Of a stretch of 33,571 nt of DNA, positions 1 through 33,571 are shown piece by piece (position 1 is the first letter of the stretch; each line of letters opens with the position of its first letter). The stretch spans positions 1-33,571 of the forward strand of contig JAUIFC010000025.1 of assembly GCA_030429455.1 (NCBI GenBank), written 5' to 3'. This stretch comes from Bacteroidia bacterium (GTDB lineage: Bacteria; Bacteroidota; Bacteroidia; Flavobacteriales; Flavobacteriaceae). Made by a program: the position numbers and the translations under genes. The notes beneath the pieces are model-generated. The model was not told the origin of the DNA. It did not search any database and saw only the letters and a list, made by a program, of their open reading frames with translations.

Positions 1-255
1 CATCGTCAATACCACCACACCAATGAATAATAGACTTTCGTTAAAGTTCGGATACTTTTTTATTTCTTTTGCGATAACAATAGCAATGAGTGCTTGTAAA
101 AAAACAATGGACGATGCTCCAAATGCTTTTTGTTTTCCAGCCGACATGGAAACATCTACACAGGTTTTGGCAACGGACATGTTAACCAATCCTGGAGGAA
201 TGACTCCAACAAGTGCTGCAAAAAAAGTTGTTGAAAATAGCTGTAATTCGTGCAA
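1..255 (-). CDS. LysE-family amino-acid exporter, N-terminal part (runs off the window)
   Basis: The reverse strand from 255 to the window edge is open for 85 codons and reads as a membrane protein beginning LHELQLFSTTFFAALVGVIP, followed by PGLVNMSVAKTC. The pattern of a hydrophobic start, then VGVIPPGLVNM, is typical of LysE/RhtB-type transporters, inner-membrane exporters of amino acids or related solutes. No ATG lies in the right place. A TTG at 255-253 sits one base after the trmB stop (259-257) and gives the expected roughly ten residues before the first membrane segment, so I choose it. The gene is downstream of trmB in the same direction, probably cotranscribed. The C-terminal part is outside the window, so the substrate cannot be judged. 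Confidence 0.75.
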   Translation of the reverse strand, partial: MHELQLFSTTFFAALVGVIPPGLVNMSVAKTCVDVSMSAGKQKAFGASSIVFLQALIAIVIAKEIKKYPNFNESLLFIGVVVLTM

Positions 256-256
256 A

Positions 257-931
257 CTATTTGATTTTAAATATAATATAAGTAATAGGCTTTCCTTTTT
301 CTAGGTATTGCTTTTCATAAAAGGTTTGTATGCCGATGACATCTTTAGGTGCTTCGTGATTTACATAAATATCATGATGGCTATACACTATTTCATGTCC
401 TGAGCCTTCTAATAAACCCAAAGTATAACCATGCATAAATTCGCTATCTGTTTTAAGGTGTACTATGCCGTCTGGTTTCAGAATCTTTTTGTATTTGCTT
501 AAAAACGTTGGATTGGTCATGCGATGTTTTGTTCTCTTATACTTTATTTGTGGATCTGGGAACGTGATCCATATTTCACTTATTTCATTTTCATCAAAAA
601 TATCATCAACCAACTCGATTTGTGTTCGGATAAAGGCAACATTATTCATATTTTGTTCCAAAGCTGTTTTGGCACCTCTCCAAAATCGAGCACCTTTAAT
701 ATCTATTCCTATAAAATTTTTTTCTGGGTGTTTTTCTGCAAGACCGACCGTATATTCTCCTTTTCCACAACCAAGTTCTAAAACAATAGGATTGTCATTT
801 TTAAAGTGATTTTTGTTCCAATACCCTTTTAACGGATAGGTTTGGTTAACAATTTCGTCACGTTTTGGTTGCAAAACGTTGTCAAATGTTTCATTTTCTT
901 TAAATCTACGTAATTTATTTTTGCTACCCAA
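257..931 (-). CDS. trmB: tRNA (guanine-N7-)-methyltransferase TrmB
   Basis: A cytoplasmic SAM-dependent methyltransferase that makes m7G46 in the tRNA variable loop. The 224-residue length fits the family. The SAM-binding motif LELGCGKGEYT lies at residues 51-61, and the family signature TFPDPQIKYKRTKHR runs from about 123 to 137. FYEKQY and the KPITY segment near the C-terminus match flavobacterial TrmB. The start codon is TTG at 931-929. The protein then begins MGSKNKL, which is the usual start in relatives; an in-frame TAA lies a few codons upstream and no ATG is available. The gene is divergent from the glycosyltransferase and is followed with almost no gap by the LysE-type gene. Identification is secure; the TTG start is inferred. 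Confidence 0.95.
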   Translation of the reverse strand: MGSKNKLRRFKENETFDNVLQPKRDEIVNQTYPLKGYWNKNHFKNDNPIVLELGCGKGEYTVGLAEKHPEKNFIGIDIKGARFWRGAKTALEQNMNNVAFIRTQIELVDDIFDENEISEIWITFPDPQIKYKRTKHRMTNPTFLSKYKKILKPDGIVHLKTDSEFMHGYTLGLLEGSGHEIVYSHHDIYVNHEAPKDVIGIQTFYEKQYLEKGKPITYIIFKIK

Positions 932-988
932 TGTGAATTTAATTTATTGGGTAAATTTAATTTTTTTTTAATCCTTATAAAAATTCAT

Positions 989-2053
989 ATGGCAACTGGT
1001 TCGGTTTTAGTTGCACCCTTAAATTGGGGATTGGGACATGCCACAAGATGCATACCAATTATAAAATCCTTACAGATTGAAGGTTATACGCCCATTTTAG
1101 CATCGGATGGTGTGGCCTTGGAGCTTCTAAAAAAAGAGTTTCCAACCTTAAAAGCTTATGAGCTAAAAGACTTGAATATAACTTATGCCAAAAAAGGGTT
1201 TTGGTTCAATTTTAAAATATTTATACAGCTTTTAAAGTTTTTAAAAAGCACCAAAAAGGAACAGAAGTTTCTTAAAACAATAGTTGAAAAAGAAGATATA
1301 AAAGGAATTATTGCAGACAACAGACTGGGATTATACCATAATACGATTCCTTGTGCAATTATTTCGCATCAGTTAAATGTTTTATCTGGTAAAACGACTT
1401 GGCTAACCTCTGGCTTGCATAGAAAGTATTTGAAAAAATACAACGAATGTTGGGTGCCTGATAATAAACTTGAACCTACACTTAGTGGTCGGTTAGGACA
1501 TCTGGATAAAGAGAAATTTAAAATCAGATATTTAGGCGTTTTGAGCAGATTTAAAAAAATAAATCTTAAAGTAATTTATGATGTCTTAATCATACTCTCA
1601 GGACCAGAACCTCAAAGAACCTTTTTGGAAGAAATAATACTTAAGGAGTTCAAAGCTTATTCTGGGAATGCAGTTTTGGTCAGAGGTAAAGTAGAGGATG
1701 TTCAAAAAAAGGAGAAAATAGATAATATTTTAGTCTACAATTTTCTTAAAGCAAAGGCTTTGGAAACATTGATTCAGCAAAGTAATGTCATTGTTGCGCG
1801 TTCTGGCTATACAACACTGATGGATTTGGCAAAACTAAATAAAAAGGCCTTATTTATTCCAACACCAGGACAATCTGAGCAAGAGTATCTTGCCAAAAGA
1901 CTAGAATCTAAAGGAATTGCCCCATTTTGTAAGCAACATAGATTTGGATTAAATCAATTGAAAAGAATAGAGTCTTTTAAGGGGCTAGGTAGCATTTACC
2001 GGGATAACGCCCTCAACATCTCCGATGCTTTCAGACTTTTTGATGGTAAATGA
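989..2053 (+). CDS. MurG-like (GT-B fold) glycosyltransferase
   Basis: A predicted cytosolic or membrane-associated glycosyltransferase of the GT28/MurG-like type, 354 residues. The N-terminus MATGSVLVAPLNWGLGHATR carries the glycine-rich first strand-loop-helix of the GT-B fold. The C-terminal half has IVARSGYTTLMDLA followed by ALFIPTPGQSEQEYLA, which is the nucleotide-sugar binding region of this superfamily. I use ATG 989 rather than ATG 947 because the extra 14 residues are Lys/Phe/Ile-rich and precede the conserved start. The acceptor and sugar cannot be told from sequence. The last 69 bases overlap the 3' end of the convergent histidine kinase gene. Confidence 0.8.
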   Translation: MATGSVLVAPLNWGLGHATRCIPIIKSLQIEGYTPILASDGVALELLKKEFPTLKAYELKDLNITYAKKGFWFNFKIFIQLLKFLKSTKKEQKFLKTIVEKEDIKGIIADNRLGLYHNTIPCAIISHQLNVLSGKTTWLTSGLHRKYLKKYNECWVPDNKLEPTLSGRLGHLDKEKFKIRYLGVLSRFKKINLKVIYDVLIILSGPEPQRTFLEEIILKEFKAYSGNAVLVRGKVEDVQKKEKIDNILVYNFLKAKALETLIQQSNVIVARSGYTTLMDLAKLNKKALFIPTPGQSEQEYLAKRLESKGIAPFCKQHRFGLNQLKRIESFKGLGSIYRDNALNISDAFRLFDGK

Positions 2054-3070
2054 AAATTCGCTACCGACCTTATAATCGCTTTCTAAATAAATGTTTTCGT
2101 CATGCGCCTCGATAATGTGTTTGACAATGGCTAAGCCTAAACCAGAGCCGCCTTCCTTGCGTGAACCGCTTTTGTCAACGCGGTAAAACCGTTCAAATAG
2201 CCTTGGGATATGAATATCTTCAACGCCTTCTCCATTATCCGTTACTCTTACAATGTACTTTTTTTCATGGATCAGGTCTATGCTGACTTCTGTTGTGCCT
2301 CCAAATTTGCCGTATTTAATGGAATTTACAATCAGATTAGTAAGTACTTGTTGAATTTTATCCTTATCAGCATAGACATAAGTTGGTTCGTATGGTTTGT
2401 CAAAAACAAGGTTAATTTCTTTTTTTTGAGCTTTCATTTCAAACAATTCAAAAACATTTTTCACCAATTCTATGATGTTAAAGTCTTCTTCTGATAAAAT
2501 TAAATCACCGACTTCCAATCTGGAAATCATATCCAAATCATTTACGATATAGATCAATCGATCTACGCCTTTACTTGCTCTTTTAAGGTATTTTTCTCTT
2601 ACTTTTTCATCGGATATTGCACCGTCTAATAATGTAAGGATATAGCCTTGAACGGTAAATAGAGGTGTTTTGAGTTCGTGAGAAATATTGCCCATAAACT
2701 CTTTTCTATAGTTTTCTCTTACGGTTAGGCTTTCTATTTCTATTTTTTTGTCTTCGGCAAACTTTTCGACTTCTCTAGTAAGAGTTGCCATATCTGTCGT
2801 TATTCTCTCTTTTCTTAAGGATTTAGAATCCAATAAACTTACAGAGTCGTAAACGTCTTTAATCTTTTTATAAATCAGTTTTTCGATACGCAATTGTATC
2901 AAAAGAAAAGAAGCACTAAAGCATATAACGGTGTAGAGAAACAAAACTTCCCAATGTATGGTATGCAAAAAATACTCTATGGTTAGGAATAATAAACTGA
3001 GTACAGCTGTTATGTATAAAGATGAAATAAGGGCAAACCTGTACGACCGTTTAAGTTTTTGTTCTGTCAT
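1985..3070 (-). CDS. PhoR-like sensor histidine kinase
   Basis: An inner-membrane sensor kinase, 361 residues, partner of the response regulator just upstream. Two membrane segments lie at about residues 11-30 and 40-60, with only a short loop between them, so it has no large periplasmic sensor domain. A linker/coiled region follows to about 120. The H box is GNISHELKTP with His131, and then come the N box (LTNLIVNSIKYG), G1 (DNGEGV), F box (LFERFYRVD) and G2 (GGSGLGLAIVKHI). Its ATG begins directly after the regulator stop codon, indicating tight coupling. The tail after the ATPase domain (SESIGDVEGVIPVNAT) extends into the convergent glycosyltransferase gene. The layout resembles PhoR kinases, but the signal sensed is not shown by sequence. 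Confidence 0.9.
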   Translation of the reverse strand: MTEQKLKRSYRFALISSLYITAVLSLLFLTIEYFLHTIHWEVLFLYTVICFSASFLLIQLRIEKLIYKKIKDVYDSVSLLDSKSLRKERITTDMATLTREVEKFAEDKKIEIESLTVRENYRKEFMGNISHELKTPLFTVQGYILTLLDGAISDEKVREKYLKRASKGVDRLIYIVNDLDMISRLEVGDLILSEEDFNIIELVKNVFELFEMKAQKKEINLVFDKPYEPTYVYADKDKIQQVLTNLIVNSIKYGKFGGTTEVSIDLIHEKKYIVRVTDNGEGVEDIHIPRLFERFYRVDKSGSRKEGGSGLGLAIVKHIIEAHDENIYLESDYKVGSEFSFTIKKSESIGDVEGVIPVNAT

Positions 3071-3754
3071 TTAGATAACAAACTTGTAACCAACACCTTT
3101 TATTGTTTTAAAAGATTTGTCACCTAATTTTTCTCTTAGTTTTCTTATGTGTACATCAATGGTTCTACCGCCAACTACAACATCATTTCCCCAAACACGA
3201 TCTAAAATGACTTCTCTTTTAAACACTTTACCTGGTTCTGAAGTAAGAAGGGTTAACAACTCAAATTCCTTTCGTGGCAAAGGCATTTCAACCTTGTCTT
3301 TAATAACTTTGTATTCGTCTTTGTTGATGGTTATGGAGCCTACTTTGTAAATCTGCTTTTCGTTTTTAGAAGATTTAAAACGTCTCAACAGCGATTTGAC
3401 TTTACTTACAAAGACTTTGGGTTTAATCGGCTTTGTGATGTAATCATCTGCTCCTGCTTCAAAGCCTGCTACCTGAGAGTAGTCTTCGCCTCGTGCAGTC
3501 AAAAATGCGATAACAGTGTTGTCTAAAGACTTTTCTTTGCGCATGAGTTCACATGCTTCTATACCATCCATTTCAGGCATCATCACATCAAGAATAATGA
3601 GCTGAGGTTTGATTTTTTTTGCCGTTTTTAAGGCCTTCGCTCCGTTGTCTTCTGTAAAAACATTATAGCCTTCTTGAGAAAGGTTATAGCTTAATATTTC
3701 TAAGATATCTGGCTCGTCATCAACGATTAAGATGGTAATATTCTTCTTTTTCAT
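3071..3754 (-). CDS. OmpR/PhoB-family response regulator
   Basis: A DNA-binding response regulator of 227 residues. The receiver domain covers residues 6-120, with acidic residues at VDDEPD, phospho-acceptor Asp56 in LIILDVMMPEMDG, and the conserved Lys108 in ITKPIKPK. A winged-helix DNA-binding domain follows at about 130-227 (PRKEFELLTLL, GRTIDVHIRKLREKLG, IKGVGYKF). ATG 3754 is preferred over ATG 3793 because the receiver begins at once with MKKKNITILIVDDEPD; the 13-residue upstream stretch is probably 5' leader. The histidine kinase gene follows with no gap. Divergent orientation to the TonB-dependent receptor suggests, but does not prove, that this regulator controls it. PhoB-like is a family resemblance. 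Confidence 0.93.
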   Translation of the reverse strand: MKKKNITILIVDDEPDILEILSYNLSQEGYNVFTEDNGAKALKTAKKIKPQLIILDVMMPEMDGIEACELMRKEKSLDNTVIAFLTARGEDYSQVAGFEAGADDYITKPIKPKVFVSKVKSLLRRFKSSKNEKQIYKVGSITINKDEYKVIKDKVEMPLPRKEFELLTLLTSEPGKVFKREVILDRVWGNDVVVGGRTIDVHIRKLREKLGDKSFKTIKGVGYKFVI

Positions 3755-3807
3755 TAAGTAAAAATAGTTTAACAAATTTAGAAAAATAATCACAAAGCAT
3801 GTTAAAT

Positions 3808-3815
3808 CAAATTTA
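3808..3815 (-). promoter_or_regulatory. Candidate promoter element for the two-component operon
   Basis: Read on the minus strand this is TAAATTTG, matching the Bacteroidota -7 consensus TAnnTTTG. A TTG lies 16 bases further upstream, slightly closer than the usual 17-23. A second TAAATTTG at 3773-3780 lacks a suitably placed TTG. Confidence 0.35.
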
Positions 3816-3864
3816 TATTTTCAAGGGTTTTCAATTGTTGAAATTTAATTATTCTTTATTTTAA

Positions 3865-3955
3865 TGTAAAATAATTGTAAACTAAATTTTCTTTCATATT
3901 CACGTAAATTGCTTATAAACAGCTGTATAAATAAATTTTGAGGCTTAAATGTAAA
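3865..3955 (+). promoter_or_regulatory. TGTAAA repeats, possible response-regulator box
   Basis: TGTAAA occurs at 3865-3870 and 3876-3881, so the two copies start 11 bp apart. That is the spacing of tandem half-sites bound by PhoB/OmpR-type winged-helix dimers. Related words follow at 3903-3908 (CGTAAA) and 3950-3955 (TGTAAA). The region lies between the PhoB-like gene and the divergent TonB-dependent receptor. Assigning it to that regulator is inference; the region is AT-rich, so chance matches are possible. Confidence 0.35.
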
Positions 3956-4042
3956 CTTAAATTAACTTGTAGTTATTCACACTTAATACCACCTTAAAGC
4001 ATAAGACGAGCAGACTTATTTTATTTACAAAAAATTTTTTGA

Positions 4043-6940
4043 ATGAATAAGTATTTAATTGGCGTTATTGTTTTGTTGCTAAGCTTACAAGGCATAGCAC
4101 AAGAAACGACTGGCGCAATTGCAGGTAAAATCCTCGACAAAGAGTATAATAATGAACCTCTATCGTTTGCTAGTGTGTTACTGAAAGACACTGGCAAAGG
4201 GTCTACAACAGATATGGATGGCTTGTATGTCATTGATAAATTACAGCCTGGTCTATACACCGTAGAATTTTCTTACACGGGTTATGAGACCATAACCATT
4301 CCTAATGTAGAAGTTATCGCAGGGAAAGTAACGGAAGTGAATACGGCAATGGGTGCTACAGCTGCTACATTGGACGAAGTGACCATTACAACTGTTGCTA
4401 GAAGAGACTCTGAAGTAGCTTTGTTATTGGAACAAAAAGGTGCTATAAATGTAAAAGAAAGTATTGGAGCTCAACAATTAGAAAAGTTAGGGGTTTCGGA
4501 TGCTGCGGCTGCAACAACTAAAATTGCAGGAGTTTCAAAATCTGAAGGTTCTGGTCAGATATATGTGAGAGGTTTAGGAGACCGATACCTTACGACAACG
4601 CTTAATGGTCTGCCAATTCCTTCTGACAATATAGATAAGAAAAACATCAATCTTGAATTATTTCCTACAAGGTTTATAAGCAACGTTTCAATCAGTAAAA
4701 CATTTTCTCCTAACAATTCTACAGACCAAGCGTCTGGTAATATTGATATTAATTCCAAAAATGTAACGTCAAGAAAAGACTTTGGGCTAAGTGTTTCTGG
4801 TGGTGGTAACTCGAACGCGATGTTTGTTGCCGACAATTTTGTAGCAACAGCTTTAAACGATGATTTAAGTCTTGGTGTGTTCTCTAGACCTTACGAAAAC
4901 AGCACACTTGTCAATGCTTTGACAGACCAAAGCTGGAATACAGTAGAAATAGATAACCCTGTGAACTATTCTATAGGTTTTAATGCAGGAGGATATTTGG
5001 ACGAGGATGGAAGATTCAGACTATCTTTCTCAGGAGGACAGTCGGTAGATAACGAATATAGAGAAGGTTTATTTAGATTTTTCGATAGAGGAATTACAAC
5101 AAACTTGTTAGAGGTTACTGGTGGTGCAAGAGACTTTGTTCCCGATGGAGATAATAGATATTGGAGAAGAACTGTAAATACCAATGGCCTTTTAGTTGCC
5201 GAGTTTAGAATTAATGATGATAACAGGATCAAGTTCAATGCTTTTGCCATCAACAAAGTATTGCAGGAAGTTTACGAAGGTGGTAGAGGTGGAGAAGCCA
5301 TTGGTTTTGACGAATTGACGCCTAACTCTGTAGCGGGAAACCAGTTTGTGAGAGACCAAAATATCAAAAATACATTTTTGACAACGGCACAACTATTAGG
5401 AAATCATAATCTTACAGACAAAAATGAATTAGAGTGGGCAATTGGTTACAACCGTTTGGCTGCGGATGAACCAAATCGTATCAGAAATGAGTTAAACTTT
5501 AGAAATGTAGATGGTGTTCCACAAGACGAACGACCAATCGAATTTGGAAACACAGGTGGTTTTCAGCAAAGAAAAAGTTCTCAAGAAATATTAGACCAAG
5601 AGTTTAATGGAAGAATCATGGACAAAATAAGTCTTAAGGTCGATGAGGATGAAAATGATATTTATAAATTAAGTTTTGGTGGCGACGGAAGATTTAAACA
5701 ACGTGAATTTTTATCCACTTTTGTTGGTTTTGAAGAAGGGGGTGCTATAGGATCTTTTAATCCAAGTTCGATAGATAATTTAAGTGAAGCTTTTACACAA
5801 CAAAATATAGACAATGGAAATCTTATAGTAAATATTCAACCAGATGATTTATATGAGGCAGAATTGACATCTTATGGCGCATTTGCAGATTTTGTTGGCG
5901 TCTTTGGAAAATTTTCTGCACAAGTCGGTTTAAGATATCAAAGTGATGAGATTTTTGTAGACTACGATGTGAATAATGCCCCAGGTGGAAGAGTTGGTGA
6001 AACAACAAAGAGCTATGACAATATTTATCCGTCATTTAATCTTAAATATGATTTAGATGACAAAAGTGCATTGCGATTGGCGGGTAGTTTGAGTCAAACT
6101 TTGCCTGAATTTAAAGAAATCGCTCCTTTCGAATATGTTTCTCCAGAAGGTCTTATCGAGGCAGGTAACAGACTTGTTGAAAGGTCTAGCAACTTTAATG
6201 TAGATTTAAAATATGAGTTTTTCCCTTCAAACGATCAGTTACTTTCGGTAACCACTTATTACAAAAGAATAGAGGATGCAATTAACAGATCGCTTAGAGT
6301 AGGTGGAGGAGATGTATTTTCGTATTACAATACTGGTGACGCGACAATACTTGGTATAGAAGTGGAAGGTCGAGTAAATCTACTAGAAACAGAAAATTCT
6401 AAACTTAAACTTTCTGGAAATGTCTCTTTTATAGACCACAAACAAGAATTGAAAGACAATACAGAAGGAATAAATGTAAATGGTTCACCTAGAACTTTTC
6501 AGTATGGAGGTAATGAGGAGATTGGTCTGGAAGGTGCATCTGACTGGACGACCAACTTAGCTTTCATTTTCGAAACTGGACAAGACCATCCTTATCAATT
6601 TACGCTTGCTGGTAACTATGCTTCAGACCGTATATATGCGCTTGGGTCACCTATATTTCAGGGAGAAGATCCAAACAGTCCGGGTGATTTTCTAGAAGAC
6701 ACAAGTTTTAATGGGGAAATTATCGAGAAAGGATTTGTTGTGCTTGACTTTATTTTAAACAAAGAAATAAATGATAATTTAAGTGTTGGTATTTCAGGAA
6801 AGAACTTATTAAACCCTGAAATAGAACGCTATCAAAACGTTGTGTCAAACTTTGGTAATTCTACCGCAACACAAGAAGAAACCGTTTTGTCTTACAAAAG
6901 AGGAATAGACTTTAATCTTAGTATATCTTATAAATTTTAA
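4043..6940 (+). CDS. TonB-dependent outer-membrane receptor
   Basis: An outer-membrane active transporter of 965 residues. A signal peptide covers residues 1-19 (cleavage after GIAQ). A carboxypeptidase-regulatory-like domain at about 24-110 carries the typical PLSFASVLLKDT, GSTTDMDGLYVI and VEFSYTGYET segments. The plug domain follows at about 130-240 (IYVRGLGDRYLTTTLNGLPI). The rest is a beta-barrel ending FNLSISYKF with the terminal Phe of outer-membrane proteins. No SusD gene is adjacent; the next gene, 14 bp downstream, encodes a large lipoprotein, which is the likely partner. The divergent PhoB/PhoR-like pair hints at regulation by nutrient state, and phosphate is one possibility. The substrate is unknown. 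Confidence 0.93.
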   Translation: MNKYLIGVIVLLLSLQGIAQETTGAIAGKILDKEYNNEPLSFASVLLKDTGKGSTTDMDGLYVIDKLQPGLYTVEFSYTGYETITIPNVEVIAGKVTEVNTAMGATAATLDEVTITTVARRDSEVALLLEQKGAINVKESIGAQQLEKLGVSDAAAATTKIAGVSKSEGSGQIYVRGLGDRYLTTTLNGLPIPSDNIDKKNINLELFPTRFISNVSISKTFSPNNSTDQASGNIDINSKNVTSRKDFGLSVSGGGNSNAMFVADNFVATALNDDLSLGVFSRPYENSTLVNALTDQSWNTVEIDNPVNYSIGFNAGGYLDEDGRFRLSFSGGQSVDNEYREGLFRFFDRGITTNLLEVTGGARDFVPDGDNRYWRRTVNTNGLLVAEFRINDDNRIKFNAFAINKVLQEVYEGGRGGEAIGFDELTPNSVAGNQFVRDQNIKNTFLTTAQLLGNHNLTDKNELEWAIGYNRLAADEPNRIRNELNFRNVDGVPQDERPIEFGNTGGFQQRKSSQEILDQEFNGRIMDKISLKVDEDENDIYKLSFGGDGRFKQREFLSTFVGFEEGGAIGSFNPSSIDNLSEAFTQQNIDNGNLIVNIQPDDLYEAELTSYGAFADFVGVFGKFSAQVGLRYQSDEIFVDYDVNNAPGGRVGETTKSYDNIYPSFNLKYDLDDKSALRLAGSLSQTLPEFKEIAPFEYVSPEGLIEAGNRLVERSSNFNVDLKYEFFPSNDQLLSVTTYYKRIEDAINRSLRVGGGDVFSYYNTGDATILGIEVEGRVNLLETENSKLKLSGNVSFIDHKQELKDNTEGINVNGSPRTFQYGGNEEIGLEGASDWTTNLAFIFETGQDHPYQFTLAGNYASDRIYALGSPIFQGEDPNSPGDFLEDTSFNGEIIEKGFVVLDFILNKEINDNLSVGISGKNLLNPEIERYQNVVSNFGNSTATQEETVLSYKRGIDFNLSISYKF

Positions 6941-6954
6941 TATTCAATAAACAA

Positions 6955-9762
6955 ATGAAAACAATGAAGACTAATTTATTTTTATTAATGGTGCTGTCAT
7001 TATTTATTATTTCGTGTGATAGCGATGACGATAATAATGGAGGCGGTACTACTGATCCTGGTTTTTCTGGCACAATAACAGAGGACCTTACATTAGACCC
7101 TAACACAACTTACACGCTTTCTGGAGAAGTACTAGTTGCAGATGGCGTTACGTTAACAATTCCTGCTGGAACAGAAATTGTTTCCGATGCTGGAACTGGA
7201 AACTACTTAGCTGTTTTACAAGGAGGTACTATCGACATCCAAGGAACAGCAAGCAGTCCTGTTGTAATGAGATCAAATGGCAACGCTGGTGCTTGGGGTG
7301 GTTTATTACTTTGCGGTAATGCACCTACAACAGCTGGAACAAATGTTACTGCAGAAGTTGGTGGTTTAGTTTATGGTGGAACAGACGAAACTGACAGTTC
7401 TGGAAACATCGACTACTTGATCATTAGAGATGCTGGTGCACAAATCAATCAAGATTCTCAGTACAACGGTTTATCATTATATGCTGTTGGTTCTGGAACA
7501 ACTATCGACAATGTAGCGATAATCAATGGTGCTGATGATGGTGTTGAATTCTTTGGTGGTACTGTTTCTGCATCTAACATGTATTTGGAGAACAACGAAG
7601 ACGACGCTGTTGACTGGACGGAAGGTTGGAATGGAACTTTATCCGATACTTATGTTGTCAATACTATCCAAGGTTTTTCAACTGCAATCGAAGCTGATGG
7701 TAACGCAAGTAACCCAACTATAGAAAACTTTACAGCTATTTCTTCAAACGGAGGATTAGCTATTCAAATGAAAGCTGCTTCTACAGCAACAATCAATGGA
7801 TTTACCGCAACTGGTTTTACAACTTTATTCGAATTTGCTGGTACTTCTACAGCTGCAGAATTAGTAATTGACGGTGCTGCTGCCGATACTGCGGACGATG
7901 CTGTTTACGATACGTCTTCAACAAACTCAAGTGACTTTGCATGGGCAACATCTACTGATACAGGTAACCAATTGCCTTCAAACATCACTTCGGATACAAC
8001 TTTAGATGCTTCTATAGAATATTCTGTTGTTGGTCCAGTATTAGTAAACTCTGGTGCGACTTTAACAATTCCTGCTGGAACTGTAATCGTTTCTGCTTCA
8101 GGAACTGCAAATTATTTAGCTGTTTTACAAGGTGGTGCAATCGACATCCAAGGAACGATAGACAATCCAGTAGAAATGCGTTCTGCTGATGGTAACCCAT
8201 GGGGTGGATTATTAATTTGTGGTAACGCAACAACAACGGCAGGTACAAATGTTACTGCAGAAGTTGGTGGTTTAGTGTATGGTGGTACAAATGACACTGA
8301 GTCTTCTGGTAACATCGATTACTTAATCTTAAGAAATACAGGTGCTCAAATCAATGCTGATTCTCAGTTTAACGGTCTTTCTCTTTACGCTGTTGGTTCT
8401 GGAACTACTATTGATAATGTGGCTGTTATCGCAGGTGCTGACGACGGTATCGAGTTCTTCGGAGGAACAGTAAGTGTTTCAAATTTCTATGCTGAAAACA
8501 TTGAAGACGATGCAATCGACTGGACTGAAGGTTGGAATGGTACAATGGATACAGCTTACCTTGTGAATACAATCCAAGGATTCTCTACAGCTATCGAAGC
8601 TGATGGTACTGCAAGTAACCCAACTTTAAATAATTTAACAGCGATTTCTTCTACTGGAGGTTTAGCTATTCAAATGAAAGCGGCTTCTACAGCTACAATC
8701 AATGGTTTTTCAGCAACTGGTTTCTCTACTTTATTTGAATTTGCTGGTACGTCCACTGCGGCAGAATTAGTCATTGATGGTGCGGCTGCAGATACTGCAG
8801 ACGATGCTGTTTATCAATCATCACCAACAAACTCGAGTAACTTTGCATGGGCGACTGGCGATTTAGAATCAGATCAATTACCTTCAAACATTACATCCGA
8901 CTTAACACTAGATGCTAGTGTATTATATACAATCAATGGTCCAGTACTTGTTAACTCTGGTGTTACTTTAACAATACCAGCTGGTACTGAAATCGTTTCT
9001 GCTTCAGGTACTGCAAACTATCTTGCTGTATTACAAGGTGGTTCTATAGATATCCAAGGAGATATGGCAAACCCAGTTGAAATGCGTTCTGTTGACGGTC
9101 AGCCTTGGGGTGGTTTGTTAATTTGTGGAAACTCTACAACTACTGCAGGTGTAAACGTTGTTGCCGAAGTTGGAGGTCTAGTTTACGGTGGTACAACGCC
9201 TGGCGAATCTTCTGGTAATATTGACTACTTGATTTTAAGAAATACTGGTGCTCAAATCAACGCTGATTCTCAGTTTAACGGTCTTTCGCTTTATGCTGTT
9301 GGTTCTGGAACTACTATCGATAATGTTGCTGTTATTGATGGTGCTGACGATGGTATCGAATTCTTTGGTGGAACTGTAAGTGTTACAAACTACTATGCAG
9401 AAAATATTGAAGACGATTCAGTAGATTGGACTGAAGGTTGGAATGGTACTTTAGCAAATTCTTTTGTTAAGCAAACGATCAACGGTTTCTCTACATCTAT
9501 CGAAGCAGATGGTACTGCAAGTAACCCAACATTAACAAACTTCACAGCGATTTCTTCAACTGGTGGTTTAGCAATTCAAATGAAAGCTGCTTCTACAGCA
9601 ACAATCAACGGATTGACGTTATCAGGTTATTCTCTTCAGTTCGAATTTGCTGGTTCTTCAACTGCTGCAGAATTGGTAATAGACGGTGCTGCTGCAAACG
9701 AAGGAACAACTTACAATACTTCAACAACTGTTGAAACTGACTTCCCTTGGATAAATAACTAA
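6955..9762 (+). CDS. Triplicated beta-helix-like surface lipoprotein
   Basis: A predicted lipoprotein of 935 residues. The signal sequence ends in FIIS with lipidated Cys21, followed by DSDDDNN. An acidic run at this place resembles the lipoprotein export signal described in Flavobacterium, so the protein is probably exposed on the cell surface. The remainder is three copies of one domain starting near residues 40, 343 and 645 (unit 302-303 residues, the last shorter). Each copy repeats GVTLTIPAGT, NYLAVLQGG, WGGLL(L/I)CGN, AEVGGLVYGGT, GADDG(V/I)EFFGGTVS, the DWTEGWNGT region and AIQMKAASTATINGF. The short hydrophobic strands with Gly/Asn turns suggest a right-handed beta-helix. It is the last gene of the unit with the TonB-dependent receptor. 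Its ligand is unknown. Confidence 0.85.
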   Translation: MKTMKTNLFLLMVLSLFIISCDSDDDNNGGGTTDPGFSGTITEDLTLDPNTTYTLSGEVLVADGVTLTIPAGTEIVSDAGTGNYLAVLQGGTIDIQGTASSPVVMRSNGNAGAWGGLLLCGNAPTTAGTNVTAEVGGLVYGGTDETDSSGNIDYLIIRDAGAQINQDSQYNGLSLYAVGSGTTIDNVAIINGADDGVEFFGGTVSASNMYLENNEDDAVDWTEGWNGTLSDTYVVNTIQGFSTAIEADGNASNPTIENFTAISSNGGLAIQMKAASTATINGFTATGFTTLFEFAGTSTAAELVIDGAAADTADDAVYDTSSTNSSDFAWATSTDTGNQLPSNITSDTTLDASIEYSVVGPVLVNSGATLTIPAGTVIVSASGTANYLAVLQGGAIDIQGTIDNPVEMRSADGNPWGGLLICGNATTTAGTNVTAEVGGLVYGGTNDTESSGNIDYLILRNTGAQINADSQFNGLSLYAVGSGTTIDNVAVIAGADDGIEFFGGTVSVSNFYAENIEDDAIDWTEGWNGTMDTAYLVNTIQGFSTAIEADGTASNPTLNNLTAISSTGGLAIQMKAASTATINGFSATGFSTLFEFAGTSTAAELVIDGAAADTADDAVYQSSPTNSSNFAWATGDLESDQLPSNITSDLTLDASVLYTINGPVLVNSGVTLTIPAGTEIVSASGTANYLAVLQGGSIDIQGDMANPVEMRSVDGQPWGGLLICGNSTTTAGVNVVAEVGGLVYGGTTPGESSGNIDYLILRNTGAQINADSQFNGLSLYAVGSGTTIDNVAVIDGADDGIEFFGGTVSVTNYYAENIEDDSVDWTEGWNGTLANSFVKQTINGFSTSIEADGTASNPTLTNFTAISSTGGLAIQMKAASTATINGLTLSGYSLQFEFAGSSTAAELVIDGAAANEGTTYNTSTTVETDFPWINN
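7072..9762 (+). repeat. Three tandem ~906-bp coding repeats
   Basis: Three in-frame copies begin at about 7072, 7981 and 8887. Copies 2 and 3 are nearly identical at DNA level over long stretches (for example around 8341-8420 and 9241-9320), while copy 1 differs more. This suggests a later duplication, or gene conversion, between copies 2 and 3. The last copy is shorter and ends in a different C-terminal tail. Confidence 0.85.
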
Positions 9763-9791
9763 GAAAATTAGTCAATTAATATAGAGTTCTC

Positions 9792-9818
9792 AAAAGGCTG
9801 CGATTTCGCAGCCTTTTT
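9792..9818 (+). terminator. Rho-independent terminator after the lipoprotein gene
   Basis: AAAAGGCTGCGA and TCGCAGCCTTTT form a strong GC-containing stem with a small loop, followed by a T run. It lies 30 bp after the lipoprotein stop and separates this unit from the suf operon. Confidence 0.9.
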
Positions 9819-9841
9819 CATTTTCTAAAATGTTAATTGAA

Positions 9842-9886
9842 ATTTAGATTAAATCTACATAATGTATATTTGCACTCATTCTAAAT
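9842..9886 (+). promoter_or_regulatory. suf operon promoter with Fur-like 9-1-9 inverted repeat
   Basis: ATTTAGATT-A-AATCTACAT at 9842-9860 is an interrupted palindrome with 9-bp arms and a central A; the inner 13 bp (9845-9857) are perfect. Directly downstream is TATATTTG (9865-9872), an exact match to TAnnTTTG. A related half-site in inverse orientation, ATTCTAAAT, lies at 9878-9886. The arm length and central base match the geometry of Fur-family boxes, and the downstream genes make Fe-S clusters. Iron or cluster-dependent repression is therefore a reasonable inference. An Rrf2/IscR-type site is an alternative. The nearest upstream TTG is 25 bp from the -7 element, longer than usual. Confidence 0.5.
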
Positions 9887-9930
9887 AAGATAATTTTAGG
9901 TAATATTAACCAATAGAAAGCGAATGACTT

Positions 9931-10260
9931 ATGATAAAAGTGAGCGAACAGGCAAGAACTAAACTCATTAGCCTTATGACAGAAGAAGGCTATGATGCCT
10001 TTAAAGACTATGTAAGAGTTGGTGTAAAAAGTGGTGGTTGTTCAGGATTATCCTATGAACTTAAATTTGATAAAGACCAGCATGACAACGATAAAGTATT
10101 TGAAGATAACAACATCAAAATAGCAGTAAATAAGAGCAGTTTTCTTTACCTAGCAGGAACAACTTTGGAGTATTCAGGCGGACTTAATGGAAAAGGCTTT
10201 GTCTTTCAAAACCCAAATGCACAACGAACTTGTGGATGTGGCGAATCTTTTAGCTTGTAG
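9931..10260 (+). CDS. sufA: A-type Fe-S carrier SufA/IscA
   Basis: A small cytoplasmic scaffold/carrier of the HesB/IscA family, 109 residues, which takes Fe-S clusters from SufBCD to target proteins. The three cluster ligands are present as Cys37 (SGGCSGLSY) and Cys101/Cys103 (RTCGCGESF). The ATG at 9931 gives the canonical start MIKVSEQA; an ATG at 9924 is out of frame. First gene of the suf operon, behind a promoter with an inverted repeat. Its stop codon is also the first unit of the heptamer-periodic spacer leading to sufB. Confidence 0.95.
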   Translation: MIKVSEQARTKLISLMTEEGYDAFKDYVRVGVKSGGCSGLSYELKFDKDQHDNDKVFEDNNIKIAVNKSSFLYLAGTTLEYSGGLNGKGFVFQNPNAQRTCGCGESFSL

Positions 10261-10354
10261 CTATTAGCACATAGCGATTAGCCATTAAGTTGAATTTGCT
10301 AAGGGCTAAGAACTAAAAGCTAACTACTTATTACTAACGACTAACAACTAAAAC
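10258..10354 (+). repeat. Degenerate heptamer array filling the sufA-sufB spacer
   Basis: The whole spacer can be cut into 7-bp units, starting with the sufA stop: TAGCTAT, TAGCACA, TAGCGAT, TAGCCAT, TAAGTTG, AATTTGC, TAAGGGC, TAAGAAC, TAAAAGC, TAACTAC, TTATTAC, TAACGAC, TAACAAC, then TAAAAC before the sufB ATG. Twelve of fourteen steps begin with TAG or TAA. Because 7 is not a multiple of 3, these stops fall in all three frames. The period is directly visible; any function is unknown. Confidence 0.8.
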
Positions 10355-11800
10355 ATGGCTTATACCGAACACGAATTAGAACAAGACCTGAAAAATAAGG
10401 AATACGAATATGGATTTTATACCGACATCGAATCCGACACGTTTCCTCCTGGTCTTAACGAAGAGATTGTCATAGCAATTTCTAAAAAGAAAGATGAGCC
10501 AGAATGGATGACAGAATGGAGGCTCGAAGCTTACAGAAATTGGGTTAAAATGGAAGAGCCAAATTGGGCAAATATCGGTTACGAAAAACCAAATTATCAG
10601 AATATTTCATATTATTCTGCGCCTAATAAAAAACCAAAATATGAAAGCCTTGACGAAGTCGATCCAGAGTTATTGGACACGTTCAATAAGTTAGGTATTT
10701 CTTTGGATGAACAAAAGAAACTCGCTGGAGTAGCTGTCGATGTGGTTATGGACTCGGTTTCTGTGGCAACGACATTCAAGAAAACGTTGGCTGAAAAAGG
10801 CATTATCTTTTGTTCGATGTCAGAAGCCATTCAAGAACATCCTGAATTGGTAAAAAAATACATTGGCTCTGTTGTTCCTCCAAAAGATAACTTTTTTGCA
10901 GCGTTAAACTCAGCTGTGTTTAGTGATGGTTCTTTCTGCTATATTCCAAAAGGAGTGAGATGTCCAATGGAGTTGTCCACCTATTTTAGAATCAATCAAG
11001 CAGGAACAGGACAATTTGAACGAACGTTGGTTGTTGCAGAAGATTCAAGTTATGTTAGTTACCTTGAAGGTTGTACGGCTCCAATGCGAGATGAAAATCA
11101 ATTGCATGCCGCAGTGGTGGAGTTAATAGCATTGGACAATGCCGAAATTAAATACAGTACGGTACAGAATTGGTTCCCTGGCGATAAAGAAGGCAAAGGC
11201 GGCGTTTTCAATTTTGTGACCAAAAGAGGTATTTGTGAGAAAAACGCAAAAATAAGCTGGACTCAGGTCGAAACAGGTTCTGCAGTAACTTGGAAATATC
11301 CTAGCTGCGTCCTTAAAGGTGATAATTCTATTGGAGAGTTTTATTCGATAGCTTTAACCAACAATTACCAGCAAGCGGACACAGGAACCAAAATGATTCA
11401 TTTAGGCAACAATACTAAATCTACCATTATATCCAAAGGAATTTCTGCTGGACGTTCTCAAAACTCTTACAGAGGTTTGGTAAAAGTGAACCCTAGAGCG
11501 AAAAACGCCAGAAATTTCTCTCAGTGCGATTCGCTCTTAATGGGTAATAAATGTGGTGCGCACACTTTTCCATATATTGAAGTGTCTAACAAATCGGCTC
11601 AAATCGAGCATGAAGCAACAACAAGCAAAATAGGTGAAGATCAAATTTTTTATTGCAACCAAAGAGGTATTGATACCGAAAAAGCAATTGCCTTGATCGT
11701 AAACGGATTTAGTAAAGAAGTTTTAAACAAACTTCCAATGGAATTTGCGGTAGAAGCACAAAAATTATTAGAGATTTCTCTTGAAGGTTCTGTAGGTTAA
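10355..11800 (+). CDS. sufB: Fe-S cluster assembly protein SufB
   Basis: A core subunit of the cytoplasmic SufBC2D scaffold on which Fe-S clusters are built, 481 residues. The beta-helix core is present. Two cysteines matching the functional ones of E. coli SufB (Cys254 and Cys405) are Cys240 in SYLEGCTAP and Cys391 in [11 protein letters not shown], both shifted by 14, in agreement with the 14-residue shorter chain. The N-terminal region ([13 protein letters not shown]) is also typical. The gene follows the heptamer array and precedes a small lipoprotein gene by 14 bp. Confidence 0.97.
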
Positions 11801-11814
11801 ACTAAAAATTAGTG

Positions 11815-12240
11815 ATGAAAACAATAAAAGCTCATTTTGTAATTATTGCAACTCTAGTATTTTCAATATGGAGTTGCACGTCCGACAAAAAATCGAAAGC
11901 AACAGAATCTGAAAACCCTATTAAAACAGAAATCAGTGCTTCCAGCATTGTTTTTCAAGGCGAATTTATTCATGTAGATACAGCAGCTGTTCTGAAAGGC
12001 AGTAATTTTATCTACGGCGTAAAAATGGATGAAGTTTCACAACAACTTATATCTCAGGTCAACGAAGTGAAAAACGACGAATACGATGTTATAAATGTTG
12101 TTGTCAAAGGCGAACTATCCAAGAACCCCGCAGAAGGTTGGGAAGAGATCATAACCATTACCTCTATCGAAAAAGTATACCCGCCAAGCCAAATACAAGA
12201 AGAAAAAGTTATAAAATACAGTTCAAAAAAAACAGAATAA
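11815..12240 (+). CDS. Small lipoprotein of unknown function inside the suf operon
   Basis: A 141-residue predicted lipoprotein. A Lys-containing N-terminus and hydrophobic stretch end in SIWSC with the lipidated Cys at about residue 21, followed by a Ser/Lys/Glu-rich linker. The body ([26 protein letters not shown], then VNVVVKGEL and EGWEEIITI) looks like a compact beta domain. I know of no named function. ATG 11815 is preferred to the adjacent GTG at 11812. It lies 14 bp after sufB and only 2 bp before sufC, so it must be cotranscribed with them, which is odd for an envelope protein. Confidence 0.75.
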
Positions 12241-12242
12241 CC

Positions 12243-12995
12243 ATGTTAAAGATAAATAACCTACATGCAGAAGTTGAAGGCAATAAAATTTTAAATGGCC
12301 TTAATCTCGAGATTAAACCTGGTGAAGTGCATGCAATAATGGGACCAAATGGTTCTGGTAAAAGTACCTTAGCTTCAGTTGTAGCAGGTAACGAAGAATA
12401 CGAAGTTACAGAGGGTGAAATAATTTTCGACAAGTCGAATATATTAGAACTTTCTGCAGACGAGCGTGCGCAGAGAGGTATATTTTTATCTTTTCAATAC
12501 CCTGTTGAAATTCCTGGGGTAACTGTAACAAACTTTATTCGAACGGCAATCAATCAAATCCGAAAGGCAAAAGGCTTAAAAGATATGCCAGCAAATGAAA
12601 TGCTAAAGAAGATTCGTGAAAAAGCAGCCATGTTAAGCATGGATCGAAAATTTTTGTCCCGTTCCCTTAACGAAGGTTTTTCTGGAGGAGAAAAAAAGAG
12701 AAACGAAATTTTTCAAATGGCAATGTTGGAACCTAAACTAGCTATTCTAGACGAAACAGATTCTGGACTAGATATCGATGCCTTAAGAATTGTTGCCGAT
12801 GGTGTGAATAAGCTAAGAACCAAAGACAATGCTACACTTGTGATTACCCATTACCAAAGGCTACTGGATTATATCGTCCCAGATGTCGTTCATGTATTAG
12901 TCGATGGAAGAATCATCAAAACTGGCGATAAAGAACTAGCTAAAGAATTGGAAGTTAAAGGTTACGACTGGCTAAGAGAAGAGGCTGTCGTTTAA
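12243..12995 (+). CDS. sufC: Fe-S cluster assembly ATPase SufC
   Basis: The ABC-type ATPase of the SufBC2D complex, cytoplasmic, 250 residues. Walker A is GPNGSGKST (34-42), the signature is GFSGGEKKR (145-153), and Walker B with its catalytic Glu is [12 protein letters not shown] (Glu171). The switch His is in ITHYQRLL (His203). ATG 12243 gives the canonical start [13 protein letters not shown]; a longer reading from 12138 overlaps the preceding lipoprotein gene and is rejected. In most relatives sufD follows directly; here a four-helix-bundle gene with flanking heptamer arrays intervenes. Confidence 0.97.
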
Positions 12996-13005
12996 GTTTG
13001 ATGGG

Positions 13006-13033
13006 TTTCAAGTTTCAAGTTTTTGTTTTCAAG
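13006..13033 (-). repeat. Heptamer array left of the four-helix-bundle gene
   Basis: Plus-strand units TTTCAAG (13006-13012), TTTCAAG (13013-13019), a shorter TTTTTG, then TTTTCAAG. Read on the minus strand the unit is AACTTGA, one base different from the AACCTGA word of the array on the other side of the gene. It begins ten bases after the sufC stop. Confidence 0.65.
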
Positions 13034-13035
13034 TT

Positions 13036-13426
13036 GTGGCAACTATAGCTTTTTGAAGATTTAGAAATATGGAAAGAAGCTAGAAGACTATTTGGAATAA
13101 TAAATCGGATAAGCCTAGAAACTAATTTAAAAACGGATTATAAATTAAAAGAACAAATAAGAGGATCAGCTGGCTCGGTCATGGATAATATAGCTGAAGG
13201 ATTTGAAAGAGATGGTAATATGGAGTTTAAGCAGTTTTTGTCAATTGCTAAAGGTTCAGCAGGCGAAACTAGATCACAATTACATAGAATATTTGATTGT
13301 AACTACAATTCTCTAAAGGAATTTAACGTATTAGCAAAAGACTATGAAAGTCTAAATAGAAGGATTTCATCTTTAATTATTTATTTGAATAAAAAAGACT
13401 ACAAAGGAAATAAATTCAAGTCATAA
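13036..13426 (+). pseudogene. Four-helix-bundle (S23/IVP-type) protein gene with a 5' frameshift
   Basis: From 13049 the frame is open to the stop at 13426 and reads LFEDLEIWKEARRLFGII and onward through SAGSVMDNIAEGFERDG and FLSIAKGSAGETRSQ. This is the signature of the four-helix-bundle family encoded in 23S rRNA intervening sequences and related to Avd. No ATG, GTG or TTG is in frame before ATG 13181, which would leave out about 48 conserved residues. A GTG at 13036 starts VATIAF in another frame and meets TGA at 13054. Removing one T from the five-T run at 13050-13054 joins the two and gives 129 residues with the usual N-terminus. So the gene is frameshifted, depends on slippage, or contains a read error. 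An 81-residue product from 13181 is the fallback. Confidence 0.65.
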
Positions 13427-13432
13427 CATTAC

Positions 13433-13519
13433 AAACCTAAACAGAAACCCAAAACCAGAAACCTGAAACCAGAAACCTGAAACCAGAAACCAGAAACCTG
13501 AAATCAGAAACTAGAAACA
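13433..13519 (+). repeat. AAACCWG heptamer array before sufD
   Basis: A tandem array with a 7-bp period. The regular core at 13452-13514 is nine units: AAACCAG, AAACCTG, AAACCAG, AAACCTG, AAACCAG, AAACCAG, AAACCTG, AAATCAG, AAACTAG, with degenerate units before and after. It fills the gap between the four-helix-bundle stop and the sufD ATG at 13526. TGA or TAG occurs at several unit junctions. Confidence 0.85.
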
Positions 13520-13525
13520 AAGAAT

Positions 13526-14839
13526 ATGGATTTAAAAGAAAAATTGTTGTCATCGTATCTTGCTTTTGAAGAAACACTAGATTTGGATAATGATATTCAC
13601 GATATAAGAAATAATGCCATTAAGTATTTTGAAGACACAGGTTTTCCTAACAAAAAATTGGAAGCTTGGAAGTACACTTCACTTAATTCAATTTTAAAAG
13701 AAGATTACAGCATTTTTCCAAAACAAAGCAGCGCAATAGACTATAAAGAGGTCAAACAGTATTTTGTTTACGACATAGACTCTTATCAGATTGTGTTTAT
13801 AGATGGTATTTACTCTTCTCATTTGTCGAAAACAACGCATGATAAATTTGATGCTTGTTTGATGTCGTCTGCATTAAATAGTTCAAAATACAATAAAGTT
13901 ATACAAAAGTATTTTAACAAAATCGCACCAAAAGACAGTTTAACAGCTTTGAACACAGCATTTTCTAAAGAAGGTGCTTACATCTACATTCCAAAAAATG
14001 TGGTTGCAGAAAAGCCAATTCAGATTTTAAATTTTTCAACTGGAAACGAACATGCCTTAATGCTTCAGCCAAGAAATTTAATTGTTGTTGAAGATGGTGC
14101 GCAAGTTCAGATCATCGAAAGACACCAAAGTCTGACGGATAATGCCGTGTTTACAAATTCGGTTACAGAAATTTATGCCGGTAAAAACGCACAAGCTGAT
14201 TATTACAAAATTCAAAGTGATAAAATTTCGTCTTCGTTAATAGACAATACATTTATTAGTCAGGAAAGAGATTCGGAAGTTTCTGTACATACCTTTTCTT
14301 TTGGAGGAAAAATAACACGAAACAATTTGAATTTTTATCAAAATGGTTCAGGGATAAATTCTATTTTAAAAGGGGTTACGATTATAGAAGGCAAACAACA
14401 CGTTGACCACAATACATTAGTACACCACAGACAACCACATTGTGAAAGTCATCAAGATTACAAAGGTATTTTTGCCGATAAAGCAACTGGAGTTTTCAAC
14501 GGAAAAGTATTTGTCGACAAAATTGCTCAGAAAACCGATGCTTACCAAAGTAACAACAACATTGTTATCGACGATGGTGCTACTATAAATACGAAGCCAC
14601 AATTAGAAATATTTGCGGACGATGTAAAATGTAGTCATGGTTGTACCATTGGTCAATTGGATGAAGAAGCCCTGTTTTATATGCAATCCAGAGGGATTCC
14701 AAAAAAAGAAGCAAGAGCGTTGTTGATGTATGCTTTTGCAAATAATGTATTGACAAGTGTAAAAATTCCTGAGCTAAAAACCAGAATTACCAACGAAATA
14801 GCAGATAAAATAGGCGTTCAATTAGGATTTGACTTATAG
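13526..14839 (+). CDS. sufD: Fe-S cluster assembly protein SufD
   Basis: A paralogue of SufB and third subunit of the SufBC2D scaffold, cytoplasmic, 437 residues. It has the typical N-terminal region (FPNKKLEAWKYTSLNSIL) and a beta-helix core. In the conserved DVKCSHGCTIGQ segment Cys369 and His371 correspond to E. coli SufD Cys358/His360, which act at the SufB-SufD interface. HVDHNTLVHHRQPHCESHQ is also characteristic. The ATG lies right after the AAACCWG array, with no evident Shine-Dalgarno sequence. sufS follows after 18 bp. Confidence 0.97.
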   Translation: MDLKEKLLSSYLAFEETLDLDNDIHDIRNNAIKYFEDTGFPNKKLEAWKYTSLNSILKEDYSIFPKQSSAIDYKEVKQYFVYDIDSYQIVFIDGIYSSHLSKTTHDKFDACLMSSALNSSKYNKVIQKYFNKIAPKDSLTALNTAFSKEGAYIYIPKNVVAEKPIQILNFSTGNEHALMLQPRNLIVVEDGAQVQIIERHQSLTDNAVFTNSVTEIYAGKNAQADYYKIQSDKISSSLIDNTFISQERDSEVSVHTFSFGGKITRNNLNFYQNGSGINSILKGVTIIEGKQHVDHNTLVHHRQPHCESHQDYKGIFADKATGVFNGKVFVDKIAQKTDAYQSNNNIVIDDGATINTKPQLEIFADDVKCSHGCTIGQLDEEALFYMQSRGIPKKEARALLMYAFANNVLTSVKIPELKTRITNEIADKIGVQLGFDL

Positions 14840-14857
14840 AGGAAATTAAAAGTAATC

Positions 14858-16093
14858 ATGATAAAGACTGCGGAAGGATTTAATGTAGAAAAAATACGAA
14901 ATGATTTTCCTATACTTAATCGTAAGGTAAATGGAAGAAATTTGGTGTATTTCGATAATGCAGCAACGTCTCAAACTCCACAACAAGTCATCGATTGTAT
15001 TGTAGATTATTATCAAAATTACAATGCCAACATTCATCGTGGCGTCCATGCCTTATCGCAAGAAGCGACTGAAGCTTACGAAAATGCAAGACGAATCGTA
15101 CAGCGTCATTTTAATGCAAAGGATTTTAAGGAAATCATTTTAACTTCGGGAACTACACATAGCATAAACCTTGTAGCCAGTGGTTATGAAAAGTTTATGA
15201 CAGCAGGCGATGAGGTTTTAGTTTCAGGATTGGAACACCATTCTAATATTGTGCCTTGGCAAATGCTTTGCGAAAAGACTGGCGCTCAATTGAAAGTTTT
15301 GGCGATGACCGAAGAAGGTGTATTGGATATGCAAAGTTTTGAGGATTTACTGAATTTCAAAACAAAACTTGTCATGGTCAATCATGTATCCAATGCTTTA
15401 GGAACAATTAATCCAATTGAAGATATTATTGAAAAAGCACATGCAGTAGGTGCTAAGGTTTTGGTCGATGGCGCTCAAGCAACACCGCACATCAAACCTG
15501 ATGTGCAAGCACTAGATGTTGATTACTACACCTGTTCAGCTCATAAAATTTGTGGCCCAACAGGCGTTGGTATGTTGTATGGCAAACAAGAATTGTTAGA
15601 AGAATTACCGCCATATCAAGGCGGTGGCGAGATGATAGACCAAGTGAGTTTTGAGAAAACGACCTATGCTGGTTTGCCAAACAAGTTCGAAGCTGGAACA
15701 CCAAATATTTGTGGAGGAATAGCTTTTGGAAAAGCTTTAGATTACATGAATAGTATTGGATTCGAATCCATTGCGGCTTACGAGCAAGACCTGCTTGATT
15801 ATGCAACCCAAAGGTTAAATGAGTTTGACAATATTATCATATATGGCCCAAATACAGATGCAAAAACAGCTGTAATTTCTTTTAATTTTCAAGGTTTACA
15901 TCCTTATGATGTTGGTACTTTGGTCGACAAAATGGGAATTGCCGTCAGAACTGGGCACCATTGTGCGCAACCAATTATGGAATTTTTTAAGATTCCAGGA
16001 ACAATTCGCGCATCTTTTTCTTTTTATAATACAAAAGCCGAAATAGATTTATTTATAGAAGCTTTGCAAAAAGCAAATTCCATGTTATTATGA
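14858..16093 (+). CDS. sufS: Cysteine desulfurase SufS
   Basis: A group II PLP-dependent cysteine desulfurase, 411 residues, which removes sulfur from L-cysteine and passes it to SufE. The PLP lysine is Lys230 in TCSAHKICGPTG. The catalytic Cys369 lies in RTGHHCAQP. GLEHHSN (124-130) and VDGAQATPH (203-211) are the usual cofactor-binding segments. Length and positions agree with E. coli SufS (406 residues, Lys226, Cys364). The stop overlaps the start of the next gene as ATGA. Confidence 0.97.
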   Translation: MIKTAEGFNVEKIRNDFPILNRKVNGRNLVYFDNAATSQTPQQVIDCIVDYYQNYNANIHRGVHALSQEATEAYENARRIVQRHFNAKDFKEIILTSGTTHSINLVASGYEKFMTAGDEVLVSGLEHHSNIVPWQMLCEKTGAQLKVLAMTEEGVLDMQSFEDLLNFKTKLVMVNHVSNALGTINPIEDIIEKAHAVGAKVLVDGAQATPHIKPDVQALDVDYYTCSAHKICGPTGVGMLYGKQELLEELPPYQGGGEMIDQVSFEKTTYAGLPNKFEAGTPNICGGIAFGKALDYMNSIGFESIAAYEQDLLDYATQRLNEFDNIIIYGPNTDAKTAVISFNFQGLHPYDVGTLVDKMGIAVRTGHHCAQPIMEFFKIPGTIRASFSFYNTKAEIDLFIEALQKANSMLL

Positions 16094-16503
16094 GATATGT
16101 ATTCACACTTTTATTTGTTTTAATTTTGTCCTGCAAAACTACTTCTGGAATAGCGCAAGCAGAGGATTTCCCTTCTGGCAAATATCAACTTACAAGTTTG
16201 AATGTAGATACTTTTAAGTCGCTTAAAGATTACATTTTAAATGTGAGCTTCGAAAAGAACAGCATTAGCGGAACTTTCGACTGTAATACGTTTTCAATCG
16301 ACTTTGAAAGAAATGAGTCTAAGGTAAAGTTTGGTTACGGTATGGCGACAAAGATGTATTGTGAAGGAAAAATGCACAATGAAAATGCATTTTTTAAAGG
16401 AACTTCGAGCATTGCTAGATACGCTTATAAAAAAGAACAATTAGTATTTTATAATGACAACAATGAAGTTGTTATGGAGTTAAAATTTCTTGAAAGTGAG
16501 TAG
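16090..16503 (+). CDS. META/HslJ-like small lipoprotein
   Basis: A 137-residue predicted lipoprotein: hydrophobic start and LILSC lipobox with Cys at 15. The mature part (PSGKYQLTSLNVD, then VSFEKNSISGTFDCNTFS, TKMYCEG, and YKKEQLVFYND) has the pattern of META/HslJ domains, which are small periplasmic beta domains. Two further Cys residues (in FDCN and MYCEG) could form a disulfide. It overlaps sufS by 4 bp and extends into the start of sufE, so it is translated together with sulfur-transfer proteins though targeted to the envelope. Its role there is unknown. Confidence 0.75.
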   Translation: MRYVFTLLFVLILSCKTTSGIAQAEDFPSGKYQLTSLNVDTFKSLKDYILNVSFEKNSISGTFDCNTFSIDFERNESKVKFGYGMATKMYCEGKMHNENAFFKGTSSIARYAYKKEQLVFYNDNNEVVMELKFLESE

Positions 16504-16918
16504 CATTGTAGAAAAGCAAAACGAGGTTGTTGACGAGTTTTCCATGTTTGAAGACTGGATGCAGCGTTATGAATATATGATAGAATTGGGCAAAAGTTTG
16601 CCGCTAATCGATGAGCGGTACAAAACAGATGATAACATCATTAAAGGCTGTCAATCAAGAGTTTGGGTTCATGCAGATATGAATGATAATGACAAGATTG
16701 AGTTTACTGCAGACAGCGATGCTATTATTACCAAAGGTATTATTGCAATTTTGATACGCGTGTTTTCCGACCAAACACCAAAAGAAATATTAGAAGCCAA
16801 CACCGATTTTATAGACGAAATTGGACTAAAAGAACATTTGTCACCAACACGTGCGAATGGACTGGTAAGTATGATAAAACAATTAAAAATGTATGCATTA
16901 GCTTACAGCAAAGCTTAA
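16490..16918 (+). CDS. sufE: Sulfur acceptor protein SufE
   Basis: A cytoplasmic partner of SufS that accepts persulfide sulfur and raises desulfurase activity, 142 residues. The acceptor Cys54 is in IIKGCQSRVW, matching Cys51 of E. coli SufE. ITKGIIAILIRVFSDQTP and GLKEHLSPTRANGL are family hallmarks. No ATG lies at the right place. TTG 16490 (overlap 14 bp with the META-like gene) or GTG 16496 (overlap 8 bp) are the options, both implying translational coupling. sufT follows after 13 bp. Confidence 0.93.
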   Translation: MKVSSIVEKQNEVVDEFSMFEDWMQRYEYMIELGKSLPLIDERYKTDDNIIKGCQSRVWVHADMNDNDKIEFTADSDAIITKGIIAILIRVFSDQTPKEILEANTDFIDEIGLKEHLSPTRANGLVSMIKQLKMYALAYSKA

Positions 16919-16931
16919 TACGTATTATATT

Positions 16932-17258
16932 ATGGAAGAGAATACAGTAGATATTGAAAAATTGGGAGATGATATCGTAAGGGTCATCAAAACCATTTAC
17001 GACCCAGAAATACCAGTAGATATTTATGAGCTTGGGCTAATTTATGATGTCTTTGTCAATGAAGATCTTGAGGTTAGGATTGTAATGACGCTTACATCTC
17101 CAAATTGCCCAGTTGCAGAATCTCTTCCTCAGGAAGTCAAGGAAAAAGTAAAGTCTATCGATATGGTGAAAGATGTTGAAATCGAACTTACGTTTGAACC
17201 ACCTTGGACAAAAGACATTATGAGCGAAGAAGCGAAACTAGAATTAGGAATGCTTTAA
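16932..17258 (+). CDS. sufT: SUF system protein SufT (DUF59/MIP18 family)
   Basis: A small cytoplasmic MIP18/DUF59 protein of 108 residues that helps Fe-S cluster maturation. It shows DPEIPVDIYELGLIYDV near residues 25-41 and TLTSPNCPVAESLPQEV with the conserved Cys at about 60, then EPPWTKDIMSEEAK. Relatives are commonly encoded in suf operons of this phylum, and here it sits between sufE and a DUF2480 gene with spacers of 13 and 15 bp. Confidence 0.92.
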   Translation: MEENTVDIEKLGDDIVRVIKTIYDPEIPVDIYELGLIYDVFVNEDLEVRIVMTLTSPNCPVAESLPQEVKEKVKSIDMVKDVEIELTFEPPWTKDIMSEEAKLELGML

Positions 17259-17273
17259 ATAATAAGGTGTTTT

Positions 17274-17783
17274 ATGGAAAAGGAAATTGTTAATAGAGTT
17301 GCTAAGAGTCCTATTATTACCTTCAACTTAGAGGATTTGTACCAAGAAGGGAAGCGTTTTCAATTGGATATTGCTCAGTTTTTGCATGAAGGTTTGATTC
17401 TTATCGAAAAGAATTACAGACAACAGCTTAAGGATTTGGATTGGAGTATTTACAAAGATGGATTTGTAAGACTGTATTGTTCCACAGATGCTATCGTTCC
17501 TGCTTGGGCTTACATGTTAATTTCCACATACCTCAATCCAATCGCCAAAAAAGTAATGGTTGGCACTTCAGAAAACTTAGAAAACATTCTATTTTCAGAA
17601 TCTATTGCCAAAATAAATACCGACGAGTATTTAAATCGTCCAGTAATCATTAAAGGTTGTAGCGAAAAACCGGTGCCAGAATCTGCCTATCTATTATTGA
17701 TAGAAAAACTTCAACCCGTTGTCAAAAGCTTAATGTTTGGTGAAGCTTGTTCAGCGGTACCTTTATTTAAACAAAAACCTTAG
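17274..17783 (+). CDS. DUF2480 family protein
   Basis: A soluble cytoplasmic protein of 169 residues with no signal sequence or membrane segment. Its sequence (IVNRVAKSPIITFNLEDLY, QFLHEGLILIEKNYR, and CSTDAIVPAWAYMLI) matches DUF2480, a family of unknown function regularly found at the end of Bacteroidota suf operons. Conserved Cys residues (CSTDA, KGCSEKP) could bind metal or sulfur, which is only inference. It is 15 bp after sufT and is the last member of the suf run; a promoter element before the next gene marks the end. Confidence 0.88.
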   Translation: MEKEIVNRVAKSPIITFNLEDLYQEGKRFQLDIAQFLHEGLILIEKNYRQQLKDLDWSIYKDGFVRLYCSTDAIVPAWAYMLISTYLNPIAKKVMVGTSENLENILFSESIAKINTDEYLNRPVIIKGCSEKPVPESAYLLLIEKLQPVVKSLMFGEACSAVPLFKQKP

Positions 17784-17823
17784 GCGATAGCATCTTAAAT
17801 GACTTTAATTTCAGTTTAAGAAT

Positions 17824-17831
17824 TATCTTTG
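17824..17831 (+). promoter_or_regulatory. Promoter -7 element before the first DUF3078 gene
   Basis: TATCTTTG matches TAnnTTTG exactly, 16 bp before the ATG at 17848. No clear -33 TTG is seen at the expected distance. It suggests separate transcription from the suf operon. Confidence 0.45.
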
Positions 17832-17847
17832 TCAAAAATTTTTAAAC

Positions 17848-18771
17848 ATGAAAAAGACCATTTTGGCATTGTTGTTACTATCAATAACAATTGGCTATTC
17901 TCAAACTAAAGAAGAACTTCAACAAGAAAAAGCAAAAGTACAAGCTGAAGCTGATAAATATCAAGCGAAAGCAGATTCCATACAAGGGATTATAAATCAA
18001 TTACCTGGATGGAGAACAGGCGCTTTTGGCACCATAGGAGGAAGTGTGTCGAGTTTTAGCAATTGGTATGCGCAAGGCGTTCCTAATAATGACGCGGGGA
18101 ATATCGGGTTTACGGTAAATGCCTTCGCCGATAAAATTGAAGACAAGTATTTTTGGAAAAATGCATTGACATTAAATCTGAACTGGGTAAAAGTAGATAA
18201 CACAGATATAGATTCCGATGATGATAGTTTTATCCCTGCGACAGACGTTTTTAATCTGACTTCACTTTATGGTTTCAGATTGACAGAAAAAATTGCAGTG
18301 TCTGGAATGGCGGAGTACAGAACCACGATTATTGACAACTTTAACGATCCAGGCTATTTAGATGCTGGTATTGGAGCAACATGGACACCGAATTCTGACC
18401 TTACCGTGGTTGTAAATCCATTAAACTACAATTTCGTTTTTGCCAGCGATAATCCGATTTTCGAATCATCATTAGGGGCCAAAATTGTTGCAGATTATAC
18501 CAAGTCTATAGGAAAATTGAACCTGAAATCAAATTTTTCAACATTTCAAAGTTATGATGACTCTAACCTTTCTAGTTGGACATGGACTAATTCCTTTGGT
18601 TATACCATTTGGAAAAATATTGGCGTCGGTTTCGATTTTGGATTGAGAGACAACAAACAAGAAGCTCTAGATTATGCAGTTAACACACTAGCGCTAGAAG
18701 GTGTTGATTTCGATAATGTAGATAATGATTTGCAGACCTTTTGGACGTTTGGTTTGAGCTATAAATTTTAG
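17848..18771 (+). CDS. DUF3078 outer-membrane beta-barrel protein (first copy)
   Basis: A 307-residue protein with signal peptide (cleavage after IGYSQ at about 19), then a Lys/Glu/Gln-rich coiled-coil-like segment at about 20-50. The body has alternating beta strands with aromatic residues (WRTGAFGTIGGSVSSFSNWY, FWKNALTLNLNW) and ends in FGLSYKF, a terminal Phe typical of outer-membrane barrels. The pattern fits DUF3078, of unknown function. A second family member lies downstream. A terminator follows it. Confidence 0.85.
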   Translation: MKKTILALLLLSITIGYSQTKEELQQEKAKVQAEADKYQAKADSIQGIINQLPGWRTGAFGTIGGSVSSFSNWYAQGVPNNDAGNIGFTVNAFADKIEDKYFWKNALTLNLNWVKVDNTDIDSDDDSFIPATDVFNLTSLYGFRLTEKIAVSGMAEYRTTIIDNFNDPGYLDAGIGATWTPNSDLTVVVNPLNYNFVFASDNPIFESSLGAKIVADYTKSIGKLNLKSNFSTFQSYDDSNLSSWTWTNSFGYTIWKNIGVGFDFGLRDNKQEALDYAVNTLALEGVDFDNVDNDLQTFWTFGLSYKF

Positions 18772-18793
18772 GAACTAAAAAATTGTCATGAGG

Positions 18794-18818
18794 AAAGAGG
18801 TAGATTTACCTCTTTTTT
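18794..18818 (+). terminator. Rho-independent terminator after the first DUF3078 gene
   Basis: AAAGAGGTA and TACCTCTTT pair across a GATT loop and run into six T residues. It lies about 22 bp after the stop codon at 18771. Confidence 0.85.
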
Positions 18819-18877
18819 CTTATTAATACAAATTCAAAGAACCAGGCTTGACGTAAACCGTCGATGAACTTGAATTG

Positions 18878-19765
18878 ATGAGAAAATTTGCAATCATTTT
18901 TTTATTGCCACTTTTTGCTGTTGCTCAAGATGGTAAACAGACGACAAACGACACGATATGGAAGTATTCTGGCAATTTTGCGTTGCTCTTTAGCCAAGCT
19001 GCATTTAATAATGAATGGCAGAACGGTGGAACCTCAAACTATGCTGCTAATGGAATAGTAAATTATCAGATACACTACAAAAAGGACAATTGGCGTTGGG
19101 ACACAAATGTTTTGGCAGATTACGGAATTACAAGAGCAGATGGTCAAGATTTTCATCGAAAAACAAGTGATAGGCTAGAAGTTAATACAGTCTTAGGCTA
19201 TCAGTTGAAAAAATCTAACTGGTATTTTTCATTTTTGTTTAATGCATTAACGCAGTTTGACAATGGATATACATTTGGTAAAGACGAGGAGACAGGGAAA
19301 GAAACAAGAACCTTACAAACGCGTTTTTTGTCACCTGGATTTTTCAAACTTGGGCCAGGTTTTTTATGGAAGAAAAAAAATAAATTTAGTATAAATATTG
19401 CTCCAGCCAATTTACGTTTGATTACTGCAGACGAAAGATTTACAACAACTCCAGATTATAAGAATGGAGACTTTTTTGGTTTGAATCAAGGCGAAACCCT
19501 AAGAACAGAATTTGGAGCGACGTTTGCGTTTTACCTAAAATTTACTTTAGTCGAAAATGTAACCGCAGAACAAATACTCAATACATTTACAAATTACCTA
19601 GAGGATCCACTAAACACAGATATCGATTACACGTTAAACTTAAGGCTAAAGGTTAATAAATTTATTTCCACCAACTTCACCTTTCAAGCCATCTACGACG
19701 ATAATGCCGCAAAGGGCTTTCAGATCAGGCAAGTTTTGGGCGTTGGGTTTAATTCTAAGTTTTAA
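18878..19765 (+). CDS. DUF3078 outer-membrane beta-barrel protein (second copy)
   Basis: A 295-residue protein with signal peptide ending LFAVAQ (about residue 17), followed by repeated amphipathic strands (GNFALLFSQAAFNNEWQNGG, then WRWDTNVLADYGI, KSNWYFSFLFNAL) and a C-terminal Phe (GVGFNSKF). It is a DUF3078-type protein and a distant paralogue of the gene upstream, without the coiled-coil N-terminal segment. ATG 18878 is preferred to a TTG at 18875. Its stop overlaps that of the convergent GAF gene in the shared TTAA at 19762-19765. Function unknown. Confidence 0.85.
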   Translation: MRKFAIIFLLPLFAVAQDGKQTTNDTIWKYSGNFALLFSQAAFNNEWQNGGTSNYAANGIVNYQIHYKKDNWRWDTNVLADYGITRADGQDFHRKTSDRLEVNTVLGYQLKKSNWYFSFLFNALTQFDNGYTFGKDEETGKETRTLQTRFLSPGFFKLGPGFLWKKKNKFSINIAPANLRLITADERFTTTPDYKNGDFFGLNQGETLRTEFGATFAFYLKFTLVENVTAEQILNTFTNYLEDPLNTDIDYTLNLRLKVNKFISTNFTFQAIYDDNAAKGFQIRQVLGVGFNSKF

Positions 19766-20250
19766 TAGTATAATGATGTCAGGTCAGTTTGGTCAAGCTT
19801 TAAAACTTGACTTACTTTAATGTTTAATTTCTTTAAAAACTCATCATCCTTGTCCGTAAATGCATTCAACGTATTCGAATCAATATCAATTTGGCCAATG
19901 TTTTTTCCGTCTAGGAATAGTGGGACAACTATTTCCGATTTGACAGTTAGGCTACAAGCAATATAATTGTCTTGTGCGTTTACGTCTTCAACTAGAAAGG
20001 TTTCATTACTCTCTGCCACTTGACCACAGATGCCTTTGCCAAAAGGAATGACTTTATGGTCTGTAGGTTCTCCTGCAAAAGGGCCAAGGTGCAATGTTTT
20101 AGTAGCCTGTTCAGCAAAGTAAAAGCCAACCCAGTCATAGTGATTTATTTCGGACTTTAAAGCCTTGCAGATATCAGACAATTTATCAAAAACACTTAAT
20201 TCTGTATGGGATATAATAGCATCCAACTGTTGATTTAGTTCGGAGGTCAT
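19762..20250 (-). CDS. GAF-domain protein related to free-methionine sulfoxide reductase
   Basis: A cytoplasmic single GAF-domain protein of 162 residues. The segments DWVGFYF, GICGQVAES, and CSLTVKSEIVVPLF align with the fRMsr family, which reduces free methionine-(R)-sulfoxide. Of the three cysteines described in E. coli fRMsr (84, 94, 118), two are present as Cys75 and Cys99; the position of the first is His65 here. It may therefore use another resolving thiol, or may bind a small ligand instead. The gene is convergent with the second DUF3078 gene and divergent from xrtF. Confidence 0.82.
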   Translation of the reverse strand: MTSELNQQLDAIISHTELSVFDKLSDICKALKSEINHYDWVGFYFAEQATKTLHLGPFAGEPTDHKVIPFGKGICGQVAESNETFLVEDVNAQDNYIACSLTVKSEIVVPLFLDGKNIGQIDIDSNTLNAFTDKDDEFLKKLNIKVSQVLKLDQTDLTSLYY

Positions 20251-20308
20251 TTTACATTTTTTTTCAAATGTATTTATAATTAGGATATCATAGTTATAGA
20301 TGTTTGTA

Positions 20309-20316
20309 TAAATTTG
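20309..20316 (+). promoter_or_regulatory. Candidate -7 element before xrtF
   Basis: TAAATTTG matches TAnnTTTG, 46 bp before the xrtF ATG. No TTG at a good -33 distance, so support is modest. Confidence 0.3.
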
Positions 20317-20362
20317 TTAAACTAAATTTCTTATTTTCTTTCAGCATTAGCTTTTCATTCCA

Positions 20363-20914
20363 ATGAGTTTAAAAACATTAATTCAATCCAATAAAGCTGT
20401 TCTTAAATTCCTTTTCGTTTTTTTTGGAAGTTATGCGGTATTGGCACTTTTGTACCAAGGCTTTTTAAGGTATAATACTTTTGAAAATTATTACCCAGAT
20501 ATAATTACTCATGCCGTGGCTTACCAAAGTTATTACTTTATAGACTTTTTAGGTTATGATACGAGCATCTATAAAGATCCAAACTCGCCAGCCATGTTGG
20601 TTGCTATCAATGGGGTTGCAGTGTCGCGAATCATTGAAGGCTGTAATAGTATAAGTGTCATTATTCTTTTTATGTCCTTTATCATTGCTTTTGCAAGACG
20701 CTTAAAATCAACGATTTTGTTTATTGTTTTTGGGGCTGCATGTATTTATGTGTTAAATATAATTAGAGTGTCTTTATTAACTTTGGGATTGTATTTTTAT
20801 AAGGAATACAACAGTCTTATGCACGATATTTTATTTCCATTATTTATTTATGGTGTGGTCTTTTTGCTATGGATTTATTGGATTAGAAACTTTAAAAAAC
20901 ATCAAGAGGTTTGA
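20363..20914 (+). CDS. xrtF: Exosortase family protein XrtF
   Basis: A multi-pass inner-membrane transpeptidase-like protein of 183 residues, of the exosortase/archaeosortase superfamily. The predicted catalytic triad is visible: Cys94 in RIIEGCNSISV, Arg135 in NIIRVSLL, and His154 in YNSLMHDILFP. Several hydrophobic segments lie between residues 12 and 175. XrtF is the flavobacterial type and is normally paired with the gene that follows. Exosortases process proteins with a C-terminal sorting signal; I see no such signal in any protein of this window. Confidence 0.93.
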   Translation: MSLKTLIQSNKAVLKFLFVFFGSYAVLALLYQGFLRYNTFENYYPDIITHAVAYQSYYFIDFLGYDTSIYKDPNSPAMLVAINGVAVSRIIEGCNSISVIILFMSFIIAFARRLKSTILFIVFGAACIYVLNIIRVSLLTLGLYFYKEYNSLMHDILFPLFIYGVVFLLWIYWIRNFKKHQEV

Positions 20915-21351
20915 AAACTGCTTTAAAAGTTCTAGTTTTTATCCTATCAATCTCGGGATTTGTATGCATTCGATTGTTTGAAAATGCCTTGTTTTATGAT
21001 CCACTTATTGCTTTTTACAAAAGTAATTTTCAAAGCAGCAGTTTTCCAGAATTACAATTTTGGAAATACAGTATTAATCTGATATTCAGGTTTTTGTTAA
21101 ATGCCATCATTTCTATAGGTTTGCTATGGGTTTTGTTTTTAAACCAAAATTATTTGAAGTTTTCTATATTTCTATTTAGTGTAGTTCTACTAGTTGGGTT
21201 TGCATTGTTTTGGATTTTAGAATATGATATTTCAACTGAAAACTATATGAAATTGTTTTATATCCGAAGATTTCTTATTCATCCAATTCTTGTAATTATT
21301 TTGATCCCTGCATTTTATTTTCAACAGTTATCTTCAAAAGTTGAAAAATAA
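20911..21351 (+). CDS. Exosortase F system-associated membrane protein
   Basis: A 146-residue inner-membrane protein with about four hydrophobic segments (4-20, 48-70, 77-98, 120-138). It is the usual companion of XrtF. It starts with TTG at 20911, which overlaps the xrtF stop as TTGA, so the two are translationally coupled. The conserved DPLIAFYKSNF and LRF-like segments support the assignment. Its biochemical role is unknown; a part in substrate recognition or glycolipid delivery for XrtF would be a guess. Confidence 0.85.
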   Translation: MKTALKVLVFILSISGFVCIRLFENALFYDPLIAFYKSNFQSSSFPELQFWKYSINLIFRFLLNAIISIGLLWVLFLNQNYLKFSIFLFSVVLLVGFALFWILEYDISTENYMKLFYIRRFLIHPILVIILIPAFYFQQLSSKVEK

Positions 21352-21354
21352 ATA

Positions 21355-21371
21355 CCTACTAGTTTAGTAGG
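21355..21371. terminator. Inverted repeat between the xrtF pair and the SLC13 gene
   Basis: CCTACTA and TAGTAGG pair across GTT. It begins 4 bp after the stop of the XrtF partner and ends 7 bp before a TATATTTG promoter element, with no T run. It could be a weak terminator or an operator for the transporter gene. Confidence 0.4.
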
Positions 21372-21377
21372 AATTAA

Positions 21378-21385
21378 TATATTTG
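21378..21385 (+). promoter_or_regulatory. Promoter -7 element of the SLC13 transporter
   Basis: TATATTTG is a perfect TAnnTTTG match only 15 bp before ATG 21401, implying a very short 5' leader. No -33 TTG was found at the usual distance. Confidence 0.45.
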
Positions 21386-21400
21386 ACCAATTTTTGATAT

Positions 21401-23197
21401 ATGACTACAGCTGCAGTTATTACCTTATGTGTAATTGTATTGGCAATAGTTCTTTTTGCTACAGAGGCTTTACCGGTAGACACGGTTGCCATAACCATTT
21501 TAGTGATTCTTGTACTGTCAGGGGTTTTAACGCCACAAGAAGGTATTGAAGGCTTTAGTAATAAAGCGACGATTACAGTCGCATTTATGTTTGTCTTAAG
21601 TGCGGCTTTACTTAAAACGGGTGCTCTGCAGGTGCTTGCACATCGACTCTCAAAATTGTTTAAATACCAGTTTAATTCTGCGATGTTACTCATGATGCTC
21701 ATGATTGCACTTATTTCTGCATTTGTAAACAATACACCTGTTGTAGCCATGTTTATCCCTGTAATTATTCAGATTGCCCATACATCTGGCCAAGATCCTG
21801 GAAAAATGCTTATTCCACTTTCGTTTGCTTCAATTTTTGGAGGAATGTGTACGTTGATAGGTACATCTACAAATATTTTGGTAAGCGGTATTGCCGAGGA
21901 AAATGGGATTGAAGGCATCAACCTTTTTACAATGACACCTATTGCTGGGATTTTGCTTATCATTGGTTTGGTTTACATGTCTCTGATTGGTGTAAAATTA
22001 TTACCAGATAATCTCTTCAAACGAACGCTGAAAAAATCATTTGACTTTAATCAATACATCACAGAAATTGAAATCATGGAACATTCAAATTCGGTGGGTA
22101 AGCGACTAATGAATTCTGAATTGGTAACAGAATTTAATATGGATATTATTGAAGTGAAAAGAGACAATGATGTATTTACACTGCCGCAAGGCGATTTTGT
22201 GTTATTAGCCAATGATAGAATTAAAGTGAAATGCAATGCAGACAAGATAAAATCGCTTAAAGGAAAAGAGAAATCGTTTAGTGTTTCTTCGGTAAAAATT
22301 GGCGAGAACGATTTGACGGGAAAAAATTCTGCCCTTGTTGAAATGGTAATCACATCATCATCGGAAATCCATAACAAAACCCTTCGCGAGTTGGATTTTA
22401 GAAGAAGATACAGAGCGATACCTTTGGCTATCAAACAAAGGCTTGATATATTTCAAGATGATCTTTATGATATCAAATTACATGCTGGCGATGTCATACT
22501 GGCAGAGGTGAAAACACACTACATAGAGACGATAAAAGAAAAAGAAACGCAACAAGATGCACCCTTTGTATTGCTCTCTCATGACTATATAACCGATTTT
22601 AATAAGAAAAAATTCAGTCTAGTTATCTCTGTCATTGCGCTAATGGTATTCTTGGCAGCAATTGGTTGGGTAGATATTCTGATAGGTTCCATCACAGCGG
22701 TAATGTTGTTGGTTTTTTCTAAGGTTTTAAGAATGAAGGACGTCTATAAAGCCATCAATTGGAAAATAATTTTCCTATTAGCTGGTGCATTGAGTTTAGG
22801 TCACGCCATAGACAAAACCGGTTTAGACATGGTGATTGCGAATATTATAATCGAACGTCTAAATCCTTTTGGAGTTGTAGCCATTATTTCTGGCCTTTAC
22901 ATCACAACGTCTTTGCTTACTGAGGTCATGTCCAACAATGCATCAGCAGCCCTTATGGCTCCAATCGCCATAGCAACGGCGACAACATTAGGACAAGATC
23001 CAATTCCTTTTTTAATTACAATTATGCTAGCAGCATCGGCAACATTTATGACGCCAATAGGTTATCAAACCAATACGATGGTGTACAGCGCTGGACAATA
23101 CAGTTTTAAAGATTTTTTTAAAGTAGGTGTACTTTTAAATATTTGCTTCTGGCTTACTGCTAGTTTTTTTATTCCTTGGTATTTCGATTTAGTATAG
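21401..23197 (+). CDS. SLC13-family (DASS) transporter with two TrkA-C domains
   Basis: A 598-residue inner-membrane transporter of the divalent anion:Na+ symporter type. The N-terminal membrane half carries [12 protein letters not shown] (110-121) and GTSTNIL (154-160), and the C-terminal half carries [15 protein letters not shown] and [10 protein letters not shown]. These paired SNT/NTP-like motifs bind Na+ and substrate in this family. Two cytosolic TrkA-C (RCK_C) domains lie between the halves at about 210-290 and 300-385 ([22 protein letters not shown]), likely for ligand-dependent gating. Substrate could be sulfate, a dicarboxylate or another anion; sequence does not decide. It has its own promoter element. 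Confidence 0.9.
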
Positions 23198-23479
23198 TGT
23201 TTCTTATAGAAGAATTAAGTTATAATCCGGGTTTTTAATTGAAGTTTTTTAACAAAGACCTAACACTTCAATTTTGTAAGGAGTCTATTGAGAGGAACGA
23301 ACAGACTTGCATCGAGACTTCACCCAATACTACTTTTTCTTAATACTACAACCAAGTTATACTGTAATAATTCTTAAGAAATTGAATGTCCAAAAAGTGA
23401 GGATAGTCAGTTTTAGGTATCGATGAATAGAATAACTTTGTTAGATTGTATTTGCTGTTGCATTTTAACCCATATCATC
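23198..23479. other. Intergenic region before the LVIVD lipoprotein gene
   Basis: No gene seen on either strand. It holds a 10-bp perfect palindrome TTCTTAAGAA at 23371-23380. It also has a more GC-rich stretch at about 23278-23325 with an AGTCT...AGACT pairing. A short Cys-rich reading frame at 23423-23479 leads in frame into the lipoprotein; I take it as leader rather than protein. Confidence 0.5.
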
Positions 23480-24754
23480 ATGAAATCCGAATACCTTAAA
23501 CCAAAAGTTTACACGTTATTGCTCGTGTTTATTGCGAGTTTTTTGTCTTTAAATTGTACCAATGACGACGACTCTGGACCAGTTGCGGTGACAGTTCCGA
23601 TTATAAAAACCAAATCGGATGTTCGGGATGCCATAAATATCACAGGTGCTCAAAACACAAGTTCAGATGGGAAAATTTATGTTTACCAAGATTTGCTTTT
23701 TTATATTGCTCAGAACTCAGGAATTCACATTTTTGATAACCAAAATCCTGTGTCACCAGAAAATTTAGCTTTTATAAGTTTAGAGGGCGTCAACGATATT
23801 TCGATAAAAAATAATATCCTTTATGCGGATAATTTTATGGATATTGTGGTTTTTGACATCAGTCAAATTTCAGATATTCAGTTGCTTACAATTAAGGAAG
23901 ATGTCCTGGCATTCTATCCCGTATTTCCTGAGGAAAGTGCTGGTTTTATTCAAAATACATATCCTTCTAACGATGATGAATTTGTTTCTGGCTACGAAAC
24001 CATTTTTATGGAAAGAGCAGCTGTCGAAAATAATCCAGATTTTTGGTATCAAGATGACAATCCTACTTTTTTAGAAGGTGGAGACCTTGCCAATACTGTT
24101 GGAGTTGGAGGTTCTTATGCTAAGTTTCAGATTTATAACGACGCTTTATATATTTTAGAAGATTATTGGCTTAAAGCCTTTAACATTTCGGATTACAATG
24201 AGATTTCCCTAACGGCAGAAGTGTATATGAACGGATGGTTTGGTGGCGTGTTAGAAACCACATATATTCAGAAAGAATACCTATTTATTGGTGCAACTGA
24301 TGGGATGCATATTGTTAGCTTGCAAGACGAATTTAATCCTACTTACCTGTCTTCATTCACACATGCTACTGGCTGTGATCCAGTTGTGGTAAACGGAAAT
24401 ACAGCATACATTACCATTAGAGGAGGAAACTTATGTGGTTCTATCGAAGATCAAATTAACGTTATCGATGTTTCAGACATTAGCAATCCTGTGGAACATT
24501 CTACATATTTTCTGTCAAGCCCATACGGTTTAGGGGTAAGAAATCAGACCTTATATGTGTGTAATGATGAAGGAATACATGTGTTTGATGTGCAGAATCC
24601 AACGGAGATTTTGCTTATTAATTCCTATGATGCTAACATTAAGGACGTTATCGCTTTGGATTCTCACCTCATAGGAGTTGGTGAAAATGTGATATATCAG
24701 TTCAATTATGTTAACGATTTTGAATTGGATATAATCAGTGTGACGCAGTTTTAG
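23480..24754 (+). CDS. LVIVD-repeat surface lipoprotein
   Basis: A 424-residue predicted lipoprotein. ATG 23480 gives a good signal sequence ending LSLNC, with the lipidated Cys at 27, then TNDDDSG, an acidic run like the flavobacterial surface-export signal. The rest is repeats of about 45 residues of the LVIVD type: a strand pair followed by I(H/V)VFDI or similar and NPV-like turns (HIFDNQNPVSPENLAFISL, IVVFDISQISDIQLL, MHIVSLQDEFNPTYLSSF, INVIDVSDISNPVEHSTYF, IHVFDVQNPTEI). Such repeats probably form a beta-propeller. Starting at 23423 would place a Cys-rich stretch before the signal peptide, which is unlikely. Function unknown; a binding or adhesion role is possible. Confidence 0.82.
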   Translation: MKSEYLKPKVYTLLLVFIASFLSLNCTNDDDSGPVAVTVPIIKTKSDVRDAINITGAQNTSSDGKIYVYQDLLFYIAQNSGIHIFDNQNPVSPENLAFISLEGVNDISIKNNILYADNFMDIVVFDISQISDIQLLTIKEDVLAFYPVFPEESAGFIQNTYPSNDDEFVSGYETIFMERAAVENNPDFWYQDDNPTFLEGGDLANTVGVGGSYAKFQIYNDALYILEDYWLKAFNISDYNEISLTAEVYMNGWFGGVLETTYIQKEYLFIGATDGMHIVSLQDEFNPTYLSSFTHATGCDPVVVNGNTAYITIRGGNLCGSIEDQINVIDVSDISNPVEHSTYFLSSPYGLGVRNQTLYVCNDEGIHVFDVQNPTEILLINSYDANIKDVIALDSHLIGVGENVIYQFNYVNDFELDIISVTQF

Positions 24755-24839
24755 CATTTCAATTTCTTTGGTTATTGCTGAAATTATTTTTTTATGAATT
24801 GAAATCGCTTTTAGCTTTAAAATTAGAGGAACAGTTTTC

Positions 24840-24945
24840 TGTAAAGCTGAAATATTTTAGCAAAAGATAAAGATCGATATGATACAAAGTACTTTAAGAA
24901 AAACTTGCCTATAAAACAACTGAAAAATTTTTGTAAAGCTGAAAT
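24840..24945 (+). repeat. Direct repeat TGTAAAGCTGAAAT, two copies
   Basis: Exact 14-bp copies at 24840-24853 and 24932-24945, 92 bp apart, in the spacer between the LVIVD lipoprotein gene and the next gene. The second copy is about 30 bp before the ATG at 24975. Related words, TTTAAAGCTGAAT at 32890-32902 and TTTAAGCTGAAT at 32824-32835, occur in the spacer upstream of rbfA. The remaining spacer (24755-24839) has a 9-bp inverted pair ATTTCAATT/AATTGAAAT at 24756-24764 and 24797-24805. Confidence 0.6.
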
Positions 24946-24974
24946 TTGACATAGATTTACATCAAATTTTTGAA

Positions 24975-26546
24975 ATGAAATTAGTAAAAATAGTATTCTT
25001 ACTTTTTATATCCTTTAGCTTATTTTCTCAAGACCTTCAGCTTAAAAAAAGTGAGATTTTTAAGGACACCAAAAAAAGCAGTAGTTTACGCTTTTCTTTA
25101 GAAGACGATGAAGGCAATTTGGTGATTATTAGATCGTTTTATGCCGGTTTAATTCCAAAGCTAAAAGGATACTACATACAACAATTTGATGCTGATTTAA
25201 AATTAAAAAACGAAACAGAACTTGAGGTAGATGACAATACCTTAAGAAATGCATTTTTAAAGGATGGGAAATTACATTTAATTGAATTTTATCACGATAA
25301 GAAAAAAGACCTCATTCAATTTAATGCATTAAGTGCTAGTTTGAACGATTTAAAATTTTCCAAAAGGGAGTTACTGTCATTTTCAGAAGATAATATTAGA
25401 AAATATTTCGGTGTTGGTTTGGGTGCGCTTTTTTTTAATAATTTCTCAAAAATTGATGCTAACCATATGGGAGAAGTTGTTTTTTCATCTGATAAGAATT
25501 ACTTTGTTATAAATTTTGATTTTAAAAGTAAGGAAAATGACGTTCATAAAATTTTTGTTTTTGATAGCAGTTTCGATAAGGTTTATGACAAAAAAATCAC
25601 AAGAGATGTAAAGGACAAATTTTTTGAATACAACAGTATTGATGTAGATGACAAGGACGGCACCGTATATTTTTTAGGCAAAACATTTGAAAACAATTCA
25701 AGAAAATCTAAAAAAGGAGGTGAAATAAATTACCACTTTAATTTATATAAAGTTGATGCCGATGGTCAAAAGATGATTAGCTTTAAACAGCCTGATTACT
25801 TTATATCGTCCTTAGAACTTTTGAAATCTGACGATAAGATTTCTGCCATTGGTTTTTATGGCTCAAAAGATGATTTTAGATATAATGGCGTTTGTCTATT
25901 CAATATGGATGATGAAACTTTGAATTTTACTACCAAAAAATTCACGCCATTTTCTGATGAATTTCTTTCTGATAAATATGGAAACAAAGAGGGAAAGAAA
26001 GAACGAAAAAAGAAAAAAGGCATTAGTGATATAGACTTTAAAAGTTTATTTCAGATGAATAACGGCGATCTCATTGTGAATGCCGAAGAGTTTTACATTA
26101 CAACAGTTACAACAACCAATGCAAATGGAGCAGTAACGACGAGAACAGTTTATAATTTTGATGATATCATGAGTATAAAGCTAGATTCCGAAGGTAATCT
26201 TATTTGGTCTAGAAATATCAACAAACGTCAAACTGGATTATCAAATAGTTCTTTTACCTCAATCGCGTCTGGCGAGAAGTCTTATTTTTTTATTAATTGC
26301 TCTGATAACATTAAGAAAAATAAACTTGGAAATCTATATTTTACGAATACAAGTGCCAAAAAATCAAATCTTTATACGATTACCATAGATAATAATGGAG
26401 AGATAGACTATAACAAACTAATAGATGATAAAGAGTCCAAAGTGTACTATAGAGTTAATAATGGTACTGTGAATCTTAAAAAGAAAACTGTGACTCTTCT
26501 AGGTAAGAAAAAGAAAAATACAAGAATACTGAAAATCAAAGTATAA
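24975..26546 (+). CDS. Secreted protein of unknown function
   Basis: A 523-residue protein with signal peptide (FISFSLFSQ, cleavage at about residue 19). I recognise no family. It is rich in Lys, Asp and Phe with repeated beta-strand pairs such as KIFVFDSSFDKVYDKKI, FNLYKVDADGQKMISF and IMSIKLDSEGNLIWSRNI. The last resembles strands in beta-propeller proteins where a DSEGNLIW-like turn recurs. A low-complexity basic patch (KEGKKERKKKKG) lies at about 338-349. The C-terminus (GKKKKNTRILKIKV) has no secretion-system sorting domain I can identify, so it is probably periplasmic. No operon partner is apparent. Confidence 0.75.
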   Translation: MKLVKIVFLLFISFSLFSQDLQLKKSEIFKDTKKSSSLRFSLEDDEGNLVIIRSFYAGLIPKLKGYYIQQFDADLKLKNETELEVDDNTLRNAFLKDGKLHLIEFYHDKKKDLIQFNALSASLNDLKFSKRELLSFSEDNIRKYFGVGLGALFFNNFSKIDANHMGEVVFSSDKNYFVINFDFKSKENDVHKIFVFDSSFDKVYDKKITRDVKDKFFEYNSIDVDDKDGTVYFLGKTFENNSRKSKKGGEINYHFNLYKVDADGQKMISFKQPDYFISSLELLKSDDKISAIGFYGSKDDFRYNGVCLFNMDDETLNFTTKKFTPFSDEFLSDKYGNKEGKKERKKKKGISDIDFKSLFQMNNGDLIVNAEEFYITTVTTTNANGAVTTRTVYNFDDIMSIKLDSEGNLIWSRNINKRQTGLSNSSFTSIASGEKSYFFINCSDNIKKNKLGNLYFTNTSAKKSNLYTITIDNNGEIDYNKLIDDKESKVYYRVNNGTVNLKKKTVTLLGKKKKNTRILKIKV

Positions 26547-26555
26547 TCTTTGATT
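26534..26555 (+). terminator. Hairpin across the stop codon of the secreted-protein gene
   Basis: AATCAAAG and CTTTGATT pair across TATAAT, with the TAA stop inside the loop. No T run follows, so it is a weak terminator candidate, possibly serving the convergent paaZ side too. Confidence 0.35.
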
Positions 26556-26623
26556 CTCAATAGTCTAATCTGTTAGGTTCAAGATTGATTATACCGTAAA
26601 TAATTTTCAGTATAAGTCAATTA

Positions 26624-29131
26624 TCAAATCAGTCCAAATTGCTCAAAATGATGATTGAAATGTTTTCTGTTTAAGAGTTTCCATTCAAAATAATTTAACT
26701 CGCCAAAAACGCTATTCTTCGTGGTCTTATTTGGATCCTCCTTAAAAAAGGCATGAAATGTATCAAAAGCTTCAAATAGAGCAACTTTGGCCGATTCTAA
26801 ATCAGGATGAATTAAATCTTCTAAACCTTCAGTTTTCATAAGTGGCATTTTGTAATTCCGAGGCATTTTCCTGTAATTGTATAAAGTTTCTTGAACTTTT
26901 TCCAAATGTTCTTCTGGTGTTGCAACATCTATCTTTATGTCTTCGACTGCAATTTTAAGAGTGAATTCAAGGTGTTCCAACATGTGTTGAGGTGTCATAG
27001 TGCCCCAAAGTGGTTTTGTTTTTTCGGTCAATTGATTTACGTTTTCAGCAAACATCAACTTATCGATATCAACAAAGGTAGTTTGCTTTTTCTGGACCAT
27101 TGTTAAAATAGTGGCTACGGCAACCAATTTTTCATCAGGATTTTCTTCCATAGCATCAAAGACTTCGACGTACCATTTTACAATTCCACATGGAAGTTCT
27201 TTGCCTTTTTGTTCTCGATCTACTTTTTCCTTACACGTTAAGCGGACGTATATCGTGTCATTGTGGTATAAGGGTCTCAAAAATCGAATATCTTCAAGTC
27301 CATAATTTGCAGCAACGGGTCCTTTATTTGGATACACAAACAGGCCAGCGGCGGCAGATATGATAAAATAGCCATGCGCTGTGCGTTTTTCAAAAATGCT
27401 TCCTTCTAATGAGGTGATGTCTGTATGGGCATAAAAATGGTCCCAGGTTAAGTTACCAAAATTAATGATATCTGTATCTGTTAGCGTACGTTTATGTGTT
27501 TCTAAAGACATACCAGGTTTGATGTCTTCCCAATGGTATGTAAATGGATGATTTTTTGCTTCTTTATAATCGGCCTTTGGTTGATAAATACCAGTAATCT
27601 CGGTTAGAGTCGTTGGACTGCCTTGAATAGCGCAACGTTGTAAATAGTGCTTAACACCTCGTTTTCCGCCCATTTCTTCGCCACCACCGGCTCGTCCTGG
27701 ACCACCATGAACCAAGGTTGGCAATGGAGAGCCATGTCCTGTGCTTTGTTTTGCAGATTCTCTATTTATGGCTAAAATTCTTCCATGATGCGAAGCCGCT
27801 TGAATAGTGTAATCCCGTGCAATGTTGTCATCATTGGTAAAAATTGAACTTACCAAAGAGCCTTTTCCTTTTTTGGATAATTCCACAGCATCTTCTAATG
27901 ATTTGTACGGCATTAATGTACTCACAGGACCAAATGCTTCTGTGACATGAACTGCCTCATTTTCAAAAGGATTATTTTCACGTAAAAGGATTGGTTTGAT
28001 GAAGGCGCCTTTTTCAAAATCGGCATCTATAAGATTTATAGTTTCATAATCTCCATAGACTTGATCGGCTGTTTCGGCAATGGTTTCAATGCTTTTCTTT
28101 ACTGCTAGAACTTGTTTTTTGTCTATCAGACTTCCCATTCTCACCTCTCGCAATCTTGGGTTTCCGATGGTGATCTTATCCAATTGCTTACAAACGGCAT
28201 CTTGAACAGCATCAATTAGGTGTTCTGGAACAATAATTCGGCGAATAGCGGTACATTTCTGACCACATTTTACAGTCATTTCATTTCTAACTTCTTTAAC
28301 GAAGAGTTCGAATTCTGGTGTTCCAGGAACCGCATCTTCACCTAAAATAGATGCGTTTAATGAATCTGCCTCCATGGTGAATGGAACAGACTCCTCTACC
28401 AATCCAGGGTGATTTTTTAAGACTCTTCCTGTTGAAGCAGATCCAGTAAATGTCACGACATCTTGTGAGGTTACCGTATCCAAAATAGTTCGTGCTGTAC
28501 CTGAAATTAATTGTAAAGCGCCTTCTGGAATAATGCCCGATGCAATTATATGTTTTACAGCAGCTTCTGTCAGGTAAGCCGATTGAGGAGCAGGCAAAAC
28601 AACAGCAGGAACTCCAGCCATCCAGTTGCAGGCACATTTTTCAAGCATCCCCCAAATTGGGAAGTTAAACGCATTGATATGAATGGCAACGCCTTCTTTT
28701 GGTACTAAAATATGATGCGCCATAAATCGACCGCCGCGCGACAAATCGATTGGGTCGCCTTCGACATCAAAAGACGAATTCGGGAATAATTTTCTTAAGG
28801 ATGCATTGGCAAATAGATTGCCTATGCCACCATCTATATCAATCCAAGAGTCTCGTTTTGTAGCACCAGTTCTATAGCTTAGGGCGTAAAGCTCTTTGCG
28901 CTTTTTTTGAAGGTAAAAAGCCAGCTTTTTCAACATTAAACCGCGCTCCTGAAATGTCATTTGGCGTAAAGTTTTGCCCTGTTTACGACCATAATTCAAA
29001 ACTTCTGGAATATCAAAACCATCAATATTTACGTTGGTAAACTGTTCTCCAGTTACAGAATCAAAAATGGGTTGACCTTCTCCAGATCCTTGAGTCCATT
29101 GGCCGTTGATATAACTTTGTGTGGTTTGCAT
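26624..29131 (-). CDS. paaZ: PaaZ-type aldehyde dehydrogenase/enoyl-CoA hydratase with extra C-terminal DUF1569-like domain
   Basis: A cytoplasmic bifunctional enzyme that opens the oxepin-CoA ring and oxidises the aldehyde in phenylacetate breakdown. It has 835 residues, against about 680 for E. coli PaaZ. The aldehyde dehydrogenase domain (about 1-515) has Glu254 in FTMEADS and catalytic Cys293 in GQKCTAIRR. The MaoC-like hydratase domain (about 530-682) has Asp564 and His569 in LTWDHFYAHTD, matching Asp561/His566. The extra 150 residues (about 686-835) resemble DUF1569 of the DinB/YfiT-like superfamily, with possible metal-binding histidines near 716-720 (QHMLEH) and 824-828 (HFNHH). The start is 3 bp after the toxin stop, in a run with the upstream thiolase gene. 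Confidence 0.93.
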   Translation of the reverse strand: MQTTQSYINGQWTQGSGEGQPIFDSVTGEQFTNVNIDGFDIPEVLNYGRKQGKTLRQMTFQERGLMLKKLAFYLQKKRKELYALSYRTGATKRDSWIDIDGGIGNLFANASLRKLFPNSSFDVEGDPIDLSRGGRFMAHHILVPKEGVAIHINAFNFPIWGMLEKCACNWMAGVPAVVLPAPQSAYLTEAAVKHIIASGIIPEGALQLISGTARTILDTVTSQDVVTFTGSASTGRVLKNHPGLVEESVPFTMEADSLNASILGEDAVPGTPEFELFVKEVRNEMTVKCGQKCTAIRRIIVPEHLIDAVQDAVCKQLDKITIGNPRLREVRMGSLIDKKQVLAVKKSIETIAETADQVYGDYETINLIDADFEKGAFIKPILLRENNPFENEAVHVTEAFGPVSTLMPYKSLEDAVELSKKGKGSLVSSIFTNDDNIARDYTIQAASHHGRILAINRESAKQSTGHGSPLPTLVHGGPGRAGGGEEMGGKRGVKHYLQRCAIQGSPTTLTEITGIYQPKADYKEAKNHPFTYHWEDIKPGMSLETHKRTLTDTDIINFGNLTWDHFYAHTDITSLEGSIFEKRTAHGYFIISAAAGLFVYPNKGPVAANYGLEDIRFLRPLYHNDTIYVRLTCKEKVDREQKGKELPCGIVKWYVEVFDAMEENPDEKLVAVATILTMVQKKQTTFVDIDKLMFAENVNQLTEKTKPLWGTMTPQHMLEHLEFTLKIAVEDIKIDVATPEEHLEKVQETLYNYRKMPRNYKMPLMKTEGLEDLIHPDLESAKVALFEAFDTFHAFFKEDPNKTTKNSVFGELNYFEWKLLNRKHFNHHFEQFGLI

Positions 29132-29134
29132 GGG

Positions 29135-29479
29135 TTAATATTTTAATATTTTATTTAAGGTCGTCTTGATATTCTGAAATTCAACATCATTAATGAGACC
29201 AATTTTCTTTTTAAATCTTACATTAGATAATGACCGAATATGAAAAACCATAATTTCAGATTCTTTTTTAAGGCCATTCGTTTCGTTTGGTTGGAGTATC
29301 GGATGACCTTGGTAGTTTTTTATTTTAGAAGTGATTGGGCATACAATAATGACGTTAAAGTATTCATTCATTGTGTTTCCGCTTATCACAACAGCTGGTC
29401 TGTTTCCTGCTTGTTCACTCCCAACAATAGGATCGAAATAGACTTGCCAGATTTCCTTTTGCCTAATCTTCACTTTCAA
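29135..29479 (-). CDS. MazF/PemK-family mRNA interferase toxin
   Basis: The toxin of a type II toxin-antitoxin pair, 114 residues. The PemK-like fold shows IWQVYFDPIVGSEQAGNRPA, VVISGNTMN and IVCPITSKI. The Arg of NRPAVV and the Thr of CPITSK are at the positions used by MazF to cleave RNA. No ATG fits: the start is TTG 29479 or GTG 29473, inside the end of the antitoxin gene (17 or 11 bp overlap), which implies coupled translation. The stop lies 3 bp before the paaZ start, so read-through transcription into paaZ is likely. Confidence 0.9.
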   Translation of the reverse strand: MKVKIRQKEIWQVYFDPIVGSEQAGNRPAVVISGNTMNEYFNVIIVCPITSKIKNYQGHPILQPNETNGLKKESEIMVFHIRSLSNVRFKKKIGLINDVEFQNIKTTLNKILKY

Positions 29480-29711
29480 ACTTTAAAAGCTGATTGTAAT
29501 AATCTGCCATGCCTTCTTCTGCCATAGCCATCATGTCTTTATCTTTTGACGCTCTTTTAAACGATCGTCTATATGCTGCTTTATCCAACTGTTCCAAATA
29601 AATTTCTACTGCCTTTTCAATAATTTTATTTTTCGGCATTTTTAAATCTTTAGAAGCTTTTGCAAGTTCTTTAAGGAGATGATCTGGAAGTGTTGATGTA
29701 TAAGTTGCCAT
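29463..29711 (-). CDS. Ribbon-helix-helix antitoxin (MazE/CopG-like)
   Basis: The antitoxin partner, 82 residues. The N-terminal TYTSTLPDHLLKELAKASKD and KNKIIEKAVEIYLEQLDKA form the strand-helix-helix of RHH DNA-binding dimers, which repress their own operon. The acidic C-terminal tail (MAMAEEGMADYYNQLLKFES) is the probable toxin-binding part. It precedes and overlaps the toxin gene in the usual antitoxin-first order, and has its own promoter element upstream. Confidence 0.87.
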   Translation of the reverse strand: MATYTSTLPDHLLKELAKASKDLKMPKNKIIEKAVEIYLEQLDKAAYRRSFKRASKDKDMMAMAEEGMADYYNQLLKFESED

Positions 29712-29728
29712 ACTAATGCTATTTTAAA

Positions 29729-29736
29729 CAAATATA
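29729..29736 (-). promoter_or_regulatory. Promoter -7 element of the toxin-antitoxin pair
   Basis: On the minus strand TATATTTG, an exact TAnnTTTG match, lies 17 bp before the antitoxin ATG. It suggests that the pair (and perhaps paaZ behind it) can be transcribed independently of the thiolase gene. Confidence 0.45.
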
Positions 29737-29807
29737 AATAATATTTTCATTTTATATTTATGATTTGTATTTATAAAAGCTAATTATCAAAAGCTAGTTT
29801 ATAATTT

Positions 29808-29852
29808 CATTTTCAATTTTAGCGGAATGGTCTTGTCCAACACAAATACATC
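29808..29852 (-). repeat. Degenerate copy of the thiolase 3' end
   Basis: Minus-strand TGTATTTGTGTTGGACAAG followed by ACCATTCCGCTAAAATTG resembles the last codons of the thiolase gene (TGTATTGGTGTTGGACAAG, then GATATGCCGCTGTAATTG at 29893-29931). The copy lies about 84 bp downstream of the original. It is not read in a thiolase frame and looks like a decayed local duplication. Confidence 0.6.
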
Positions 29853-29875
29853 CCGAATTACTTTGTTTTCGGGAT
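29850..29875 (-). terminator. Hairpin downstream of the thiolase gene
   Basis: ATCCCGAA and TTCGGGAT form an 8-bp stem with a 10-base loop, 10 bp after the thiolase stop. There is no T run, so it may be only a partial terminator. Confidence 0.45.
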
Positions 29876-29885
29876 TTCGCTTCGT

Positions 29886-31088
29886 TCAGCATTTTTCAAT
29901 TACAGCGGCATATCCTTGTCCAACACCAATACACATGGTGATCAAAGCGTACTTTTTACCTGTTAATTCTAGCTCTAGGGCTGCTGAATATGCAATTCTT
30001 GCGCCTGTAACACCAAGTGGATGACCGATAGCAATGGCACCGCCGTTTGGATTAATTCGTTGATCGTTGTCGTGAAGACCCCAAGCTCGAATGCAAGCTA
30101 ACGACTGTGCGGCAAAGGCTTCGTTCAATTCTATGACATCCATATCCTTTAATGTCAAACCTGCTTTTTTCAATGCTTTTTTAGACGCTTCAACAGGACC
30201 GATGCCCATAATTCTCGGTTCTACACCAACAACAGCCGAACTGACAATTCTAGCTTTGGGTTGAAGGCCATAGGTCTTAACAGCATGATCTGATGCAATA
30301 ATTACAGCTGCTGCACCGTCATTTAAGCCTGATGAATTTCCTGCGGTAACGCTTCCATTTCTTCTAAAGGCTGGTTTCAATTTAGCTAAAATATCCTCCG
30401 TTGTATTCGGTTTTACAAATTCATCTTCAGCAAAAACAATACTTTCTCTTTTTCGTTGAGGTATTTTTACTTCCATAATTTCTTTAGCCAATCTGCCATT
30501 TTGTTGCGCTTTGGTCGCTTTCATTTGGCTATGGTAAGCAAAGCCGTCTTGGTCTTTTCTGGAGATTTGATACATGTCCACCAAATTCTCCGCGGTCATT
30601 CCCATGCCATCGGTACCATACATTTCGTGCATTTTTGGATTTACAAATCGCCACCCAAAACTGGTGTCGTACATTTTGGAATCATTTCCAAAAGGCGAAG
30701 CCGATTTTGAGATTGCATAAGGTCCGCGCGTCATATGTTCGACACCACCTGCAATAAATACATCGCCATCTCCAGTTTGTATGGCGCGGTGTGCATGGAT
30801 AATAGCAGAAAGCCCACTGCTGCATAATCTGTTAACCGTTTCTCCAGGGACGCTGTACGGCAATCCAGCTAACAATGCGCACATTCTTGCCACATTGCGG
30901 TTGTCTTCGCCAGCTTGGTTCGCACAGCCTAAAATGACATCGTCGAAAGCCTCGTTTGGGATGTTTGGATTTCTATTAATTACTTCATTGATGACTAACG
31001 CACCTAAGTCGTCGGTTCTTACTGGAGAAAGGCTGCCTTTGTACTTTCCTATTGGCGTCCGAATACCATCTACGATATATGAGTTCAT
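29886..31088 (-). CDS. Acetyl-CoA C-acyltransferase (3-oxoadipyl-CoA thiolase type)
   Basis: A cytoplasmic thiolase of 400 residues that cleaves 3-oxoacyl-CoA with CoA. The nucleophilic Cys89 is in ETVNRLCSSGLSAI, the catalytic His356 in AIAIGHPLGVTG, and the second Cys386 in TMCIGVGQG, where GGG is more common. The start MNSYIVDGIRTPIGKYKGSL and the VEHMTRGPYAI segment fit the PaaJ/PcaF group (3-oxoadipyl-CoA thiolase), and the nearby paaZ supports that reading. A beta-oxidation thiolase is the alternative. The ATG start is clear. Its 3' end has a degenerate duplicate downstream. Confidence 0.9.
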   Translation of the reverse strand: MNSYIVDGIRTPIGKYKGSLSPVRTDDLGALVINEVINRNPNIPNEAFDDVILGCANQAGEDNRNVARMCALLAGLPYSVPGETVNRLCSSGLSAIIHAHRAIQTGDGDVFIAGGVEHMTRGPYAISKSASPFGNDSKMYDTSFGWRFVNPKMHEMYGTDGMGMTAENLVDMYQISRKDQDGFAYHSQMKATKAQQNGRLAKEIMEVKIPQRKRESIVFAEDEFVKPNTTEDILAKLKPAFRRNGSVTAGNSSGLNDGAAAVIIASDHAVKTYGLQPKARIVSSAVVGVEPRIMGIGPVEASKKALKKAGLTLKDMDVIELNEAFAAQSLACIRAWGLHDNDQRINPNGGAIAIGHPLGVTGARIAYSAALELELTGKKYALITMCIGVGQGYAAVIEKC

Positions 31089-31221
31089 TTAAAGATTTTT
31101 CAATATATGGCTTTAAATTTAATGGTTTTTAATAATGCTGTAAAATAATTAAGAAATAATTGAAATATTTGTATTTCAAAAATGAGCTCTTCTCTAAGCA
31201 AGCGTTCGTTTTATTTTGAAA

Positions 31222-32418
31222 TTAGGCTAATTTTGATGCCCTTGAAGAGGCAATTTTTGAAGCTAAAAATCCAAGAATTATTGTTGTTAAGATGACAACA
31301 AAAAAGGTCATAAGGCTTAATTTAACAGGGTAGGGCAGTGAAGAAGTGATGTATATGATGCCAAATTGAAGTTGTAACCAAACAACAATTACCCCGATAA
31401 GGATTCCTGCTACAGAGCCTAAAACGCTTGTAATCATACCTTGAAGAAAGAAAATGAAATTGATTTGAGAAGGTGTCGCGCCAAGATGAGAAAGTGTGGC
31501 AATATTTTCTCTTTTGTCGATAATGGACATGATGATCGAACCAATTAAATTGAATAATGCAATGATAATAACCAAAGTGCTGATAAGATACACCATCAAA
31601 TTTTCTGTATTCAACATTTTGTAAAGTTGGTCGTTGAGCTGTAATCTTGTTTTTACTTCTACGGACGCACCAAAGAGCGATGCAATTGCCGATTTTATAT
31701 TCTCCGCATTAGCTTCTGGTGCCAGAGCAATTTCAATACTCGAATATTCTGAATTTTCGTAATTCAATAAATCCCTTGCCAATGTATGGGAGCAAAACAC
31801 ATAGCTGTTGTTGTATTCTTCCGAAATGCCAAATATTCCTCTTACGCTTGTCGGCATATTTTTAAAAGCGTTCGTTGGATTGATGATTTGACCTTTTCCC
31901 GGTTTAGGAACTATAAAATTTAAATAGGCAGTTTGATCTAAAAGTCCCACGGATAATTGTCTGCTTAAACCATTTCCAAGTACAACTTGGTACGGCATGG
32001 AAGGGTTGAGCCACTGCCCTAAAAAAACATTTCCTCTTACATCGTTGACCTTTACATAATTTGTGTCGATAGCTTTGAGTATTGCCGGGACATATTTGTC
32101 TTTAAAATTCAGGATGGTTTTTTCCTCAATGACCAACGCCGTATGCTGTACGCCATCAATGGATTTAATTTTTGAAAGCATTGTGGTATCCATTTCGAGG
32201 CGTTTGCTTTCAAGAGGAATTACTTTTAAATCAGGATCATATTGATTTGCAAAACTCAATCCAAATTCTTTCAGCCCATCAAATGCAGAAAGAACGATAA
32301 ACAAAGCCAATGATGTTCCAAAAATACCAATGATAGCCAAATAGCTGATGATATTTATGGCATTGTTTTTACTCTTACTTAAAAAGTAGCGCTTGGCGAT
32401 GTAAAATGAAAAGTTCAA
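31222..32418 (-). CDS. FtsX/LolC-type ABC transporter permease
   Basis: An inner-membrane permease of 398 residues. One membrane helix near the N-terminus (about 22-48, after FYIAKRYFLSKSKNNAINII) is followed by a large periplasmic MacB-type core domain (about 50-270). Three C-terminal helices form the FtsX domain (about 275-300, 322-350, 370-392). This is the topology of LolC/LolE and related lipoprotein or envelope-stress transporters; the ATPase is not encoded nearby. It starts with TTG at 32418, overlapping the rbfA stop as TTGA, and the resulting MNFSFYIAKRYF is the normal family start. Linkage to rbfA is common in this phylum. Confidence 0.9.
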   Translation of the reverse strand: MNFSFYIAKRYFLSKSKNNAINIISYLAIIGIFGTSLALFIVLSAFDGLKEFGLSFANQYDPDLKVIPLESKRLEMDTTMLSKIKSIDGVQHTALVIEEKTILNFKDKYVPAILKAIDTNYVKVNDVRGNVFLGQWLNPSMPYQVVLGNGLSRQLSVGLLDQTAYLNFIVPKPGKGQIINPTNAFKNMPTSVRGIFGISEEYNNSYVFCSHTLARDLLNYENSEYSSIEIALAPEANAENIKSAIASLFGASVEVKTRLQLNDQLYKMLNTENLMVYLISTLVIIIALFNLIGSIIMSIIDKRENIATLSHLGATPSQINFIFFLQGMITSVLGSVAGILIGVIVVWLQLQFGIIYITSSLPYPVKLSLMTFFVVILTTIILGFLASKIASSRASKLA

Positions 32419-32807
32419 CGTTTTTTTCTTCTGGATAACAATTCAGGGTTTGTGATAGGATTGTTTTTACCTTTAAATGCATCTTCCACTTCGCTGACAT
32501 AATTGGCCGTATCGTCATGGAAAAAGCGCAATTCTGGAACCCGCCTTAACTGGTTTTTGGTTCGGATGGCCAATTGATGCTTAACTTGGTTAGATAGTTC
32601 CTTTATTTCTTTAAGAATTTGAGCTGTCTTATCGTCTGGAAAAACACTCAAATAGGCTTTAGCTTCTTGCAAATCTGAAGTTACGCTCACTTTGGTAACA
32701 CTTATAATTAAATTTAAGTGCCCGTTTGTTCTTAAATTATGTTGAATGATTTCTGCCAAATCCTTTTGAATGATTTGGCTAATGCGCTGTTGTCTCTGAG
32801 TTTCCAT
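32415..32807 (-). CDS. rbfA: Ribosome-binding factor A (RbfA)
   Basis: A KH-like ribosome maturation factor of 130 residues that binds the 30S subunit and helps 16S rRNA 5'-end processing. The sequence METQRQQRISQIIQKDLAEI, then ISVTKVSVTSDLQEAKAYLSV and LRRVPELRFFHDDT is characteristic. The C-terminus is basic (SRRKKR). It shares 4 bp with the following permease gene, giving a coupled two-gene unit. A TAGTTTTG promoter element lies just before the ATG. Confidence 0.95.
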   Translation of the reverse strand: METQRQQRISQIIQKDLAEIIQHNLRTNGHLNLIISVTKVSVTSDLQEAKAYLSVFPDDKTAQILKEIKELSNQVKHQLAIRTKNQLRRVPELRFFHDDTANYVSEVEDAFKGKNNPITNPELLSRRKKR

Positions 32808-32811
32808 AGTG

Positions 32812-32819
32812 CAAAACTA
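32812..32819 (-). promoter_or_regulatory. Candidate -7 element of rbfA
   Basis: Minus-strand TAGTTTTG matches TAnnTTTG and ends only 4 bases before the rbfA ATG, so the transcript would be nearly leaderless. No -33 TTG is visible at the usual distance. Confidence 0.35.
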
Positions 32820-32922
32820 AGCCTTTAAGCTGAATTCTGATTTATAAGTCCTAAAATATAAAGGGTTCTTTTTACTTCATAAATTTATGTTTAAAGCTGA
32901 ATCATGTATGAAACTCATCTTA

Positions 32923-32930
32923 TAGTTTTG
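32923..32930 (+). promoter_or_regulatory. Candidate -7 element of the small membrane protein gene
   Basis: TAGTTTTG, identical to the element found on the opposite strand before rbfA, lies 15 bp before ATG 32946. Confidence 0.35.
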
Positions 32931-32945
32931 TCGAAAATTTGAATA

Positions 32946-33293
32946 ATGAAACCGCACATCAGCAATTTTATAAACGCTTTCGTCTTAATAGGGATGTCTT
33001 CTTGGGGTTACTTGGTTTCTCCTACACCTTCGATTACTTCTATGATTCCTGCAGCTATTGGGGTATTGCTGCTAGCTTGCCATAGGGGTGTGAAAAAGAA
33101 AAACAAAGCTATTTCGCATATTGCTGTGGTTTTAACACTTTTGATTTTTTTAGCCTTAATTATGCCACTTATTGCAGTGGTTAAAAAGGAAAACATTTTG
33201 GGCATTGTAAGGGTAAGCTTGATGATGTTCACCTCTTTATTGGCGTTCATTGTGTTTGTCATTAGTTTTATAACTGCAAGAAAACAGTCTTAA
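32946..33293 (+). CDS. Small four-helix membrane protein of unknown function
   Basis: A 115-residue protein with four predicted membrane segments at about residues 10-25, 32-46, 57-78 and 88-110, separated by short basic loops (HRGVKKKNKA, VKKEN). The start MKPHISNFINAFVLIGMSSW is good and there is no signal peptide cleavage site. I recognise no named family; similar short hypothetical membrane proteins occur in Bacteroidota. It is divergent from rbfA and convergent with the partial gene at the window end. Confidence 0.7.
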   Translation: MKPHISNFINAFVLIGMSSWGYLVSPTPSITSMIPAAIGVLLLACHRGVKKKNKAISHIAVVLTLLIFLALIMPLIAVVKKENILGIVRVSLMMFTSLLAFIVFVISFITARKQS

Positions 33294-33349
33294 ATCCAAT
33301 TTGTAGATTGAAAACTGAAAAATGAGTGCGTTAATCGCCTTGAAATCAG

Positions 33350-33571
33350 TTAAAGATTTAGGCCATAGACAAAACCTAAAATTCCGATTATTACAGATAG
33401 GACAATAAATAATCCAACAAACAGAGCGATAAACAGTAAAATTTTTAATACCACTTTTCCTAAACTAAGATTCAATAGTTTAGTGTAGGTATAAAAATAA
33501 TAGAATAGCAAAAACACACCTTGTAGTATAGAAAGTCTTTGTGTTGTGAATATGCCAATTACAAAAGCGAT
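33350..33571 (-). CDS. C-terminal end of a multi-pass membrane protein (partial)
   Basis: On the minus strand the frame is open from the window edge for 73 codons to TAA at 33352-33350. It encodes very hydrophobic segments (GVFLLFYYFYTYTKLLNLSL, then KILLFIALFVGLFIVLSVII and GILGFVYGLNL), so it is the end of a membrane protein with at least two helices here. The family cannot be named from this part. Confidence 0.65.
   Translation of the reverse strand: MAFVIGIFTTQRLSILQGVFLLFYYFYTYTKLLNLSLGKVVLKILLFIALFVGLFIVLSVIIGILGFVYGLNL

Follow-up and report, generated by a model that had tools for sequence, protein, structure and literature searches.

What occupies the 530 bp between sufC and sufD in the window, by which we mean the whole stretch of 33,571 nucleotides analysed here? 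The names sufC and sufD, like accB, accC, carA and carB below, are presumed identities, read from the sequence. Our answer is that the feature is probably one decaying copy of a compact mobile element with an Avd-fold protein that recognises the arrays of 7-bp words on either side of its gene. Judging from sequence comparison, we give this reading a probability of roughly 0.6.

The upstream neighbour sufC (12243-12995, plus strand) and the downstream neighbour sufD (13526-14839, plus strand) were placed from the list of open reading frames and by reading the sequence. The left heptamer array (13003-13033, minus strand) starts 7 bp past the sufC stop codon, consists of AACTTGA/GTTTCAA units and reads GGGTTTCAAGTTTCAAGTTTTTGTTTTCAAG. 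It was delimited from the sequence, from a TRF row of period 7 at 13005-13022 and from its inverted match to the right array. The right array (13433-13518, plus strand) is built of AAACCTG/AAACCAG units and was called by TRF with period 7 at 13442-13518 (11.0 copies, score 105) and with period 21 at 13433-13518 (score 116). The left arm aligns with the reverse complement of the right arm at a score of 22 over 45 columns, with many mismatches; for comparison, left and right arms paired across different loci have a mean score of 9.9 and reach at least 16 in 4% of cases. Between the arrays, a profile search found a plus-strand frame (13049-13426), probably frameshifted at its 5′ end, that encodes a four-helix-bundle protein of the IVP/S23 type. 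It matches PF05635 with 102.5 bits (cut-off 33.8) and TIGR02436 with 92.8 bits (cut-off 24). Both claims of the sequence-only reading about this layout hold: heptamer arrays in opposite directions bracket the gene, and the gene belongs to the family found in 23S rRNA intervening sequences. PF05635 is the only Pfam profile above its cut-off in the encoded protein, with no match to an HUH Y1 transposase or any other transposase, and the unit contains no further gene beside this frame.

We compared the sufC-sufD region in 30 loci, window included, out of 80 genomes with sufC; the gap was taken as the distance between the last aligned position of sufC and sufD. The gene is absent from 25 of the 30 loci, 23 of which have a gap of 25-55 bp and two of which have gaps of 85 and 95 bp. 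Because the gene is missing from these 25 loci, the ~0.5 kb in the window is, by this sequence comparison, an insertion. That sufC and sufD normally adjoin, as had been supposed, agrees with the 23 short gaps, and the gene is far from being held at this place by all relatives. The 85-bp gap, in genome G039, resembles by eye a bare inverted heptamer pair. The other five loci belong to the five genomes closest by sufC (~90% identity): two carry the PF05635 gene (the window and G024), two carry remnants with heptamers left by an internal deletion (G020 and G006), and one has a 246-bp spacer without similarity to the insert (G017). The inserts of the window and G024 are 73% identical over 427 columns, and their words differ: the window has GTTTCAA/AAACCTG, G024 has GGTTTAAAG/CTTTAAACC, and by eye both ends have changed alike.

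The operon contains a second array pair. A gene-less convergent heptamer pair, TTAGCnn ... nnGCTAA (10247-10351, from TRF and the array scan), sits between a gene at 9931-10260, whose last codons it overlaps, and sufB (10355). It is a solo unit built in the same way from a different word, and a second insertion in the same operon as the window gene.

The gene copy in the window appears to have lost its start. No ATG, GTG or TTG occurs in frame 13049-13426 before 13181, and the likely old start, GTG at 13036, lies in a different frame that stops at 13054-13056. At the old start, the G024 copy has ATGGCAACTGTAGATCGTTTTGAAGAT and the window has GTGGCAACTATAGCTTTTTGAAGAT, which is two bases shorter. 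Given this shortening and the lack of an in-frame start, the window copy is probably a pseudogene at an early stage, unless the assembly contains an error at this point.

The flanks of other family members were scored in several sets. Over 124 loci, of which 94 belong to the genus and 30 to the family, the mean score of the left arm against the inverted right arm is 15.9 (median 16.0) vs 9.9 for swapped partners, the maximum of 2000 permutations being 10.9, and the true partner is the best in its row for 35 of the 124. Beside the gene, autocorrelation peaks at lags 7 and 14 (0.56-0.58, vs 0.37-0.40 at control places). In direct orientation, the same loci give a median of 11.5 and a mean of 17.6, which is higher than the inverted mean because some loci carry long direct copies, or arrays of both orientations in each flank. 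A further set held 80 named loci spread over many phyla, with Acidobacteria, Planctomycetota, Chloroflexi, Nitrospirae and Clostridia among the groups in the record titles; for 76 of them the values are 19.3 inverted vs 9.4 swapped, with 46 of the 76 above the 95th percentile of swapped pairs. For 29 phylum-wide hold-out loci, the values are 15.9 vs 10.2, with 12 of the 29 above that percentile. The partial match L031 was excluded from the arm statistics, L195 and the 29 hold-out loci stand outside the 215-locus set used below, and L016 and L206 are one Psychroflexus locus counted in each set. At L197-L199, the automatic arm score is low (10-14) because the called start falls within the array, and the arrays there were read by eye.

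At L014, L107, L108, L120 and L121, both gene flanks carry long direct copies (up to ~230 nt) of one stretch; these copies contain heptamer arrays, often in both orientations.

A significant array is present in at least one 130-nt flank in 131 of 215 loci and in both flanks in 70. Among these 70, the inverted match is better than the direct one in 52, and the direct match is at least equal in 18. The suggestion that flanks of other members are enriched in inverted heptamers is clearly upheld, with exceptions: 84 of the 215 loci have no significant array within 130 nt. From these sequences, the common feature is period 7 with inversion, and the word varies by locus. Word and protein similarity are related only above ~60% protein identity, where there are few pairs; for pairs with at least 50% identity, the mean word similarity is 0.8233, the highest value under permutation being 0.8219. 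A tight coupling between word and protein across the family was rejected (Spearman 0.04 over 8006 pairs without shared neighbours).

These flanks bear on the simplest alternative, namely that the arrays are ordinary microsatellites produced by slippage, or regulatory sites, with the gene merely nearby. Most genomes with plentiful long repeats have heptanucleotides as their most abundant class (PMC4679880, in a passage citing Mrazek), and arrays exist without the gene and are rare in some gene-rich genomes. Against this stand the inversion with locus-specific matching of left and right arms, and the distribution of the arrays, which are found in 45.7% of 407 gene flanks vs 14.9% of the 262 intergenic stretches taken elsewhere and 0.5% of shuffled sequences. 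With the gene-less pairs described below, we regard this explanation as highly improbable.

A family shared with rRNA insertions raises another alternative: an rRNA-type intervening sequence (IVS) outside rRNA, in which the transcript arms pair, RNase III cuts, and a neutral insertion has been spread by an unrelated route. The protein family is the same as that of the 23S rRNA IVS ORF (S23p/IVP, in Leptospira and Coxiella), where a small gene prone to decay likewise lies between terminal inverted repeats, and the arms of the window unit pair in the predicted RNA fold (MFE). For Coxiella, the part of PMC4990558 on the IVS describes terminal inverted repeats that form a 28-bp stem excised by RNase III. 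The window fold, however, is not unusually stable (z -0.60; 31 of 100 dinucleotide shuffles are as good), and an Rfam search of the window matched no family, rRNA included. The hairpin model further predicts that variable positions match between the arms. Each heptamer has ~4.4 conserved and ~2.6 variable positions (28 loci), and in a register test the variable positions were unmatched, with 1 of 28 loci at p ≤ 0.05 and a combined p of 0.995. For this test 28 of 70 loci qualified, the window locus standing outside the set, and its power is limited because most arms hold 4-6 units.

As the variable positions do not pair between arms, the sequences favour arrays that resemble protein-binding iterons more than an rRNA-IVS hairpin. 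The natural ligand would then be double-stranded DNA, since through inversion the two ends become identical sites and no pairing of the arms is required. The window unit also differs from a 23S rRNA IVS in its place (a protein operon, not a 23S rRNA gene), in its ends (heptamer arrays, not one long near-perfect stem) and in having gene-less relatives dispersed through some genomes. We therefore judge the IVS explanation unlikely. Since two features that define an IVS proved absent when tested, and we know of no kind of element with ends of this type, we treat the gene with its arrays as a kind apart; it might alternatively be filed as an IVS variant.

Does the unit move? Psychroflexus L012 and Brumimicrobium L219 are 79% identical over 437 columns that comprise the gene and ~76 nt of array; their neighbours are different, and nothing is shared beyond gene and array at E 1e-5. 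L067 and L150 share the gene and part of the right array, and L035 and L068 share the gene only, in both cases with differing neighbours. Insertion, unit boundaries, inversion, period 7, word correspondence and purifying selection (below) are established by sequence comparison, and the same comparisons make movement, and with it the mobile-element reading, probable. The proposal of a poorly described, non-transposase mobile unit gains support from the empty sites and from the inverted-heptamer flanks elsewhere.

The family is widespread. The source genome has six family genes, and at least one is found in 26 of 27 genomes of the genus, 192 of 249 of the family and 232 of 296 of the phylum, the source genome counted in each. 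It is absent from all 14 control genomes, and a phage search with one query gave no match in 50,697 records. Family matches were taken mostly as the best-scoring ones, so that degenerate copies are under-represented. We know of no function for PF05635 proteins. Over 69 usable of 95 pairs, the median dN/dS is 0.085, a value that places the protein, as judged from its sequences, under strong purifying selection. Hence the gene is probably part of the mechanism. This modifies the sequence-only reading, which had a small cargo gene in a non-transposase unit: the unit is supported, and passive cargo is not, given this dN/dS.

The protein is ~120 aa long, and its AlphaFold model has a pLDDT of 91. 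The first structure matches are 2gsc and 2rld (E 8e-6 to 5e-4), followed by Avd (4dwl) and a complex of a diversity-generating retroelement (DGR, 8ub7) at E 0.05-0.4 and TM ~0.7. The four-helix-bundle fold is thus common to our protein and Avd, which are 11-13% identical in the part that aligns. No catalytic motif was found in the protein. A rival reading is that an enzyme encoded elsewhere, for instance an HUH/RAYT-type transposase or a reverse transcriptase, moves the arrays, with the four-helix protein as an accessory or array regulator. The small size of the protein agrees with such a role, as do the many arrays per gene copy in Xanthomonadales and the fold, since Avd is a reverse transcriptase accessory (PMC10053308, where the resemblance of the family to Avd is likewise remarked). 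The shared unit, in the three pairs compared, nevertheless consists of gene and array only and includes no partner gene. We find the involvement of another enzyme doubtful, and prefer a mobile element whose own four-helix-bundle protein likely recognises the arrays.

Since PDB entry 2gsc is the Xanthomonas member of the family, inverted GGGAATC arrays were expected around that member; this expectation was not recorded ahead of its test. In X. arboricola, X. dyei and Luteimonas salinisoli, the gene does lie by eye between inverted GGGAATC arrays, at the accB-accC site. At the same site, both ends carry GGGATTC in Dokdonella and GTGATTC in Luteimonas cucumeris. X. dyei has a second gene copy, with the word GGGGACC, between carA and carB; in two Luteimonas genomes carA adjoins carB without a gene copy, and two of the five loci (L341 and L344) are uninformative, with other sequence upstream of carB. 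A target-site duplication was sought at sufC-sufD and carA-carB, where the relatives are too diverged to define one. Five genomes, which belong to several genera, have the accB-accC copy in common, so that some of the copies must be old.

We counted word doublets genome-wide in five Xanthomonadales genomes selected for carrying the gene (G586-G590, in that order); both strands were counted and doublets may overlap, so long arrays count several times. GGGAATC gave 188, 86, 140, 19 and 88 doublets, GTGATTC 0, 1, 24, 0 and 57, and GGGATTC 15, 9, 0, 170 and 2; backwards-pattern controls gave 0 in all five genomes. The resident accB-accC word is the commonest of the three tested words in four of the five genomes. 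In G590, GGGAATC (88) exceeds the resident GTGATTC (57), and the second family gene there has another word. As the family genes number 1, 2, 1, 1 and 2, most arrays are gene-less. Opposite-strand neighbouring arrays at most 400 bp apart are convergent in 24 of 24 unique pairs, which include two orthologous sets (L334/L346). Slippage microsatellites would be expected to give convergent and divergent solo pairs equally, and none of the 24 is divergent. The gene-less pairs also have an inner box, GnAAAnGC, just inside the arrays (left 19/24, right 17/24, background 18%), a pattern that was picked on the same 24 sequences on which it was scored; the accB-accC units show it too, by eye, at their left end.

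The Xanthomonas heptamers have been described before: in its account of GGGAATC, PMC4692102 gives 70 convergent pairs in Xcc and 75 in Xac, mostly intergenic and near the upstream gene, and generally without a link to mobile elements. It is very likely, from the description given there, that these arrays are gene-less units. Many gene-less units with the same inverted ends were found in Xanthomonadales only and are not general in the Bacteroidota samples.

Two further Xanthomonadales loci were read. In Luteimonas cucumeris (L306, 1501-1577), a single array joins GGGAATC units to GTGATTC units, as though one word had taken the place of another. In Dokdonella G589 (L304, 1350-1521), a stretch between two convergent arrays resembles the last part of an unrelated coding sequence, so that other sequence may be carried by array pairs.

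Outside Xanthomonadales, low-complexity lag-7 segments number one per 200 kb in each of three gene-free genomes. Gene-bearing genomes have 1 (G188), 1 (G182) and 4 (G297) segments, and G019 has 19 in 400 kb. Solo arrays are rare in the samples of two genomes with 9 and 13 gene copies, each with one A/T-rich segment in 200 kb like the gene-free genomes. Array density was rejected as a marker of gene presence, G188 and G182 being equal to the gene-free genomes. Thirteen of the 16 intergenic arrays listed for G019 fall in one 20-kb stretch. In L284 of the same genome (12159-19133), heptamer arrays of several words fill the spaces between housekeeping-type genes, and some of these words match by eye those beside the family gene L028, also in G019.

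Thirty-eight plasmid records have a family match, of which 12 were read (11 cyanobacterial and one from Gemmatimonadota). By eye, seven of the 11 cyanobacterial loci are clearly inverted, e.g., GGGAACA ... TGTTCCC; L189 is plainly direct, and L188, L193 and L196 are short or weak. Arrays are also present at the single Gemmatimonadota locus. Family genes lie inside CRISPR-Cas operons on three of the cyanobacterial plasmids (L189, L190 and L194), between cas6 and cas4 twice and between cas10 and cmr3 (type III-B) once. Conjugation clusters on these plasmids are also split by family genes; the cas and conjugation gene names are those of the record annotation. STRR are the heptamer repeats of cyanobacteria, likewise arrays of heptamers, and family genes on plasmids adjoin heptamers such as GGGAACA.

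In the mechanism we propose, the outer ends of the element would be inverted arrays of a 7-bp word that points inward at both ends, and the interior would be the gene for the ~120-aa Avd-fold four-helix-bundle protein. In the examples read, operons carry these elements in narrow spaces between genes, next to the upstream gene or slightly inside its end: at sufC-sufD, accB-accC and carA-carB, and at cas10-cmr3 and cas6-cas4 on plasmids of cyanobacteria. The protein would most likely assemble on the arrays as double-stranded DNA binding sites and would recruit or perform a step of breakage and copying. RAYT transposases presumably act on REPINs, and our protein may similarly act in trans on gene-less array pairs. 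The likeness to REPIN/RAYT systems, the subject of PMC3116915 and PMC2817692, lies in one gene-bearing unit and many miniature units with inverted ends that share its end sequence; the differences are the lack of an HUH Y1 transposase match in our protein and ends made of tandem heptamers, not REP palindromes.

Heptamer arrays have been reported from several groups: GGGAATC in Xanthomonas and GGGGA(T/C)T in Nostoc (PMC4692102), and TAACTGA in Beggiatoaceae, Cyanobacteria and Bacteroidetes (PMC4679880). The TAACTGA heptamers have the same period as ours, are intergenic and are patchy across phyla with the family gene, but they are described as mostly direct repeats, and the passages on them in PMC4679880 hold that their mechanism of transfer is not evident. 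In the sections that deal with them, both papers leave the arrays unexplained, and no link between gene and heptamers was found in print in the open-licence literature. More tentatively, and with rather less than even confidence, we propose a minimal, phylum-crossing class of mobile element in which an Avd-fold protein would be the sole mobility factor, would read lineage-specific arrays as ends, and would be the source of the heptamer families in cyanobacteria, xanthomonads and others; a change of word would affect both ends and the scattered gene-less copies in concert. Linking PF05635 to heptamer arrays makes both testable, through the match of protein and word and through the movement of an array pair. 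If true, it would add a mobile element that lacks every known type of transposase and would explain how suf, acc, car and CRISPR-Cas operons are split without an insertion sequence.

Elsewhere in the window, two small adjoining minus-strand ORFs (29135-29711) resemble by eye a MazF/PemK-type toxin and its antitoxin, and a predicted lipoprotein of 935 aa (6955-9762) contains, also by eye, three near-alike repeats of ~290 aa.
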